Assembly: GCF_029581195.1 (NCBI RefSeq) | Contig: NZ_CP120737.1 | Coordinates: 3,883,001 to 3,947,000, forward strand | From: Solwaraspora sp. WMMD791 | GTDB lineage: Bacteria; Actinomycetota; Actinomycetes; Mycobacteriales; Micromonosporaceae | DNA: 64,000 nucleotides | Reading direction: 5' to 3' | Shown here: piece after piece, positions 1-64,000 of the stretch | How positions within the stretch are numbered: the stretch's first letter is position 1 | Layout: every line of letters begins with the position of its first letter | Notes under the pieces: generated by a model | Told to the model about the DNA's origin: nothing | Seen by the model: the letters and a program-made list of their open reading frames with translations, nothing else | Database searches by the model: none | Position numbers and translations under genes: made by a program

Positions 1-1410
1 CGCGGCGGTCAGGGCCGCCCCGACGGCCGCCACCGCCGCCAGGGTTGTCCACAGTGGCCCGCCGCGCTGCCAGGCGGCGACGACGGCGAACGCCTCACCC
101 CAGAAACCGGCCAGGCCGGGCAGGCCGAGGGAGGCCAGCGCCGCGTAGCCGAGCAGCCCGGACAGCGCCGGTGCCTGTTCCCGCAGTCCGCCGAGGTCGG
201 CCAGGTCACCGGTGTGGTAGCGGTCCTTGACCGCCCCGGCGAGGAAGAACAGCAGCCCGGTGATGACGCCGTGGGCGATGTTGCCGATCAGCGCGGCCTG
301 GATGCCGGTGGCGCTGAGCGTGGCGATGCCGAGCAGCACGAACCCCATGTGTCCGACGCTGGAGTACGCGATCAGCCGTTTCAGCTCGGTCTGCGCCAGG
401 CACACCAGGGATCCGACGATGATCGCGGCGACGGCGAGGGTCCCGAGCACCGGGGCGGCCCACCTGGCCCCCTCCGGGGCGACGCCGACGGCGACCCGGA
501 TCAGCCCGTACGTGCCCATTTTGAGCAGCACCCCGGCGAGGATCACGCTGCCGACGGTGGGTGCCTGGCTGTGCGCGTCGGGCAGCCAGCTGTGCAGCGG
601 CCAGAGTGGGGCCTTGACCGCGAAGGCGAGCGCCAGCAGCGTGAACGCGGCGAGTTGGGTGCCCCTGGTGAGGTCGGCGCCGCCGGTGAGCACGGTCAGG
701 TCGGCGGTGCCGGCGGCGGTCACCACGGTCACCACGCCGACGAGCAGCAGCACCGACCCGGCCAGGGTGTAGACGGCGAACTTCGTCGCCGCCCGCCGGT
801 GCGCGGTCCTGCCGCCGGCCCTGCCGTCAGCCCCGCCGTCAGCCCCGCCGTCGGTTCCGGTGCTGGTCGCCGGGTCACCGGTGCCGCCCCAGCCGGCGAT
901 GATGGCGTACATCGGCAGCAGCACGACCTCGAAGAAGACGAAGAACAGCACCAGGTCGAGGGCGAGGAAGGTACCGACGATGCCGACCTCGACGACCAGC
1001 AGCAACGCGACCAACGCCCGGCCGTTGCGCTGCTGTGGGACCCGCCAGACGGTGTACGCGCAGCAGAGCAGCGTCAGCACGGTGGTGAGCAGCACCAGCG
1101 GGTACGAGATGCCGTCGACGCCGAGGTGGAACCGTAGGTCCAGGGCGGGCACCCAGGGCAGGTCCAGCTGATGCCAGGGCTGCACTCCCGGTGGGCCGTC
1201 CAGCGGTGACCCGTACGCGAACCAGCCCGCCCCGGCCGGTCGCCCCAGCAGCGGCAGGCTGGCCAGCACGGTCACTGCCGCGACGCCGGTGCCCAGGATC
1301 CGCCCGGCCCGGTCCCCCCGGTGATCCCTCAGTGGCAGGGCCACCACCAGCAGCGCCCCCAGCGCCGGCAGGATCAGTACGGCCAGCAGGGCGAGCTGCC
1401 CGGCCGTCAT
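1..1410 (-). CDS. nuoM: NADH-quinone oxidoreductase subunit M, partial (C-terminus beyond left edge)
   Basis: Antiporter-like proton-pumping membrane subunit of a complex I-type enzyme. About 470 residues are visible from an ATG at 1410 (MTAGQLALLAVLILPALGA), and the frame stays open to the window edge. Family landmarks are the TM5 glutamate in FFEVVLLPMY, the TM7 lysine in AVKAPLWPLHSWLPDAHS, and AQTELKRLIAYSSVGHMG. A short Gly/Ala/Asp-rich insert (GADGGADGRAGG) sits in a loop around residues 195-205 and is encoded by a small direct repeat. The gene is 68 bases downstream of nuoL, unlike the overlapping nuoI-L junctions, because an inverted-repeat element occupies the gap. No strong Shine-Dalgarno precedes the chosen ATG; another ATG at 1418 is in a different frame. 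nuoN would be expected beyond the left edge. Confidence 0.95.
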   Translation of the reverse strand, partial: MTAGQLALLAVLILPALGALLVVALPLRDHRGDRAGRILGTGVAAVTVLASLPLLGRPAGAGWFAYGSPLDGPPGVQPWHQLDLPWVPALDLRFHLGVDGISYPLVLLTTVLTLLCCAYTVWRVPQQRNGRALVALLLVVEVGIVGTFLALDLVLFFVFFEVVLLPMYAIIAGWGGTGDPATSTGTDGGADGGADGRAGGRTAHRRAATKFAVYTLAGSVLLLVGVVTVVTAAGTADLTVLTGGADLTRGTQLAAFTLLALAFAVKAPLWPLHSWLPDAHSQAPTVGSVILAGVLLKMGTYGLIRVAVGVAPEGARWAAPVLGTLAVAAIIVGSLVCLAQTELKRLIAYSSVGHMGFVLLGIATLSATGIQAALIGNIAHGVITGLLFFLAGAVKDRYHTGDLADLGGLREQAPALSGLLGYAALASLGLPGLAGFWGEAFAVVAAWQRGGPLWTTLAAVAAVGAALTAA

Positions 1411-1462
1411 CGCGTCATCGGCGTACTCGGCGTACACGGCAGCGCCCGCCTCCCCTCAAGAT

Positions 1463-1530
1463 CCCGACGATCTTGCAGTTATCGTTGGACAAAGTAGACA
1501 AATCCTCTCGATAACTGCAAGATCGTCGGG
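1463..1530 (+). repeat. Interspersed inverted-repeat element, copy 1
   Basis: Perfect 22-bp inverted repeat: left arm 1463-1484, right arm 1509-1530. The 24-base loop holds the conserved blocks TTGGAC and GACAAA. It is the same family as the copies at 42.69 kb (same orientation) and 59.78 kb (opposite orientation). It lies in the nuoL-nuoM junction, and nuoL translates into it, ending at a TAA within the left arm. As RNA it would form a long stable hairpin, so it may end or attenuate transcription between nuoL and nuoM. No transposase is nearby; a REP-like or MITE-like nature is inference. Confidence 0.9.
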
Positions 1531-3329
1531 GAGGTGAGCAGGGTGAGGGCGGCGGTGAGCAGGGCGAGCAGCAGGGCTCCGGCCAGAACGAGGATCACCG
1601 CGAAGGGCAGTGGGGCGGCGGAACGGCGATCCAGAATGCCGCCAAGCCCCAGGACACCCCTACCGACACCGTTCACCGCCCCGTCCACACCACGTTCGTC
1701 GCCGACCTTGGCCATGGCTGCGAGCGCCACGATGGGGCGGACCACCACGGCCCGCTGCACCGCGTCCAGCCAGAACGCCGCCGCGAACGCCGGCCGCAGC
1801 GGCCCCAGCGCCTTGTCGGCCGGATCGGCGGCGGGGTTCCGCCGGTACAGCCACGCCGCCGCGCCGGCGCCCACTGCCAGCAGCAGCACCGGCAGCACCA
1901 GGTCGGCACCGACGTGGACCAGGTCACCCGGGGTGGCGCCACCGAGCCAGCCGGCGACGGTGGGGCTGAACGCGGCCAGGCCGAGCAGCGCCGCCGGCAC
2001 CGTCAACGCCAGCACCGGCCAGCGCATCAACGCCGGCGGGTCGTGTGGGTGGGCGCCGGCGGGCAGCCGGGACGGCCCGAAGAAGGTACGCAGCAGCAGC
2101 CGGGTGGCGTACCAGGCGGTGACCGCCACCCCCACCAGCCCGGCGGTCCAGACCAGCCAGCCCAGCCACGCTGGAGCCGGCCCGTCACCGGGATGCCGGG
2201 CCGCGTGGGAGGCCGCGTACAGCACGCTCTCCTTGCTCCAGAACCCGGCCAGCGGCGGCAGCCCGACAAGCGCCCCCAGCCCGACCGCCGTGGCGGCGAA
2301 GGTGACCGGCATCGGCCGGCGCAGCCCGCCCATCGCCGACATCAGGTTGCTGCCGACGGCGTGGATCACGCAGCCGGCGGCGAGGAACAGCAGCGCCTTG
2401 AACGCGGCGTGGGTGAGCAGGTGGAACAGGGCGGCCGACGGGGATCCGACGGCCAACGCACCGGTCATGTAGCCCAACTGGGAGACGGTCGACCAGGCCA
2501 GGACCCGTTTGATGTCGTCGGCGGCGGTCGCCGCGAACGCGCCGAGCAGCAGAGTGACGACGCCGAGTACGCCGAGCAGCACCAACGCGGCCGGGGCGGC
2601 GACGAAGATCGGGTAGAGCCGGACGGTCACGTACACCCCGGCGGCGACCATCGTCGCGGCGTGGATCAGCGCGGAGATCGGCGTCGGGCCGGCCATCGCG
2701 TCCGGCAGCCAGGTGTGCAGCGGGAACTGGGCGCTCTTGCCGGCCACCCCGGCGAGCAGCAGCAGCGCCGCCGTGGTGACCGTCGCCGGCGAATAGTCGT
2801 GGGCGAGCACGTCGGCGATCCGGAAGCTGCCGGCACCGATGCCGAGCACCGCGACGCCGAGCAGGAAACCGACGTCACCGACCCGGGTGACCAGGAACGC
2901 CTTCATGGCCGCCGCCGGGGCCTCGGGCAGCCGCCGGTCGTGGGCGATCAGCAGGTACGAGCAGGCGCCCATCACCTCCCAGCCGACCAGCAGCATGATC
3001 AGGTCACCGGCGACGACGACCAGCAGCATCGCGGCGGTGAAGAGGCTGACCTGGGCGACGTACGTCGGGTAGCGCTCGTCGTCGGCCAGGTAGGCGACGG
3101 AGTACAGCTGGACGGCGAGCGCCACCGCGGCGACCGCGACGGCGAGCAGGGCGGCGGGCCCGTCGAGCCGTACGCCGAGCGTGACGGCGAGCCCGCCGAA
3201 GTCGATCCACGACCGGGACACGTCCACTGTCGGCGCGCCGGCGGCCAGCAGGGTGACGGCGGCGGCCAGGGCCAGCGCTGCCCCGCCGACGCCGAGGACG
3301 GCGGCGACCCGGCGGCGGGTGGCGCTCAC
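1479..3329 (-). CDS. nuoL: NADH-quinone oxidoreductase subunit L
   Basis: Distal proton-pumping antiporter-like subunit of complex I, 616 residues and many membrane segments. Signatures include DLIMLLVGWEVMGACSYLLI, the lysine-bearing GKSAQFPLHTWLPDAMAGPT, and the H-rich ALFHLLTHAAFKALLFLAAG. The GTG start at 3329 overlaps the nuoK stop by four bases (GTGA), implying translational coupling. The C-terminus is odd: after the last hydrophobic helix the frame enters the inverted-repeat element and ends TILQLSRGFVYFVQR followed by TAA inside the repeat arm. The natural tail therefore seems to have been replaced or extended by the element. Total length is still normal for NuoL, so function is probably kept. 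Confidence 0.95.
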   Translation of the reverse strand: MSATRRRVAAVLGVGGAALALAAAVTLLAAGAPTVDVSRSWIDFGGLAVTLGVRLDGPAALLAVAVAAVALAVQLYSVAYLADDERYPTYVAQVSLFTAAMLLVVVAGDLIMLLVGWEVMGACSYLLIAHDRRLPEAPAAAMKAFLVTRVGDVGFLLGVAVLGIGAGSFRIADVLAHDYSPATVTTAALLLLAGVAGKSAQFPLHTWLPDAMAGPTPISALIHAATMVAAGVYVTVRLYPIFVAAPAALVLLGVLGVVTLLLGAFAATAADDIKRVLAWSTVSQLGYMTGALAVGSPSAALFHLLTHAAFKALLFLAAGCVIHAVGSNLMSAMGGLRRPMPVTFAATAVGLGALVGLPPLAGFWSKESVLYAASHAARHPGDGPAPAWLGWLVWTAGLVGVAVTAWYATRLLLRTFFGPSRLPAGAHPHDPPALMRWPVLALTVPAALLGLAAFSPTVAGWLGGATPGDLVHVGADLVLPVLLLAVGAGAAAWLYRRNPAADPADKALGPLRPAFAAAFWLDAVQRAVVVRPIVALAAMAKVGDERGVDGAVNGVGRGVLGLGGILDRRSAAPLPFAVILVLAGALLLALLTAALTLLTSPTILQLSRGFVYFVQR

Positions 3330-3694
3330 CGTCGCACCTCCCGCGCGGCGTCGTCGGCAGCGCTACCGTCGTCGGTGTCGTCGTCGGTGTCGTCGCCGAG
3401 TGGGACGTCGTCGACGACCACGCTGGCCCGCAGCCGGTACAGGTGCAGCACGATGGCCAGCCCGACGCCGATCTCGGCGGCGGCGATCACGATGATGAAC
3501 AGGGCGAACGTCTGCCCGGTGTGTGGCAACGCGGCGCGGACCGTGCTGTCGGCGGTGACCAGCACCAGGTTGACGGCGTTGAGCAGCAACTCGACCGACA
3601 TCAGCAGCAGGACGGCGTTGCGGCGGCGCAGCACGCCGTACACGCCGAGGCCGAACAGCGCGGCGGCGACGACGTACGGGATGACCGGGCGCAT
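3326..3694 (-). CDS. nuoK: NADH-quinone oxidoreductase subunit K
   Basis: Small three-helix membrane subunit of complex I, 122 residues from the ATG at 3694 ([15 protein letters not shown]). It shows the two conserved membrane glutamates of the family, in LLLMSVELLLNAVNLVLV and IVIAAAEIGVGLAIVL, which line the proton path. The acidic C-terminal tail (DDTDDDTDDGSAADDAAREVRR) is longer than the usual roughly 100-residue NuoK, as is seen in other actinobacteria. The ATG overlaps the nuoJ stop by one base (TGATG) and its own stop overlaps the nuoL GTG. A much longer upstream reading of this frame only shadows nuoJ and nuoI. Confidence 0.95.
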   Translation of the reverse strand: MRPVIPYVVAAALFGLGVYGVLRRRNAVLLLMSVELLLNAVNLVLVTADSTVRAALPHTGQTFALFIIVIAAAEIGVGLAIVLHLYRLRASVVVDDVPLGDDTDDDTDDGSAADDAAREVRR

Positions 3695-4215
3695 CAGCTG
3701 CCGCCACCTGATCGGGATGCCGCGCCGACGTCGGGGCGGGACAGCACGATCGCGCCGATCAGCGCGGACAGCAGCAACACCGACAGCACCTCGAACGGCA
3801 GCACCCAGCTGCCGAAGATCACCGTACCGAGGCGGTCGGCGGTGCCGGCGGCCGGCAGTTCCACGCTGGACCAGCGGTAGGCGTCGACGAAGAGGGCGGC
3901 CAGGCCCAGCCCGGCACCGCCGCCGATCAGCGCGGCCGGCCAGCCGGGCCGGTCCAGGTCGGTGGCGGCCCCGATCGGTGCCCGGGTCAGCATCACCGCG
4001 AACAGCAGCAGTACGACGACCGCGCCGACGTAGATCAGCACCTGTACCCAGGCGACGAGTTCGGCGGCGAGCACCAGGTAGAGACCGGCGACCGCGCCGA
4101 GGCAGGCGACCAGGTACAGCCCGGCGCGGACGATGTGCCGGGTGCTCACCACCAGGGCCCCGGCGCCGACGGCGACCGCGCCGAGGGCGAGCAGCAGGAC
4201 GTCCGTACCGGTCAC
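3694..4215 (-). CDS. nuoJ: NADH-quinone oxidoreductase subunit J
   Basis: Membrane subunit of complex I, 173 residues. The start is taken as the GTG at 4215 ([19 protein letters not shown]), which overlaps the nuoI stop as GTGA; readings further upstream give an Arg/Pro-rich stretch that is only the shadow of nuoI. Visible are the first helix, the typical [10 protein letters not shown]-like segment (here [19 protein letters not shown]), and [20 protein letters not shown], which carries the pi-bulge region of TM3 in this family. The stop overlaps the nuoK start by one base. Function follows from family membership and operon position. Confidence 0.93.
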
Positions 4216-4778
4216 GCGCGGGCCCTGCCAGCGCCGGGGCCGGCGGCCCGGCCGGGGCCTGGGCCAGCGCCGGGGCCGGCGGCCTTGCGGGCGGCGGCCG
4301 TCTCCTCCTTGGCCGGTTCGCCGTTCGGATCGTGCGCCGGTGGCGGCGGTACGCTGGCCAGCCACTCGCCGAGGTGCTCCTTGTCGTGCAGCAGGTCACG
4401 GATGTCGTACTCGGCGTACTCGAACTCCGGCGACCAGTAGAGCGCGTCGAACGGGCACACTTCGATGCAGATGCCGCAGTACATGCAGAGCGAGAAGTCG
4501 ATGTCGAACCGGTCCAGCACGTTGCGCTGGCGGGCCCGGGCCGCGCCCGGCACCGACACCTCCTCCTTGTGCGAGTCGATGTAGATGCACCAGTCGGGGC
4601 ACTCCCGGGCGCAGAGCATGCAGACCGTGCAGTTCTCGGCGAGCAGCGCGATCACGCCACGGGTGCGCGGCGGCAGCTCCGGCTCGACGTCCGGGTACTG
4701 CTGGGTGTGCGTCGGGCTGACCATCGTCTTGAACGTGGTCGCCAGACCCTTCAGCAGCCCCTCGCCGTGTCCGTCCAT
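4212..4778 (-). CDS. nuoI: NADH-quinone oxidoreductase subunit I (2x[4Fe-4S] ferredoxin-like)
   Basis: Peripheral-arm subunit that carries two [4Fe-4S] clusters passing electrons toward NuoB. It has 188 residues from the ATG at 4778 ([17 protein letters not shown]), which follows AGGATGAGC as ribosome site; an in-frame ATG at 4817 is possible but gives an atypical N-terminus. The two cluster motifs are [12 protein letters not shown] and [16 protein letters not shown], with the usual CxxCxxCxxxCP spacing. The C-terminus is an Ala/Pro/Gly-rich tail (residues about 155-188) with imperfect [11 protein letters not shown] repeats. This is the first nuo gene after a 220-base gap holding an AT-rich inverted repeat, so nuoI-M could have its own promoter or be separated from the upstream genes by a terminator. 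Confidence 0.95.
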
Positions 4779-4915
4779 GTGCTCATCCTGCCGAATCCGG
4801 CCCGCCCACGCGAGCATCTGATCTCACCGATCGACGATGGGACCGGTGCCGGGCGGTCGCCCGCCTGCCCCCGCCCGGCACCGCCCGGCACCCGAGACAG
4901 GTACGTTTTCCAGCG

Positions 4916-4953
4916 GTATTCCTCTGAGGAATGATTATTCCTCAGAGGAATAC
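4916..4953. repeat. AT-rich 17-bp inverted repeat between the glycosyltransferase gene and nuoI
   Basis: Perfect inverted repeat: left arm 4916-4932 (GTATTCCTCTGAGGAAT), four-base spacer, right arm 4937-4953. Each arm is itself nearly palindromic (ATTCCTCTGAGGAAT), so the site is also two 15-bp half-sites with centres 19 bp apart. It is conspicuously AT-rich for this genome. It starts 46 bases after the glycosyltransferase stop and lies 138 bases before nuoI. It could be a transcription terminator or a tandem operator for nuoI-M; the sequence alone does not decide. Confidence 0.8.
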
Positions 4954-4998
4954 TCGCGATTCGCTGTACCGGCCCGCCGGGAGGTGCGGGCGGGCGCG

Positions 4999-6675
4999 TC
5001 ACCAGGGGCCGAGGCAGTGGAAGTCGGCGCTGGGCTCGACGGCCGGCGGGTGCGGGTCGGGCCCGGCGGCCAGGTCGACCAGCACCCAGGCCGCCGTCGA
5101 GCCGGAGTGCCGGTCGGCGGGGAAGCGGCGTACCGCCGCGACGGTGCCCTGGGCGGCGAGCGCGGCGGCGACGCGGTCCGGGTAGTCGCGGGGCTCGCCG
5201 CTGAGGTTGCGCCCGTGCACGTACCAGACGCGGCGGGCGTCGCCGAGCCATTCGGCGAGCCGCTGCGGGTCGCAGTTGGCGTGGCCGGGCGGGTAGAGCC
5301 GGACGGTGCGCGGCGCGAGCCCGTGCTGCGGCCCGTACCACTGGACCATCCGGTAGCTGAACCAGTAGAACAGCACCACGTCGCCGGGTCGGACCTGCCG
5401 GGCGACGTCGACGAGGGCACCCGGCCCGGCGTCCTTGACCCGGGGGTCCTGGACCTGCCGGTACGCGGCCTGGGCGGCCGGGGCGGCGACCACCGGCAGC
5501 GCGGCGACCGGTGCCAGCACCGCGACGACCAGCAGCGCTGTCCCGGCGCCCGGGGCCAGGGCCAGCCGGCGGCCGGCGCGCCGGAGCGCCCACCGGAGCG
5601 CCCGTACGCAGCCGTCCGCGCCAGCGACGACCAGGATCACCGTGGAGGCGATCAGCCAGGTGGCGACCCGGTCGGCCAGCGGCAGGCCGCGGACCGCCGC
5701 CGCCAGCACCGCCATCAGCAGTACGCCGCCGAGCATGGCGGCCCACTGTGGCCGGCCCCGCCGCACCAGTGCCGCCAGGCCGGCCAGGGTGAACGCCAGG
5801 ATCAGCAGCGGGTACCGCCACTGCAGGGTGACGGTGACGAATCCGGTCCACATCTGCGGCAGCCAGGTGAGGATCTCGACCGGCCCGGACCCGGCCGGCG
5901 GGGTGCCGCCGACGAAGTAGTCGGCCTGGCCGGGCATGAACGGGTACTGGCGGCGGCGGTGGATCAGCCACGCGGCGAACGCGGCGGCCGGCAGCGCGCC
6001 GACGGCGAGCAGCAGCGTGTCGCGCCAGCGGCGGCGTACCGCCGTCACCAGGGTGGCGCCGGCGACGGCACCGGCCAGGGCCAGTACGGCGGTGAGGCTG
6101 ACGAAGACCGCGACGAGGGTGGCCGCTACCCAGCCGACCAGCGGCAGCACGGCACGCCTCCTGTCGGCACGGGCAGCCAGCGCCGACGTGGCCCGTTCGG
6201 TGGCCAGGAGCACCGCCAGGGCGACGGCGGCTTCGACGGCGTACTGCTTGAGTTCGCCGACATAGGTCAGGACCATCGGCGCGACGGCGATCAGCGCGGT
6301 CGCGGCGGCCGCCGCCCAGCAGCCGACCGCCCGGTGGGTGATGACCGCCGTCAACGCCAGGACGGTGAGCATGCCGAGCAGGGACGGCAGCCGCAGGACG
6401 CGTTCGTCGGCGCCGAAGGCGTACAGCAGGGATTTTTCCAGCCAGAGCCAGCCGACCGGGGCGACCTGCTGGAACTCCAGGTCCTGGGTGAGGGCGAGGA
6501 AGCCGCGCCGCAGGTTGATGGCGATGGCGGTCTCGTCGTTCCACAGCCAGGTGCCGGCGGCCCAGACCCGGATCTGGCCGGCCGCGCCGACGGCGAGCGC
6601 CACGGCGAGCAGGGCGTTGGGGACGAGTCCGGGGGCGACGCGCGGGAGGGTGAACCCGGACGTCTGTCGGGTCAT
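4999..6675 (-). CDS. GT-C fold membrane glycosyltransferase-like protein inserted in the nuo operon
   Basis: Predicted integral-membrane protein of 558 residues with about ten hydrophobic helices, resembling the PMT/ArnT (GT39/GT83, GT-C) superfamily. The first periplasmic loop has WNDETAIAINL, placing an Asp-Glu pair where GT-C enzymes have their catalytic acid. The hydrophilic C-terminal third (from about residue 390, RQVRPGDVVLFYWFSYRM) is a separate outer domain. The ATG at 6675 overlaps the nuoH stop (ATGA), so the gene is translationally coupled to nuoH although it is not a known complex I subunit. Substrate is unknown; a polyprenyl-phosphate-sugar donor is family inference. It could instead be a GT-C-like protein without catalytic activity. 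Confidence 0.7.
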   Translation of the reverse strand: MTRQTSGFTLPRVAPGLVPNALLAVALAVGAAGQIRVWAAGTWLWNDETAIAINLRRGFLALTQDLEFQQVAPVGWLWLEKSLLYAFGADERVLRLPSLLGMLTVLALTAVITHRAVGCWAAAAATALIAVAPMVLTYVGELKQYAVEAAVALAVLLATERATSALAARADRRRAVLPLVGWVAATLVAVFVSLTAVLALAGAVAGATLVTAVRRRWRDTLLLAVGALPAAAFAAWLIHRRRQYPFMPGQADYFVGGTPPAGSGPVEILTWLPQMWTGFVTVTLQWRYPLLILAFTLAGLAALVRRGRPQWAAMLGGVLLMAVLAAAVRGLPLADRVATWLIASTVILVVAGADGCVRALRWALRRAGRRLALAPGAGTALLVVAVLAPVAALPVVAAPAAQAAYRQVQDPRVKDAGPGALVDVARQVRPGDVVLFYWFSYRMVQWYGPQHGLAPRTVRLYPPGHANCDPQRLAEWLGDARRVWYVHGRNLSGEPRDYPDRVAAALAAQGTVAAVRRFPADRHSGSTAAWVLVDLAAGPDPHPPAVEPSADFHCLGPW

Positions 6676-7637
6676 CCGATGGCGACCTTGACCCCGGCGG
6701 TCAGCACCAGTTGGGCCAGGGCGAGCGGAACCAGTCCGAGCCAGCACAACCGTTGTAACTGGTCTTCCCGTAGTCGAGGAAACGACACCCGGATCCAGAT
6801 GATGACGAACGCGACGGCGAAGACCTTCAGCAGCGTCCACAGCCAGCCGAGCTGGTCGACGCCGAACGGCCCGTGCCAGCCGCCGAGGAACAGCACGGTG
6901 GTCAGCGCGGCGATGACGACGATGCCGGCGTACTCGGCGAGCAGGAAGAACGCGAACCGCAGCCCGGTGTACTCGGTGAGGTAGCCGAAGACGAGTTCAC
7001 TGTCGGCGATCGGCATGTCGAACGGGGGGCGGCGGATCTCGGCCATCCCGGCGAGGAAGAACACGACCAGGGCGGGGGCCTGCCAGATCAGCCACCACGG
7101 CTGCCACGCTTGCACGATGCCGGACAGGGACAGGGTGCCGGCGGCCATGGCGACGCTGGCGGCGGCGAGCACCAGCGGCAGTTCGTAGGCGAGCAGTTGG
7201 GCGGCGCCGCGCAGCCCGCCGAGCAGGCTGTACTTGTTGGCTGACGCCCAGGCGGCCATCAGCACGGCGACGACGCCGACGCCCATCACGGCCAGGACGA
7301 AGAACAGGCCGACGTCGAGCGGCTGGCCGACGAGGTCGTTCGGCCCGAGTGGGATGACGAGCAGGACCAGCAGGTACGGCACGAGCGCGATCGCCGGGGC
7401 GAGCCGGAACACCGGCCGGTCGGCGGCGCGTGGGGTGATGTCCTCCTTCTGCACGAACTTGACCCCGTCGGCGACGAGTTGCGCCCAGCCGTGGAATCCA
7501 CCGGCGTACATGGGGCCGAGTCGGCCCTGCATGTGGGCCATCGCCTTGTGTTCCATCTGTCCGACGAGCAGCGGCAGGGTCAGGAACGCGACGACGACGG
7601 CGCCGACGCGGATGGCCAGCTCCAGCCAGAGGGGCAT
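6672..7637 (-). CDS. nuoH: NADH-quinone oxidoreductase subunit H
   Basis: Membrane subunit that anchors the peripheral arm and forms much of the quinone chamber. It has 321 residues from the ATG at 7637 (MPLWLELAIRVGAVVVAFL). Signatures are GQMEHKAMAHMQGRLGPMYA near the N-terminus and the acidic loop MAEIRRPPFDMPIADSELVF followed by GYLTEYTGLRFAFFLLAEY. The ATG overlaps the nuoC stop by one base. Directly following nuoC, with no nuoD or nuoE-G between them, is an unusual order. The length is at the short end for the family. Confidence 0.95.
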   Translation of the reverse strand: MPLWLELAIRVGAVVVAFLTLPLLVGQMEHKAMAHMQGRLGPMYAGGFHGWAQLVADGVKFVQKEDITPRAADRPVFRLAPAIALVPYLLVLLVIPLGPNDLVGQPLDVGLFFVLAVMGVGVVAVLMAAWASANKYSLLGGLRGAAQLLAYELPLVLAAASVAMAAGTLSLSGIVQAWQPWWLIWQAPALVVFFLAGMAEIRRPPFDMPIADSELVFGYLTEYTGLRFAFFLLAEYAGIVVIAALTTVLFLGGWHGPFGVDQLGWLWTLLKVFAVAFVIIWIRVSFPRLREDQLQRLCWLGLVPLALAQLVLTAGVKVAIG

Positions 7638-8305
7638 CAGGCCGTACCCCCGTCTTTGTCGCCCTCGGCGGCGGCGCCCTCGGCGGCGGCGCGGGCCCTG
7701 GCGGCCTGCGGGCCCCATTCGGTCGGCAGCGGTACGCCCGGTGGCCGCATCGGAGCGCGTCGGGTGCCGCCGGATTCGGATTCGCCCGGCTCCTTCGCGC
7801 CCGGCCAGGGTTTCGCGACCCGGGAGGCGAGGATGAACTCCTTGCGCAGCGGGTGGCCTTCGAACTGGGGTGGCAGCAGCAGCGGGGTCAGGTTGGGGTG
7901 TCCGGTGAAGTCGATGCCGAACATTTCGTGGGTTTCCCGCTCGTGCCAGTCGGCGCCGGGGAAGACGTCGACGACGCTCGGCAGCTGCGGGTTGTCGCGG
8001 GGCACCCGGGTGCGCAGCAGTACGCCGTGCCGGGCGTGCGTGGACCACAGGTGGGCGACGATGGCGAAGCCGGCGTCGAGTTCGTCGACGGCTGACAGCC
8101 AGTCGAAGTAGTCGCAGCCCAGGTCGGTGTCGTCGCGGGCGGTGCGCAGCGCGTCCGGCCACTGCCCGGCCGGTACGTCGACGGTGGCGCGGGCGTACCG
8201 GCCGCCCCCGGAGACGCTGGCGGTGACGTCCGACGCGGCCTGCGGCTCCGGCTCAGGCTCAGTCAGGAGGCTGACCAGATGAGCGCCGATCTCGTCGGGG
8301 GTCAT
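7637..8305 (-). CDS. nuoC: NADH-quinone oxidoreductase subunit C (30-kDa subunit)
   Basis: Peripheral-arm subunit, 222 residues from the ATG at 8305. The family signature spans about residues 115-155: WHERETHEMFGIDFTGHPNL, then LLLPPQFEGHPLRKEF. The C-terminal about 60 residues (KEPGESESGGTRRAPMRPPG onward) are low-complexity Ala/Gly/charged sequence without family similarity. There is no fusion to a NuoD domain. It is the first gene of the nuoC-H-GT-I-J-K-L-M run and faces the plus-strand dehydrogenase across 86 bases, which must hold its promoter. Confidence 0.93.
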   Translation of the reverse strand: MTPDEIGAHLVSLLTEPEPEPQAASDVTASVSGGGRYARATVDVPAGQWPDALRTARDDTDLGCDYFDWLSAVDELDAGFAIVAHLWSTHARHGVLLRTRVPRDNPQLPSVVDVFPGADWHERETHEMFGIDFTGHPNLTPLLLPPQFEGHPLRKEFILASRVAKPWPGAKEPGESESGGTRRAPMRPPGVPLPTEWGPQAARARAAAEGAAAEGDKDGGTA

Positions 8306-8391
8306 GCCAGTAGATACTAAGGGGGCGGGAGGGCGGCAACCGGTCAGACTTTTCCGGTGTAGCTCCCGCCGCTCGGGGAAACCACCCTGGT

Positions 8392-9429
8392 ATGCGTGCG
8401 CTGACCGTGACTCCGGGCAAGGCCGACTCGCTGCGGCTCGTCGACGACGCGCCGGAGCCGGCGCAGGCCGAGGGCGAGGTGCTGGTCGAGGCGGTCGCGG
8501 TCGGGATCTGCGGTACGGATTCGGAGATCCTCGCCGGTGACTACGGTGCGCCGCCGGAGGGTCGGGACACGCTGGTGCTGGGCCACGAGTCGCTGGGGCG
8601 GGTGGTCGAGGATCCGACGGGCGCGATGCAGCCGGGTGATCTGGTCGCCGGGATCGTCCGGCATCGGGATCCGGTGCCGTGCCCGTACTGCGCGGCCGGC
8701 GAGTGGGATCTGTGCAGCAACGGCCGGTACACCGAGTGCGGAATCAAGGGCGTCGACGGGTTCGGCCGGCAACGCTGGCGGGCGCCCGCCGAGTACGTGG
8801 TGGCGTTGCGCCCGGAGTTGGGGCTGGCGGGGGTGCTGCTGGAGCCGACGAGTGTGGTGGCGAAGGCGTGGGACCACATCGACCGGATCGGGGCGCGGGG
8901 GTTCTGGGCACCGCAGCGGGTGCTGGTGACCGGGGCCGGCCCGATCGGGCTGCTGGCGGCGCTGCTGAGCGTGCAACGTGGCCTGGAGACGCACGTGTTG
9001 GCGCGGGGCAAGTCCGGGCCGAAGCCGGAGCTGGCCCGGCGGCTGGGGGCGACGTACCACGCGGTGCCGGTGGCGGAGCTGGACTTCGACCCGGACGTCA
9101 TCATCGAGTGCACCGGCGCGCCGCCGGTGGTGCACGACGTGTTCGGCAAACTGGCCCCGAACGGCGTCGGCTGCCTGACCGGGATCAACGCCAGCGCCCA
9201 CCACGTCGAGTTGGACCTCAACGAGCTGAACCGCTGCCTGGTGTTGAAGAACAACGTCATCTTCGGCACGGTCAACGCGAACCGGCGGCACTGGCGGCAG
9301 GCGGCCGACGCGCTGGCCCGCGCCGACCACGACTGCCTGATGGCGATGATCACCCACCGGTACGGCCTGGACGACTACGCCCAGGCGTACGCCGAGCAGG
9401 GCGGCATCAAGACCGTCATCGAGTTCTGA
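8392..9429 (+). CDS. Glucose 1-dehydrogenase-like medium-chain zinc alcohol dehydrogenase
   Basis: Soluble 345-residue MDR enzyme resembling archaeal and actinobacterial glucose 1-dehydrogenases (Glu_dehyd_C type), which oxidise D-glucose to gluconolactone with NAD(P). Visible are the catalytic zinc region VGICGTDSEILAGDYG and VLGHESLG, a structural-zinc Cys cluster (CPYCAAGEWDLCSNG then YTECGI), and the dinucleotide-binding motif VTGAGPIGLLAAL. The C-terminal stretch VLKNNVIFGTVNANRRHW is typical of this subfamily and unlike generic alcohol dehydrogenases. It lies between nuoC and nuoB on the opposite strand. Substrate is inferred; another aldose is possible. Confidence 0.8.
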   Translation: MRALTVTPGKADSLRLVDDAPEPAQAEGEVLVEAVAVGICGTDSEILAGDYGAPPEGRDTLVLGHESLGRVVEDPTGAMQPGDLVAGIVRHRDPVPCPYCAAGEWDLCSNGRYTECGIKGVDGFGRQRWRAPAEYVVALRPELGLAGVLLEPTSVVAKAWDHIDRIGARGFWAPQRVLVTGAGPIGLLAALLSVQRGLETHVLARGKSGPKPELARRLGATYHAVPVAELDFDPDVIIECTGAPPVVHDVFGKLAPNGVGCLTGINASAHHVELDLNELNRCLVLKNNVIFGTVNANRRHWRQAADALARADHDCLMAMITHRYGLDDYAQAYAEQGGIKTVIEF

Positions 9430-9466
9430 CCCGGTGCCGGGGCTGCGGCCTGCCGGTTGGGGCGGC

Positions 9467-10786
9467 TCAGACCCAGGGCAGTTGGCCGTTGCGGAACAGG
9501 TCGACGAAGATCTGATGGTCGGCGCGGGCGCGGGCCCCGTACCGGTGGGCGAAGTCGACCAGGCCCTCGACGAAGCCGGCCTCGTCGGCGTCGACGGCCG
9601 CGACGATCGCCTCCTCGGTGGAGAAGTCGACCAGGTCGTGGCTGGACTCGTCGTCGGCGACCGAGTGCATTCGTGCCACCGAGTGGGCCAGGTCGGCGAC
9701 GACGCCGGTCAGGTCGGCCAGTTCGTTGACGTCGGCCCAGTCCAGGTCGGCGGCGTACGGCGACACTTCGGCGACGAGCTGCCCGACGCCGCCGAGTTCG
9801 GTGTAGCCGAGCCACGGGTCGGCGTGGGCCTGCAGCGCCCGCTGCGATTCGGCGGTCCGGTGGCCCTGGTGCTGGAAGTAGGAGCGGACGCCGTCGTCGT
9901 CGATGTGCCGGGCGACGGCCGGCACCTGGGCCTGCTTCAGGTAGACGATGACGTCGTTCTCCAACGCCTGGGTGTGGCCTTCGAGCAGGATGCTGTACGA
10001 CGGCAGCCCGGCGGAGCCGATGCCGACGCCTTTGCGCAGCACGATGTCCTTGATGTGGGCGGGGTCGGTCCGGCCGCCGCCGACGCGCTGCGGCAGCGTG
10101 GTCAGGTAGTCGGCGAACGCGGCGGTCACCGCGGCCCGGGTGTCGTCGTCGATGGCGTACACGCCGTCGCGGTGGATGAACCGCCGCTCGTAGTCGTTGA
10201 TCGTGGTGAGGTTCTCCAGCAGGCCGACGCGGGTGTTGAGCCGGGCTTCCTGCAGCACGTGCCGCAGTACGCCGGTGGCGTTGGCGAGGGTGATCGAGCC
10301 GATCGCTTCCTCGCCGCCGGCGGCGATGGCCCGCAGTTCCGCCAGGTAGGCGGTGGCGAACGTGCGTACGAGGGTGCTGATGACGTCGTCGGAGAGCGCC
10401 TTGGCGTAGCCGATGAGGGCGACGCTGGCGGCGAAGCGCCGCAGGTCCCAGATGAACGGGCCGACGTACGCCTCGTCGAAGTCGTTGACGTTGAAGACCA
10501 GCTCGCCGGAGCCGTTCATGTAGGTGCCGAAGTTCTCGGCGTGCAGGTCGCCGTGGATCCAGACGCGGCTGGTCCGCTTGTCGCAGAAGCTGTCGTCGTT
10601 GAACGGCCCGCCGGGGTCGGTCTGGTCGGCGTAGAACAGGCAGGCGGTGCCCCGGTAGAACGCGAACGGGCTGGCGGCCATCTTGCGGAACTTGCGCTGG
10701 AAGGCGGCCGGGTCGATGGCCATCAGGTCGCCGAACTCGGCGGTCAGGATGTCGACGATCTGCGTCGCGCGCTGAGTCTCACTCAC
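9467..10786 (-). CDS. DUF2252 family protein
   Basis: Soluble 439-residue protein of the DUF2252 family, which looks distantly related to aminoglycoside-phosphotransferase/kinase folds. Typical motifs are MAASPFAFYRGTACLFYADQ, the catalytic-loop-like IHGDLHAENFGTY and VFNVNDFDEAYVGPFIWDL, and later GVGIGSAGLPSYSILLEG. The His-Gly-Asp-Leu-His motif followed by NDFD resembles the Brenner/DFG acids of APH kinases, but no substrate is established. The GTG start at 10786 was chosen because the family begins near QIVDILTAEFG. It interrupts the nuo genes between nuoC and nuoB. Confidence 0.85.
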   Translation of the reverse strand: MSETQRATQIVDILTAEFGDLMAIDPAAFQRKFRKMAASPFAFYRGTACLFYADQTDPGGPFNDDSFCDKRTSRVWIHGDLHAENFGTYMNGSGELVFNVNDFDEAYVGPFIWDLRRFAASVALIGYAKALSDDVISTLVRTFATAYLAELRAIAAGGEEAIGSITLANATGVLRHVLQEARLNTRVGLLENLTTINDYERRFIHRDGVYAIDDDTRAAVTAAFADYLTTLPQRVGGGRTDPAHIKDIVLRKGVGIGSAGLPSYSILLEGHTQALENDVIVYLKQAQVPAVARHIDDDGVRSYFQHQGHRTAESQRALQAHADPWLGYTELGGVGQLVAEVSPYAADLDWADVNELADLTGVVADLAHSVARMHSVADDESSHDLVDFSTEEAIVAAVDADEAGFVEGLVDFAHRYGARARADHQIFVDLFRNGQLPWV

Positions 10787-10869
10787 GTCCGGGCACGCTA
10801 CCGCGCGTGGGCAACAGCTCCGCTGAGCGCCGGCTCAGAATCAGCTGTACGCCGAGACAGCTCGCCCGT

Positions 10870-11412
10870 TCAGCGAGTCGGTGGTTTGACGACCGGTGCG
10901 GTGAGCCGGTCGACCGGGGAGGCGAGCGGGTCGGGCCGGTGCACGCCGCCGATGCCGGAGCGCTCGGCGGCGATCTTCTCCTGCAGCCGCAGGATGCCGT
11001 GCAGCAGCGCTTCGGGCCGGGGCGGGCAGCCGGGCACGTACACGTCGACGGGGATCAGCTGGTCGACGCCCTTGGTCACCGAGTACGAGTCCCAGTACGG
11101 GCCACCGCAGTTGGAGCAGGCACCGAACGAGATCACGTACTTGGGTTCGGGCATCTGGTCGTAGAGCCGCTTGATCGCTGGCGCCATCTTGTCGGTGACG
11201 GTACCGGAGACGACCATCAGGTCAGCCTGGCGCGGCCCGTGGGCGAACGGGATGACGCCGAGGCGGATGAAGTCGTGCCGGCCCATGCTGGTGGCGATGA
11301 ACTCGATCGCGCAGCAGGCCAGGCCGAAGTTGAACACCCAGAGCGAGTAGCGGCGACCCCAGTTCAGCACGAACCGGATCGGCTCACCGAGCACCGCCGG
11401 CAACTGCACCAC
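10870..11412 (-). CDS. nuoB: NADH-quinone oxidoreductase subunit B ([4Fe-4S] N2 subunit)
   Basis: Carries the terminal cluster N2 that reduces quinone. The cysteines are in [24 protein letters not shown] and [13 protein letters not shown]. The start is set at GTG 11412 ([20 protein letters not shown]), preceded by GGAGGAGG; GTG 11409 is equally possible, and longer readings add an unlikely Gly-rich leader. That gives about 180 residues, usual for NuoB. It is separated from the other nuo genes by the DUF2252 gene and the opposite-strand dehydrogenase, and neither nuoA nor nuoD is adjacent. The C-terminal tail after residue 150 is low complexity. Confidence 0.93.
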
Positions 11413-11818
11413 CGCGCCGCCACCTCCTCCGGCCCCGCTCCCCCACCTACGTACGTGCCACCCAGTCAACCACAACAGCTGTACGGGGCAGTCGATCAAC
11501 TCGAGCCAGTCCCGTCCGGCTGTCGACGGTCGGTATCGAACTCCATGACGAGGCCGAGGTGCCGGTACGGGTGACCATGGCCTGTTGATCCGTCGGGCTG
11601 CCGCTGTTCGGTCGGCCTGAGAAGCGATCGCGACGGCAGCCGATGTCCGAGCTGAACGACATCCGCGCAGGGCTCCGTAAGGTGGCCGCTTATGGCGCCA
11701 AGAGGCCGCTGCTCAGCGCTAACGCACATAAGCTGGCATCCTTCATCCGATCCGTGGAGCAGACCCGGCCAGACGAACGATCTTCACATTTTAGCCTCAG
11801 GTAGCCTATCGTGCCAGC
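11413..11818. other. Intergenic stretch between nuoB and the SRA-HNH gene
   Basis: About 400 bases without a convincing gene; the small open frames on the minus strand lack family similarity or good starts. The GC content falls steadily across it, and the last 70 bases before the endonuclease gene contain an AT-richer segment (ATCTTCACATTTTAGCC near 11779) that may hold its promoter. It marks the left border of the lower-GC accessory region. No direct repeats or integrase gene were recognised here. Confidence 0.6.
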
Positions 11819-12709
11819 ATGGCGGAGCGGACGTACGGCGAGATCCCTGGCTACCCACCCGGCTCGACGTTTGCGAACCGCACCGAGCTGGCAGCATCCA
11901 AGGTCCACCGACCGCTTCAGGGCGGCATCTGCGGCGGGCAGGATGGAGCCGAGTCCATCGTCGTCTCCGGCGGCTATGTCGACGACGAGGACTACGGCAC
12001 CGAAATCATATATACGGGCCAAGGCGGCAACGACCCTCGAACCAAACGCCAGATCGCGCACCAAGAGCTCAAACTTGGCAACCTGGGGCTCGCCAGGAGC
12101 CAACTCGAGGGCTATCCCGTACGCGTAGTTCGTGGTGCCGGCGGAGACAAGAAGTATTCACCTGAGACAGGGCTCCAGTACTCCGGACTCTTCCGGGTTG
12201 TCGATCACTGGAGCGATATCGGAACCGACGGATTCACCATCTGGCGCTTCCGTCTGGTCGCATACGAAAGCGCGGATACACCCCCACCAGATCTCGCCCC
12301 ATCAGACGTAGCCAGCGAGGTCACTCGGGTCGAAGCAACAATCCAGCGACTCGTGAGAAACACCTCGGTAGCGGTGGAGGCTAAACGTCTGTACGACTAC
12401 ACATGTCAGATCTGCGGCGAACAGCTCATGACGCCTGCTGGACCGTACGCGGAAGCCGCCCATATCAAGCCGCTTGGAAAGCCACACAACGGCCCGGACA
12501 CCATCAGCAACGTGCTATGCCTTTGCCCAAACCATCATGTCCTGTTCGATACGGGCGCACTACAGATCGACCCAGAAGGACGAGTCGTAGACACGATAAA
12601 CAACGCCATCGTGGTTGATCTTCAACTCACCGAAAAGCACCCTATCAACTGGTCGCTAGTCGAGTACCACCGAAGCATCCACGCGAACAAAAAGCAAGCC
12701 GAAAAATAG
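11819..12709 (+). CDS. SRA (YDG)-HNH modification-dependent endonuclease, type IV restriction-like
   Basis: A 296-residue protein with an N-terminal SRA/YDG domain (about residues 1-150: YGEIPGYPPGSTFANRTELA, GGYVDDEDYGTEIIYTGQGG, LARSQLEGYPVRVVRGAG, YSGLFRVVDHW) that in this family flips and reads modified cytosine. The C-terminal HNH nuclease (about 185-265) has CQICGEQL, AEAAHIKPLG and NVLCLCPNHHVLFDTGAL, giving zinc cysteines and the catalytic histidine. This architecture matches type IV enzymes such as Sco5333- and TagI-like proteins that cut methylated incoming DNA. The gene is solitary with no methylase, as expected for type IV. Its base composition is lower in GC than its neighbours, suggesting acquisition by transfer. 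The modification recognised is unknown. Confidence 0.88.
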   Translation: MAERTYGEIPGYPPGSTFANRTELAASKVHRPLQGGICGGQDGAESIVVSGGYVDDEDYGTEIIYTGQGGNDPRTKRQIAHQELKLGNLGLARSQLEGYPVRVVRGAGGDKKYSPETGLQYSGLFRVVDHWSDIGTDGFTIWRFRLVAYESADTPPPDLAPSDVASEVTRVEATIQRLVRNTSVAVEAKRLYDYTCQICGEQLMTPAGPYAEAAHIKPLGKPHNGPDTISNVLCLCPNHHVLFDTGALQIDPEGRVVDTINNAIVVDLQLTEKHPINWSLVEYHRSIHANKKQAEK

Positions 12710-12731
12710 GTGCCAGAGCGAGTTTAGCAGG

Positions 12732-13154
12732 CTAGCTTTGCATCGCGAATTCGGTTGCCTCAGCGAGGATCTCGTCGAGCTCGGCGTCGGACAGATCGCC
12801 CTCCGTAAGAATCTTATAGGAGGTAGCCAACTGGATCTTGCCGATCATCTCCTGGCTGAGGTCATATTCGGTAGCTGGGTCCAGAACCGACTTGATCAAA
12901 GCTTCCGCCCCAATCGGATCAATGTCCGGCCCTCCATGGCTCAGGTCCTCCCGAAGTGCGGCGACGAACCGAATGATCTCGCCCGGGAGCACGTCCTCAC
13001 CGAACCTACGATCGACAGCAGCGAAGAACAACGACGCGAGGAAGCGAGGGAAGCCATCCCAGCCATCGCGATCCAGCCGCTCCTCGATTTGGTCGTTCAG
13101 GTCGTGTTCGCCTCTGACCAGAGTCCGGATGTACAGGGGAAGTTCAGGATTCAT
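12732..13154 (-). CDS. Hypothetical acidic protein, last gene of a four-gene module
   Basis: A 140-residue soluble protein from ATG 13154 (MNPELPLYIRTLVRGEHDLN); an in-frame GTG at 13160 adds two residues. It is helical and acidic, with an Asp/Glu-rich C-terminus (LTEGDLSDAELDEILAEATE), no signal peptide and no recognised domain. The start lies inside the end of the upstream gene (11-base overlap), so the two are probably co-translated. In a module with small helical partners an immunity- or adaptor-like role is conceivable but is speculation. GC content is clearly lower than in the housekeeping genes. Confidence 0.7.
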   Translation of the reverse strand: MNPELPLYIRTLVRGEHDLNDQIEERLDRDGWDGFPRFLASLFFAAVDRRFGEDVLPGEIIRFVAALREDLSHGGPDIDPIGAEALIKSVLDPATEYDLSQEMIGKIQLATSYKILTEGDLSDAELDEILAEATEFAMQS

Positions 13155-13791
13155 TGCCACTGCGACGTTTCCTCTCGCGGTTCTTTTTTACGTTATTTAT
13201 CGTAGCCTTCAAGGCGATTGCCAGTGCGCCTGCCGCCATCGCGACGGCAGTGATCGGATTATCAACATCAACACGCTCGCCTGTGGGCGCAGGATCGACT
13301 TTAACCGGGTTAGACGAGGTCGCACCCGGCGGATCGGGGAGCTTCTTGAAGTAGTCAACGAGCGTCTTGGCGTTAGCCTCGAATTTCGAGAGGCTTTCCT
13401 GCGTGTCGTCAGCCTTCTGCACTTGTTGGCGGAGGAACTGCTCCCTCCGGCTTGCTCGACGCCCCGTGTCCGACAGGAGCTTCTCCCCGGAGGGCACACC
13501 TGAAGGCGATCCGAGGTTGGCAGCCGGTGCGACTCTTGCGAAGTACGCCTGGTAGTGCCGCTGCACTCGATCGAGTAGATTGGCATATCTGCCGGCTTTG
13601 GCTGCGGCCGTTTGTGCTTCTGACGCCGCACGACGGATGTTCGGGTTAGCTGATCCCTCGGAGAGTTGAAAGTACAGCTTGTAGGCTTCGTCAAAGTCCA
13701 CCTTGGCCCGCATCGCTGTCACAGCGGCTTCAGCCAACTGGCCCTTGGCGCGTTGCATCTGCGCAATGACTTGCTCCATGCCGCCCGACAT
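13144..13791 (-). CDS. Hypothetical coiled-coil protein with C-terminal membrane anchor
   Basis: A 215-residue protein starting MSGGMEQVIAQMQRAKGQLA. Residues 1-90 and 115-150 look like alpha-helical coiled coil (EAQTAAAKAGRYANLLDRVQ and QQVQKADDTQESLSKFEANA). A proline-rich linker follows, then one hydrophobic segment at about residues 180-200 (NPITAVAMAAGALAIALKAT) and a strongly basic end (NNVKKNRERKRRSGNES). This suggests a tail-anchored protein with most of its mass on the inside or, if exported, the reverse. It overlaps the upstream gene by one base (TGATG). No known family was recognised. Confidence 0.7.
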   Translation of the reverse strand: MSGGMEQVIAQMQRAKGQLAEAAVTAMRAKVDFDEAYKLYFQLSEGSANPNIRRAASEAQTAAAKAGRYANLLDRVQRHYQAYFARVAPAANLGSPSGVPSGEKLLSDTGRRASRREQFLRQQVQKADDTQESLSKFEANAKTLVDYFKKLPDPPGATSSNPVKVDPAPTGERVDVDNPITAVAMAAGALAIALKATINNVKKNRERKRRSGNES

Positions 13792-14048
13792 CAGAGCGCG
13801 TCCCGGTAGGCGTCGGCCAGCTCGACCGCAGCGTTGACCCGGCTGAGCACCCGGTCGACCTCGTCGTCAGCCGCCTTGAGGGCCGCTGCTGCCTTCTCGA
13901 TGTCGTCATCCGCGCTGTCCTGCACCGTGTGCAGCGCCAGGGCGCTACCTTGCGCGCCGGTCTCGGTGGCCTCCTCGAAGCCTGCCTTCCCCTGCATCAT
14001 CAGGGTCCTGGCACGGTTGAGGTCACTCTTGATGTCATCGACGGTCAT
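13791..14048 (-). CDS. Small helical protein of unknown function
   Basis: An 85-residue, all-helical, acidic protein (MTVDDIKSDLNRARTLMMQG to ELADAYRDAL) with two long amphipathic helices around a central turn. Size and shape recall WXG100/ESX-type or DUF6244-like proteins, but no WxG motif is present. It ends Y-R-D-A-L, and the upstream partner ends Y-S-S-L-L-G. It overlaps the downstream coiled-coil gene by one base and follows the DUF6244-like gene by 11 bases, forming an operon. Confidence 0.7.
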   Translation of the reverse strand: MTVDDIKSDLNRARTLMMQGKAGFEEATETGAQGSALALHTVQDSADDDIEKAAAALKAADDEVDRVLSRVNAAVELADAYRDAL

Positions 14049-14059
14049 GTCAGCGACGC

Positions 14060-14323
14060 TCAGCCAAGCAAGCTGCTGTAGTTGCGGGTCGCCTCGCCAG
14101 CACCATGGACAAGGGATGTCGCGTCACCAAGAAGCTTCTTACTCTGCTCGCAGCGGCTGATCGCCTCGCCAATGGTGGGGTGACCGGTGCCCGCCGCAGC
14201 GGCGCGCAAGCTGGCGATCATGCGGTCGAGAGCGTCTGCCGCTGACCGGATCTGCTGCACAGTGGCGTTGCCGTGCTGACCTGCCTGCGCCAGCCCCGCC
14301 TTGACTTCCTGGATGCTGGACAT
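14060..14323 (-). CDS. DUF6244-like small helical protein, first gene of the module
   Basis: An 87-residue helical protein from the ATG at 14323 (MSSIQEVKAGLAQAGQHGNA), preceded by a GGGAGG ribosome site. The N-terminus and heptad-like pattern resemble the DUF6244 proteins common in Micromonosporaceae; this is recognised by pattern only. A longer reading to 14362 has no ribosome site. It is probably the first gene of a four-gene minus-strand operon ending at 12732. Function is unknown. Confidence 0.65.
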   Translation of the reverse strand: MSSIQEVKAGLAQAGQHGNATVQQIRSAADALDRMIASLRAAAAGTGHPTIGEAISRCEQSKKLLGDATSLVHGAGEATRNYSSLLG

Positions 14324-14426
14324 GTTGCCGCCTCCCGATGTCCTGCTCAACCCTCGCCGCACGGTCGAGCCTATCGAAGCCGGTCATCCTGCTTCCGGCC
14401 CTGCCGTCGACGATGTCAGGAAGCAG

Positions 14427-14645
14427 TCACTTCGGTTCGGCGACGAAGACGCCAACGCCGTGGGCGCTCTCGACCAGGCCCTCAGTGCGCAGGGCATGCA
14501 TGGCGTAGCGGATCACCGAGTCCGAGACGTTGTGCTCGGCCTTGAGCTGGGCAGTTGATGGGAGCTTGTCGCCGGGCCGCAGTTCGCCGCTCCTGATCTG
14601 AGCGCGGATGTGGTCGGCAAGCTTCTCCCACTTGGTGGCGGGCAT
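14427..14645 (-). CDS. Minimal GntR-family winged-helix regulator (DNA-binding domain only)
   Basis: A 72-residue protein from the ATG at 14645, preceded by a strong AAGGAG site five bases upstream. It is almost exactly one GntR winged helix: KWEKLADHIRAQIRSGELRP, the GDKLPSTAQLKAEHNVSDSV helix-turn-helix, then YAMHALRTEGLVESAHGVG and the wing GVFVAEPK. No effector-binding domain follows, so it may sense nothing directly or act with a partner. A palindrome inside the promoter at 14727-14756 makes control of the plus-strand DivIVA/zinc-ribbon operon, and perhaps of itself, a reasonable inference. Confidence 0.85.
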   Translation of the reverse strand: MPATKWEKLADHIRAQIRSGELRPGDKLPSTAQLKAEHNVSDSVIRYAMHALRTEGLVESAHGVGVFVAEPK

Positions 14646-14726
14646 GGGCACTCCTTGGTCTCCACCCGCCATGAGATCACGCTGACAGTTCAGGCAGCAA
14701 GATGCCGGTACAGCGAACTAGTGGTG

Positions 14727-14756
14727 TTGACTTAAGCGAACTACTTCGCTTAGGTT
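14727..14756 (+). promoter_or_regulatory. Promoter with palindromic operator in the -35/-10 spacer
   Basis: TTGACT (14727-14732) and TAGGTT (14751-14756), 18 bases apart, fit a vegetative promoter reading right. The spacer holds the perfect palindrome TAAGCGAA-CTAC-TTCGCTTA (14733-14752). A further half-site AGCGAACTA lies at 14712-14720, repeating 14735-14743. The GntR-type regulator encoded 80 bases to the left is the obvious candidate ligand; binding is inferred. Confidence 0.65.
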
Positions 14757-14906
14757 CCTCGGTGCGAGGTTTCCTCCTTGGTCTCCAACCTCAGAGGACT
14801 CCACGCAGCCGGTCGGGGCGTGTAGCGAGTCATGCCGTTGGGCGTCCCGGCCCCGAAGGTTTGCCCTGGTCGCCGTACTGCCAAGGAGGGCTGCGGCGAT
14901 TGGGGT

Positions 14907-14949
14907 GGGGGTGGCCCCGCCGGGATCGGCAAGCGGCAGGGCCACCCCC
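14907..14949 (+). terminator. Strong leader hairpin (terminator or attenuator)
   Basis: Perfect 11-bp arms, GGGGGTGGCCC at 14907-14917 and GGGCCACCCCC at 14939-14949, around a 21-base loop. It sits inside the presumed leader of the DivIVA/zinc-ribbon operon with no U-tract after it. It may attenuate read-through or stabilise the transcript. Confidence 0.55.
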
Positions 14950-15015
14950 GTCCAGGCACACCCACGACACCGCCCGAACGGCACCAGCAGCGAACACAAT
15001 GGGGAGGAACACGTG

Positions 15016-15444
15016 ATGCGAGAGCTCTGGCGACGCTGGCGACTGCGCTGGCAACGCCGCAAGATGGCCACCACCCCGCCACGTGACTGGCCGGAGGGCA
15101 GCGGCGTCTACCGCGTACCCGCTGGTCGCAACCGCAACCAGCGACCCACCGCGTACCGGCCGATCCGCCCTTGGCAGATCCGCAGCCACCGCTTCCCGAC
15201 GGCCCCCCGGCGCGGCGGCGGCCGGGGCCTCGACCCCGGCGAAGTCGCCGCCTTCCTCGAGAGGATCGCCCACGACCTCGGCATCGTCTACGCCGAACTC
15301 GACCGCACCTACGAGCAGAACGACCGCATCAAGGACGCGCTCCGCCGCTGGCAGACCAGCCAGGCCCTCGCCGCGCAGACCACCATGCACCTGCCCGCCT
15401 GGACCGGCACCAGCGCCACGACCCGGTACGCGGGGCAGTCGTGA
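15016..15444 (+). CDS. DivIVA-domain-like small protein
   Basis: A 142-residue protein from ATG 15016 (MRELWRRWRLRWQRRKM), after GGGGAGGAAC; GTG 15013 would add one residue. The first 75 residues are very basic. Residues about 75-120 (RGLDPGEVAAFLERIAHDLG then IVYAELDRTYEQNDRIKDAL) match the G-x-D-P-x-E-V-x-x-F-L pattern and following coiled coil of DivIVA/Wag31-like domains, which bind curved or polar membrane. The usual upstream G-Y/F motif is not exact, so this is a partial or divergent domain. It overlaps the next gene by four bases (GTGA), giving an operon with the zinc-ribbon proteins. Confidence 0.7.
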   Translation: MRELWRRWRLRWQRRKMATTPPRDWPEGSGVYRVPAGRNRNQRPTAYRPIRPWQIRSHRFPTAPRRGGGRGLDPGEVAAFLERIAHDLGIVYAELDRTYEQNDRIKDALRRWQTSQALAAQTTMHLPAWTGTSATTRYAGQS

Positions 15445-17438
15445 CCGAACCGCCCCCGCACCCCGTCACCGTCGTCACCTGCCCCGGATGCCACGGCAGC
15501 GGGCACGCCGCCACCAACGACACCGCCGACAGCCCCGCCCAAGCGTGTGGCCGCTGCGGCGGAGCCGGCAAACGCCGCGCCCAGCTCGTCCTCACCGCCG
15601 TCAACATCGACACCGGGGCGATCGCCTCCGCCAACGTGCTGCCCGGCATCACCGCCGCCGCGCCGACCGACGACGACCCGTACTGGTTCCTGAACCTGCT
15701 ACCGGTCATCTGCGACCTGACCCGCCAGGTCGACGCCGCCGACCTCCACGACCCGCGAACACCCGGCCGGCCGATCCTCACCCCCACGATGCGGCTCGCC
15801 AGACAGTGGCAGCCCGACCTGCCCGCCGACCAGCGGTACGTCCTCGAAGCCGAAGCGATCGCCGCCGAAGCCTACGACCCGTGGCGGATCTGGTACGGCC
15901 GCAGCACCCCCGACCTGCCCACCGACCCCACCCAGCGGCTCGCCACCCTCGGTGAACTCGCCGAACTGCTCTGCCTCGACCTGGTCGTCGAAGCCCGCCG
16001 CAACCCACACACCCCCGACAGCGGCCACTTCCACTGGGACATCCGCTTCGAACTGCCCGGCAGCCCCGCCCCCACCGGCGTCGGTCGCTACGACAGCTTC
16101 ACCGACGCCGCCACCTGCGTCGACGTCGCCCGAGCCTGCTACGCGCTGGTCGACCGCAGCCGGCACGCCCCCGCCCACTACGTCACCCCACGCCCCGCCA
16201 GCCGCATCAGCCTCCGCCCGCCACCCGTCGACCCCGACCAGCTCGAACGCCGCATCGTCGCCGACTGCCTCGCCGCACTGCTCACCGACGGGCCGGCCCC
16301 CGGCGCGCAAGCCATCTGGCGCAACGGCCGCTGGTGGCACACCACCCTGCGCGCCGACACCGACTCTGGCCCCGACACCGACTCCGGCGCTGGCCCCGGC
16401 GTCGGCTCCGGCGGGCGGCTGGTCCGCACCTGGCAGCCGCCCCCGCCAAGCTGGCAGGGCCCGCCGATCCCGTACCGGCCCTGCCCCGACTGCGCCCACT
16501 GGCCAAGCTGGGAAAACTGCGACTGTGCCCGGATCAACGGCTGCGCCACCTGCGGCGGCACCCACCGCATCTACCACGGTGGGACCGTCACCATCGCCGT
16601 CGGTCGCCGCCAGGTCCGCCACCTCAACTGGCCACCCCACGGCGGTACGCCGCCAACCCCACCGCCCCGCATCGGCTACCACCCGAGCGGCAAAGCCATC
16701 CACCAGCTCCCGCCGGAATACCAGCTCACCCACCAGCTGACCGCACTCGGCCTCGACCCCACCGAGTTGACCACCCTCGACGGGCTCACCATGCACCTGC
16801 GCGACCACGAACTGCTGCACGGCTACGCCACCGTGCCCCGCACCGGCAGCGACCCGGTCACGGCGTACCTCGAAAATGTCGCCAACGGGCACCCCGGCGG
16901 GCGGATCCTGCTACACGCCACCCCACCGAAAGTGCCACCACTGGCCACAGTGGTCAAAATGGCGTACGGCCTCGGCCTGGCCCTGGTCGTCAGCGTCGCC
17001 GACCACCGCCGCAACGACGGCATCCCGTACCAGATCCAGGGCCTGCGCTGGGGAGTCCGCTTCGCCCCACCCGGCACCACCAGCCCACTCGGCCGCTGGT
17101 CCCCCGGGGCGTACGAGCTCAGCCTGCCGAAAGCGATCGCCCAGGCCCTGGAGCACGTCCGCCACGCCAGCAACGCGATCGTGCCGACCGACCCGACCAC
17201 CCCGATCCCCGCCCCCACCAACGTCGACGACGGTACGGGTCACACCGGCGGCGACCCAGTTGACCCGGTGCCGACGCTCACCGCAATCGCCACCCACCAC
17301 CCCGGCACCGTCGTCACCATCGTGCTCACCCCACAGCGGTACGACGTACACCTGCCCGACGGCCCGCACCACACCACGGTGGTCGCCACCGCCGCCACCC
17401 TCACCGAAGCAGCCGCCGCGGTGATGGCCGATGTCTGA
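15441..17438 (+). CDS. Zinc-ribbon protein of unknown function, paralogue 1
   Basis: A 665-residue protein from GTG 15441, overlapping the DivIVA-like stop. Two cysteine clusters are visible: an N-terminal DnaJ-like pair at about residues 14-43 (CPGCHGSGHA and CGRCGGAGKRR), and a central cluster at about 347-376 (CPDCAHWPSWENCDC, then CATCGGTHRIYHGG). No enzyme motif, signal peptide or membrane helix was recognised. It is homologous over nearly its full length to the next protein: both share RRAQLVLT-VNIDT, LCLDLVVEARR, DIRFELP, RWWHTTLR, WQPPPPSWQGPPIPY, QGLRWG and a C-terminal TIVLTP/VVLTP-containing strand-rich end. The DnaJ-like pair is absent from the paralogue. No known family could be named. 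Confidence 0.8.
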   Translation: MTEPPPHPVTVVTCPGCHGSGHAATNDTADSPAQACGRCGGAGKRRAQLVLTAVNIDTGAIASANVLPGITAAAPTDDDPYWFLNLLPVICDLTRQVDAADLHDPRTPGRPILTPTMRLARQWQPDLPADQRYVLEAEAIAAEAYDPWRIWYGRSTPDLPTDPTQRLATLGELAELLCLDLVVEARRNPHTPDSGHFHWDIRFELPGSPAPTGVGRYDSFTDAATCVDVARACYALVDRSRHAPAHYVTPRPASRISLRPPPVDPDQLERRIVADCLAALLTDGPAPGAQAIWRNGRWWHTTLRADTDSGPDTDSGAGPGVGSGGRLVRTWQPPPPSWQGPPIPYRPCPDCAHWPSWENCDCARINGCATCGGTHRIYHGGTVTIAVGRRQVRHLNWPPHGGTPPTPPPRIGYHPSGKAIHQLPPEYQLTHQLTALGLDPTELTTLDGLTMHLRDHELLHGYATVPRTGSDPVTAYLENVANGHPGGRILLHATPPKVPPLATVVKMAYGLGLALVVSVADHRRNDGIPYQIQGLRWGVRFAPPGTTSPLGRWSPGAYELSLPKAIAQALEHVRHASNAIVPTDPTTPIPAPTNVDDGTGHTGGDPVDPVPTLTAIATHHPGTVVTIVLTPQRYDVHLPDGPHHTTVVATAATLTEAAAAVMADV

Positions 17439-19278
17439 ACCGACCTCGCCGGCCCGACGCGCCCAGCTCGTCCTCACCGTCGCGAACATCGACACCGCCG
17501 CCGTCGCCTCCGCCAGCATCACCCCCGGCACGGTCACGCCGACCCGCGACGCCGACGACCTGTTCTGGTGCCTCGACCTCGCCCCGGTCGTCGCCCGCCT
17601 CGCCGCACAGGTCGGCGCCACCCACCTCTACGAGCCCGACCTGCCCGACGACCCGGTCATCGCCCCCTGGACCGACCTGCCGAAAGGGTGGCAGCCCGAC
17701 CTGCCCGCCGCGCAACGCCTCGCCTACGAAGCCCAGGTGATCGCCGACGAAGCCCGCGACCCGTGGCACATCTGGCTCGGCCGCAGCAGCCCACCACCGA
17801 CCACCGACCCGTCCCGCCGGCTCGCCCAGCTCTGCCACGTCGCCGAACAGCTCTGCCTCGACCTGGTCGTCGAAGCCCGCCGGCTCACCCCCGGCGACGG
17901 CACCCTCGGCTGGGACATCCGCTTCGAACTCCCCGACGGCCCGGTCGGCGACCGCCTCGCCCCCTGGTCCGACCTGGCCGAAGCGGCCGTCATGACCACC
18001 GTCGGCCGGGCCGCCGCCGGCCTCGCCGAACACGGCCGGCACGCCCCCGCCCACCACATCACCCCGACACGCGACGCCGCCTCGCCCGCTGTCGGCCTGC
18101 CCGCTGTCGGTCTGCCCCGCGTCGACGTCGACCGGCTCGAACGCCGCATCCTCGCCGACTGCACCGCCCTGCTCACCGGCGAACCCACCGCCGGCGGGCA
18201 CGCCATTTGGCGCGACAACCGCTGGTGGCACACCACACTGCGTACCGCCGGGGAAGTCACCGTCCGCGCCTGGCAGCCGCCGCCGCCGTCGTGGCAGGGC
18301 CCACCGATCCCGTACGCCGCCTGCCCGACCTGCCCGCCCGCGCCGGACCTGGCCCGCTGCCGGTGCCCCCGGATCGGCGGCTGCCGCACCTGCCACGGCA
18401 CCCACCGCATCTTTCACGCCGCCAGCGTCACCATCGTGGACGGCGCACACCGCGCCCGGCACCTCAACTGGCCGACCCCGGCCACCGGCCCTGCCCCGCC
18501 CGCCGATGCTGGCCCTGCCTCGCCCGCGCCAGCCGTCAGCTCGTTGGTCCGCCAGCTGCCGCCGGAGTACCGGCTCCGGCCCCAGCTCACCGCGCTCGGC
18601 CTCGACCCGGACGACTGCGCGCCACTCATCGACGCCCACTACCTGCCGGAGTCGGCGCTGCTCGACGGCTACGCCACCCTGCCCCACCCCGACGCCGACC
18701 CGCTCCGCAGCTACCTGCAGCAGGTCGCCCACGGGCAACCCGGCGGCCGGATCTTCGTCCAGGCCGCGCCGCCGTACGCCCCGGAACTGTCCACCATGGT
18801 CACGATCGTGCACACCCTGGGCCTGCACGTCGTGCTCTGCGTCGCCGACCACCGCGCAAACACCGGTACGCCGTACGTCGTCCAGGGCCTGCGCTGGGGT
18901 GCCAAAGTTGCCCCGCCACATGCAAGCGTCGACGTGCCCCGTTGGGCGCCAGGCGCACACCACCGTACGGTCGCCCAGGCCGTCGACCATGCGCTGCGCT
19001 ATTTGCGCAACGCCAGCGACCGGTCCGTACCCGCCGAACCCGCCACCCCGATTCCCGCCCCGGCCGGCGACGGCTCCCGCCCCTCTACCGTCCTGACCGG
19101 CCCGGAGTCCCCGGAAGCCCTGCTCAGCATGCTCGCGGGCAGGCATCCCGGTGTCACGGTGACCGTGGTCCTGACGCCGGACCGCTGCGCCATCCACCTC
19201 CCGAAGACAGCGACGTCCCCTGATCGGCAGGTCGTCATCTCCGCCGCCACCCTCGCCGAAGCAGTCGCCGCAATCTGA
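17431..19278 (+). CDS. Zinc-ribbon protein of unknown function, paralogue 2
   Basis: A 615-residue paralogue of the preceding protein, starting MSEPTSPARRAQLVLTVANI and overlapping it by eight bases. It lacks the N-terminal DnaJ-like cysteine pair but keeps the central cluster (CPTCPPAPDLARCRC, then CRTCHGTHRIFHAA) at about residues 297-326. It keeps all major shared blocks and ends in a matching strand pattern (TVTVVLTPDRCAIHLP). The two genes are a tandem duplication that has diverged. Joint translation with a DivIVA-like protein suggests one complex, possibly envelope- or pole-associated; this is inference from context only. Confidence 0.8.
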   Translation: MSEPTSPARRAQLVLTVANIDTAAVASASITPGTVTPTRDADDLFWCLDLAPVVARLAAQVGATHLYEPDLPDDPVIAPWTDLPKGWQPDLPAAQRLAYEAQVIADEARDPWHIWLGRSSPPPTTDPSRRLAQLCHVAEQLCLDLVVEARRLTPGDGTLGWDIRFELPDGPVGDRLAPWSDLAEAAVMTTVGRAAAGLAEHGRHAPAHHITPTRDAASPAVGLPAVGLPRVDVDRLERRILADCTALLTGEPTAGGHAIWRDNRWWHTTLRTAGEVTVRAWQPPPPSWQGPPIPYAACPTCPPAPDLARCRCPRIGGCRTCHGTHRIFHAASVTIVDGAHRARHLNWPTPATGPAPPADAGPASPAPAVSSLVRQLPPEYRLRPQLTALGLDPDDCAPLIDAHYLPESALLDGYATLPHPDADPLRSYLQQVAHGQPGGRIFVQAAPPYAPELSTMVTIVHTLGLHVVLCVADHRANTGTPYVVQGLRWGAKVAPPHASVDVPRWAPGAHHRTVAQAVDHALRYLRNASDRSVPAEPATPIPAPAGDGSRPSTVLTGPESPEALLSMLAGRHPGVTVTVVLTPDRCAIHLPKTATSPDRQVVISAATLAEAVAAI

Positions 19279-19340
19279 CCTTTCCTCGTTCCTGAGTCGG
19301 ATTCGCGACCAGGCCAGCGTTCGGGGCAGCAGGCGACAGC

Positions 19341-19369
19341 GGCCATCCGGCAGGCTCTGCCGGATGGCC
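19341..19369 (+). promoter_or_regulatory. Perfect 13-bp hairpin covering the start codon of the AbiEi/DUF559 gene
   Basis: GGCCATCCGGCAG (19341-19353), loop GCT, CTGCCGGATGGCC (19357-19369): perfect 13-bp arms with a three-base loop. The right arm contains the ATG at 19364. In RNA it would bury the start codon; in DNA it is a palindrome suited to an autoregulating protein. It may also end transcription from the zinc-ribbon operon, 62 bases upstream. Confidence 0.7.
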
Positions 19370-20314
19370 CGCCCCGTCAAGGTGCCCCGTGAGTTGACTG
19401 TGGAACCCTTCGCCGGCAGCCGGGCGGTCGCCGCCGGCCTGATCACCAAGCGGATGCTCGCCGGCCCGACCTGGCGCCGGCTGCTCCACGACGTCTACGT
19501 GCATGCTGACGCCTACGACCCCGACGACCACCGGATGTGGTGCCTCGCCGTCGCAGTCCGTCTCCCACCCGGTGCAGCCATCTACGGGCTGAGCGCTGCC
19601 CTGCTCTGGGGCGTCGACCTGCTGCCACACCGGAGCACGGTGCCAGCGCCCGTGCACGTCGCCGTACCGACCAAGGCCAGGCCAGACCCACAGCCCCGGA
19701 TCCGGTACGCCAACCTGGCCCTCGACTGGGAGTACGATGTCACGTCACTGTCCGGGATGCCCGTCACCACCGGTGTCCGTACCGCCTATGACCTGGGGCG
19801 GCTCCTGCCCCGGGCCGACGCGCTCGTCGCCCTTGACGCGCTCCTGCGCCGCCGGACCTGCACCAGGACCCAGCTCAGCGCTTATGTCGATGCCCACCCG
19901 GGGCGGAGGCAGGTAAAACAACTCCGGGAACTGCTGATGCTCGCCGAGCCGTTGAGTGAGTCGCCGATGGAGAGCCGGCTCCGACTGCTGCTGCACGACG
20001 CCGGCCTACCCAAGCCCACCCCGCAGTACGAAGTGCGCACACCGGCGCCGGGCTCAACGGGCTCAGCCGACTCGGCAGTTGGCGGGAGGTTCATCGCCCG
20101 AGTCGACCTTGCCTACCCGGGGTTGAAGATTGCCATCGAGTACGAAGGTGACCACCACCGGGAGCAGGCCACCTTCCGGCGTGACGTGCACCGGTTCAAC
20201 GCCCTGCGGGCCGCCGGCTGGTTGGCGCTGCGCTTCACTGCCGACGACGTACTCCGGCGAAGTGAACAACTTACCCAAACCGTACGGCAGGCGATCGCTG
20301 AGCGGGCCGGCTGA
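19364..20314 (+). CDS. AbiEi-like N-terminal domain with C-terminal DUF559 (VSR-like nuclease fold)
   Basis: A 316-residue actinobacterial protein. The N-terminal half (about 1-110: AAGLITKRMLAGPTWRRLLH, DVYVHADAYDPDDHR, YGLSAALLWGVDLL) resembles AbiEi-type antitoxin winged-helix proteins. The C-terminal part (about 205-310: ESPMESRLRLLLHDAGLP, RVDLAYPGLKIAIEYEGDHH, FNALRAAGWLALRFTADDV) is a DUF559/VSR-like PD-(D/E)xK fold with its E...D...E-x-E residues. The family is widespread and usually solitary, and a toxin partner is not present here. The start is tied to the hairpin at 19341-19369. Role in defence or transcription control is unproven. Confidence 0.8.
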   Translation: MARPVKVPRELTVEPFAGSRAVAAGLITKRMLAGPTWRRLLHDVYVHADAYDPDDHRMWCLAVAVRLPPGAAIYGLSAALLWGVDLLPHRSTVPAPVHVAVPTKARPDPQPRIRYANLALDWEYDVTSLSGMPVTTGVRTAYDLGRLLPRADALVALDALLRRRTCTRTQLSAYVDAHPGRRQVKQLRELLMLAEPLSESPMESRLRLLLHDAGLPKPTPQYEVRTPAPGSTGSADSAVGGRFIARVDLAYPGLKIAIEYEGDHHREQATFRRDVHRFNALRAAGWLALRFTADDVLRRSEQLTQTVRQAIAERAG

Positions 20315-20321
20315 CCGCATC

Positions 20322-20378
20322 GAGTGGAGGGCCCAGGAACGTAATTCTCGCGGAATTACGTACCCCAGCCCTCCACTC
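20322..20378. terminator. Nested double hairpin after the DUF559 gene
   Basis: Outer arms GAGTGGAGGGC (20322-20332) and GCCCTCCACTC (20368-20378) enclose a second perfect hairpin, CGTAATTC (20340-20347), loop TCGCG, GAATTACG (20353-20360). It begins eight bases after the stop codon. Position suggests a terminator; there is no U-run. The AT-rich inner stem is unusual for this genome. Confidence 0.65.
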
Positions 20379-20496
20379 GCGAGTTCTCGACATGCAGCCA
20401 CGACAGCCCACGGCGGCGCACCTTCACGCATTGTGTCCAGGTAGTACATTGGCGTGACCGCCGAAAGCCAACCTCACAAGGTAGGGATGACGGACC

Positions 20497-21402
20497 TTGA
20501 CCGCACCGAGTGAGCCGGACCGCTCAGCACCGCACCGGCGACAGTTGGGACGACGCCGAGCGCTCACCCCAGTGGCGCTGGTCGCCCTCCTGACTGCCGG
20601 GGCATTGCCCGCCTGTGCACCCTTCGGCAGAAGCGAGCCGGCACCTGACCCGAGCGCCTCCTGCGTCGAGGCACCGAAGGAGCCGCTGCCCGGCACTGCC
20701 GGCTCCGGCGAAGCAGCCCCGGACGGCGGCGGCCTGCGCGTCACCGAGTCCGGCGTCTCATTCGTCCCGTCAGGCGGGGGGACGCCCGACACCGCGAGTC
20801 TCGGCGTCATGGTCGAAAACACCAGCGAGTACGCCGCCTACCGCACACTGATCCGGTTCGAGGTCACCGACGAGAGCGGGACCGCGATTGCCACCGGCAC
20901 GGGCAGCGAGGCGCTCGTGCTGGAGGTGCCGCTGATCCTGCCCGGCGCCCAGGTCGGCGTTGGCACGGCCGCCTACCTGGACGAGGGCATGACGGTCACC
21001 GAAGCGACGCAGGTGACCACGCACTTCGGAGCCACCACCTGGGTGGCGGCGAACGACGCGCCAGCCGTCGCCATCGAGACGAAGCACGACAGCATCACGA
21101 TGACTGAGGTGGAGAGCGGGAGCGGCTACATCGACTATCAGATGACGTCGCCCTACTGCCAGGGTCTCGTCAGCCGAGGGGTGAGCAGCATCTTCCGGGA
21201 CAGTTCCGGGAAAATCGTCGGCGGCGCCGTTATCTCCGACAGGGGCAGGATCTACTGCACCGCCGGCACCACCGAGCAGACCATGAACGCGACCTACACC
21301 ATCCCCGACGGCATCGACGAGTCGGCGACGTCGACCTACCCGTACTGCGATTTCAGCATGGAGCCGACCACGCCCCGGCCGACGATCGTCCCTTTCAACT
21401 GA
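20497..21402 (+). CDS. Predicted secreted lipoprotein
   Basis: A 301-residue protein with an Arg-rich N-terminus, a hydrophobic helix (LTPVALVALLTAGALPAC) and a lipobox L-P-A-C at about residue 40, predicting export and lipid anchoring. The mature part is Ser/Thr/Gly-rich and strand-like, with a four-Cys pattern (SCVEAP, PYCQG, IYCTAG, PYCDF) that could form disulfides. The start is a TTG at 20497; no better in-frame start was seen. It lies directly before the three-gene cluster at 21.4-23.3 kb and may be transcribed with it. No enzymatic motif was found. Confidence 0.7.
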   Translation: MTAPSEPDRSAPHRRQLGRRRALTPVALVALLTAGALPACAPFGRSEPAPDPSASCVEAPKEPLPGTAGSGEAAPDGGGLRVTESGVSFVPSGGGTPDTASLGVMVENTSEYAAYRTLIRFEVTDESGTAIATGTGSEALVLEVPLILPGAQVGVGTAAYLDEGMTVTEATQVTTHFGATTWVAANDAPAVAIETKHDSITMTEVESGSGYIDYQMTSPYCQGLVSRGVSSIFRDSSGKIVGGAVISDRGRIYCTAGTTEQTMNATYTIPDGIDESATSTYPYCDFSMEPTTPRPTIVPFN

Positions 21403-21449
21403 TCGAGCCGGTGGTCAACTACCCCTGATCGACCCCCTCGGAGGTTCCT

Positions 21450-21836
21450 GTGACGCACAGTGCGGGCAATCACGGCGAGGAGCTGGGCGCGGATCTCTAC
21501 GCCCTCTGGCGCGCGGGCCGGGACAACCTGCCGACCGTGGCCAACGCCTACTCCAGGGCCGCCAATGCCCTCGACGACGCGACCGTCGGCCTCCCCGGGG
21601 CGTTCCGGCGGACCGGCGACCTCGCCGGTGCCCCGTACGGCCCGGCCTACGAGCCGTGGCTGCTGCTGCGCGACACCATTGCCCAGATCTGCCGGGACAC
21701 CGCCGACAACATCGAGATGACCGCGGACGCGCTCTGCCTCGCCACGGTCGAGTACGCCCGGACCGACTACGAGGCAGCCAACGAGTTCGCCCGGCTGTTG
21801 CAGGTCAACGGCGAGCCGAAGGTCGGTGACGAATGA
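21450..21836 (+). CDS. Small helical protein, possible type VII (ESX) secretion substrate
   Basis: A 128-residue helical protein from GTG 21450, after a GGAGG site. It has LYALWRAGRDNLP in the first half (W-x-x-G rather than the canonical W-x-G) and, after the second helix, VEYARTDYEAANEF. The latter includes Y-A-R-T-D, fitting the YxxxD/E signal of type VII substrates. Its stop overlaps the next start (ATGA). No ESX ATPase or membrane gene is in the window, so assignment as a substrate is inference. Confidence 0.6.
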   Translation: MTHSAGNHGEELGADLYALWRAGRDNLPTVANAYSRAANALDDATVGLPGAFRRTGDLAGAPYGPAYEPWLLLRDTIAQICRDTADNIEMTADALCLATVEYARTDYEAANEFARLLQVNGEPKVGDE

Positions 21837-22786
21837 GTTTCGACGAGCTCATGCAGCACGCGTACGAGATCCAGCAGCAGGCGACGCTGAAGGCCCTCAC
21901 CCAGCACGGGGTGCGCCCCGCGACTCCGGACGGGCTGCCGCAGCCGGCACCCCGGCACAACGAGTTGGAGACCCGGCGGAGCATCGAAGGCCAGTTCGCC
22001 GACATCCCGGATCTCTTCCGCGCCTTCGCCGAAATGCCCGACCCGCAGGCATTCAAGCCCCGCCTCGAAGCCGTCAACCGAGCGCTCGAAGAATTGTCGT
22101 CGGGGTGGGCGTCCGACGACCCGATCAATGGCCGGTACTACCGCGCCAACGACAAGCTCGACAAGATGATCGACGCGACGAATCACATCGTGCGGTGGAC
22201 CGGTCGGGCGGCGATGGAGTTCCGAGCCAACTTCATCGCGCCGTTCCGGTCGATCGTCGCCAACCAGTTCATCGCGACGGTGATCCTGCGCTCCGCGCTC
22301 GAAGCAGAGCAGGAGATCTGGGTACGGGCGAGGAACGACATCGACAAGATCGCCCACGACACGCTCGTCGCGTTGGACCGGATGGACGACTGCGGCAAGA
22401 ACTCGTGGGTGATGACCTTCACCGTGCTCTCCTCGGTCGCGGCGGTCTCCGGGGCGGCGCTCGCCCCGTTCAGCGGCGGGGCCTCGCTCAGCTTGACCGC
22501 CGTCGCTGCCGGCTCGCAGGTGGCGGCCGCCGGCGTGCCGGACGACCCGCCCAAGGTCAACTTTCAGGGGGAGACCGCGATCGCCGTCATCGCGTCGATG
22601 CGGGACGCCATCGCGCTGCTGCGCGGCTACATCGACGAGCAGGAGCGCAAGATCGCCAACGCGCTCAACCACAGCTACCAGGAGATCATGCAGGACCGGG
22701 ACAGTTTCGTCGCCAAGCGGCCGGCGCTCGCCGACGCCACGGCGGCCGACGTCACCGGCCCGCTGTTCATGGGCTACTCGAGATAA
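21833..22786 (+). CDS. Helical protein with two hydrophobic segments, ESX-like cluster
   Basis: A 317-residue protein (MSFDELMQHAYEIQQQATLK), mostly long helices. A central hydrophobic pair at about residues 198-235 (SWVMTFTVLSSVAAVSGAAL, then SLSLTAVAAGSQVAAAGV) resembles a helical hairpin able to insert in membrane. There is no signal peptide. The architecture (helical N-terminus, hydrophobic hairpin, helical C-terminus) recalls secreted pore-forming or LXG/PPE-like proteins but no family was recognised. It is translationally coupled to the small ESX-like gene and followed 33 bases later by the third gene. Confidence 0.6.
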   Translation: MSFDELMQHAYEIQQQATLKALTQHGVRPATPDGLPQPAPRHNELETRRSIEGQFADIPDLFRAFAEMPDPQAFKPRLEAVNRALEELSSGWASDDPINGRYYRANDKLDKMIDATNHIVRWTGRAAMEFRANFIAPFRSIVANQFIATVILRSALEAEQEIWVRARNDIDKIAHDTLVALDRMDDCGKNSWVMTFTVLSSVAAVSGAALAPFSGGASLSLTAVAAGSQVAAAGVPDDPPKVNFQGETAIAVIASMRDAIALLRGYIDEQERKIANALNHSYQEIMQDRDSFVAKRPALADATAADVTGPLFMGYSR

Positions 22787-22819
22787 CGACGACGCAGAGG
22801 AAGAGACCGGGGGCGGATC

Positions 22820-23323
22820 GTGGGACTGCTGGCGCAGCGACTGGACGAGATGCACGTACGGGTGACCGCCCCGGGCGGTGACCTCTCCGGCGAGCTGCGG
22901 GGCCGGGACCAGGTCCACATCGCCTTCGCCGCCGGCCGCTACCAGTGGCTGTCCGAGCAGTACGTCGAGCAGCAGCTCGCCGCCGTCGGCCGGCTGCTCT
23001 GGGCGGCGAGGATGAAGGCGTACCACGCGGCCGTCAGCGACGCGCTGCAGATGCCGGTCGACCGCGACGAGCCGCCGGTCAGCCAGCAGGACGTCGACTT
23101 CGTCGCCGCCCGGGAGAACCTGGTGGCGCGGGGCGCGTGTGCGGACAACTCGGTGCACATCGAGGTCCGGGGGATGCGGAGCTGGACGGTGGCGATCGCG
23201 CCGGGCAGCCTGCGCCGGTTCCGGGAAAGCGAGTTCACCGTACGGGTGCAGGAAGCCGCCACCGCGCTGATCCGTGATCAGTTCGCGCAGGTCCGCAGCC
23301 TGAAGGACCAGATCTACGGCTGA
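22820..23323 (+). CDS. Hypothetical protein, third gene of the ESX-like cluster
   Basis: A 167-residue soluble protein from GTG 22820 (VGLLAQRLDEMHVRVTAPGG). A strand-rich N-terminus (LSGELRGRDQVHIAFAAGRY) is followed by a long helix and a C-terminal strand/helix (IEVRGMRSWTVAIAPGSLRR, FTVRVQEAATALIRDQF). The alternation vaguely recalls YbaB/EbfC-like folds, but no assignment is justified. It may be a chaperone or accessory to the two preceding proteins. It overlaps the 3' end of the opposite-strand alkyltransferase-like gene by ten bases. Confidence 0.6.
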   Translation: MGLLAQRLDEMHVRVTAPGGDLSGELRGRDQVHIAFAAGRYQWLSEQYVEQQLAAVGRLLWAARMKAYHAAVSDALQMPVDRDEPPVSQQDVDFVAARENLVARGACADNSVHIEVRGMRSWTVAIAPGSLRRFRESEFTVRVQEAATALIRDQFAQVRSLKDQIYG

Positions 23324-23643
23324 GGGTCGAGCCTCGGGTACCAGGCGGCGGCTTTCATGTCGACGCCGTCGCCGCGCAACGGGCAGCCTTCGGCGCGCAA
23401 CAGGGCCCGCGCTCGGGCTTCATGGCCGGGCGGCAGCCGGCCGGATGACGACACCACCCGGTGCCAGGGGACGCCGCCGCCGTGCCGGGCCATGATGGTG
23501 CCGACCAGCCGGGCGGACGCCCGACCAGAAAGTTCAGACAGGGCGTCGGCGATCGCGCCGTACGACATGACCCGGCCGGGCGGGATGCGTTCGACGAGGG
23601 CGAGCACTTCCTCGACGTACTCCTGCGGGGTCACGCACGCCAC
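23314..23643 (-). CDS. Alkyltransferase-like protein (ATL), Cys-less MGMT homologue
   Basis: About 109 residues from GTG 23643 (or 106 from GTG 23634). It is the C-terminal-domain fold of O6-methylguanine methyltransferases, with VERIPPGRVMSYGAIADALS, the Arg finger region RASARLVGTIMARH and GVPWHRVVSSSGRLP. In true methyltransferases the last motif is PCHRV; here the acceptor Cys is Trp, the hallmark of ATL proteins, which bind O6-alkylguanine and hand it to nucleotide excision repair. Neighbouring moeZ and DUF3152 genes match the order around Rv3204 of M. tuberculosis. It is divergent from proB with a 51-base gap. Confidence 0.88.
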   Translation of the reverse strand: MACVTPQEYVEEVLALVERIPPGRVMSYGAIADALSELSGRASARLVGTIMARHGGGVPWHRVVSSSGRLPPGHEARARALLRAEGCPLRGDGVDMKAAAWYPRLDPQP

Positions 23644-23694
23644 GATATGAGATCTCGTGCCGACGCCGCGCACGGCGGCGCGCAGAATGGGCGG

Positions 23695-24804
23695 GTGCGT
23701 GCAGCAGTCACCGAGGCGAAACGGGTCGTCGTCAAGATCGGCTCGTCGTCGCTGACGACAGCGGAGGGCGGGCTCGACGGCGACCGGGTGGACGCCCTGG
23801 CCGATGTCCTCGCCGACCTGCGCAGGGCCGGACGGGAAGTCGTACTGGTCTCCTCCGGGGCGATCGCGGCCGGGCTCGCGCCGCTCGGGCTGACCCGACG
23901 CCCGCGTGACCTGGCCACCCAGCAGGCGGCGGCCAGCGTCGGGCAGGGCCTGCTGATCGGCCGGTACGCCGCCAGCCTGGCCCGGCACGGCCTGACCACC
24001 GGTCAGGTACTGCTCACCGTCGACGACGTGACCCGCCGGGCGCACTACCGCAACGCGTACCGCACGCTGCGTAAACTCCTCGACCTGGGGGCGGTCCCGG
24101 TCGTCAACGAGAACGACACGGTCGCCACCGACGAGATCCGGTTCGGCGACAACGACCGGCTGGCCGCCCTGGTCGCCGCCCTGGTCCACGCCGACCTGCT
24201 GGTGCTGCTCTCCGACGTCGACGCCCTCTACACCGGCGACCCGGCGAAGCCGGCCAGTGAGCGGATCACCGAGGTACGCGACGCCGCCGACCTGGCCGGG
24301 GTGGCGATCGGCAAGGCCGGGCGCGCCGGGGTCGGCACCGGCGGCATGGTCACCAAGGTCGAGGCGGCCCGGATCGCCACCGGCTTCGGCATCCCGGTGG
24401 TCCTGACCGCCGCCCCGCTGGCCGCCCAGGCGCTGGCCGGCGACAGCGTCGGGACCTTCTTCCACCGGGTGGCGCACCGGCCGACCGCCCGGCTGTTCTG
24501 GCTGGCGCACGCGACCGCCCCCCGGGGCCGGCTGCACCTGGACGCCGGGGCGGTGCAGGCGATCGTGGCCCGGCGCAAGTCGCTGCTGCCGGCCGGGATC
24601 ACCGCCGTCGACGGGGCGTTCACCGCCGGCGACCCGGTCGACCTGGTCGACACCGCCGGTGCGCCGGTGGCCCGTGGGCTGGTCAACTATGACGCGGTGG
24701 AGTTGCCGGGTCTGCTGGGCCGGTCCACCGGTGAGCTGGCCGCCACCCTCGGCCCGGCGTACGAGCGGGAAGTCGTGCACCGCGACGATCTGGTACTGCT
24801 GTAG
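23695..24804 (+). CDS. proB: Glutamate 5-kinase
   Basis: First enzyme of proline synthesis: phosphorylates glutamate to gamma-glutamyl phosphate. It has 369 residues from GTG 23695. The amino-acid-kinase domain shows [24 protein letters not shown]-type sequence ([17 protein letters not shown]), [20 protein letters not shown] and [17 protein letters not shown]-terminal PUA domain (about 280-369, [20 protein letters not shown]) is present as in most bacteria. The gene upstream of proA is separated from it by 25 bases, so the pair is an operon. Confidence 0.95.
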
Positions 24805-24829
24805 CGGAACATGTGAGGAGACGACGAGG

Positions 24830-26074
24830 ATGAGCGTGATCGAGCAGGCCCGCCGCGCGCGGGTGGCCGCCGACGAGCTGGTCACCGCCACCCGGGCGAC
24901 CAAGGACGCCGGGTTGCTGGCGATGGCCGACGCGCTCGTCGCCCGTACCGCTGAGATCGTGGCCGCGAACGCGGCCGACCTGGACGCCGGACGGGCCGGC
25001 GGGCTGTCGACGGCGATCCTGGACCGACTGGCTCTGAACGAGACGCGGATCCAGGACATGGCGCAGGCGTTGCGGGAGATGGCCGGGCTGGCCGACCCGG
25101 TCGGTGAGGTGGTCCGCGGCTCCACCCTGCCGAACGGGTTGGAGCTGCGGCAGGTGCGGGTGCCGTTCGGGGTGGTCGGCATCATCTACGAGGCGCGGCC
25201 GAACGTGACCGTCGACGCCGCCGGGATCTGCCTGAAGTCGGGCAACGCGGCGCTGCTGCGCGGCTCGTCGTCGGCGGCGCACTCCAACGCGGTCCTGGTG
25301 CGGGTGCTGCGGGACGCGTTGGTCGGCGTCGGTCTGCCGGCCGACGCGGTGCAGCTGCTCGACGCGTCGTCGCGGGATTCGGTGAAGGAGCTGATGCGGG
25401 CCCGGGGCCTGGTCGACGTGCTGATCCCGCGCGGCGGCGCCGACCTGATCCGTACGGTCGTCGAGGAGTCGACGGTGCCGGTGATCGAGACCGGCGTCGG
25501 CAACTGCCACGTGTACGTCGACGCCGCCGCCGACCTGGACAAGGCGCTCGCGGTGGCGGTGAACTCGAAGACGCAGCGGCTGTCGACCTGCAACACGGCG
25601 GAGTCGCTGCTGGTGCATGTGGACGTCGCGGCGGCGTTCCTGCCAAAAATGCTGAAGGAACTGCATAACGCGGACGTGACGGTGCACGGCACCCCGGAGG
25701 TGGCGGCGTTCTCGGCCGAGGTGGTGCCGGCGACCGATGAGGACTTCGCCACCGAGTACCTGTCGGCGGACCTGTCGGTCGCCGTCGTCGACTCGCTCGA
25801 CGCGGCGGTGGCGCACATCAAGCGGTACGGCACCGGGCACACCGAGGCGATCGTCACCGACTCGGCCAGCGCGGCCCGGGAGTTCGTCGCCCGGGTTGAC
25901 GCGGCCGCGGTGATGGTCAACGCGTCCACCCGGTTCACCGACGGCGGGCAGTTCGGCTTCGGCGCGGAGATCGGCATCTCGACGCAGAAGCTGCACGCCC
26001 GTGGCCCGATGGGGCTGCCGGAGCTGACCTCGACGAAGTACGTCGTCACCGGCGACGGCCACGTACGGAAGTAG
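24830..26074 (+). CDS. proA: Gamma-glutamyl phosphate reductase
   Basis: Second enzyme of proline synthesis: NADPH-dependent reduction of gamma-glutamyl phosphate to glutamate semialdehyde. It has 414 residues from ATG 24830, preceded by an ACGAGG site. Motifs are [59 protein letters not shown], and the catalytic-Cys segment [18 protein letters not shown]. Normal length and uninterrupted. A GC-rich hairpin follows the stop. Confidence 0.95.
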
Positions 26075-26079
26075 GAGCC

Positions 26080-26108
26080 CGTCGGCGGCCGACGGCCGCC
26101 GGCCGACG
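26080..26108. terminator. GC-rich hairpin between convergent proA and prenyltransferase-like genes
   Basis: CGTCGGC (26080-26086) pairs with GCCGACG (26102-26108), with a further pairable GGCC-rich interior. It begins six bases after the proA stop and 12 bases before the convergent gene's stop, fitting a bidirectional terminator. Confidence 0.6.
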
Positions 26109-26119
26109 GACAGGCGGGG

Positions 26120-26938
26120 TCAGCGGCAGGCGCGGATGGCGGCCAGGGCGGCGTGTACCTCGAAGGCGTCGCCGGAGTCGCTGTCCCAGCCGCCGTCGCT
26201 GCGTTGGGTGACCGCCAGCCGGCGGCGGGCGTTGACCAGCAGCCAGTCGTCGTCGGCGAGGCCGGCGCGGCGCAGCGCGGCGGCGAGCTGGGCGACGTCG
26301 CCGGGGGTCATGGTGGCGAGCCGGTCGTTGAGCACCACCTGCATCCGGGCCGACTCGTAGAACATCGTCTGCCGGTAGAGGGTGGCGGCGGCCAGCCAGC
26401 CGGCCAGCAGGTACGACGGCCAGGTGCCGTCCGGGCGCATCTGGGCGGCCAGGTAGCCGGCGGCGCGCTGCGCGGCGTCCCGGTGGGCCGGGTCGCCGGC
26501 GCCGTCAGGCCCGCCGGGAGTGCCTGGCCCGCTGGCGCCGGCGGCGACGCTGAGCCAGTAGCCGGCGTTGGCGGTCAGGTAGTAGGTGGCCTCCGGGTCG
26601 CCGGGGCGGGCCCACTCGGGTGCCTCGGCGGCCAGCGACTCGTCCTCCTCCCAGCTGCCGTCGCCGCGTTGCCGGCTGACCAGCCAGTCGAGGGCTTTGC
26701 GGGCCGGTGGCCGGTGCAGCGCGCCGAGGTCGTCCAGCTCGGCGAGGCGGAAGCAGGTGGCGTCGACCGAGGCGACGTCTCCGGCCCAGAAGGCGGGCCA
26801 GCCGCCGTCGGGGGTCTGCCCGATCTCGGCGCTGGTCAGCACGTCGGGCTGCGGGGCGGCGCCGGTACGCAGCCACGACAGCCGCGCCCGGTCGACGGTG
26901 TCCCCGTGCGCCACGACGAACCCGATGGCGGCATCCAT
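26120..26938 (-). CDS. Prenyltransferase/squalene-oxidase-repeat protein
   Basis: About 272 residues from ATG 26938 (MDAAIGFVVAHGDTVDRARL); a TTG at 27004 would give 294. It has at least four QW-like repeats (DGGWPAFWAGDV, DGSWEEDESL, DGTWPSYLLAG, DGGWDSDSGDAF) of the alpha/alpha toroid seen in terpene cyclases and prenyltransferases. It lacks the DXDD-type acid of class II terpene cyclases as far as seen and is half the usual length, so it is probably a single-toroid protein. Such genes are common next to primary-metabolism genes in actinobacteria. Substrate unknown. Confidence 0.75.
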   Translation of the reverse strand: MDAAIGFVVAHGDTVDRARLSWLRTGAAPQPDVLTSAEIGQTPDGGWPAFWAGDVASVDATCFRLAELDDLGALHRPPARKALDWLVSRQRGDGSWEEDESLAAEAPEWARPGDPEATYYLTANAGYWLSVAAGASGPGTPGGPDGAGDPAHRDAAQRAAGYLAAQMRPDGTWPSYLLAGWLAAATLYRQTMFYESARMQVVLNDRLATMTPGDVAQLAAALRRAGLADDDWLLVNARRRLAVTQRSDGGWDSDSGDAFEVHAALAAIRACR

Positions 26939-27011
26939 ATCGACCACGGACGACAGGTTACCGGCGGGTCCGGATTCCTGCCTCGGTAAGTCAGTCAAGG
27001 TCAACTAGCCG

Positions 27012-27042
27012 GCCGGGGACCTGGATGAACCAGATCCCCGGC
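27012..27042. terminator. Hairpin downstream of moeZ
   Basis: GCCGGGGACCTGG (27012-27024) and CCAGATCCCCGGC (27030-27042) pair over 13 bp with one mismatch around a five-base loop. It lies downstream of moeZ on the minus strand and just upstream of the prenyltransferase-like gene, so it probably separates the two transcripts. Confidence 0.65.
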
Positions 27043-27053
27043 GGCGTCGTCCG

Positions 27054-27130
27054 GTCAGTAACGTGGCAGCATCAGTGGCCGGGCAGCAATGTCAGTAGCT
27101 GCTGTGCAGCAGCGTCAGTAGCTGGGCAGC
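27054..27130. repeat. Four degenerate 17-bp repeats overlapping the moeZ stop
   Basis: Units resembling GTCAGTAGCTGGGCAGC occur at 27054-27070, 27071-27087, 27091-27110 (with a three-base insertion) and 27114-27130. The last unit contains the moeZ stop codon and its final residues. This looks like slippage duplication of the gene's 3' end. No function is evident. Confidence 0.6.
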
Positions 27131-28275
27131 GACGGGTCGATCTGCTTGACCCAGGAGACCACGCCGCCCTGCAGGTGGACGGCGTCGGCGAACCCGGCGG
27201 CCTTGACCGCGGCGAGGGCTTCGGCCGACCGTACGCCGGACTTGCAGTGCAGCACGATCTGCCGGCCCTGCGGTAGCTTCGCCAGGGCCTCACCGGTGAT
27301 GAACTCGCCCTTGGGGATCAGCGTCGAGCCGGGGATCCGCACGATCTCGTACTCGGCGGGCTCCCGGACGTCGACCAGGAAGAAGTCCTTGCCGGCGTCC
27401 TGCCACTCCTTCAGCTCCCGGGGGGTGATCGTCGAGTCGACGGCCGCCTCCTCGGCCTCGGCGGAGACCGCGCCGCAGAAGTCGTCGTAGTCGATCAGGC
27501 CGGTGATCGGCTCGCCGTTCGGGTCCTTGCGGATCTTGATGACCCGGTAGGACATCTCCAGGGCGTCGTAGACCATCAGGCGGCCGAGCAGCGGCTCACC
27601 GATGCCGGTGATCAGCTTGATCGCCTCGGTCACCATGACCGACCCGATCGAGGCGCAGAGCACGCCGAGCACGCCGCCCTCGGCGCAGGACGGCACCATG
27701 CCGGGCGGCGGCGGCTCCGGGTAGAGGTCCCGGTAGTTCGGGCCGTGCTGGTCCCAGAAGACACTGACCTGGCCGTCGAACCGGTAGATCGAGCCCCACA
27801 CGTACGGCTTGCCGAGCAGCACGCAGGCGTCGTTGACCAGGTAACGGGTGGCGAAGTTGTCGGTGCCGTCGAGGATCAGGTCGTACTGGCCGAAGATGTC
27901 GAAGACGTTGTCGTTGTCCAGGGTCACGTTGTGGATCCGGACGTCGACGTACGGGTTGATCTCCCGGACCGACGCGGCGGCGGACTCGGCCTTGGGCCGG
28001 CCGATGTCGGACTGGCCGTGGATGACCTGACGCTGCAGGTTCGACTCGTCGACGATGTCGAAGTCGATGATGCCCAGGGTGCCGACGCCGGCCGCGGCCA
28101 GGTACATCAGCGCTGGCGAGCCGAGGCCACCCGCGCCGACGCAGAGGACCTTGGCGTTCTTGAGGCGTTTCTGGCCGTCGACGCCGACGTCCGGGATGAT
28201 GAGGTGCCGCGAGTAGCGGCGGATCTCATCGACGGTCAGCTCGGCGGCGGGTTCGACGAGCGGGGGCAACGACAC
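27115..28275 (-). CDS. moeZ: Adenylyltransferase/sulfurtransferase MoeZ
   Basis: A 386-residue two-domain enzyme that adenylates the C-terminus of sulfur-carrier proteins (MoaD, ThiS, CysO type) and then sulfurates them for molybdopterin, thiamin, cysteine or thio-natural-product synthesis. The N-terminal ThiF/E1-like domain (about 1-265) has VLCVGAGGLGSPALMYLAAA, DESNLQRQVIHG and LDGTDNFATRYLVNDAC. The C-terminal rhodanese domain (about 285-380) has FFLVDVREPAEYEI and the active-site loop HCKSGVRSAEAL with its catalytic Cys. Length and order match actinobacterial MoeZ (Rv3206c). The next downstream gene is separated by a hairpin. Confidence 0.95.
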   Translation of the reverse strand: MSLPPLVEPAAELTVDEIRRYSRHLIIPDVGVDGQKRLKNAKVLCVGAGGLGSPALMYLAAAGVGTLGIIDFDIVDESNLQRQVIHGQSDIGRPKAESAAASVREINPYVDVRIHNVTLDNDNVFDIFGQYDLILDGTDNFATRYLVNDACVLLGKPYVWGSIYRFDGQVSVFWDQHGPNYRDLYPEPPPPGMVPSCAEGGVLGVLCASIGSVMVTEAIKLITGIGEPLLGRLMVYDALEMSYRVIKIRKDPNGEPITGLIDYDDFCGAVSAEAEEAAVDSTITPRELKEWQDAGKDFFLVDVREPAEYEIVRIPGSTLIPKGEFITGEALAKLPQGRQIVLHCKSGVRSAEALAAVKAAGFADAVHLQGGVVSWVKQIDPSLPSY

Positions 28276-28422
28276 GGTGAACTCCCCGGGATCGGCAATG
28301 GTGGCTGCGCTATTGTTGCTCGCTTCGCGGCCGATCGGCCATGAGCAGTGACACCGCCCGCCATCCGGGATCCGGGAATACCGGGCTGTCCTTCTCGGCC
28401 GACCCCGCTGCGACCAGCTGCC

Positions 28423-29457
28423 TCAGACCATTGGTGGGCCGGTGTACCGCTTGCCGTCGAGGTAGGGCCAGCCGTTGGCGACGCAGCCCTGCATCCCGTA
28501 CGTCTGCTGCTGCATGACCGGGGCGGGCCGTCCGGGTGCCGGGCAGACCTCGTGGAACATGCCGAACTGGTGCCCGACCTCGTGGTTGATCGCGTAGGCC
28601 CGGTACTCGGCCAGCGGCGCGTCGAAGTGCGGTACGGCCTCCAGCCACCGGGCCACGTTGATGATCACCTGACCGGGGAGCCGGCAGGAGGTGTACTGCT
28701 CGGTCGACAGGCCGCCGAGCGCGCACATCCGCTCGGAGGTGGCCGGCGAGGCGAGGTAGATGGTGAACTCGGCGGCGTCGGCGCGGGAGACCCGCTGCAG
28801 CCGGAACTGCCGGGAGGCGACCCAGCTGCGCTGGTCACCGAGGGTGGCGTCGACGATCCCGGCGAACTCGTCGGCCCGCTGACCGATGCCGTCCTCGACG
28901 GCGATGCGGAACCGGCGCAGTTCACCGGCCCAGCCCAGCACCGGCCCGGAGCCGGTGAGGTAGCCGAAGGTGCCGGTCCCGGCCTGCGGGTAGCTGGCCG
29001 GCGGTGCCTGCGGCCCGCCACGCGCGCCCGGTGCGTCGGCGTTGCCCGGCCCGTCGGCGTCACCGGGCGAGTCGTCACCGGGTGCGTCGGCGCTGTCGGA
29101 CGCGTCGGGGTCCGGTGTGCCGCTCGGCGCGGGTGCGATCAGCGGTGGCAGCGCGGCGGCGCCGTCGGGGGTGCCGCTGTCCGGGGCTTCGGCGTCGGCA
29201 GCGCCGCCGGGGCCGGGCTCGCGGACGGCGGCCGGTAGCCGGCCCTCGGCGTCGGCGCCCGCCCGCAGCAGGTCGACCCCGATCAGCGTCGCCGCGACCG
29301 TCACCAACGCGAGTACGCCGACCCGTCGGCGTCGGCCGCGTAGTTCACGGCGACGCGCCGGGTCGGCGGCCGACCGCCGACCATCGTCGAGGGCTGATCG
29401 TCGACCGCTGGCGGAGGCCGACGGCCGGATGTTCGCAGCTGACTGGATCTTGCGCAC
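28423..29457 (-). CDS. DUF3152 zincin-like secreted/anchored protein 1
   Basis: A 344-residue protein from GTG 29457, chosen because GGAGGGGG lies eight bases upstream. It has a basic N-terminus, one membrane helix at about residues 45-65 (VGVLALVTVAATLIGVDLLR), an Asp/Gly/Pro-rich linker, and a C-terminal DUF3152 domain (about 160-344). The domain carries INHEVGHQFGMFHEVCP, an HExGHxxGxxH-type zinc site like metzincins, and a downstream PVMQQQ that may be the Met turn. A cell-surface metalloprotease is therefore likely but unproven. It sits beside moeZ as in M. tuberculosis (Rv3206c-Rv3207c). Confidence 0.85.
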   Translation of the reverse strand: MRKIQSAANIRPSASASGRRSALDDGRRSAADPARRRELRGRRRRVGVLALVTVAATLIGVDLLRAGADAEGRLPAAVREPGPGGAADAEAPDSGTPDGAAALPPLIAPAPSGTPDPDASDSADAPGDDSPGDADGPGNADAPGARGGPQAPPASYPQAGTGTFGYLTGSGPVLGWAGELRRFRIAVEDGIGQRADEFAGIVDATLGDQRSWVASRQFRLQRVSRADAAEFTIYLASPATSERMCALGGLSTEQYTSCRLPGQVIINVARWLEAVPHFDAPLAEYRAYAINHEVGHQFGMFHEVCPAPGRPAPVMQQQTYGMQGCVANGWPYLDGKRYTGPPMV

Positions 29458-29608
29458 GGTGACCGCCCCCTCCTGGCAGCTCGCCTGATGCGCCCAGATT
29501 GTCATGACATATGTACCTGGCCGTGGCGACGCGCGGGCACCACCGACTTAGCAGGTCAATCTGACCAAATGCCCCGTATCCTTCGACGTTTCGTCAGTCG
29601 GGCAGGGT

Positions 29609-30559
29609 CTAAAGCGGCGGACCGGCGTACCGCTCACCGGCCAGGAACGGCCACGGGTTGGCCACACAACCGTTGAGGAACAGCGTCTGCTGCATCATCA
29701 CCGGCGCCGGCTCGCCGTCACCCGGGCAGCGCTCGTGACCGTGCCCGAGCTCGTGTCCGACCTCGTGGTTGAGCACGTACGTCCGGTAGACGTCCAGCGG
29801 TACCCGCGCCTGCACGTAGTGGTCGACCGACCGGCGCCACCGGTCCAGATTGATGATCACCTTGCCCTGCGCGCGGCAGGACGTGTACGGCACCCCGTCG
29901 ATGCGGATGTCCACCCAGCCCGCCTGGCACATCCGGTACGCCGTCTGCGCCGTCGCCAGGTAGACGGTGAAGTCGTGCCCGGCCTGGTCCGGGACCCGCT
30001 GCAACCGCCACTGGCTGCCGCCGGTCCAGCTGCGCGGGTCGGCCAACGTCCGGTCGACGATCTCGCCGAACGCCTCGACGTCCTCGTCCGCGCCGACCTC
30101 CACCGCCACCCGGTAGCGGCGCAGCGTGCCCGACCGGCCGGCGATCTCACCCTGGACGGCGCCGAACGCGAACTCGCCGCTGCCGGCCGACGGCACCGCG
30201 CCCGGCAGCTGCAGCACCGGCGGCGGGGGCGCCGTCGTCGGCGGCGGGGCAGCGCTCGTCGGTGCGGCGCTCGACGCGGGGGTCGGCGACTGCGACCCCG
30301 GCGGTACGGCGGTCGACCGCCCGACACCCACCGGCGCGGCCAGCACGTCCCAGCCACCGACCCGGGGCAGCGCGACCCCGATCACGCCCAACCCGATCGC
30401 GGCGACCAGCGCCGCCGTCAGCACCGGCCAGCGCAGCCGCTGCCATCGCGACCGGGGTCGGCCGGTCCGGGAGCGCGCGGCCGGCGACCGGGTAGCCCGG
30501 GAGCGCACGGCCCGGCGTCGGCCGGGCTGGTGGGTGCGACGGGCATCACTGACGGACAT
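29609..30559 (-). CDS. DUF3152 zincin-like secreted/anchored protein 2
   Basis: A 316-residue paralogue of the preceding protein from ATG 30559 (MSVSDARRTHQPGRRRAV). Same layout: basic N-terminus, membrane helix at about 45-65 (WPVLTAALVAAIGLGVIGVA), Pro/Ser/Ala linker (about 85-120), then the DUF3152 domain with LNHEVGHELGHGHERCP and PVMMQQTL. The zinc-binding residues are intact. It is a tandem duplicate, since most relatives have a single copy at this locus; the extra copy may be specialised. There is a 151-base gap to the first copy with an AT-richer promoter-like part. Confidence 0.85.
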   Translation of the reverse strand: MSVSDARRTHQPGRRRAVRSRATRSPAARSRTGRPRSRWQRLRWPVLTAALVAAIGLGVIGVALPRVGGWDVLAAPVGVGRSTAVPPGSQSPTPASSAAPTSAAPPPTTAPPPPVLQLPGAVPSAGSGEFAFGAVQGEIAGRSGTLRRYRVAVEVGADEDVEAFGEIVDRTLADPRSWTGGSQWRLQRVPDQAGHDFTVYLATAQTAYRMCQAGWVDIRIDGVPYTSCRAQGKVIINLDRWRRSVDHYVQARVPLDVYRTYVLNHEVGHELGHGHERCPGDGEPAPVMMQQTLFLNGCVANPWPFLAGERYAGPPL

Positions 30560-30604
30560 CGCCGTCCACCTTGCCACAGCCCACGCCCGAACCGGCGTGT
30601 CGGA

Positions 30605-33487
30605 TCAGGCCAGCAGGGCGTCCAACCTGCGGTTGACCGCCGCCAACGTGGCGCGTACCACAGCCTGCCGGGGATCGCCGGAGACCACCGCCGAACCGGC
30701 GAGCTGCTCAACCCAGCCGCCACAGGCCAGCAGTACGACGACCACCGCCACCTCGCAGCCGCCCATCGGCACCACGGCCGCGTGCTCCACGAAGCACCGC
30801 CCCCGGTCGAACGCCCCGGCCGGACCGGTGAGCAGCTCCTCGATAGCGGACGCGGCGGCGACCGCACACAGTCGCAGCACGTAACCGTCGACCGCCGGTC
30901 CGGTCGCGACACCGGAGGTGGTACGCGGCCCGGCGGTCAGCCGTACCTCCACGGTGGCGTCCACGCCGAACGTGGAAACCTGCACGTGGTCCAGCACCAC
31001 CCGGGGCCCTGGCCGGCCACCGGGGTTCAGCGGGCGCGGCGGCCCGCTCGCCGGTGCGGTGGAACTGTCCGGGCAGGTCACTGCCGCCGGCTCCGCCGGT
31101 GCGGTCGGCGGCGGGTCGCCGTACTCCGGTTGGGGTCGTTGGCCGGGTCGACGCCGGCGCGGCACGTCCGCCGGCTCCGGGGTCGACCACCCGGGCCCGA
31201 CGGCCTGCGACGGGGCCGGTGGCAGCGGGGCGGACGCCCGCCCCCGGGTCGGCAACGCCGGCAGCGCGCCGCCGAAATCGGCACCGGGCAGATTCTGCGG
31301 GGCCGCCGCGAGGCCCATGCGTTCCTGCAGCAGCCGCGCCACCATCCGGCTCACCTCGGCCGGGTCGGCGCCTTCGGCGAGGTCCAGGCGCAGGCTGTGC
31401 GCGCCGGCGTCGGTGGTCCGCAAAGAGGCGTCCCGCACCCCGCCGACGCCCCGTACGGCGGCCAGGATGGCGTTGACATCGAAGCCTTCCGGCCGCTCCT
31501 GCGGCTGCCCGGCGGAGTCGCCCCGGCGCAGATGGGAGGCGATGCGGGCAAGTTCCGGCGTCTCCGCCGAGGGTTCCACCGCGGGAGGTTGCGGCACAGT
31601 TGGCACGTCCGGATCGGCTGGGACCCGCTGCGGCAGCGAGTCCAGCGCGGCAGCGGCGATCGGGGTGGACAGGTCGGCGGCAGGTACGGGCGGTGGTGCC
31701 GGGTCGTCGGGTCCGAAGCCACCGTGCCCGCTCGATCCGAAGTCGGTGGCCGACGGCCAGGACTGGTCGGTCCCGGACTCGGCCGGCGGCCAGGGCTGGG
31801 ACTCGGCGGTGGGTTCGGTCGACTGCCAGCGCGGCTGCTCCGGCGGCGACCAGCCACGGTCGGCGTCGTCCGACCAGTGCTGCGCTGTCGGACCATGCTG
31901 CGCCGACGGACCGTGCGGTGACGGTGGGCCGGTCTGTGGCGTCGGACCATCCGGTGGCGTCGGAGCGGTCTGCGACGTCGGACCGGACCAGTCGGGTGCC
32001 GGGTCGTCGGCCCAGGGACGCGGCCTGGCCGGCTCCTGAGACGTCCACTGTTGATCGGCGTCGGGGCTGGTCCACTCCGGCTGTGTCGGCGCCCAGCTCT
32101 GCCCGTACGACCAGTCAGGTCCGACGTCGCCGGTCGGCCCGCCGGAGGTGGGCGAGCCAGCGCCGTACGGCTCGGATCCGGCCTGCGGCGACCCGGCCTG
32201 CGGCTGGTCCGCGTCGCCGGCACGCGGGTGGTCCCAGTCGTCGGCACCGGACCGGCCGGGCCAGTCGCCGGCACCGCCGCGCCGGTCCCAGTCCCCGGTC
32301 GGCTGTTGCGGCCAGGCACCGGTGCTGCTCTGCCGGGGCCATTCACCCGTGGGCTGTCGGATCGCGCCGACGCTGGTCGACGGCCGCGCCCAGGCCGGGG
32401 TCCCGCTGGCCGGCGGCGCCGACGTGGGTCCGGCGGTGCCGGGCTGCCCGGTCCCGGACCCGCTCGGGTCGGGTCGGGTCACCCGGTCGGTGGACCGATC
32501 GGCCCGCGCCGCCCCGTAATCGGCCGGGTCGGGGCGGGACGATCCGTAATCGGCCGGGTCGGGGCGGGACGGGCGGTCGTCGGCCGAGGCGGTGGTGTCC
32601 CGACGCATCGGCGCACCGTCGGCGCGGCTGTTGTCGCTCCCCCCCGGCCGCCGGGGCGACCGGTCGCCCTCGACCGCCGGGCTCGCACCCGTCGGGCCCT
32701 GGAATCCGGGTGGTGTGCCGGGGCGGACCGGGCGCGGCGCGGCCGGCGACACCGGCGTCGCCGAGGCGACCGGCACGGGTCGCAGCGGCGTCGACGGCAC
32801 CACCCGAGCGGTCTCCTGCCACCGGGGCGGCGAGTTCACCGGGGTCGGCACCGGTCGGGCGGGTTCGGCCGGGCGACGCGGGGCGTCGCCGCTGGTGTCC
32901 CGGCTGGCGCTCGGCGCGGTCCGGTCGTCGTCGGAGCCGGGACGCTCCGGACGGTGGCCGTCGGCGCGCTCCGGACGCTGGCTGTCTGCTCGCTCCGGAC
33001 GCTGGCTGTCGGTGCGCTCCGGACGCTGGCTGTCGGTGCGCTCCGGACGGTGGCCGTCGGCGCGCCGGACGGACCCGTCGATCGCCTCGCCGGCGGGGGC
33101 GGGGCGGGGGGTCGGCACCACGGCCTGCTCGCGGGCGGCACCCTGGCCGCTCGAGTACGGGCTGGCGCTCACCGGTTCGGACAGCACCCGCCCCGTGTCG
33201 GTGCCCAGCCTGCCCCGGGTGGACCCGCTGCGCGGGGTACGGGTGAACGGCAGCACCTCGGCGTACCGCGACGGCGGATCAGCCCAGTTGGCCGCGCTAC
33301 CCGGGGCACCGGACGACGTCCAGCCGGTCCCGGACCGCTCGCCTTCCGGCTCGATGCCGGACCCGTCCGACCACCTCGTCGGCGACCCTGCCCAACTGCC
33401 CATGCCCTGGTCACGACGGCCTCGCGAGTCCGCTCCGCCATCGTCTGGTCCCGGTGCGGCCCCGCGGGGTTCACCTGATTCGTCCAC
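30605..33487 (-). CDS. Large disordered Pro/Gly/Ser-rich protein with conserved C-terminal domain
   Basis: A 960-residue protein. Residues 1 to about 660 are low-complexity and presumably disordered, with an eight-residue tandem repeat (RPERTDSQ/RPERADSQ) encoded by 24-bp DNA repeats and a second repeat (RPDPADYG). The C-terminal third has ordered sequence in two parts: about 670-740 (FDVNAILAAVRGVGGVRDAS, LRLDLAEGADPAEVSRMVAR) and about 830-960 (RVVLDHVQVSTFGVDATVEV, ending RATLAAVNRRLDALLA). The latter resembles small actinobacterial proteins found next to this TetR/DUF3107 locus. No signal peptide or helix is evident, so it is probably cytoplasmic. Function unknown. It is divergent from the TetR gene. 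Confidence 0.75.
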   Translation of the reverse strand: MDESGEPRGAAPGPDDGGADSRGRRDQGMGSWAGSPTRWSDGSGIEPEGERSGTGWTSSGAPGSAANWADPPSRYAEVLPFTRTPRSGSTRGRLGTDTGRVLSEPVSASPYSSGQGAAREQAVVPTPRPAPAGEAIDGSVRRADGHRPERTDSQRPERTDSQRPERADSQRPERADGHRPERPGSDDDRTAPSASRDTSGDAPRRPAEPARPVPTPVNSPPRWQETARVVPSTPLRPVPVASATPVSPAAPRPVRPGTPPGFQGPTGASPAVEGDRSPRRPGGSDNSRADGAPMRRDTTASADDRPSRPDPADYGSSRPDPADYGAARADRSTDRVTRPDPSGSGTGQPGTAGPTSAPPASGTPAWARPSTSVGAIRQPTGEWPRQSSTGAWPQQPTGDWDRRGGAGDWPGRSGADDWDHPRAGDADQPQAGSPQAGSEPYGAGSPTSGGPTGDVGPDWSYGQSWAPTQPEWTSPDADQQWTSQEPARPRPWADDPAPDWSGPTSQTAPTPPDGPTPQTGPPSPHGPSAQHGPTAQHWSDDADRGWSPPEQPRWQSTEPTAESQPWPPAESGTDQSWPSATDFGSSGHGGFGPDDPAPPPVPAADLSTPIAAAALDSLPQRVPADPDVPTVPQPPAVEPSAETPELARIASHLRRGDSAGQPQERPEGFDVNAILAAVRGVGGVRDASLRTTDAGAHSLRLDLAEGADPAEVSRMVARLLQERMGLAAAPQNLPGADFGGALPALPTRGRASAPLPPAPSQAVGPGWSTPEPADVPRRRRPGQRPQPEYGDPPPTAPAEPAAVTCPDSSTAPASGPPRPLNPGGRPGPRVVLDHVQVSTFGVDATVEVRLTAGPRTTSGVATGPAVDGYVLRLCAVAAASAIEELLTGPAGAFDRGRCFVEHAAVVPMGGCEVAVVVVLLACGGWVEQLAGSAVVSGDPRQAVVRATLAAVNRRLDALLA
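32949..33068 (-). repeat. Five 24-bp in-frame tandem repeats
   Basis: Units begin at 32949, 32973, 32997, 33021 and 33045, the central ones nearly identical (GGACGCTGGCTGTCGGTGCG...). They encode consecutive octapeptides RPERADGH/RPERTDSQ within the disordered protein. Multiples of three keep the frame, so copy-number change would only alter linker length. Confidence 0.85.
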
Positions 33488-33639
33488 CGTGCGCTCCTCG
33501 GTCGCCCCCGCTGAGGCTACCGTGTGCTGACAGTGGCGATAAGTTGCAACGTCGGGCTAATTGACCGGCCAGGTGATATGCACTGATCGTTTCGTTCATA
33601 CGCCGACCAGATCGTTCCACCCGGACTCGGAGGTTCGAC

Positions 33640-34278
33640 ATGACCGCTGCGTCGAGCGGCGCACAGACGGCCGGCCGGCCGGCGAGGATGCCGCGCTCCG
33701 CACGCCGTAAGCAACTGCTCGCCGCCGCACAGGAGGTGTTTGTAGCACAGGGTTACCACGCGGCGGCGATGGATGACATCGCGGAGCGTGCCGGGGTGTC
33801 CAAGCCAGTGCTGTACCAACATTTTCCGGGCAAATTGGAGTTGTATCTGGCGCTTCTCGACACGCACTGCGACTCGATCATCGCCAAAGTCGCGGCGGCG
33901 ATGGCCGCCACCAGCGACAACAAGGAACGGGTCAGCGGCGCGGTCCAGGCGTACTTCGACTTCGTCGACGAGGAGAGCGGCGCGTTCCGGCTGGTCTTCG
34001 ATTCCGACCTGCGCAACGAGCCGGCCGTACGGGCCCGGGTCGAACGGGTCGAGCGGGAGTGCATCGCCGCCATCACCGACACCATCATCTCCGACACCGG
34101 GGTGAGCCGGTCCCGCGCCGAGCTGCTCGCGTCCGGGCTGGTCGGGGCGGCGGAGACCGCCGCCCAGTTCTGGCTCGCCGGTGGCCGGCAGGTACCCAAG
34201 GGCGAGGCGGAGTCGCTGCTCGCCGCGCTGTCCTGGCGTGGGATCGCCGGATTTCCACTACAGGGCGAGGCATCCTGA
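33640..34278 (+). CDS. TetR family regulator
   Basis: A 212-residue repressor-type protein. The N-terminal helix-turn-helix is at about residues 20-66 (RRKQLLAAAQEVFVAQGYHA, MDDIAERAGVSKPVLYQHFP). The C-terminal ligand domain is helical (RVSGAVQAYFDFVDEESGAF, ELLASGLVGAAETAAQFWLA). Position beside DUF3107 and the DEAD-box helicase matches Rv3208 of M. tuberculosis. Ligand and targets unknown; the 152-base divergent gap to the 960-residue gene is the natural place for its operator. Confidence 0.88.
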   Translation: MTAASSGAQTAGRPARMPRSARRKQLLAAAQEVFVAQGYHAAAMDDIAERAGVSKPVLYQHFPGKLELYLALLDTHCDSIIAKVAAAMAATSDNKERVSGAVQAYFDFVDEESGAFRLVFDSDLRNEPAVRARVERVERECIAAITDTIISDTGVSRSRAELLASGLVGAAETAAQFWLAGGRQVPKGEAESLLAALSWRGIAGFPLQGEAS

Positions 34279-34344
34279 ACGCAGTGCGCGCGCATCGGCT
34301 AACCTTCGCGATGGCGCTGTTTTCGCCCACCTCAAGGAGGACCC

Positions 34345-34569
34345 GTGGAGGTCAAGATCGGCGTGCAGTACGCGCCGCGTGAGCTCGTTCTGGAGAGTTC
34401 CCAGTCTCCGGCGGAGATCGAGCAGATCGTGACCCAGGCCATCGCGACCGAGGGGACTCTGTCACTGACCGACGAGCGTGGCCGGCGGGTCATCGTTCCG
34501 GTGGCCAAGATCGCCTACGTCGAGATCGCCGAGGCCGCACCCCGATCGGTCGGCTTCACCGTACGTTGA
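34345..34569 (+). CDS. DUF3107 family protein
   Basis: A 74-residue conserved actinobacterial protein from GTG 34345 after AAGGAGG (VEVKIGVQYAPRELVLESSQ). Predicted small strand-helix fold (EIEQIVTQAIATEGTLSLTD, VIVPVAKIAYVEIAE). It is the homologue of the TB9.4 antigen gene (Rv3208A), which also follows a TetR gene. Function unknown. A terminator hairpin follows its stop. Confidence 0.88.
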   Translation: MEVKIGVQYAPRELVLESSQSPAEIEQIVTQAIATEGTLSLTDERGRRVIVPVAKIAYVEIAEAAPRSVGFTVR

Positions 34570-34580
34570 CCATCGCCGTG

Positions 34581-34617
34581 ACCCGCTGAGCGGCTGAGCG
34601 GCTGCTCATCAGCGGGT
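34581..34617 (+). terminator. Terminator hairpin after DUF3107
   Basis: ACCCGCTGA (34581-34589) and TCAGCGGGT (34609-34617) form a perfect 9-bp stem starting 12 bases after the DUF3107 stop, with a partly paired interior. It probably ends the TetR-DUF3107 transcript. Confidence 0.65.
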
Positions 34618-34993
34618 ACCGACTCCGTCGGCGGATGCGTGGCCGCGCATCCGCCGTACGCTGTCGGCAGCATCCGGCGGCGCAGTGATGTGTCGTCCAT
34701 CACGATGGACCCGCCTGCCGCCGCTACTCCCGGTGACTCGAATCACACAATCGTGCTCCGGTTGCCCGGTCGGTCGCCGAGGTTTTCCACGTCGACGCTG
34801 GCGGTGGGCTACGATGGTCAGCAAATGCTGCGGCCGTCGAGATTGCTCGCGCGGGGTTCGCGGCGCGCGTGCGGCCCGCGACCTGTCGATCGCGTGTGGC
34901 CAGCGCCGTCAGTTGACGCACCGCCGCATCCACACACCCGGCCGCGCCGACGTCACCCGGACCATCCGCGCCGACCCGGCACCGCTACTCACC

Positions 34994-35074
34994 GGTGCCG
35001 TACCGGCACTGAACCACGACGGTGCCGTACCGGCACTGAACCCAAACGGTGCCCTACCGGCACTGGACACCACA
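34994..35074 (+). repeat. Three 27-bp tandem repeats before the DEAD-box helicase gene
   Basis: Units start at 34994, 35021 and 35048. The shared core is GGTGCCGTACCGGCACTG (third copy GGTGCCCTACCGGCACTG), each with a small palindrome GTGCCG-TAC-CGGCAC. They end 82 bases before the ATG. In RNA they would give three consecutive short hairpins; in DNA, three evenly spaced binding sites. Confidence 0.8.
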
Positions 35075-35156
35075 GGCGCCCTGGCGGCGCCGACATCCGA
35101 TTCGCGCCCTCACGACGCATGCGGGGCGCGCCACGAGAGGGCACCCCCGACACCAG

Positions 35157-36941
35157 ATGACTGACTTCACCGATATCCCCACCGGCGACGAGCCGGCGAA
35201 GCGCCCCCCGGTCCGCCCGGACAGCCCCACCTTCGCCCAGCTGGGCGCGCGACCGGAAACGGTCGCCGCGCTGGCCGAGGTCGGGATCGTGCACACCTTC
35301 GCGATCCAGGAGTACGCCCTGCCGATCGCGCTGCGCGGCACCGACCTGATCGGGCAGGCACCGACCGGCACCGGCAAGACCCTCGGCTTCGGCGTACCAC
35401 TGGTCGACCGGGTCTTCGCCCCCGGCGAGGGCGCCGACGGCGTACCGCAGGCCCTCGTCGTCGTCCCCACCCGCGAACTCGGCCTGCAGGTCGCCAAGGA
35501 CCTCGCCGCCGCCGGCAGCACGCGCGGCGTCCGGGTCCTGCCGATCTACGGCGGCGTCGCCTACGAACCACAGATCGAGACGCTCAAGGCCGGCGTGGAG
35601 ATCCTCGTCGGCACCCCGGGCCGGCTGATGGACCTCGCCAAGCAGAAGAAGCTGCGGCTGGACCGGATCCGGGCGCTGGTGCTCGACGAGGCCGACCGGA
35701 TGCTCGACCTGGGCTTCCTCGACGACGTCGAGCGGATCCTGGCGATGCTGCCCGAGGACCGGCAGACGATGCTCTTCTCGGCCACGATGCCGGACCCGAT
35801 CGTCGCGCTGTCCCGCCGCTTCCTGCGCCAGCCGGTGACGATCCACGCCGGGCACGCCACGATCGCCGGGACGGCACCACTGACCCGCCAGGTGGTGTAC
35901 CGGACCCACCCGATGAACAAGATCGAGATCGTCGCCCGGATCCTGCAAGCCGAGGAGCGTGGCCTGACGATGATCTTCACCCGGACCAAGCGGGCCGCCG
36001 ATCGGGTCAGCGAGGACCTCGACTTCCGTGGCTTCGCGGTCGCCGCCGTGCACGGTGACCTCGGTCAGGGCGCCCGGGAACGGGCGCTGCGCGCCTTCCG
36101 TACCGGCAAGATCGACATCCTGGTGGCGACCGACGTCGCCGCCCGTGGTCTGGACGTCTCCGGCGTCACCCACGTGATCAACTACGACTGCCCGGAAGAC
36201 CAGGACACCTACACCCACCGGATCGGACGGACCGGCCGCGCCGGCGCCACCGGGGTGGCGGTCACCTTCGTCGACTGGGAGGACATCACCCGCTGGCGGA
36301 TCATCGACAAGACCCTCGGGCTGGAAATGCCCGAACCGCCGGAGACGTACCACACCTCCGACCACCTCTACGCCGATCTCGGCATCTCCCGGGAGGTCTC
36401 CGGCACACTGCCCAGCGCCGAACGGACCCGGGCGGGGCTCGGTGCCGAAGTCGAGGAGGACCTCGGCGGCCGCTCTCCCGGTGGCCGGCGACGCGGCGAC
36501 TCCAGCGCCCGGTCCGACCGTGGCCCGCGCGGCGAAGGCCGCTCCCGGCGCGGATCCGGCGACCGGTCCCGCTCCAGTGACCGGTCCGGTGACCGGTCCC
36601 GTGCCGGTGGTCGGTCACGCTCCGGCGCAGCCAACGGCGACGCCGACCTGACCGCCGGTACGCCGACCGACGCCGGCGAGGACGCCGGCAGCACCCGCGC
36701 CCGGCGGCCCCGCCGCCGTCGCCGCGCCGGTCAGCTCGTCGACGGTGGCACCGACACCGCCGGCACCGCCGCAGCCGTCCCGGCCGCCCGTACCGCCACC
36801 GACACCCAGATCGCGGCGGACGGGCACCCCACCGGCGCGGCCGACACCGGCAGCACCGCCCCGCGCCGACGGCGTCGGCGCACCCGCAGCGGTCAGGGCA
36901 GCGGCAGCGCCAGCCAGGACAGCGGCGGCAGCGAGAACTGA
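35157..36941 (+). CDS. DEAD-box ATP-dependent RNA helicase
   Basis: A 594-residue helicase from ATG 35157. RecA-like domain 1 has the Q motif (FAIQEYALPIAL), motif I APTGTGKT, Ia PTRELGLQV, GG, Ib GTPGRLMDL, II VLDEADRML, III FSATM. Domain 2 has IFTRTKRAADRV, DILVATDVAARGLDV and HRIGRTGRAGATG. From about residue 425 the tail is disordered and basic with RSRSSDRSGDRSRAGGRSRS-like repeats, suited to RNA binding and granule or ribosome association. It corresponds to the RhlE-type helicase (Rv3211) of the same neighbourhood; the exact subfamily is uncertain. The repeat-bearing leader may regulate it. Confidence 0.93.
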   Translation: MTDFTDIPTGDEPAKRPPVRPDSPTFAQLGARPETVAALAEVGIVHTFAIQEYALPIALRGTDLIGQAPTGTGKTLGFGVPLVDRVFAPGEGADGVPQALVVVPTRELGLQVAKDLAAAGSTRGVRVLPIYGGVAYEPQIETLKAGVEILVGTPGRLMDLAKQKKLRLDRIRALVLDEADRMLDLGFLDDVERILAMLPEDRQTMLFSATMPDPIVALSRRFLRQPVTIHAGHATIAGTAPLTRQVVYRTHPMNKIEIVARILQAEERGLTMIFTRTKRAADRVSEDLDFRGFAVAAVHGDLGQGARERALRAFRTGKIDILVATDVAARGLDVSGVTHVINYDCPEDQDTYTHRIGRTGRAGATGVAVTFVDWEDITRWRIIDKTLGLEMPEPPETYHTSDHLYADLGISREVSGTLPSAERTRAGLGAEVEEDLGGRSPGGRRRGDSSARSDRGPRGEGRSRRGSGDRSRSSDRSGDRSRAGGRSRSGAANGDADLTAGTPTDAGEDAGSTRARRPRRRRRAGQLVDGGTDTAGTAAAVPAARTATDTQIAADGHPTGAADTGSTAPRRRRRRTRSGQGSGSASQDSGGSEN

Positions 36942-36996
36942 GCAGTTCCGGGGTCCGACCGGGCCGGGCGTCGCCCGCCGGGCCGGACCCCGGATC

Positions 36997-38172
36997 ATGA
37001 CAGCCATGCCGCAGTCCCTCCCCGACGCGCTCGCCGACATCCGGGCGCTGCTGCTCAGCCCACAGCTGACCCGGGCCGTCGCCGCCGGCCGGCAACGCGG
37101 CCGGACCCCGTCGGTGACCCGCGCCCAACTGCGGCCGGTCGCCCTACGCACCGGCACGCACCTGCAGATCGTCACCACCGACGGCACCCGGCCGGTGACC
37201 CGCAACGTCGCGCCCGGCCCACCCGCCGAAGCAGCCGTCGACGAACTGCTCGCCGAACCGTTCGGCAACTGGCACGTCGAGACCACCGACAGCACCGTGC
37301 AGCTGCGGGTCACCAAGAAGGGCGCCGCCCAGCTGCACCGGTCGACCGCGGACCGGACCGCCGCCGCACCCGCCGGGCACGACCGGACCAAGCAGTACCT
37401 GCTCGACCCCGACGACCCGCTGTTCACCGCGATCGGGGCCAGCGCGGCGAAACGCCGCCAGGTCGACGCCTTCCTGCGGGCCCTGGCCGCCACCCTGCCC
37501 GACCCGCTGCCCACCGGGCCGCTGCGCGTCGTCGACCTGGGCTGCGGCAACGCGTACCTGACCTTCGCCGCCTACCGGTACCTCGTCGACGCCGGCGCCG
37601 AACCGCTCGTCACCGGCGTCGACATCCGCACCGACCAGCGCCGCCGCAACACCGCGCTCGCCGCCGAACTCGGCTGCGCCGACCGGGTCACCTTCGTCGC
37701 CGGCACGATCGAGCAGGCCGTCGTCGACCCGCCGCCGGACCTGGTACTCGCCCTGCACGCCTGCGACACCGCCACCGACGACGCGCTCGCCCGCGCGGTG
37801 GCCTGGCAGGCCCGCTGGGTCCTGGCCGCCCCGTGCTGCCACCACGACATCGCCGCGCAGCTGCGCCGCCAGCCGGCACCCCGCCCGTACGGGCCGCTGG
37901 TCTCCGCCGGCATCCTGCGGGAACGCTTCGCCGACGTGCTCACCGACACGCTGCGCGCCACGCTGCTGCGGGCCAACGGCTACCGGGTCGACGTCGTCGA
38001 GTTCATCGACTCCCAGCACACCCCGCGCAACCTGCTGCTACGGGCCCGCCGTGGCGGCGTACCGGACTCCTCGGCCCACCAGCGGGCCTACGCAGAGCTG
38101 GTCGACCAGTGGGCGGTGACGCCCCGGCTGCAGACCCTGCTCGCCGCCGGCGCGACCTCCGGCGACGCATGA
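36997..38172 (+). CDS. SAM-dependent methyltransferase (Methyltransf_32-like)
   Basis: A 391-residue protein from ATG 36997 (or ATG 37006). The N-terminal about 150 residues are a separate domain (GTHLQIVTTDGTRPVTRNVA, WHVETTDSTVQLRVTKKGAA, KQYLLDPDDPLFTAIGA). The Rossmann methyltransferase follows, with RVVDLGCGNAYLTFAAYRYL for SAM binding, TGVDIRTDQRRR, ALHACDTATDDAL and the Cys-His-rich LAAPCCHHDIAAQL. The ALHACDTATD and PCCHH motifs characterise a family annotated as methyltransferase domain 32, some acting on RNA; substrate here is unknown. It follows the helicase by 55 bases and is probably co-transcribed. Confidence 0.8.
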   Translation: MTAMPQSLPDALADIRALLLSPQLTRAVAAGRQRGRTPSVTRAQLRPVALRTGTHLQIVTTDGTRPVTRNVAPGPPAEAAVDELLAEPFGNWHVETTDSTVQLRVTKKGAAQLHRSTADRTAAAPAGHDRTKQYLLDPDDPLFTAIGASAAKRRQVDAFLRALAATLPDPLPTGPLRVVDLGCGNAYLTFAAYRYLVDAGAEPLVTGVDIRTDQRRRNTALAAELGCADRVTFVAGTIEQAVVDPPPDLVLALHACDTATDDALARAVAWQARWVLAAPCCHHDIAAQLRRQPAPRPYGPLVSAGILRERFADVLTDTLRATLLRANGYRVDVVEFIDSQHTPRNLLLRARRGGVPDSSAHQRAYAELVDQWAVTPRLQTLLAAGATSGDA

Positions 38173-38188
38173 CCTCCGGCGACAGCGG

Positions 38189-39109
38189 TCAGCTGACCGT
38201 CACGGTGAACTCGGCGGTGTGCACCACACCGGCCACCTGGAAGTCCAGGAACAACCGGTAGTCGCCGGCGCTCGGCGCGGTCAGCCAGAACTTCACCGCC
38301 CCGTCGACCAGCTCGGCCTCCGGGTGCACGTGCAGGTAGCCGAGGTCACCGGCGCGCAACGCCACCAGGTGCCCGTACGCGCCCAGGTAGGGCTCCAGCG
38401 TCGGCGCCGCGCCGTCGGCGGTGCTCACCTGGAACAGCAGCGGCGCGACGACCCCGCGCTGCGGGGCACCCTGCATCCGTACGGTGAACTCGCCGGCCTG
38501 GGCGGTGTCCGCCGCCGCCGGCAGCGCGACCGGCTGATAGTCCCCGGCCGCGACCAGGTCGACGCCGAGGGTCAACGCCACCGGCGTACCGGCCGGGTCG
38601 GTGACGGTGAAGTCGCCGAACATCCGCCAGACGCCCGGCGCGGTCAGCCGCAGCGGGATGCTCCAGGTGCCGTCCGGCGCCAGCTCCGGATGCAGATGCT
38701 GGAATCCGGTCAGGTCCCGACGGGCCACGATCAGGTGCATCGGCTTGTCGTGCACCACCGCGAAGTCGGTCACCGGTCGCTGATCCGGGCCGACGATCCG
38801 GAACCGCAGGTCGACCTCGTCGCCGACGGGCAGCTGGGTCTGCTCGGGCACCAGCGTCCAGCCGCCGACGCTCACCGACAGCCCGGAGACCTGGCCGTCG
38901 GCGCCGGTGTCGGTGCCCGTACCGGGGTCGGAGCCGTGCGCGTGCGGTGCCGTGCCGGCCGGGTGGGAGTGGTCCGCGGTGCCGGCGGCGACCTGCGTAC
39001 CGAGGCTGGTCGGGGCGTCGACGGCGCGACCCAGCGCGTACCCGGCGAACAGCGTCAACACGACGCCGCCGACCATCGCGGCCAGGCGCAGCGTGGGTGT
39101 CTCCGTCAC
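38189..39109 (-). CDS. Membrane-anchored/secreted His-rich protein with duplicated H-x-HPE motif
   Basis: A 306-residue protein from GTG 39109 (VTETPTLRLAAMVGGVVLTL), preceded by GGAAGGGGCGG. An N-terminal hydrophobic helix (about 8-28) serves as signal anchor, then a His-rich linker (DHSHPAGTAPHAHGSD). The outer part has two similar segments: MHLIVARRDLTGFQHLHPE and GHLVALRAGDLGYLHVHPE, each ending H-x-HPE, and both followed by strand-rich Ig-like sequence. The histidines suggest metal (copper?) binding, as in FixH/YtkA-like accessory proteins, but this is inference. It converges on the methyltransferase gene. Confidence 0.7.
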   Translation of the reverse strand: MTETPTLRLAAMVGGVVLTLFAGYALGRAVDAPTSLGTQVAAGTADHSHPAGTAPHAHGSDPGTGTDTGADGQVSGLSVSVGGWTLVPEQTQLPVGDEVDLRFRIVGPDQRPVTDFAVVHDKPMHLIVARRDLTGFQHLHPELAPDGTWSIPLRLTAPGVWRMFGDFTVTDPAGTPVALTLGVDLVAAGDYQPVALPAAADTAQAGEFTVRMQGAPQRGVVAPLLFQVSTADGAAPTLEPYLGAYGHLVALRAGDLGYLHVHPEAELVDGAVKFWLTAPSAGDYRLFLDFQVAGVVHTAEFTVTVS

Positions 39110-39239
39110 GGTGCCCGCCCCTTCCCGTCCGCCGTCGCAGGTCGCGCCCAGCGCGTCTGACGGTAGCCGTTGGGCGGCCGCAGGACACCAGCCGGGTGGC
39201 TGGCCGTGGCTTTCGTAACGTTCGGTCGTTGTACCCCCT

Positions 39240-40223
39240 GTGACCGTTAATAGCTTGGCAGTAAGGGCAGCCGCCCTCGTCACCGCTGTAACCGCCACGC
39301 TGCTGCCGGCCCAGGCGCAGGCGCAGGCCTCGCTCGCCGAACTGGACCGGCGGATCGACCAGGCGGCCCACCAGTTGGAGACGGTGGTCGAGCAGTACAA
39401 CGAGACCAGGGTGGTGCTGCGCGCCAACCAGGAGCGGCTCGACCGGCTCCGTACCACCATCGTCGAACTGGACCAGCAACTCGCGGACCGCCACGACCAG
39501 GTCGGCCAGCTGCTCGCCAGCACCTACCGGGTCAACGGCAGCCGGCCGGTAGTCACGTTGCTCTCCACCGCCTCGGCGGAACACTTCGTCGACCAACTGC
39601 TGATGGCCGACGTGATCAACCGTGACCACGAGCGGAGCATCGCCGGCCTGCGCGACGTCCGCGACCGCAGCGAATCGGCCCGCCGCGCCGCGACCGCCCT
39701 GATCGAGCAGCAACAGCTGCAGGAGCAGCAGCTGGCGGCGAAACGCCAGCAGATCGAGAACGACATCCGGCACCTCACCGAGCTGCGCAACCGCCAGCAG
39801 GCCCTGCTCAACCGCTCGGGTGCCTCGGCGGCCAGCCGCAGCCCGGCGCACACCCGGCTGCCCGAGGCCGCCACCGGGGCGGCAGCGGCAGCGGTGGCGT
39901 TCGCGCACGCCCAGCTCGGCAAGCCGTACCGGTGGGGGTCGGCCGGGCCGAACTCGTACGACTGCTCCGGGCTGACCTCGGCGGCCTGGGCGAAGGCCGG
40001 GGTGCAGTTGCCGCACAACGCCCGCCGCCAGTTCGGCGCGGTCACCCGGGTCGGCCGCGACCAGCTCCGCCCCGGCGACCTGGTCTTCTTCTACAGCAAC
40101 ATCCAGCACGTCGGGATCTACATCGGTGCCGGGCAGATGATCCACTCGCCCCGGCACGGCGAGGTGGTCCGGGTCGACCGGATCGACTACATGCCGATCC
40201 GGGGCTACGGCCGACCGGGCTGA
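39240..40223 (+). CDS. NlpC/P60 family peptidoglycan endopeptidase (RipA-like)
   Basis: A 327-residue exported cell-wall hydrolase from GTG 39240. Signal peptide at about 1-30 (AALVTAVTATLLPAQAQAQA), then a long coiled coil at about 30-195 (LDRRIDQAAHQLETVVEQYN, IEQQQLQEQQLAAKRQQIEN) and the catalytic NlpC/P60 domain at about 215-327. The catalytic Cys is in NSYDCSGLTSAAW, the His in IQHVGIYIGAG, with a further His in HSPRHGE. Such enzymes cleave the gamma-D-Glu-mDAP bond at division; the coiled coil likely autoinhibits or targets it. A terminator follows. Confidence 0.92.
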   Translation: MTVNSLAVRAAALVTAVTATLLPAQAQAQASLAELDRRIDQAAHQLETVVEQYNETRVVLRANQERLDRLRTTIVELDQQLADRHDQVGQLLASTYRVNGSRPVVTLLSTASAEHFVDQLLMADVINRDHERSIAGLRDVRDRSESARRAATALIEQQQLQEQQLAAKRQQIENDIRHLTELRNRQQALLNRSGASAASRSPAHTRLPEAATGAAAAAVAFAHAQLGKPYRWGSAGPNSYDCSGLTSAAWAKAGVQLPHNARRQFGAVTRVGRDQLRPGDLVFFYSNIQHVGIYIGAGQMIHSPRHGEVVRVDRIDYMPIRGYGRPG

Positions 40224-40248
40224 CCGGCAACCGCCATACCTGGCCTGG

Positions 40249-40271
40249 CCCCGCCGGATCTCCCGGCGGGG
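40249..40271. terminator. Hairpin between NlpC/P60 and recQ-like genes
   Basis: CCCCGCCGG (40249-40257), loop ATCTC, CCGGCGGGG (40263-40271): perfect 9-bp stem between two convergent stops, fitting a bidirectional terminator. A short direct repeat TTCGTGGTGGCC follows on both sides of the recQ stop. Confidence 0.75.
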
Positions 40272-40302
40272 TCAGTTCGTGGTGGCCGGTCTCCTGGCCG
40301 GA

Positions 40303-42582
40303 TCAATTCGTGGTGGCCAGGGCCAGCGGCAGCACCGCCGGCGCGCCGGCCTGCCGCAGCAGCCGGGCCACCACGGTCATCGTCCACCCGGAATCGACCA
40401 GGTCGTCCACCAGCAGCACCGGGCCGGTCAGCCCGGACAGCGCCGCGGCCAGCTCCGGCGGCGCGGTGAAGGCGTCATGGAGGGTACGGACCCGTTGCGC
40501 GCTGTTGCCCCGGCCGGCAGCTGCCGGCGGCTGCGCCCAGGCCGGCTCGACCGCGCCGAGCAGCGGCAGCCGGCCCACCTCAGCGATCCGCCCGGCGGTG
40601 CTGGCCACCAGCTGCGGGCGGGTCCGCGACGCCACCGCCACGATTCCTACCGGCCGGGCCGGCCACGGCTGGCTGCCCCGCGCCCAGTCACGCAGCACGT
40701 CGATCACCCCGGCGGCGACGTCCGGCGGCAGCGCCGCGTCCGGCCGGCCCGGCCCGAGCAGGTCCCGCAGCCGGGAACCCCAGCCCAGGTCGGACAGCCG
40801 ACCCACGGCCCGGCCGGGCAACGCCTGCTCGTCGGGGCCGATCCGGCCCCGCAGCGGTACGCCGACCGCCTCCAGCCCGGTCGGCCAGAGCTTCTTCGGG
40901 GCGATCTCGACCCCGGCCCGGCCGAGGAACGTCTCGGCGGCACGCAACGCCTCCGGGCTCACCTCGGTCGGCAGCCAACCGCCGGCGCAGCGGTCACACC
41001 GCCCGCACGGCTGCGCCTGCGGGTCGTCGAGGCAGTGCCGCAGGAACTCCATCCGGCAGTCCGGCCGGCCGGCCACGGTCTCGGTGGCCGGTACGGCGTA
41101 CTGGCGCATGATCTGCTGCTCGGCGGCGCGCGCCTGGGCGACCCGCTCCAGGCGGGCGGCGTCGTAGTGCCACGGTTGCCCGGTGGCGACCCAGCCGCCG
41201 CGTACCCGGCGGACCGCGCCGTCGACGTCGAGCACCTTGAGCATCAGCTCCAGCCGGGTCCGCCGCAGGTCGACCAGCGGCTCCAGGGCCTGGGTGGACA
41301 GCGGTCGGCCGGCCTGCTCCAGGGCGGCCAGCACCGACCGCACCTGCTCCTCGCGTGGGAAGGCGAGTGAGGCGAAGTACCGCCAGATGGCCTGGTCCTC
41401 CGGCCCCGGCAGCAGCACCACGTCGGCGTACCGGTCGCCGTCGAGCGCCCGGCCGGCCCGGCCCACCTGCTGGTAGTAGGCGATCGGCGACGGCGGTGCG
41501 CCGAGGTGCACCACGAAGCCGAGGTCCGGCTTGTCGAAGCCCATGCCGAGCGCGGAGGTCGCCACCAACGCCTTGATCTTGTTGTCGAGCAGGTCCTGCT
41601 CGGCGGCGCGGCGCTGCGCGTCGTCGGACTGACCGCTGTACGCGGCGACGGCGTAGCCACGCGAGCGCAGAAACTCGGCGGTCTCGGCGGCGGCCGCCAC
41701 GGTGAGGGTGTAGACGATGCCGGAGCCGGGCAGCGTGTCGAGGTGCTCGGCGAGCCAGCCGAGCCGGTGTGCGGCACCCGGCAGGTCCAGCACGGCCAGC
41801 CGCAGCGACTGGCGGTCCAGCGGGCCGCGCAGCACCAGCGTGTCCGCGAGCATCCCACCGGTGGTGGCGTCGAGTTGCTCGGCGACGTCGTCGGTGACCC
41901 GGGTGTTAGCGGTGGCCGTGGTGGCCAGCACCGGCGTGCCGGGGCGCAGATCGTGCAGGAAGGTACGGATTCGCCGGTAGTCGGGGCGGAAGTCGTGCCC
42001 CCAGTCCGACACGCAGTGTGCCTCGTCGATGACCAGCAGCCCGGTGGTGGCCGCGAGGCTGGGCAGGACGTTGTCCCGGAAGTCGGGGTTGTTCAGCCGT
42101 TCCGGGCTGATCAGCAGCACGTCGACGGCACCGGCGCGGATCTCCGCGCTGATCGGGTCCCACTCCTCCAGGTTCGCGGAGTTGATCGTGCGAGCCTGGA
42201 TCCCGGCCCGCTCGGCCGCCGCCACCTGGTTGCGCATCAGCGCCAGCAGCGGCGAGACGATCACCGTCGGACCGGCTCCGGCTCCGGCTGCGGCGTCGGC
42301 TGCGGCTGCGGCGTCGGCTGCGGCGTCGGCTCCGGCTGCGGCCGGGCCGACGGCGCTCGCGGTACCGGCGGTGCCCGTGCGCAGCAGGGCGGTGGCGACG
42401 AAGTAGACCGCCGACTTGCCCCAGCCGGTGCGCTGCACGCAGAGCACCCGCCGCCGATCGACGACCAGCGCTTCGATCGCCCGCCACTGGTCGTCGCGCA
42501 GCCGCGCGCCCGGCCCGGCGAGGCGCTGCAGGACCTGTTCGGCACGCTCGCGCAACGCTTCCCGGTCCACGGTGACGGTCAT
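40303..42582 (-). CDS. RecQ-family DNA helicase with C-terminal phosphoribosyltransferase-like domain
   Basis: A 759-residue ATP-dependent 3'-5' DNA helicase from ATG 42582. Motifs: 0 LRDDQWRAIEAL, I CVQRTGWGKSAVYF, Ia SPLLALMRNQV, II VIDEAHCVSDWGHDFRPDYR (RecQ aromatic-rich loop), III ATTATAN, IV YTLTVAAAAETAEFL, V ATSALGMGFDKPDLGFVVH, VI QQVGRAGRALDGD. A zinc-binding segment follows (CRMEFLRHC, CGRCDRC). After about residue 610 a ComF/PRTase-like domain ends with VLLVDDLVDSGWTMTVVARL, the PRPP-loop pattern. There is an Ala/Gly/Asp-rich insert (AAAGADAAADAAAAADAAAG) between motifs I and Ia. The signature of the catalytic core is intact; the fused PRTase role is unknown. Confidence 0.9.
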   Translation of the reverse strand: MTVTVDREALRERAEQVLQRLAGPGARLRDDQWRAIEALVVDRRRVLCVQRTGWGKSAVYFVATALLRTGTAGTASAVGPAAAGADAAADAAAAADAAAGAGAGPTVIVSPLLALMRNQVAAAERAGIQARTINSANLEEWDPISAEIRAGAVDVLLISPERLNNPDFRDNVLPSLAATTGLLVIDEAHCVSDWGHDFRPDYRRIRTFLHDLRPGTPVLATTATANTRVTDDVAEQLDATTGGMLADTLVLRGPLDRQSLRLAVLDLPGAAHRLGWLAEHLDTLPGSGIVYTLTVAAAAETAEFLRSRGYAVAAYSGQSDDAQRRAAEQDLLDNKIKALVATSALGMGFDKPDLGFVVHLGAPPSPIAYYQQVGRAGRALDGDRYADVVLLPGPEDQAIWRYFASLAFPREEQVRSVLAALEQAGRPLSTQALEPLVDLRRTRLELMLKVLDVDGAVRRVRGGWVATGQPWHYDAARLERVAQARAAEQQIMRQYAVPATETVAGRPDCRMEFLRHCLDDPQAQPCGRCDRCAGGWLPTEVSPEALRAAETFLGRAGVEIAPKKLWPTGLEAVGVPLRGRIGPDEQALPGRAVGRLSDLGWGSRLRDLLGPGRPDAALPPDVAAGVIDVLRDWARGSQPWPARPVGIVAVASRTRPQLVASTAGRIAEVGRLPLLGAVEPAWAQPPAAAGRGNSAQRVRTLHDAFTAPPELAAALSGLTGPVLLVDDLVDSGWTMTVVARLLRQAGAPAVLPLALATTN

Positions 42583-42681
42583 GCACGCGACGGTAGCAAG
42601 GACCGGCGGGGCCGGCCGGCGGGCACCACGCCGGCCCCGCCGAGCCCGCAGCCCGCCGCTACCCCACTACCCACCTGCCCA

Positions 42682-42760
42682 CCCATGATCGCGACGATCT
42701 TGCAGTTATCGTTGGACGAATCGGACAAATCTTCTCGATAACCGCAAGATCGTCGGGATC
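42682..42760 (+). repeat. Interspersed inverted-repeat element, copy 2
   Basis: Core arms 42692-42711 and 42736-42755 (20 bp, one mismatch), extendable to 25 bp by flanking GATC. The 24-base loop (42712-42735) matches copy 1 at 19 of 24 bases. The left flank CCCATGATCG (from 42682) is shared with copy 3. It lies between the 5' end of the recQ-like gene and the 3' end of the glycerophosphodiesterase gene, both on the minus strand. Confidence 0.88.
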
Positions 42761-42771
42761 ACCTGGACCCG

Positions 42772-43905
42772 TCAACCGATGGCGGTACGGGCGGCCACGG
42801 CGGTGTCCGGGTGGTCGGCGAAGAGCCCGTCCAGCCCGAGGCCGAAGAAGAGTTCGTACTCGCTGGTGATGTCGCCGCGCGCGGCCGGGTCGGTGCCGAT
42901 GCGGTGGTCGGCCGCCAGGAACTGGTTCTCGGCCCGGAACGTCCAGGCGTGCACGACCAGCCGTACCCGGTGGGCGTCGCGGATCAGCGTGGTCGGCGGG
43001 CGCAGCGCACCGCTGGCGTCCCGGGGAACGATCAGGTCCTTGTTCGGGCCGACCCCGTCGGCGTAGCCGGCGATCCAGCGCAGCCCCTCCGAGGTGGCCA
43101 GGTCGGCGTAGGTGCGCCGGTCACCCGCGACGGTGAAGTCGTACGGGCGGCCGGTCGAGTTGAGCAGCTGCACCAGCCGTACGTCGATCATCGTGTCGAG
43201 TGCCCGTAGGTTGGCCGTCTCGAACGACTGGATGAACACGGCGTCGGACCGGCTGGTCAGCTTGTTGCGTCGCAGGGTGGCGACCAGCGGCTCCTCCAGC
43301 GGCAGCCCGATCGACCGGAAGTAGGTCGGGTGCTTGGTCTCCGGGTAGATGCCGATGGTCCGGCCCAGCCGCCGGCTCTCGCTGCGGGCCAGGTCGATGA
43401 CCTCCTGCAGGGTGGGCACCAGGAACTGACCGTCGAAAGCGGTGTTGGTCGGCCGGAGCTGCGGCAGCCGTTCGACGGCCCGCAGGGTACGCAGCTCGGC
43501 GAGGGTGAAGTCCTCGGTGAACCAGCCGGTGACGCTCACCCCGTCGATGGTCTTCGTGGTCCGCCGGTCGGCGAACTCGGGCCGGGTCGCCACGTCGGTG
43601 GTGCCGGAGATCTCGTTCTCGTGCCGTGCGACCAGCACGCCGTCGGCAGTCGGCACCAGGTCGGGTTCGATGTAGTCGGCGCCCTGGCGGATGGCCAGCC
43701 GGTACGCCTCCAGGGTGTGCTCGGGGCGGTAGCCACTGGCCCCGCGGTGGGCGATGACCAGCGGTTTCGGTTCGGCTTTCGACCCGTGGCGCGACGCGGC
43801 ACCAGCGGCGTCGGTCGCGCCGGTGGCACTGACAGCGGACGGGATCGCCATGGCGGCCAGCAGGGTGCCGGCGAGCATCATGACCGGCAGGGTACGCGAC
43901 AACAC
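42772..43905 (-). CDS. glpQ: Secreted glycerophosphodiester phosphodiesterase
   Basis: A 377-residue exported enzyme that hydrolyses glycerophosphodiesters to glycerol 3-phosphate and alcohol, recycling phospholipid or teichoic-acid breakdown products. Signal peptide at about 1-27 (MLSRTLPVMMLAGTLLAAMA). The GDPD TIM barrel shows the catalytic IAHRGASGYRPEHTLEAYRL, EPDLVPTADGVLVARHENEI (metal-binding Glu/Asp and His), IYPETKHPTYF and QSFETANLRALD, ending DGLFADHPDTA. All catalytic residues are present and the length is normal for the periplasmic GlpQ type. Divergent from ktrB across 220 bases holding tandem repeats. Confidence 0.92.
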   Translation of the reverse strand: MLSRTLPVMMLAGTLLAAMAIPSAVSATGATDAAGAASRHGSKAEPKPLVIAHRGASGYRPEHTLEAYRLAIRQGADYIEPDLVPTADGVLVARHENEISGTTDVATRPEFADRRTTKTIDGVSVTGWFTEDFTLAELRTLRAVERLPQLRPTNTAFDGQFLVPTLQEVIDLARSESRRLGRTIGIYPETKHPTYFRSIGLPLEEPLVATLRRNKLTSRSDAVFIQSFETANLRALDTMIDVRLVQLLNSTGRPYDFTVAGDRRTYADLATSEGLRWIAGYADGVGPNKDLIVPRDASGALRPPTTLIRDAHRVRLVVHAWTFRAENQFLAADHRIGTDPAARGDITSEYELFFGLGLDGLFADHPDTAVAARTAIG

Positions 43906-43936
43906 CGTCTCCTTCAGATGAGAGGGATGGAGTCCG

Positions 43937-44016
43937 GCAGGACATCAGTCGGGATCAGTCCCGCAGGGACATCAACCGGGATCAGCCCCGCAGGGACATC
44001 AACCGGGATCAGTGAA
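43937..44016. repeat. Three 27-bp tandem repeats in the glpQ-ktrB control region
   Basis: Units at 43937-43962 (slightly diverged), 43963-43989 and 43990-44016, the last two sharing GCAGGGACATCAACCGGGAT. They begin 31 bases upstream of the glpQ start and end about 110 bases before ktrB, so they occupy the divergent promoter region. They may be binding sites or slippage products. Confidence 0.8.
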
Positions 44017-44125
44017 GCCGGGGTGGGCGACGGTCGGGCGTCCGGGACGCGACGGCCGGCAAAGCGTGGGCTGGCCGGCGGATGAATGCGGCGCAACTGG
44101 CTGAAAGCTCCGGGTTCGCGGTGGT

Positions 44126-45472
44126 ATGACAGCTCTGATGCGCCGGCCGCTGCGAAACCCCGCCCGGATCGTGCCGATCGCGTTCCTCGGGGCGATAGCC
44201 GTCGGCACCGTACTGATGATGCTGCCGGCCAGCCGACAGGGACCCGATCCGGCACCGTTCGTCACCGCCCTGTTCACCGCCACCTCGGCGGTCTGTGTGA
44301 CCGGGCTGGCGGTCACCGACACCTCGACCTACTGGACCCCGTTCGGCCTGGTCCTGATCACCGTGCTCACCCAGGCCGGCGGCTTCGGCATCATGTCGAT
44401 GGCCACCCTGCTCGGCCTGCTGGTCTCCCGGCGGCTCGGGCTGCGCAGCCGGCTCACCGCGCAGGCGGAGACGAGCAGCCTCGGCCTGTCCGACGTCCGG
44501 CAGGTGCTGCTGCGGATCGCGCTCACCATGCTGGCGGTCGAGGCGACGGTCACCGTGCTCCTGGCGGCCCGACTGTGGCTGCACTACGACTATCCGCTCG
44601 GCCGTGCCCTCTGGTACGGGCTGTTCCACGCGGTCCAGGCGTTCAACAACGGTGGCTTCGCGCTCTACTCCGACGGGCTGGTCCGGTTCGTCAGCGACTG
44701 GTGGATCTGCGTACCGCTGATCGTCGCCGTGGTGGTCGGCGGCCTCGGCTTCCCCGCCCTGTTCGAGCTGTTCCGGGAACGCCGCCGGCCCCGACGCTGG
44801 TCGGTGCACACCCGGCTGACCGTCTGGGGCACGCTGGCGCTGATCGCCGTCGGTTTCATCGCGATGCTGGCGTTCGAATGGGCCAATCCGCGCACCCTGG
44901 GGCCGTTGGACCTGCCCAGCAAGGTGCTGGCCGCGCTCTTCCAGGATGTGATGACCCGCTCCGGCGGCTTCAACACCGTCGACGTCGGCGCGCTCAACCA
45001 GGAGACGACGGTCCTCTCCATCGGCATGATGTTCATCGGCGGCGGCAGCGCCAGCACCGCCGGAGGCATCAAGGTGACCACGTTCTTCCTGCTCGCCTTC
45101 GTGATCTGGTCCGAGCTGCGCGGCGAACACGACGTGGTGATCGGGCAGCGCCGGATCGCGTCGGCGAGCCAGCGTCAGGCCCTCACCGTGGCGCTGATCG
45201 GGGTCGCTCTGGTCGGTGCCGGCACCCTGGCGCTGATCGGCCTCACCGACGGGGTCGACACCGACCAGGCGCTGTACGAGGTGACCTCGGCGTTCGGCAC
45301 CGCCGGTCTGTCCACCGGGATCACCGGTGAGCTACCGGCGACTGCGCAGGTGCTGCTCGCCGTACTGATGTTCGTCGGCCGGATCGGCAGCGTCACGTTG
45401 GGTTCGGCGATCGCGTTGAACACCAGGAGAAAACGGTTCCACTATCCGGAGGAGCGACCCATCGTTGGCTGA
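44126..45472 (+). CDS. ktrB: Potassium uptake channel subunit KtrB/TrkH-like
   Basis: A 448-residue membrane protein of the Ktr/Trk/HKT superfamily with four M1-P-M2 repeats. The selectivity-loop segments are seen: TSAVCVTGLAVTDTSTYW, FNNGGFALYSDG, MTRSGGFNTVDVGAL and TSAFGTAGLSTGITGELP, each with the signature glycine. It conducts K+ with Na+ or H+ coupling and needs the cytoplasmic ring protein encoded next. It overlaps ktrA by eight bases. No c-di-AMP riboswitch was recognised upstream. Confidence 0.92.
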   Translation: MTALMRRPLRNPARIVPIAFLGAIAVGTVLMMLPASRQGPDPAPFVTALFTATSAVCVTGLAVTDTSTYWTPFGLVLITVLTQAGGFGIMSMATLLGLLVSRRLGLRSRLTAQAETSSLGLSDVRQVLLRIALTMLAVEATVTVLLAARLWLHYDYPLGRALWYGLFHAVQAFNNGGFALYSDGLVRFVSDWWICVPLIVAVVVGGLGFPALFELFRERRRPRRWSVHTRLTVWGTLALIAVGFIAMLAFEWANPRTLGPLDLPSKVLAALFQDVMTRSGGFNTVDVGALNQETTVLSIGMMFIGGGSASTAGGIKVTTFFLLAFVIWSELRGEHDVVIGQRRIASASQRQALTVALIGVALVGAGTLALIGLTDGVDTDQALYEVTSAFGTAGLSTGITGELPATAQVLLAVLMFVGRIGSVTLGSAIALNTRRKRFHYPEERPIVG

Positions 45473-46139
45473 CCGCACCGCAACCAGGTCCGCCAGGACC
45501 GTCGTCATCATCGGGCTCGGCCGGTTCGGCGGCCAGGTCGCCGACTCGATGCTCCGGTTGGGCTTCGAGGTGCTCGGCGTCGACACCGACCAGTCCATCG
45601 TGCAACGGTGGGCGGACCGGTTGACGTACGTGGTCCAGGCAGACTCCACCGACACGGAGACGCTGCGGCAACTCGGGCTGCGCGACTTCCAACGGGTGGT
45701 GGTCGGCATCGGCTCGGACGTCGAAGCGAGCGTACTGACCGTGCTCAGCCTCGCCGAGATCGGCGTCACCGACGTGTGGGCCAAGGCGGTCTCCGGTAAG
45801 CACGGCAAGATCCTGCGGTCGGTCGGCGCCAGTCATGTGATCTATCCGGAGGCCGCGATGGGCGACCGGGTGGCGCACCTGATCACCAGCAAGATGCTCG
45901 ACTTCATCGAGTTCGACGACGGATTCTCGATCGCGGAGACCAGGCTGCCGACCGACACGGTGGGCCGGCGCCTCGCCGACGCCGGCATCCGGTCCCGGTA
46001 CGGGGTGACCGTGATCGGGGTCAAGATGCCCGGTGAACGGTTCAGCTACGCCGACGGGGAGACGGAGTTGCGCGAAGGTGCGCTGCTCATCGTCTCCGGC
46101 ACTACCGAACAGGTGCAGCGTTTCGCTGCCGCCACCTGA
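45465..46139 (+). CDS. ktrA: KtrA/TrkA-type RCK regulatory subunit
   Basis: A 224-residue cytoplasmic gating subunit from TTG 45465, preceded by GGAGGAG. The N-terminal RCK/TrkA-N Rossmann domain has VVIIGLGRFGGQVADSMLRL and the acidic end of strand 2 (VLGVDTDQSIVQRWADR), binding ADP/ATP or NAD(H). The TrkA-C domain (about 145-224: FSIAETRLPTDTVGRRLADA, GVKMPGERFSYADGETELRE) is the usual ligand site, in many species c-di-AMP. Overlapping translation with ktrB supports a 2:8 type complex. Confidence 0.92.
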   Translation: MADRTATRSARTVVIIGLGRFGGQVADSMLRLGFEVLGVDTDQSIVQRWADRLTYVVQADSTDTETLRQLGLRDFQRVVVGIGSDVEASVLTVLSLAEIGVTDVWAKAVSGKHGKILRSVGASHVIYPEAAMGDRVAHLITSKMLDFIEFDDGFSIAETRLPTDTVGRRLADAGIRSRYGVTVIGVKMPGERFSYADGETELREGALLIVSGTTEQVQRFAAAT

Positions 46140-46169
46140 GCTGCCGCCATCTGAGCCGCCGCGCGGGAG

Positions 46170-47900
46170 TCAGTCGGTCGGGGTGTCGACGGCGGCATGC
46201 AGCAGATCAGGCGCGCCGGCCGACTGCCCGGCGATCGCGGCGACCGTCACGCCGCAGTCCTGTTCGTCGAGGTGGAACTCCAACGGCAGCGTGTTGACGC
46301 CGTCGTAGTCGCCGGTCAGCCGTACCGCCGTCGATGCCCCGGCGGCCAACGGCGCGCCGTCGCCGACCGGTCGCAGCACGACGTCCCGGCCCTGCTGGTG
46401 CCAGTGGGCCGACGCCACGGCGGTGAGCCGCTGGGTGCCGGGGAAGGCGAACCGCACCGACCAGTCGGTCACGGCCGCCGACCCGGTGTTGGTGACGGTC
46501 GCGACTGCGACGAACTGCCGACCGTTGTCGGCGTGCACCGCGTAGTCGACCTGGCAGGGTGCCGGTGACTGGGCGGCCAGTGTCGGAGTCTGGGCGGCCA
46601 GCCCCAACCGGGGTGGCGCGGCGAGTGCCTCCCGGGCGCGGTCGGTGGCGGGCGTCGCGCCGGCGCCGGCCCAGACCAGGGCACTGACCATCATCAGCCC
46701 GATGCCGATGACGACGGCTTCGGCCCGGCGCTGAACCCAGGAGGTACGCAGTCTGCGTCGCCGGGCGGCACCGCCGGCCGGTCCGGTGGCCGGTCCCGTC
46801 GCGGGTCCTGCGGCGGCGACCGGAGCTGACGCCGCACGGGCGACCGAGCCGGTCACCACCAGGTCGCCGTCGGTCCTTGCCGGATCGGTGCCGGTCACCA
46901 TCAGGTCTGCACCGGTCGTCGACAGATCGAGACCGGTGACCTCCAGTCCACAGGTGATGTCGACCAGCGGCGGCAGCCCGTCGGCCCCGGCACCGACATC
47001 GGCCGCGTCGCCACCCGGTGCCTGCACCGGCAGCGCCATCGTCGACGACGACCGGCCCGCCGCCACCCCGACGGCGGCGGCCAGGCTCTTCGCCACTTCC
47101 TCGCTGGTGGGCCGGTCCGCCGGGCGTTTCGCCAGACACCGTACGGTCAGCCCGATCACCTCCGCCGGCAGCCCGGCGACCGGCGGCATCGGAGCCGGCG
47201 CGGTGTGCAGGTGTGCCCGCAGCATCTCGGTGACGTTCGCCGCCGGCCAGGGCAGCCGACCGGTGAGCGACCGGTAGAGCAGCAGCCCGACCGCGTACAC
47301 GTCGGTGGCCGGCGAGACCTGGCCGCCGTTGAGCCGCTCCGGGGCCAGGTACGCCGGGGTGCCCAGCAGGTTGCCGTCCGGGCCGACATCGCTCTCCCCG
47401 GTCAACGCGGAGATGCCGAAGTCGACGACTTTCGCTCCGGTGCTGGTCAGCATCACGTTCGCCGGGGTGACGTCGCGGTGCACCACACCGGTGGCGTGCG
47501 CGGCGGCCAGCGCCGACGCGACCTCGGCGCAGACGGCCACCGCCACCCGCCAGGGCAGGACGTGGTCGCGGCGCAGCCGGTCGGCCAGCGACTCGCCATC
47601 GACGAGTTCCATCACGACGTACGGCAGGGTGGCGTCGTCGCGCCGTGCCTCACCGTAGTCGTAGACGTTGGTGATGTGTGGGTGGCACAGCCGGGCGGCG
47701 GCCTGGGCCTCGACCCGGATCCGGGTGCGGAACGCCTGGTCAGGAGCGTACTGGGGAGCCAACACCTTGACCGCCACCTGGCGGTCGAGAATTTCGTCGT
47801 AACCGCGCCACACCACCGACGTCCCACCGGTGCCGAGCCGTTCGATCAGCCGGTACCGGTCGCCGAGCAGTTGCCCGCGATCGTTCGCCACCCCACCCAT
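46170..47900 (-). CDS. Transmembrane Ser/Thr protein kinase with extracellular CBM2-like domain
   Basis: A 576-residue kinase from ATG 47900 (a TTG at 47909 is also possible). Kinase domain about 10-275: LIERLGTGGTSVVWRGYDE, VAVKVLAP, VVHRDVTPANVML, VVDFGISAL, TPAYLAPERL. The catalytic-loop HRDxKPxN has Thr instead of Lys (HRDVTPAN). A low-complexity linker follows, then one membrane helix (about 392-412, AVVIGIGLMMVSALVWAG). The outer domain (about 448-550) looks like a family 2 carbohydrate-binding module: CQVDYAVHADNGRQFVAVAT, VTNTGSAAVTDWSVRFAFPG, a central Trp (SAHWHQQGRDV), GASTAVRLTGDYDG, and a closing Cys (DEQDCGV). It is plausibly a sensor of cellulose-like polymer or cell wall glycan. 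Confidence 0.85.
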   Translation of the reverse strand: MGGVANDRGQLLGDRYRLIERLGTGGTSVVWRGYDEILDRQVAVKVLAPQYAPDQAFRTRIRVEAQAAARLCHPHITNVYDYGEARRDDATLPYVVMELVDGESLADRLRRDHVLPWRVAVAVCAEVASALAAAHATGVVHRDVTPANVMLTSTGAKVVDFGISALTGESDVGPDGNLLGTPAYLAPERLNGGQVSPATDVYAVGLLLYRSLTGRLPWPAANVTEMLRAHLHTAPAPMPPVAGLPAEVIGLTVRCLAKRPADRPTSEEVAKSLAAAVGVAAGRSSSTMALPVQAPGGDAADVGAGADGLPPLVDITCGLEVTGLDLSTTGADLMVTGTDPARTDGDLVVTGSVARAASAPVAAAGPATGPATGPAGGAARRRRLRTSWVQRRAEAVVIGIGLMMVSALVWAGAGATPATDRAREALAAPPRLGLAAQTPTLAAQSPAPCQVDYAVHADNGRQFVAVATVTNTGSAAVTDWSVRFAFPGTQRLTAVASAHWHQQGRDVVLRPVGDGAPLAAGASTAVRLTGDYDGVNTLPLEFHLDEQDCGVTVAAIAGQSAGAPDLLHAAVDTPTD

Positions 47901-47939
47901 GGTTCGCAAGATGCCCGATCTGGGCCGGCCTACACCTGG

Positions 47940-49505
47940 TCAGGGGGCGACCAGCAGTTGATCGACCGGGGCGTAGTCGTCGGTCAACGGTAGCGCATCG
48001 CCGACAAAACCGATCAGATCATCACCAGTAAGGAGTAAGTACTCAGAACCCACCGTAGCGGTCAGCCGGGCCTCGATCTCGTCCAGCGGCAACGGCCGGT
48101 CCGCAGCGAGGATCACGAAGTTGCTGCCGGTTGGCAGCGTCAACCCGTCCGGCCGGGTGACCAGCGCCACCTCGGGAAACTCGGCGGCGACAGTCGCCAC
48201 CTCCGCCTGGATGAACCGCAGCGGCGGATAGTCGATCACGTTCTGGGCGTAGATGCCGTCCGGTCGCAGCACCCGACGGACCTGCGCCGCCATCTCCCGG
48301 GTGGCCAGGTGCCACGGCACCACCAGGTGCCCGAACGCGTCGCCGACCACCAGGTCGACGCTGTCGCCGGGCAGGTCGGTGACCAGCACCCGGGCGTCAC
48401 CGACCGCGACGGTCAGATCCGGGCCGGGCCGCACGTCGAGCTCCCGGACACCGAGGTCGACCAGACCGCCGTCGATCTCGTACACGGTGTTGCGGGTACC
48501 CGGCCGGGTGGCGGTGAGGTAGCGGGGCATGGTGAATCCGCCGCCGCCGACGTGCAGGGCGTCGAGTGGTTCGCCGGGCGGTGCGACGACGTCGGTGACC
48601 GCCCCGATCCACTTGGTGTACGCGAACTCCAGGTGCGTCGGGTCGTCGAGGTCCACGTACGAGTGCCGGGCCGAGTTGAGCAGCAGCAACCGACCGCCGT
48701 CGCGTTCCGGGTCGGCCTGCACGGTCGCGCAGTGGTACTCGGTCTCCACGTCGCACGGGTCCGGTGCGACGACGGCCAGGCCGGCGACGGTGAGCCCGAT
48801 CACGGCGAGCGTCGCCCGGGTCGAGGCGGAGAGCGGGCCGCCGCCGACCGACGGCACGTCACCGTCCGTGGCCTGCGGCCGACTCCGGTGCAGGTGTACG
48901 CCGAGCGCCACGCCGCCGACGCCGAGCAGCACCGCCAACCCGATCATGATCACACTGCTGGGCAGGGTCGCGACGAGGAAGAAGCCGGTGCCGAGGGTTG
49001 CGGTGATCGCACCGAGCGTACCGATGCTGGACAGCTTGCCGACGACCTCGCCGGTGCGGCTCAGGTCGCCCAGCTGCAGCTTGATCACCAGCGGGGTGAC
49101 CGCCGACAACAGCGCCGCCGGCAGCACCACGGCGACCATGGTGAGCAGCAGGATGCCGACGATCGCGCTGCCCCGCAGCAGTTCACCGGCGTAGCGCACC
49201 AGCGGCAGGGTGACCGCGGTGGTGATCGCCGCCAGGACCAGGGCGGCCGGCAGCAGTGGTCGCGGGTCGCGGCGGTCGGCGATGCGCCCGCCGGCCCAGG
49301 TGCCGTACGCGATCGCGGCCAGCGCGACCCCGATGACCGCGCTGTTGGTCTGCAGGGTGACCCCGACGTACGGGCCGACCAGCCGCAACGCGACGATCTC
49401 CAGCACGAGCACGGCACCGCTGGAGACGAAGACCAGTGCGGCGGCGAGTCCGGGGCGTAGCGGCGGGGGCGGCGCGTCGGCGCGCTGCGGTGGTGGCGAT
49501 TCCAT
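47940..49505 (-). CDS. Membrane-bound spermidine synthase-like protein
   Basis: A 521-residue protein from ATG 49505. The N-terminal half has about seven hydrophobic helices (LAAALVFVSSGAVLVLEIVA, SAVIGVALAAIAYGTWAGG, LPAALLSAVTPLVIKLQLGD). The C-terminal half is a Rossmann methyltransferase fold like aminopropyltransferases: DALHVGGGGFTMPRYLTATR, TVYEIDGGLVDLGVREL, VGDARVLVTDLPGDSVDLVV. Such membrane/SpeE-like fusions are frequent in actinobacteria. The usual D-A-F substrate motif is present as GDAFGHLVVPWHL, but polyamine synthesis is not demonstrated; the donor could differ. Confidence 0.8.
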   Translation of the reverse strand: MESPPPQRADAPPPPLRPGLAAALVFVSSGAVLVLEIVALRLVGPYVGVTLQTNSAVIGVALAAIAYGTWAGGRIADRRDPRPLLPAALVLAAITTAVTLPLVRYAGELLRGSAIVGILLLTMVAVVLPAALLSAVTPLVIKLQLGDLSRTGEVVGKLSSIGTLGAITATLGTGFFLVATLPSSVIMIGLAVLLGVGGVALGVHLHRSRPQATDGDVPSVGGGPLSASTRATLAVIGLTVAGLAVVAPDPCDVETEYHCATVQADPERDGGRLLLLNSARHSYVDLDDPTHLEFAYTKWIGAVTDVVAPPGEPLDALHVGGGGFTMPRYLTATRPGTRNTVYEIDGGLVDLGVRELDVRPGPDLTVAVGDARVLVTDLPGDSVDLVVGDAFGHLVVPWHLATREMAAQVRRVLRPDGIYAQNVIDYPPLRFIQAEVATVAAEFPEVALVTRPDGLTLPTGSNFVILAADRPLPLDEIEARLTATVGSEYLLLTGDDLIGFVGDALPLTDDYAPVDQLLVAP

Positions 49506-49600
49506 CACCTGCGATCGTACGCAGCTCCCGACCCACCGATCCGGCGGTCAGCAGTCACCGGTCAGCGCGTCGAAACGTCGACAGGTGCACGGGGTGTGGT

Positions 49601-50626
49601 TCAGAGCATCGACAGGTGCACGTGGTTGGTGTGGTCGCCGGCCGGGCTGCCACCGCCGTTGTACGAACTCCACCCGTTGCCGGGCATCCAGATCTGCCGG
49701 TACCAGATGACGTACAGCACGCCGAGCCGATCGGCGTTGTTGACGTAGTACGCGGCGAGGTTGTTGCCGTACGTGCGGTTGTCGCCGGTCGCGTCCCGGT
49801 CCTTGAAGCCGCCGGCTTCGGCGGAGAAGTCGCAGGCCCGGCCCTTCGGGTGCTCGCCGCTGCCGCCGCTGCGGAAGCAGGAGACGTAGCGGGTGAAGCC
49901 GGCCGCCTTGGCCTGGTTCATCGCGTGCAGGGTGCGTGGGGTGATGCACCCGGAGGTGGTCGGGTCGTCGACGTTGCAGGACTCCGACGGCCAGGAGCCG
50001 TCGGAGTTGCGGGGGGCCGGCTGCGCGGCGGCCGAGGTGGTGCTGATGAAACCGCCGCTCGCCTGGCTACCGACAGCGGCCAGGGCGCGCTGGGCGTCCT
50101 GTTTCTTGCGCGCCATGATGGCGACCTGTTTCTCCTGCTCGCGGACCTCGTTGTCGATGGCGGCCTTGGCGCGGGCGGCCTGTTCGTGGGCTTCGTTGAG
50201 GGCCCGCAGGTTGCGGCCTTCGCGTTGGGCCATCACTTCGAGGCCGGCCGCGCGCTCCAGCATGTTCTCCGGGGAGGCGCTGTTGAGCAGCATGGTGACC
50301 GAGGTCAATCGGCCCAGCCGGTACGACTCGGCAGCCATCGTCCCCACCTCGTCGGTGAGTGCGACGAGCTGCTGCTGGAGGGCGTCGTACTGGGCGGCCA
50401 GCTCGCCCTGACGCTTCTTCGAGTTGTCGAGCTTGGCCTTGGCCTCGATGTGGCCTTTGGAGGCGGCTTCCAGGACTTCCCGCAGGCTCTTGTCGTCGCC
50501 TTCGTCCGGCGCGTTGGGCGCGGCGGTCGCCGCCGATGCACCGAACAGGAGCGCGAATGCGGTGATCAGCGTGACGATCGACGCTACCGCGCTGCGGCGC
50601 CGTTGTGCTGTAGTCGTGCCGACCAC
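49601..50626 (-). CDS. Secreted coiled-coil protein with LAS-type (M15/VanY-like) peptidase domain
   Basis: A 341-residue exported protein from GTG 50626, preceded by the strong site AGGAGGACCGGACT. Signal peptide at about 10-37 (IVTLITAFALLFGASAATAA), coiled coil at about 45-190 (ELAAQYDALQQQLVALTDEV, EVREQEKQVAIMARKKQDAQ), then a catalytic-like domain with GEHPKGRACDFSA and DHTNHVHLSML. The HxxxRxxD ... HxH pattern is the zinc site of LAS enzymes (D-Ala-D-Ala carboxypeptidases and related). The arrangement parallels the NlpC/P60 protein at 39.2 kb (coiled coil plus hydrolase), so a cell-wall role is likely. Substrate unproven. Confidence 0.85.
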   Translation of the reverse strand: MVGTTTAQRRRSAVASIVTLITAFALLFGASAATAAPNAPDEGDDKSLREVLEAASKGHIEAKAKLDNSKKRQGELAAQYDALQQQLVALTDEVGTMAAESYRLGRLTSVTMLLNSASPENMLERAAGLEVMAQREGRNLRALNEAHEQAARAKAAIDNEVREQEKQVAIMARKKQDAQRALAAVGSQASGGFISTTSAAAQPAPRNSDGSWPSESCNVDDPTTSGCITPRTLHAMNQAKAAGFTRYVSCFRSGGSGEHPKGRACDFSAEAGGFKDRDATGDNRTYGNNLAAYYVNNADRLGVLYVIWYRQIWMPGNGWSSYNGGGSPAGDHTNHVHLSML

Positions 50627-50933
50627 AGTCCGGTCCTCCTGGTCACTCGCCGGTGGGGCATATCGAAACCGCGCGTAGCTTACCGGATTTCGTCGCCGGG
50701 TCCGGTACACGCGGGGCGCTCGCGCATTACCACATCGTGCAGATGGCGCGCAGCAAACTCCGCACTATTACGTGTCGCAGTGAACCAGTCACAGAAAATT
50801 GTCATGCCGAGTCTCTCGGCGCGTCGCGCAGCAGTGGCGTAGCCGAATGGACACCGTCCGTCCCAATGTCTCGCCTTTCCGGGACGCAATTTAAGATAGC
50901 CTAACCTTATTACCGACGGTGAGGAACGACCCG
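50627..50933. other. Divergent gap between the LAS-peptidase and DUF2218 genes
   Basis: About 300 bases with no gene. It holds an AT-richer core around 50750-50810 and the iron-box-like site at 50891-50909 close to the DUF2218 start. No riboswitch was recognised on either strand. Confidence 0.6.
50891..50909 (+). promoter_or_regulatory. Iron box (IdeR/DmdR-type operator) before the DUF2218 gene
   Basis: TTAAGATAGCCTAACCTTA matches the consensus TTAGGTTAGGCTAACCTAA of actinobacterial iron repressors at 15 of 19 positions, with the right half best conserved. It ends 24 bases before the chosen start codon, a repressing position. Binding is predicted. Confidence 0.75.
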
Positions 50934-51335
50934 GTGCCACGATCCGAGGCCCACGTGCGGACCCTTGCGGCACGCAACCATTTGACGCAGCTCTGTGCGC
51001 ACTTCGCCGTCGCGGTCCCGGTGACGGAACGGGTCGACACCGCGGAGATCGACTTCACCTTCGGCACCTGCCGGCTGGCGATCGTCGACGACGGCCTGGC
51101 GCTGACCGCCGACGCGGTCGACACCATCAGCCTGGCCCGCGTCGAATACCTGGTCGGGGATCACCTGGAGCGCCTCGGCGCCCGGGACAGCCTGGCCGTC
51201 GACTGGCAGCCGGCCCTGGACGGCACCACCGGTGCCCCGCCGGCAGCGGACGACACCACCGGTGCCCCGCCGGCGGCGGACGTCGCCGGGTCCGGCGCGG
51301 TCGGCGACCGGGAGAAGGCGCTGGACCAGCCCTAG
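50934..51335 (+). CDS. DUF2218 family protein, likely iron-regulated
   Basis: About 133 residues from GTG 50934 (VPRSEAHVRTLAARNHLTQL); GTG 50919 would add five. The family core, residues 1-90, includes LCAHFAVAVPVTE, EIDFTFGTCRLAIVDDGLAL and SLARVEYLVGDHLERLGARD. The tail is a duplicated DDTTGAPPAAD-like linker. DUF2218 genes in actinobacteria often accompany siderophore or iron-uptake genes; with an iron box in front, derepression under iron limitation is expected. No siderophore gene is in the window. Its end overlaps the convergent TetR gene by four bases. Confidence 0.85.
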   Translation: MPRSEAHVRTLAARNHLTQLCAHFAVAVPVTERVDTAEIDFTFGTCRLAIVDDGLALTADAVDTISLARVEYLVGDHLERLGARDSLAVDWQPALDGTTGAPPAADDTTGAPPAADVAGSGAVGDREKALDQP

Positions 51336-52063
51336 CCTGGCCCGCCGCCGCCGTCGCCCCGGGCCGGCGCGCCTCCCCTGCCAGCTGATTCCGGCTCGTC
51401 CGGACCCAGCGCGTCGAGGATGAGGTCGAGGCCGAACTCGAACTCGGTGGTGTGGTCGTAGCCGGCCGCACGCAGCTGCTCCGCCACCACCTCGGCGAGG
51501 TACGGGTGGCTGCCCGCCGGCAGGCCGCGCAGGATCCCGTCGGCGACCGCACCGGCGTCGGCGGGGTTCGCGAAGGGCAGGCTCCGCTCCTGGAGCACGA
51601 AGCCGTACAGGTAACTGTCGATCACCGACATGGCGTGCACCGCCATCTTGACGGAGAAGCCACCCGTCCGCAGACAGCCGAGAACCGCGTCGTGGTGGCG
51701 CAGGGTCGCCGGGCCAGGTGCGGCACGGGAGTCCAGCAGGCCGACCGCCCACGGGTGCCGCCGCAGCGCCGCGCGCACCGACACCGCCCGGTCCCGTAGG
51801 GCTGCCTGCCAGGGCGCCGCCGCCGGCGGTGGACCGATCTCGGCGAACACCGCGTCGACCATGCCGTCGAGGATGCCGTCCCGGCTGGACACGTGGTGGT
51901 AGAGCGACATGGCCTCGACGCCGAGCCGGGCGGCGACCGCTCGCATCGTGACCCCGGCCGCGCCCTTCTCGTCGGCCAACGCCACCGCCGCCGCGATCAC
52001 CCGGTCACGGGTCAGCGACGCCCGCTCGGCCCGGGTACGCCGGACGCCGGACGGTTCCGTCAC
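51332..52063 (-). CDS. TetR family regulator with TetR_C-type ligand domain
   Basis: A 243-residue repressor. Helix-turn-helix at about residues 15-65 (LTRDRVIAAAVALADEKGAA, MRAVAARLGVEAMSLYHHVS), of the L-Y-H-H-V type typical of TetR proteins with the TetR_C domain. The C-terminal part has AVHAMSVIDSYLYGFVLQER and TTEFEFGLDLILDALG. It is divergent from the NAD(P)-binding gene with two palindromes in the 98-base gap, which is the classic arrangement of a TetR-controlled pair. Ligand unknown. Confidence 0.88.
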   Translation of the reverse strand: MTEPSGVRRTRAERASLTRDRVIAAAVALADEKGAAGVTMRAVAARLGVEAMSLYHHVSSRDGILDGMVDAVFAEIGPPPAAAPWQAALRDRAVSVRAALRRHPWAVGLLDSRAAPGPATLRHHDAVLGCLRTGGFSVKMAVHAMSVIDSYLYGFVLQERSLPFANPADAGAVADGILRGLPAGSHPYLAEVVAEQLRAAGYDHTTEFEFGLDLILDALGPDEPESAGRGGAPARGDGGGGPG

Positions 52064-52093
52064 CGCCGGTCACCTCCCACCGCCCTTGACTGC

Positions 52094-52130
52094 CTTACGC
52101 CGTAAGCCTACGCTGCCTTACATCGTAAGG
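52094..52130. promoter_or_regulatory. Twin palindromic operators for the TetR regulator
   Basis: CTTACGCCGTAAG (52094-52106) and CCTTACATCGTAAGG (52116-52130) share the half-sites CTTAC/GTAAG with three-base centres. Their centres are 23 bp apart, about two helix turns. They lie between the divergent TetR and NAD(P)-binding genes, so they are the likely operator of both. Confidence 0.8.
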
Positions 52131-52161
52131 TTGAGCACGACACGGAACCGGAAGGCTGATC

Positions 52162-52872
52162 ATGAGCGACAATCCGATCCGGCGCGTCTGCGTCGTCGGC
52201 GCCTCGGGCAAACTCGGCCAGTACCTGGTGCGGCACTGCCTGGACCGCGGCTACGAGGTCGTCGGCGTGTGCCGCGAACGCAGCGTCCCGAAACTCGCCG
52301 CCGTCGCGGACCGGATCACCATCGTGCCGGCACCCACCAACGACCGGGCCGCGATCCGTACGGCGGTCGCCGGCTGCGACGCGGTCCTGACCGTACTCGC
52401 CCCCTGGGGTGTGCAGCAGTACTCGTCCGGCACCGCGCAGGCCGTACTCGATTACAGCGAACCCGACGCCCGGCTGGTCTTCTCTTGCGGTTGGCACGTC
52501 AGCCGCGACGGGCAGGACCGCTACTCGTGGCGGTTCCGGGCCACCGTACGAATCGTCACCTGGCTGGCCCGCGCCGTACGGGCCGTCGAGGTCGACGACC
52601 AGGTGGAGGCGTGCCGGCGGATCTTCGCCAGCGACCGCCGGTGGACCGTCGTCCGCGGCAGCGACCTCGAAGAGGGCGAAAGCCAGGGGCTACCCGTGTG
52701 GAGCCGGCACGTCGGTGACCCGGTCCTCACCAGCAACCTGACCCGGCGGACCGACTTCGCCCTGTTCATGGTGGCGGCACTGACCGACGACACCCTCGTA
52801 CACGAGGCACCGGCGATCGTCGGACGGCGCTCGGCCAGCGCCCTCGCCCACGCTGACGCCGGTCGACGCTGA
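52162..52872 (+). CDS. NAD(P)-binding (NmrA/SDR-atypical) protein
   Basis: A 236-residue Rossmann protein from ATG 52162. The N-terminal motif VCVVGASGKLGQYLVRHCLD is the GxSGxxG of atypical short-chain dehydrogenase/NmrA-like proteins; further motifs are GCDAVLTVLAPWGVQQYSSG and FASDRRWTVVRGSDLEEGE. The Tyr-x-x-x-Lys catalytic pair was not recognised, so it may be a sensor or reductase of unknown substrate. Probably induced when the divergent TetR releases its operators. Confidence 0.8.
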   Translation: MSDNPIRRVCVVGASGKLGQYLVRHCLDRGYEVVGVCRERSVPKLAAVADRITIVPAPTNDRAAIRTAVAGCDAVLTVLAPWGVQQYSSGTAQAVLDYSEPDARLVFSCGWHVSRDGQDRYSWRFRATVRIVTWLARAVRAVEVDDQVEACRRIFASDRRWTVVRGSDLEEGESQGLPVWSRHVGDPVLTSNLTRRTDFALFMVAALTDDTLVHEAPAIVGRRSASALAHADAGRR

Positions 52873-52951
52873 CGCCGGTCGACGCTGACGGCGGCGGCAC
52901 CGGGTCCGCGCTGACGCCGGCGGCACCGGTCCGCGCTGGCGGGTGCCGTCG

Positions 52952-53752
52952 TCAACCCAGCAGCGCCCGCTGCAGCTCCTGCCAGGCCGCCTCCGACCGG
53001 GCCACCAGCAGCCCTGCCCGGTCGTCGGTGAAGTCGTACGGTCCGCCGTCGAGGCGCCGCGCCACCCCACCCGACTCCTCGACCAGCAACGTCCCCGGCA
53101 CGTGGTCCCACGGCAAGGTCCGCCAGAACAGGGCGAAGTCCTGCGTACCGGCGGCGATGTCCCAGTGCTCCCGGCCCGCGCAGTGCTGCCCCGGCAGCAC
53201 CGCACCCACCTGGTCCCCGCCGGCCTGCACGGTGACCCGGACCCGGTCCGGCAGGTACTTCAACGGCACCGCGCCGCGCAAGGTCCGCAGCGGCGGTGCC
53301 GCGCCGTTTCCCCCGACACCCAGCGGTACGCCGTCCACCGCGCTGCCGGCACCCCGGCGCGCCACCGCCAACGAGTCGGCGACCGGGTCGTAGATCCAGC
53401 TCGCCACCGGCTGACCACCGTCGAGCAGCGCCACCATCATCACGAACGGTCGACGGCCGGCGGCGAAGTTCGCCGTACCGTCGATCGGGTCCACCAGCCA
53501 GACCCGGCCGGCGTCACGCAGCCGGTGCAGCAGGTCGGCGTCGGCCGAGACCGCTTCCTCCCCGACCACGACCGAATCCGGGGCCAGCCGCAGCAGCCCG
53601 GCGGTGATGATCTCCTCGGACCGCCGGTCGGCGACGGTCACCAGGTCACCGGGGCCCTTCTCGTCGATGTGCTCCGCGGACAACCGGCGGAACCAGGGCA
53701 GTACCGCCTGCTCCGCCGCGTCCCGCAGCAGTTGACCTACCTCGTCGATCAT
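52952..53752 (-). CDS. Inositol monophosphatase-family phosphatase
   Basis: A 266-residue Mg-dependent phosphatase. Metal-site motifs are DLVTVADRRSEEII, VVVGEEAVS, VWLVDPIDGTANFAAGRRPF and the second aspartate motif, here TLPWDHVPGTLLVEESGGV. These residues are intact. Family members act on inositol phosphate, histidinol phosphate or FBP; the short length and lack of his genes nearby leave the substrate open. It starts four bases after the response-regulator gene and is probably the last gene of that operon. Confidence 0.88.
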   Translation of the reverse strand: MIDEVGQLLRDAAEQAVLPWFRRLSAEHIDEKGPGDLVTVADRRSEEIITAGLLRLAPDSVVVGEEAVSADADLLHRLRDAGRVWLVDPIDGTANFAAGRRPFVMMVALLDGGQPVASWIYDPVADSLAVARRGAGSAVDGVPLGVGGNGAAPPLRTLRGAVPLKYLPDRVRVTVQAGGDQVGAVLPGQHCAGREHWDIAAGTQDFALFWRTLPWDHVPGTLLVEESGGVARRLDGGPYDFTDDRAGLLVARSEAAWQELQRALLG

Positions 53753-53755
53753 GCG

Positions 53756-54205
53756 TCAGCCACGCGGTGGCAGCTTCACCACGCTGACGAAGAACTCGTC
53801 GATCTGCCGGATCACCGCGATGAACCGCTCGAAGTCCACCGGCTTGGTCACGTAGGCGTTGGCGTGCAGCTGGTAGGAGCGCAGGATGTCCTCGTCGGCC
53901 TGCGACGTGGTCAGCACCACCACCGGGATCCGGCCCAGCTCGTCGTCCTTCTTGATCTCCTCCAGCACCTCCCGGCCATCGCGGCGCGGCAGGTTCAGGT
54001 CGAGCAGGATCAGGTCGGGCAGCACCGCGTCGGCGTACTTGCCCTCCCGACGCAGGTACGCCAGGGCCTCGGCACCGTCGGACACGACGTTGAGCCGGTT
54101 GCGGACCTTGTGCTCCTCGAACGCCTCCTGGGTCATCAACACGTCGCCCGGGTCGTCCTCGACGAGCAGCACCTCGATCGGGCTCTTGCCGTCCGGTTCG
54201 GTCAT
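53756..54205 (-). CDS. Single-domain response regulator (Rcp1/CheY-like)
   Basis: A 149-residue receiver domain from ATG 54205, preceded by GGAGGCGG. It shows [20 protein letters not shown] (acidic pocket), the phospho-acceptor Asp in [20 protein letters not shown], the Thr in [13 protein letters not shown], and the Lys in [13 protein letters not shown]. The PGDV... and YLRREG pattern is typical of stand-alone regulators of phytochrome-like kinases. There is no output domain, so it relays phosphate or acts by protein contact. It follows the CHASE3 kinase gene by 11 bases. Confidence 0.9.
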
Positions 54206-54216
54206 TGCCGCCTCCA

Positions 54217-55823
<1,607 letters not shown>

Positions 55824-55827
<4 letters not shown>

Positions 55828-57062
55828 CGGCCGCCGCCCCGGCTGACCAGCAGCATCGCGACGTCGTCGGCGAGCGGACCACCGTTGATCTCCTCGGCCC
55901 GACCGACCAGCCAACCCGGCAACGCCGGCAACGGCACTGCGCGGGCCGCCGGCTCGGCCACCAGCCGCTGCAGGCCGGCGACGTCGAGCCGCTCGTTGGA
56001 GTCGCCGAGACGCCCTTCGATCAGACCGTCGGTGTACATCAACAGGGACCACTCATCGGTGTCGAACTCCACATCGAAAGCGCGGGGTGGGCGGGGTCGG
56101 ACACCGAGCAGCAGGCCCCCCGGCGCGGGCACCGGCCGGACCTGGCCGCCGCTGAACAGCAGCGGAGGTGGATGTCCCGCCAACCGTACCGTGGCCCGGT
56201 TCGCCTGCAGATCCAGCCGGACCGCCGCCACCGTGGCGAAGATCTCCCGGAGCCGGCGTTCACTCATCAGCACCTGCTCCAACGCCGGCAGTACGGCGTC
56301 GTCGGCCACCCCGGCCAGCACCAGGGCCCGCCAGGCGACCCGCAGCTCCACGCCGAGCGCGGCCTCGTCCGCGCCGTGCCCGCAGACGTCACCGACGATC
56401 AGGTCGACCCGGTCCGGGGTGGTCTGCACCACGTCGAAGAAGTCGCCGCCGATCAACGCGGCGTGCCGGCCCGGCCGGTAGAACGTGTGCACCGAGATCT
56501 CGTCGGTCTCCATCAGCGGCTGCGGCAACAGGCCACGCTCCAGCCGGGCCGACTCGGCCTGCCGCAGCTCCACCTCCCGCAGCCGCCGGGCGTTGTCGTC
56601 AGCCCGCTTGCGTTCCACCGCGTAGCGCAGTGCCCGGCTCAGCAGCACCCCGTCGACCTGGCCCTTGACCAGGTAGTCCTGGGCGCCTTCGGCGACCGCG
56701 TCGACTCCGAGGTGCTCGTCCTGGCGGCCGGTCAGCACGCAGACCGCCGCCCGACCCGCCATGCCCAGCACCCGACGCAGGCCGTCGAGCCCCTGTGCGT
56801 CCGGCAGCCCCAGGTCGAGCAGGACGCAGTCGACCCCGGCGATACGTTCCCGGGCCTGGTTGAGGCTGTTCGCGACCACCAGGTCGACCGCCGCCTGCGA
56901 CTCGGCCAGCAGTTCGCCGACGAGGAAGGCGTCGCCCTCGTCGTCCTCGACCAGCAGCACCCGCAGGCGCCGCGCCGGCGGTACGGGCGTCGGCCCGCCG
57001 GTCGACTCACCGGTCTGCGCGCGAGGCTGGGAGCGGGGCGGCACCAGCGACGAACCGGTCAT
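55824..57062 (-). CDS. REC-PP2C (SpoIIE-type) serine phosphatase
   Basis: A 412-residue protein from ATG 57062. Receiver domain at about 32-150 (RVLLVEDDEGDAFLVGELLA, acceptor Asp in DCVLLDLGLPDAQGLDGLRR, Lys in AQDYLVKGQVDG), short coiled linker, then a PPM/SpoIIE phosphatase domain at about 190-410 with GLLPQPL, GGDFFDVVQTTPDRVDLIVG, DVCGHGADEAALGVELR, LLMYTDGLIEGRL and GGPLADDVAMLLVSRG. The metal-binding Asp residues are intact. Such proteins dephosphorylate anti-sigma-factor antagonists in the general stress partner-switching system; no anti-sigma gene is in the window. First gene of the phosphorelay operon. Confidence 0.9.
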
Positions 57063-57321
57063 GCCGGCCCACCCCGGATGCACCACCGCCGTAGTCGGTG
57101 AGTGTCGATGGCCGGCTCCTTCAGGGTGACCCGCTGATCGTCTCCCACACTGACCCGACGCACAACCGCAGCCACCGTGCCGGTGGCGCGGCCGGTCGGA
57201 CCGTCGGATACGAGGGCGGGCATGTTCACAAACTAGGCCACGGGACCGTCGGCCGGTGACCCGGCCGGCCCAGGTCGGGCAGGATGGGGTCCACCCGACC
57301 CCGCTCCGGCAGGAGAGCCAC

Positions 57322-59733
57322 ATGGGCGCACCCCTCGTCGCCGCCGCGTACCGGGCGTTCACCCGGCCCCGCCGCCGGCCGGCCGCCGCGTTCGCCGCGT
57401 TCGCCGCGCTCGGGATGGTCGCCGCCGGCACCGTCGTCGACCTGCGCCCGCCGGCACCCCGCGACACCGACGCACCGGCCACGGCGTTCAGCGCTGACCG
57501 TGCGTACCGGCACGTCGAGCAGGTCGCGCGGCAGCCGCACCCGGTCGGCAGCCCCGCCAACGACGCCGTCCGCGACCACCTCGTCGACACGTTGACCGGG
57601 CTGGGTCTGGTGCCGGAGGTGCAGGAGACCGTCGGCGGCGAGGCCGGGCAGTTGAGCGGGGCCTCCGCCGGTGCCACCCTGGCCCGGGTCCGCAACGTGA
57701 TCGCCCAGATCCCCGGTACGGATCCCACCGGCCAGGTCCTGCTGGTCACCCACTACGACTCGGCGCAGGTCAGTCCCGGCGGCAACGACGACGGAGCGGG
57801 CGTCGGCGCCCTGCTGGAGGTGGCCCGCGCGCTGATCGAGGGCGACCGGCCACGCAACGACGTCGTACTGCTGTTCACCGACGCCGAGGAGGCCTGCCTG
57901 TGCGGCGCGTCGGCGTTCGTCGCCGGTCACGCGCTCGCCGTGGACCGCGACGCCGTGGTGCTCAACCTGGAGGCGCGGGGCAGCAGCGGCCCGGTGGTCA
58001 CCTTCGAGACCTCCCGGGGCAACGCCGGCCTGATCGACGTCTTCGGCCGCGCCGCGCCGCACCCGGTCGGTACGTCGTTCGCGGTCGAGGTGTACCGGCT
58101 GCTACCCAACGACACCGACTTCACGCCGTTCCTCGACGCCGGATTCGCCGGGCTGAACTCGGCGTACATCGACGGGTCGGCGGTCTACCACACCCCGCAG
58201 GACACCGCGACGTCGATGAGCCTTGCCAGCCTGCAGCACCACGGCGACAACACTCTCGGCCTGGCGCGCGGGTTCGGCGAGGTCGACCTGTCGGCACCGG
58301 CCGCCGACACCGACGCCACCTACTTCCCCACCCCGGCCGGGCTGGTGCACTACTCGGGCACGCTGACCTGGCCGCTGGCGGTGCTGGCCGCGGTGGTCGT
58401 CGGAGTGCTGGCCTGGCTGACCCACCGCCGGGGTCGGGCCAGCTGGCCCCGGCTCGCCGCCGGCGTCGGGCTGGCCGGCGTACCGCTGGTCGCCGCGCCG
58501 GCCGCCGCGCAGGCGCTCTGGGCCGTCGTGGTCGGGCTCCGGCCGCAGTACGCCGACCTGCTCGACCCGTACCGGCCGGTGCCGTACCGGCTGGCGGTGC
58601 TGGCGCTGACCGCGGCCGTGGTCTTCACCTGGTACGCCCTGCTGCGCCGTCGGGTCGGCCCGGCGGCGCTGGCCGTCGGCGGCCTGGCCTGGCTGGCGCT
58701 GCTCGGTCTGCTGCTCGCCGGGTTCGCCCCCGGCGGGTCGTACCTGGCGGTGCTGCCGGCGCTGGCGGGAGCCGCCGGGTGCCTGGTCGCGCTGTCGGTA
58801 CGGCCCACCGGTGCGTGGCCGGTGGTCGCGGTGACCGCCGGGGCGTCGGTCGGCGTACTGATTCTGCTGCCCACGGTGGTGCTGCTGTTCCCGGCGCTGG
58901 GTCTGGGGCTGGCCGGGGTCGGCGCGTTCGTCGCGGTGCTGCTGGCGTTCGCGGCGTTGCCGGTGCTGGACCTGGCCCTGCCGCAGGCCGGCGGGCAGCG
59001 GGGGCTACGGGCGGTCCGGGCCCGCCGGGTCGGGCCGGTGCCGGCGGTCGCCGCCGCGCTGGCGGCGCTGGTGCTGATCGGGGTCGGTCTGGCGGTGGAC
59101 CGGTTCGACGCCGACCGTCCGGTACCGACCCATCTGATGTACGCGTTGGACACCGACACCGGGCAGGCCAGGTGGTTGACCGAGGAGACCCGGCCGCAGC
59201 CCTGGACCGCCGGGTACGTCGACACGACCGCCACAGTGGACGCCGAGTTCCCGTTGCTGGGTGGCGCGCCGTTGGGTGCCGGGCCGGCCCCGGCGGCGGA
59301 CCTGCCGGCACCGGCGCTGGACCTGCTCGACGACACCGGGGGCGGCACCGACGGGCAGCGGACGGTGCGGCTGCGGCTGCTGCCGCAGCGCCCGGTACGG
59401 CTGGTGACGTTGCACGTCGCGGCCGGGTCGACGACGGTGGTGTCGGCACAGGTCGCCGGGCGGGACCTGCCGGTCGGTGCAGCCGCCGGCACCGACCACA
59501 CTGGGCCGTGGAGCTTCGGTACGGTGTTCCACGCCCCGCCGCCGCAGGGCGTGGAGGTCGTCCTGGTGCTGCGGGTCGACGACTCCGACTCCGGCTCGGT
59601 GCGGATCCGGGTCGCTGACGGCAGCGACGGCCTCCAGGACCTGCCCGGCTTCACGCCCCGCCCCGTGGGGGTGGGGATCACCGGCTCACACACCAGCGAA
59701 CTGGTCACCGTCGCCCGCACTTACACCTTCTGA
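57322..59733 (+). CDS. Membrane M28 family peptidase with C-terminal multi-helix domain
   Basis: An 803-residue protein from ATG 57322, preceded by AGGAGAGCCAC. N-terminal helix at about 24-40, then an M28 zinc peptidase domain at about 60-330 with the metal residues in LLVTHYDSAQVSPGGNDDGA, FTDAEEACLCGASAF, LNLEARGSSGPVVTFETSRG, NDTDFTPFLDAG and IDGSAVYHTPQDTA. About eight hydrophobic helices occupy about 350-590, then a strand-rich outer domain. This is the layout of ER-metallopeptidase-1-like aminopeptidases, here presumably exporting its active site to the outside. Substrate unknown. It converges on the GH9 gene with an inverted-repeat element between. Confidence 0.9.
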   Translation: MGAPLVAAAYRAFTRPRRRPAAAFAAFAALGMVAAGTVVDLRPPAPRDTDAPATAFSADRAYRHVEQVARQPHPVGSPANDAVRDHLVDTLTGLGLVPEVQETVGGEAGQLSGASAGATLARVRNVIAQIPGTDPTGQVLLVTHYDSAQVSPGGNDDGAGVGALLEVARALIEGDRPRNDVVLLFTDAEEACLCGASAFVAGHALAVDRDAVVLNLEARGSSGPVVTFETSRGNAGLIDVFGRAAPHPVGTSFAVEVYRLLPNDTDFTPFLDAGFAGLNSAYIDGSAVYHTPQDTATSMSLASLQHHGDNTLGLARGFGEVDLSAPAADTDATYFPTPAGLVHYSGTLTWPLAVLAAVVVGVLAWLTHRRGRASWPRLAAGVGLAGVPLVAAPAAAQALWAVVVGLRPQYADLLDPYRPVPYRLAVLALTAAVVFTWYALLRRRVGPAALAVGGLAWLALLGLLLAGFAPGGSYLAVLPALAGAAGCLVALSVRPTGAWPVVAVTAGASVGVLILLPTVVLLFPALGLGLAGVGAFVAVLLAFAALPVLDLALPQAGGQRGLRAVRARRVGPVPAVAAALAALVLIGVGLAVDRFDADRPVPTHLMYALDTDTGQARWLTEETRPQPWTAGYVDTTATVDAEFPLLGGAPLGAGPAPAADLPAPALDLLDDTGGGTDGQRTVRLRLLPQRPVRLVTLHVAAGSTTVVSAQVAGRDLPVGAAAGTDHTGPWSFGTVFHAPPPQGVEVVLVLRVDDSDSGSVRIRVADGSDGLQDLPGFTPRPVGVGITGSHTSELVTVARTYTF

Positions 59734-59776
59734 CCCCCGCCCCACCCGTACCCTGCCCCTCCCGCCGCCCCCTCCC

Positions 59777-59851
59777 GCGACGATCTTGCAGTTATCGCGA
59801 ACTTTTGTCCGTTTCGTCCAACGATAAGTGCAAGATCGTCGCGATCATGGG
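59777..59851 (-). repeat. Interspersed inverted-repeat element, copy 3 (opposite orientation)
   Basis: Arms 59777-59797 and 59822-59842 (21 bp, one mismatch) around a 24-base loop. Read on the minus strand, the loop matches copy 2 at 20 of 24 positions and the flank CCCATGATCG (up to 59851) is shared with copy 2. It sits between the ends of the convergent M28 peptidase and GH9 genes, where it could serve as a two-way terminator. Confidence 0.88.
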
Positions 59852-59880
59852 AGGGGTGGGAAGGGGCAGAGGAGGGTGGA

Positions 59881-62145
59881 TCAGCCGCGACCCTGGTCGG
59901 CGATGAAGGCCGCGATCCAGGCCAACGGCGCGTTCCAGTTGATGGTCAACTCGTTGGTGGACCAGGACTCGATGTCGTCGACGTAGCAGAACTGCGGCGC
60001 GCAGCCGGTCAGCAGCCGCTGCGCCACCGGGTCCTGGATCGACGAGTTGGGGCCACCGGCTAGCGTGCCACGCGGCGGGTTCGGCAGCTCGGGGTTGAGC
60101 TGCCGGGCGTACCAGCGGGAGTGCTGGTTCTGCGACGACACCGTGCCGTAGCCGGTGACGTAGGAGATGTTGAGCGCGTTGCGGCCGAAGATGTAGTCCA
60201 TCGACTGCAGCACCCCGTCCCGGTACTTCTCCTTGCCGGTCAGGTCGTACGCCGTGGCGATCACGATCGCGTTGTTCACGACGATGCTGTTCGAGCCCCA
60301 GTCGTAGATGTTGCCGGCCGGGGCGTACGGGACGCCGTACGGGTGAGCCTTGAGCGTGGCCAGGTAGCGGTCCGCCGCCTCGATCACCGACGCCCGCACC
60401 TGCCACCAGCCCGGCAGGCTGTTCGGCACCGTGGCCAGGGCCATCCGGCCCAGCGGCGCGGTCCACTGCCAGCCGAAGGCACCCTCCTTGAAGATGTCAC
60501 CGGTGTGGTGCGGCGAGGCGAGCACGAAGTCGCGGAACTCCCGTTCCCCGGTGGTCAGGTAGAGCTCGGCGGCCGCCCAGTAGAACTCGTCGGTGACGTC
60601 GACGTCGTCGTAGGGACCGCCGCCGATGGCGTCGGCCGGGTCGGCGTACATCTCGGGGTTGGCCTTGGCCGCCGCCCACGCGGTCCGGGCCGCGCGCAGG
60701 TTGCGCTCGGCGAAGGCCGGGTCGTACGGCGTGAACACCCGCGCCGCCTGGGCGGCGGTCGCCGCCAGGTTCAGGGTGGCAGCGGTCGACGGCGGGTGCA
60801 GCTCCCGCAGCTGGGCGTCCAGGTGCGGCAGCAGCGGCAGGCCGGTCCACGCGGCGTCGTGGATCTTGTGGTGGGCCATGCCGGCCAGCGGCTGCCCGGC
60901 CGGGACCTGCATCTTCAGCAGGAACTCCTGCTGCCAGCGAACCTCGTCGAGGATGTCCGGCAGGTTGTTGCCACTCTCCGGCAGGTCCAGCACGCCGTCG
61001 CGCTGCAGCCACGAGTTGCCCTGGCCGACCCGCAGACTCCGCTCGTACTCGTTCATCAGCTGGTAGACGGAGATGCCGCCGTTGACGACGTACTTGCCGT
61101 GGTCACCGGCGTCGTACCAGCCACCGGAGACGTCCAGGGTGTAGTCACAGACGCCGGGTTGGCAGGGCACCTCCAGGTCACCCTGGTTGGGGGCGACGCC
61201 GACGTGCCCGGCCGGGCGGCCGTAGCCGGGCCGCAGCTCGTCTGAAATCTCGATGCCGCTGCGCTGGGTGTAGTAGAACTTCAGCGCGTCGGCGCGCAGC
61301 TGGGTGTAGAAGCTGGTGCCGATCTCGAACGGGAAGCTGGTCTCGCCGTCGGCGACCAGGGTGTAGCCGGTGCCGGGCCGAACGAATCGGCTGAACGTGA
61401 TCGAGTGGACGTTCTGCCCGGAGGATTCGTCCAGCCCGCGCGGGGTCGACTTGCCGTTGACGACGACCTTGCCGCTGGAGTCGTACAGCTTCCAGGGCAG
61501 CGGGTCGGTGGCGTCGGTGACGAGGGTGGCGTTCTTCGGCCCCTTCGGCAGGTAGCCGACCTGGTTGACCCGCACCCGGGGTCCGGTGTCCGGCACGTAC
61601 TCCTCCGGTTCCGCCCCGCCGCGCAGCGAGACGTCGTCGAGGCAGAACCGCCACGGGTCGGCGCTGCCGCCGATCTGGAAGGCTACTTGCGCGTTCGGCA
61701 GGTCGGTCGGGGCGGTGAAGGTGAACGTGTAGTTGTTGCCGGAGACGCTGACCTCGGGGTTGGCCGCCATGTACTGGGTCCACGGATCGACCGGGAGTTG
61801 GATCAGCGCCCGGACCACCTTGTTCGGGGTCGCGGTGGCGAAGAACTTGTATTCGTACGTCTCACCGGCGACCAGCGGGACGTTGTCCTGGCCGATGATG
61901 ACGTCCCACGGGTTGACGGTGCCACCGGGGATGTCGGCACAGAGCTGCTGGCTGCTGGAGTCGAGGGTGATGTTGGGAGTTCCCCACCAGGGGTCGTGGC
62001 CGTCGTCGAAGGTGCCGTTGACGATCTGTTCCGGTGCCTCGTCCTGCGCGTGGGCAGGAACAGCGGCGGTGAGGGCGGTAGCGGTGAGCGCCGCCACCGC
62101 AGTAACGGCGAGCGGGACGGTCCGCCGCCGGGAGAGAATCGACAC
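59881..62145 (-). CDS. Secreted GH9 cellulase (endoglucanase) with CBM4_9-like and CelD_N-type domains
   Basis: A 754-residue exported glycoside hydrolase. Signal peptide (about 1-34, [20 protein letters not shown]). A CBM4_9-like jelly roll (about 38-180: [40 protein letters not shown]) would bind single glucan chains. An Ig-like CelD_N domain (about 195-290: [20 protein letters not shown]) precedes the GH9 (alpha/alpha)6 barrel (about 290-750). The catalytic base Asp is in [17 protein letters not shown] and the general acid Glu is in [17 protein letters not shown]. It cleaves beta-1,4-glucan. The perfect CebR-type operator immediately upstream predicts induction by cellobiose. Confidence 0.93.
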
Positions 62146-62222
62146 GCCGGTTCCTTTCGATGGTCGTGCGGCGTGAGCAAGGCTCTGCCCGGCGCCGCGT
62201 CAGCGGTCGTGCATCGAAAGCA

Positions 62223-62246
62223 GCGGGTGGGAGCGCTCCCACCCGC
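62223..62246 (-). promoter_or_regulatory. CebR/CelR-type cellulose operator before the GH9 gene
   Basis: The core TGGGAGCGCTCCCA (62228-62241) is identical to the published CelR/CebR site of Thermobifida and Streptomyces, and the palindrome extends to a perfect 24 bp. It is 77 bases upstream of the start codon and just downstream of the promoter at 62255-62284, the classic repressing position. Relief by cellobiose is established for the family. Confidence 0.93.
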
Positions 62247-62254
62247 AGTACTCG

Positions 62255-62284
62255 AATATTCGCAGCGTGTTTCGAGCATGTCAA
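62255..62284 (-). promoter_or_regulatory. Predicted promoter of the GH9 gene
   Basis: Read on the minus strand, TTGACA (62284-62279) and AATATT (62260-62255) are 18 bases apart. It directly precedes the CebR-type operator, which would cover the start of transcription around 62248. Confidence 0.65.
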
Positions 62285-62302
62285 TAGATCTATGCAGGCC
62301 CT

Positions 62303-63208
62303 TTACCGGGGGCGCAGCGCCGATACCCGGTCGTAGACCTCGTTGCGGTGCAGACCGGTCAGTGCGCCCGCCAGCGAGCGCACCGTCCGGGTGTCCAGGC
62401 CGGCACCGAACAACAACTCGATCACCCGGTCCGGGTCGAGCGCACCGCCGACGCCACCGGCCGCCGCGTCGCGCCGTGGTGCACCCTCCACCACCACGGT
62501 CACCTCACCCTTGACCTCGTCGCGGGCCGCCAGGTCGGCGTGCACCTGCGACACCGGCCCGCGCAGCCACTCCTCGTACGACTTGGTCAGGTTGCGCACC
62601 AACGCCGCCGACCGGTCGCCGAGCACCTCACACACGTCGGCGAGCATCTCCACCACCCGGTGCGGCGCCTCGAAGAAAATCAACGTCGCGGCCACCGGGG
62701 CAATCTCGGTCAACGCGGTCCGCCGCGCCGCCGACTTGCGGGGCAGGAAACCGACGTACAGGAATCGGTTGGCCGGCAGCCCGGAGCCGACCAGCGCGCT
62801 CAGCGCGGCGCTGGCCCCGGGTAGCGGGTCGACCCGCAGCCCTTCGGCGAGCGCCGCACCGACGACCAGATAGCCGGGGTCGTTGACCAGCGGCGTACCC
62901 GCGTCGGAGATCAACGCGACGTCGGTGCCGGCGTTCAGGGCGTCGACCAGCTCCTTCGTCCGCGCCTGCTCGTTGTGGTCGTAGCAGCTGACCACCCGGA
63001 CGTCGATGTCGTGCGCGTCGAGCAGCCGCCGCGCCCGCCGGGTGTCCTCGGCGGCGACCAGCCCGGCGGTCCGCAGCACGTCCAACGCCCGAAGCGTGAT
63101 GTCACGCGGGTTGCCGATCGGCGTCGGCACCACCGACAACGTGCCGCGCCGCTGCTCGCCTTCGGCGCTGCCCCGCGCGCCCTCAGCCCCCCGCTTCGCC
63201 TCACTCAC
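62303..63208 (-). CDS. rsmI: 16S rRNA (cytidine1402-2'-O)-methyltransferase
   Basis: A 301-residue SAM-dependent enzyme that 2'-O-methylates C1402 in the decoding centre of 16S rRNA. Tetrapyrrole-methylase-like fold with GTLSVVPTPIGNPRDITLRA, EDTRRARRLLDAHDI, DVALISDAGTPLVNDPGYLV, DPLPGASAALSALVGSGLP and IFFEAPHRVVEMLADVCEVL. The first 25 residues are a low-complexity extension; the ATG at 63208 is the only clear start. It is unrelated in function to the cellulase gene ahead of it. Confidence 0.95.
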   Translation of the reverse strand: MSEAKRGAEGARGSAEGEQRRGTLSVVPTPIGNPRDITLRALDVLRTAGLVAAEDTRRARRLLDAHDIDVRVVSCYDHNEQARTKELVDALNAGTDVALISDAGTPLVNDPGYLVVGAALAEGLRVDPLPGASAALSALVGSGLPANRFLYVGFLPRKSAARRTALTEIAPVAATLIFFEAPHRVVEMLADVCEVLGDRSAALVRNLTKSYEEWLRGPVSQVHADLAARDEVKGEVTVVVEGAPRRDAAAGGVGGALDPDRVIELLFGAGLDTRTVRSLAGALTGLHRNEVYDRVSALRPR

Positions 63209-63237
63209 CCGGCGATGGTAGCCAGCCCGGTCCGACG

Positions 63238-63564
63238 TCAGCAGGTCAGCCCGAGCGCCGTCGCCAGCCGGGCGACGCCGGCGACCTGCGGTCCGGTGCG
63301 GGCGATGTCCGCGACGAGGGTACGGGCGGAGGGTCGGGCGCGGATCTCAGCCGGTGGCGGTCTCGTGCCGGCGTCCAGCAGCTCCGGCGTCATCCGCAGC
63401 AACCGGGGATAGTCGCCGTGCTGGTACGTCGACCAGGCATGGTCGATCCGCCGGGACACGTCGCCCCTGTCAGTCGCTGGCCTGGGTGGGCCGGCGGTGA
63501 AGACGCCGTAGCGGGCCAGCGCCGCCCGGACCGCGTGGACACCGGCCGGCGCGGTGTTTGCGGT
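63238..63564 (-). pseudogene. Remnant of an XRE-type transcription regulator
   Basis: An open stretch of about 108 codons, bounded upstream by an in-frame TGA at 63567-63565, resembles the middle/C-terminal part of actinobacterial XRE regulators: VHAVRAALARYGVF, then RRIDHAWSTYQHGDYPRLLR and MTPELLDAGT. The N-terminal helix-turn-helix domain and most of the helical repeats are missing, and no sensible start codon precedes the homologous part (GTG 63459 would begin inside it). It is therefore called a decayed gene. Confidence 0.6.
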
Positions 63565-63724
63565 TCATCGGATGCGGGTGATCTGACGAGGCGTCGGCGT
63601 GTCGAGTCGATGAGGCGTAGTGGATCAAGAGGCCGGTGGTCAGAGGTAGAGGCCGGCGAATTCGGCCCGGCTCGCCTGGCCCGAACCACCGAGGTAGAAC
63701 CGATCCGACCGCGCCGTGGGCGGT

Positions 63725-64000
63725 CTAGGACTGGGGTGGGATGGGCGTCTGCTGGTAGAGGGCGAGTCGCCAGACGCCTTCTTGACGGGTGTAGACGCTG
63801 GACATCAGCGCGACGAACGCGGGCTCGCCCTCCTCGCGGTAGGCGCGGCCGGTGTAGAGGAGGATCGCCTGATCGCCATTGAGGGCGATGAGCCGTTCGT
63901 CGGTGATGTCGTAGGTCCGCCACGGCGGTGCCTCGTTCAGGGATTCGGTGACTGCCTGCCGATCGAAGACCTGGCCGTGGGCGAGGACCATGACGCCGTC
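63725..64000 (-). CDS. DUF4440/SnoaL-like protein, partial (start beyond right edge)
   Basis: At least 91 residues of an NTF2-like fold: MVLAHGQVFDRQAVTESLNE, WRTYDITDERLIALNGDQAI, LLYTGRAYREEGEPAFVALM and SSVYTRQEGVWRLALYQQTP. The ending, in which the VWRLALYQQTP strand closes the protein, is typical of DUF4440. The frame remains open to the window edge, so the real start is outside. Ligand or reaction unknown; such proteins range from ketosteroid-isomerase-like enzymes to stress proteins. Confidence 0.75.
   Translation of the reverse strand, partial: DGVMVLAHGQVFDRQAVTESLNEAPPWRTYDITDERLIALNGDQAILLYTGRAYREEGEPAFVALMSSVYTRQEGVWRLALYQQTPIPPQS

Follow-up and report, generated by a model that had tools for sequence, protein, structure and literature searches.

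A dispersed hairpin family and the AbiEi-DUF559 nuclease-like gene that it brackets in Solwaraspora and related actinomycetes

Dispersed palindromes are common in bacteria, and the one dedicated partner that we know of for them is the HUH (Y1) transposase. The nearest analogues of the elements described here are REP/RAYT REPtrons. REPtrons (PMC8266576, PMC3733652) resemble our elements in having dispersed palindromes with patchy copy number between relatives, a gene bracketed by palindromes, and a pairing of enzyme type with palindrome type. CGTC-tagged REPs (PMC3733652) are similar in being short dispersed palindromes without a Y1 partner, and actinobacteria are not among the five phyla named for them. 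AbiEi proteins are reported to bind inverted repeats at their own promoter (PMC7319586).

We analysed a 64,000-nucleotide stretch of Solwaraspora sp. WMMD791 DNA (the window) and followed its hairpins through related genomes. By sequence, a family of ~70-nt hairpins with near-invariant arm ends (in this genome GATCTTGC/GCAAGATC) goes with a nuclease-like gene that two such hairpins, usually inverted, bracket. The hairpins and the bracketed restriction-enzyme-like gene point to an unrecognised system that would spread or read such hairpins. We consider a two-component hairpin-nuclease system the best explanation, at a probability of roughly 0.6.

The hairpin family in the window and in the genome

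Three hairpins occur in the window, within a few bases of where an earlier note on this DNA had placed them. Copy 1 is on the plus strand (arms 1463-1484 and 1509-1530, loop 1485-1508; 97.5 bits with a covariance model), with 22-nt arms that are 100% complementary, a 24-nt loop, and a CAAGATC motif (1457..1463, plus strand) on the 5' side of the loop-oriented strand. Copy 2, also on the plus strand (42690..42757; arms 42690-42711 and 42736-42757, loop 42712-42735; 94.7 bits), has arms that sit within a longer 26-nt match of 92% (42686-42761). Copy 3 is on the minus strand (59776..59843; arms 59776-59797 and 59822-59843, loop 59798-59821; 91.8 bits), and its arms are 95% complementary. These three were among the 40 copies used to build the model; with filters off, nowhere else in the window scored above 13.4 bits. 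RNA folds of both strands were 5 to 9 standard deviations below dinucleotide shuffles, and the window contained no known RNA family at gathering scores.

The note had also described a directional loop and a shared flank, and both descriptions hold: the loop gives each copy a direction, and CCCATGATCG stands beside copy 2 (42682..42691, plus strand) and copy 3 (59842..59851, minus strand), on the same side relative to the loop. The loop blocks that it had called conserved, TTGGAC and GACAAA, are present in all three window copies, but TTGGAC is not general in the family, given that the loop consensus of 40 aligned copies is roughly AnGGACAAAnCGGACAAATCTTCT.

Copy 1 separates two minus-strand genes, arranged in tandem, that encode NADH-quinone oxidoreductase-like subunits. 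The upstream gene, with Proton_antipo_M and Proton_antipo_N domains (1479..3329, minus strand), has its stop codon inside the hairpin; this nuoL-like gene thus gets its stop codon from copy 1, part of which encodes its C-terminal tail (1479-1530). A location inside an apparent nuo operon looks awkward for a strong terminator. Copy 2 is in a tandem gap at the 3' end of a GDPD-family gene (42772..43905, minus strand), and copy 3 lies between a convergent M28-peptidase gene (57256..59733, plus strand) and glycosyl hydrolase 9 gene (59881..62097, minus strand). The window also has a perfect 17-nt inverted repeat with a 4-nt loop at 4916-4953 (GTATTCCTCTGAGGAAT), AT-rich for this genome.

Across the 6.93-Mb genome (G000) we found 54 intact copies with a covariance model from 40 of its own copies (150 of 2492 first-look candidates scored), and 57 in the sister genome G006 (150 of 2532 scored). 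The weakest copies scored 68.1 and 71.0 bits, respectively, and the next places 18.8 and 23.5 bits. This gap implies that, within the scope of the search, copies are either intact or absent; no decayed copies were seen among the places scored in G000, nor in the window with filters off. The family is dispersed and REP-like, as had been suggested from the window. The expectation of many genomic copies was likewise sound, but the mean density is one per 128 kb, not one per 20 kb, the window being locally rich.

The consensus hairpin reads CGACGATCTTGCA(C/G)TTATCG, then ~24 nt with two GACAA motifs, then CGATAACTGCAAGATCGTCG. Just left of the arms, 34 of the 54 copies have (A/T)GATC, and 15 have its mirror just right. 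Among 45 orthologous G000/G006 pairs of equal length (two further pairs differ in length), GATCTTGC had changed at 0/360 and GCAAGATC at 1/360 positions, together 1/720, although only copies matching the model entered this comparison. Loop changes at the same sites amounted to 7-9% in the GACAA motifs and 24% in the spacers. The arm core seems to be held in place by selection. Paralogous copies in G000 differ at ~12 of 64 positions on average, which indicates that copies are not being made alike. One stem position (columns 20 and 58 of alignment A1) is unpaired in 25 of 40 copies, mostly as C opposite C, and the family retains this asymmetry. Covariation among G000 copies was not decisive (31 of 500 shuffles were as high). 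The loop lies on the leading strand in 19/54 copies in G000 (p = 0.04) and 22/57 in G006 (p = 0.11), a signal too weak to use, with ter taken as opposite dnaA.

Hairpins are concentrated at the 3' ends of genes, as judged with genes called by a simple custom codon score. The G000 copies comprise 28 in convergent, 24 in tandem and 1 in divergent gaps, with 1 unclear; the convergent share is thus 28/53 placed copies, against 15/112 control junctions from 144 kb of G000 (15 convergent, 81 tandem, 16 divergent). The same tendency holds for related hairpins in named genomes: 113 of 124 were placed (11 were at locus edges), with 50 convergent, 51 tandem and 12 divergent, and 86/647 of their control junctions were convergent. 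The siting at 3' ends has p = 2.5e-7 in G000 and p = 6.4e-13 in the other genomes, where the hairpins lie a median of 32 nt from the stop codon. Loop orientation relative to genes is not fixed (16 opposite and 8 same in tandem gaps). Like intrinsic terminators, the hairpins lie just behind stop codons; a U-tract of at least 4 T in the 8 nt after the arm was found in 0/54 copies on the loop strand and 2/54 on the other strand. We lean slightly towards fixed copies acting as gene ends.

A bracketed gene that accompanies the hairpins

The cognate partner gene of the G000 hairpins lies outside the window (G000:C1:3607797-3608660) and is bracketed by two G000 hairpins 1 kb apart. Hairpin pairs also bracket homologues in G006, G014, MAG AC_7 (G072) and Jiangella endophytica, the last with the same bracketing and DnaA-box-like sequences and a different hairpin type. 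A wider survey searched by protein, not by hairpin, and scored a gene as bracketed when two hairpins sharing a 9-mer lay one at most 400 nt before and one at most 350 nt after it. Bracketing was found for 36 of 47 partner-clade genes (32 genomes), with 11 failing, compared with 4/33 other DUF559 genes and 0/395 further genes 500-1400 nt long; these counts include related genes and more than one locus from some genomes, which are not independent observations. Without the four loci known beforehand through their hairpins (G000, G006, G014, G072), the count is 32/43. The 135-bit line that separates the partner clade from other DUF559 genes was set after a gap was seen (143 versus at most 128). 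The flanking hairpins are inverted at 27 of the 36 bracketed genes, direct at 5 and undecided at 4, with medians of 141 nt before and 27 nt after the protein match.

The bracketing bears on the reading that these are ordinary two-way transcription terminators that share sequence by chance, with the nuclease gene merely lying between two of them. Strong hairpins, 3'-end and convergent placement, and the unrelated hairpins that take the place of copy 3 in two congeners would all suit such terminators. The difference between partner and other genes contradicts the coincidence part, the arm core is more invariant than a stem needs, and U-tracts are missing, so that we regard this reading as very improbable.

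The partner protein joins an AbiEi-like, predicted DNA-binding half to one that matches nuclease families of the PD-(D/E)XK type (DUF559/MTES_1575). Alignment A2 covers 38 of the 47 partner-clade loci and, with L346 and L296 (Jiangella endophytica KE2-3), has 40 rows; at E 0.01, REase_MTES_1575 matched 40/40 of these proteins, DUF559 36/40 and AbiEi_4 20/40, with MTES_1575 and AbiEi_1 scores below the Pfam curated cut-offs for the proteins shown, and the DUF559 cut-off passed by the G000 protein and L346 and failed by the Jiangella protein. The N-terminal half matches PADLOC AbiEi models, and there is a weak profile match to the endonuclease-like structure 3hrl (E 0.021). In the nuclease half, E179, D207 and E218-x-D220 (L346 numbering) are conserved, D207 in 40/40, and the first G014 copy is without the E179 stretch; we read these residues as a PD-(D/E)XK-like set. 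A structure model from three sequences was poor N-terminally; its one good part, the C-terminal half, runs helix, three strands, strand, helices.

Upstream of 39/47 partner genes, and on the gene strand in 39/39, we found the 9-mer TTGTCCACA or TTATCCACA, compared with 11/33 other DUF559 genes and 4/694 control genes, in a test devised after the motif had been noticed at two loci. At 22 of the 38 loci shown, another box, differing at no more than 2 positions, lies 18-19 bp further along. We take TTGTCCACA to be the actinobacterial DnaA box. In the 3.2 kb at dnaA it is present 2 times in G000, 3 in G006 and 5 in G003; the 64-kb window has a single occurrence.

The partner gene co-occurs with the hairpins across genomes. 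A clear homologue (at least 168 bits) was present in 21/24 hairpin-rich and 1/6 hairpin-poor genomes of a first set of 30, and in 40 further genomes the partner was present in 12/20 with at least 17 pattern matches and 2/20 with 0 to 3 matches. Combined, these are 33/44 hairpin-rich versus 3/26 hairpin-poor genomes (p = 2.6e-7, kinship ignored). At the level used, 11/44 hairpin-rich genomes showed no partner; one of them, G089, has a bracketed homologue of lower score (143 bits). The three hairpin-poor genomes with a partner (G016, G206, G009) all have it beside other hairpin heads: the G016 gene has a GATCTAG hairpin at either end, the G206 gene is followed by a GATCATG hairpin, and in G009 a GATCATG hairpin lies ~530 nt before the partner match. 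These exceptions have 76, 136 and 142 matches to a looser pattern, and G078, G005 and G012 have 11, 18 and 48. The looser counts support other-head hairpins in the exceptions without proving them, since the G012 places listed are largely chance.

Two or three partner-clade genes occur in some genomes, and for several of these genomes (G061, G077, G102, G109, G188) the hairpin heads beside the genes differ; in G061, each of three partner-clade genes stands beside a different hairpin head. Overall, head type agrees with the protein tree (7 changes against a shuffled mean of 10.8, with 0/200 shuffles as low), a signal that comes through GATCTTG and GATCTAG; GATCATG (4 rows) and GATCAAG (2 rows) are not clustered. 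The tree was made by a quick method from 46 rows, 43 with a head label (L415, L437 and L460 have none, and single-flank loci carry the head of that hairpin). L458 was dropped for an in-frame stop, L346 replaces L421, which is the same protein, and the over-long translation of L404 was cut.

From sequence comparison, we hold it highly probable that hairpin and nuclease form a cognate pair. The suggestion in the earlier note that a protein recognises the hairpin is very probably right, and the partner is, with only slightly less assurance, the protein predicted to bind it. That the partner cuts the hairpin is rather likely, and for its spreading the hairpins we would give even odds.

DUF559 genes of other kinds also have hairpins nearby. 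The window carries a non-cognate DUF559/AbiEi-type paralogue of the partner nuclease (19364..20314, plus strand; 34% identity), with a private hairpin directly behind it (20321..20379; 27-nt arms, 85%) that is not of the GATCTTG type and has one copy in the 406 kb of G000 DNA searched. Homologues of this paralogue in G003 and G005 keep a similar hairpin behind them, and the other two non-cognate DUF559 genes found in G000 (L441, L442) each have a private hairpin behind. At L448 (G003:C1:7078375-7082286), a distant DUF559 paralogue lies between two AGGTGAGGCT...AGCCTCACCT hairpins, which shows that hairpins without a GATC head can bracket a gene too.

Distribution, persistence and a proposed mechanism

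Most G000 copies are shared with the sister genome, where 50 of the 54 sites are occupied; the four left out of this count are L010, a clean absence, and L011, L013 and L060, which were not counted. Nine of 10 sampled G003 copies are at a site also occupied in G000, and congeners G001, G002, G004 and G005 have 1, 1, 3 and 0 matches, respectively. Among the window copies, copy 1 has 64/64 core bases the same in G006 and in G003, with empty sites in G002 and G005; the hairpin is the same in all three species, yet its surroundings differ from G003 by ~20%. In the five genomes compared, copy 2 is present in G000 and G006 and absent from G003, G002 and G005. Copy 3 is present in G000, G006 and G003, and unrelated GC-rich hairpins stand at its site in G002 and G005. 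The earlier note had held that sites conserved in place among distant relatives would speak against a mobile element. Such conservation is seen in part: it is strong in G006 and G003, and the other four congeners have 0 to 3 matches.

No target duplication was seen when three empty sites (one in G006, two in G000) were aligned, as far as their edges, ill-defined because of the C/G-rich flanks, allow. At two of them, no more than about ten bases separate the convergent stop codons, and the third has a wider gap. The G006-only sites L178 and L213 were not used as empty sites because they stand opposite 1.7-2.8 kb of other DNA in G000. If the hairpins were MITEs derived from a classical DDE transposon, their arms being its terminal inverted repeats, we would expect such inverted repeats, dispersed copies and sites empty in one of two relatives. 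This reading fits poorly with empty sites lacking a duplication, with a bracketed gene that matches PD-(D/E)XK families and not a DDE transposase, and with cores that show no decay after insertion, and we rate it as highly improbable.

Hairpin abundance is patchy in the wider family of the window. The pattern GATCTTG-N40-70-CAAGATC had 0 to 8 matches in 151 of 200 genomes and 10 to 205 in the other 49, so that abundance ranges from 0 to 205 per genome, and a backward control pattern gave 0 or 1 match per genome. Within genus g17, copy number ranges from 0 to over 100 between genomes. Named carriers among at least 120 stretches, 80 of them listed, include Dactylosporangium, Virgisporangium, Micromonospora and Jiangella, and Nocardiopsis has one hairpin locus among the matches listed. 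The inner stem and loop of related hairpins vary from genome to genome, and a loop peculiar to one genome is often common to its copies, as in three Dactylosporangium fulvum copies. The exact-arm pattern of the G000 type found nothing in the named genome collection, from which near relatives may have been left out. With GATCWWG-N40-70-CWWGATC, G061 had 1155 matches and 17 other genomes tested had 11 to 238. G217 has 50 GATCTTG palindromes, several in another layout (GATCTTGGAGG...), and no partner match at 1e-8.

Carriage of the element or partner by plasmids or phages was rejected after searches of both. Plasmids had no partner match at 1e-20 and no place covering 80% of the element, and phages gave one weak match to the partner (56 bits).

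These patterns bear on the possibility that the family is a regulon and not a mobile element. The AbiEi-nuclease protein would then be a regulator or an RNA/DNA processing factor, the flanking hairpins its operator and terminator, and the dispersed hairpins binding sites behind genes, gained slowly by duplication. An arm core under selection in place, the lack of decayed copies, 3'-end siting and the 50/54 sites common to G006 all agree with a regulon. The swing in copy number within g17, the genome-specific loops shared by copies within a genome, and the mostly inverted bracketing of the gene, as expected of a spreading unit, argue against it, and we consider a regulon unlikely.

In the two-component hairpin-nuclease system that we favour, the AbiEi-like half would read the hairpin arms, as an inverted repeat or as an extruded hairpin, and the nuclease half would cut at the hairpin. 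The DnaA boxes could couple partner production to replication, a time when arms can extrude. Hairpins may be copied or captured in bursts at new intergenic places, without target duplication, and those surviving would be the ones behind stop codons. A settled hairpin could serve as a two-way terminator or insulator and as a binding site, and then be kept by selection. Against recent spread, most G000 copies are common to G006 and are therefore not recent. A bolder formulation falls a little short of even odds: a new class of self-spreading actinomycete element, built as hairpin, tandem DnaA boxes, AbiEi-like/PD-(D/E)XK nuclease and inverted hairpin, that spreads non-autonomous hairpins in time with replication; each lineage of the nuclease would recognise a head of its own, and the host would use copies as two-way gene ends.

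If true, a restriction-endonuclease-like partner would stand beside the HUH (Y1) transposase as a second and unrelated solution. It would also assign a function to AbiEi-DUF559 proteins, present several times per genome in these actinomycetes, offer a natural series of protein/hairpin pairs (GATCTTG, GATCATG, GATCTAG, GATCAAG) for direct recognition tests, and account for some long hairpins behind genes in these bacteria.

Comparison with known systems

The dispersed palindromes, the gene bracketed by inverted copies and the patchy abundance could also describe REP elements mobilised by a Y1 tyrosine transposase (RAYT), the partner that the earlier note had proposed to look for. Y1_Tnp domains (PF01797) numbered 0 at E 0.001 in G000 and in G003, both element-rich, and one in G006, against 4 to 12 in the four element-poor congeners, which contradicts a Y1 partner in this genome. 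The hairpins are also longer than REPs and have no conserved GTAG: GTAG or CTAC lies at most 12 nt from the arm in 1/54 G000 copies. We therefore give mobilisation by a RAYT almost no credence.

Among the open-access papers that our literature searches listed, none links dispersed palindromes with DUF559, AbiEi or Vsr-like genes, as judged by titles and abstract openings. The CGTC-tagged REPs (PMC3733652) differ from our hairpins in their 8-9-bp stems and in lacking an associated gene. AbiEi antitoxins of type IV toxin-antitoxin systems resemble the partner in its N-terminal half, which matches AbiEi models, but here this half is joined to a nuclease-like half and the inverted repeat is dispersed genome-wide. 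Vsr-like/DUF559 endonucleases are similar to its C-terminal half, which matches DUF559 and MTES_1575; the association here, in contrast, is with hairpins.

REPtrons share with our elements a gene between inverted palindromes (here 36/47 bracketed, 27/36 of them inverted), but the gene itself is unrelated. Compared with REPtrons, the protein is of AbiEi-DUF559 and not HUH/Y1 type, and the palindromes are ~70-nt hairpins with 20-nt arms and conserved loop motifs, with DnaA-box-like repeats before the gene. The lack of a Y1 gene and of a conserved GTAG sets the system apart from a REPtron, although it works like one. Protein, hairpin and boxes all differ from this nearest analogue.
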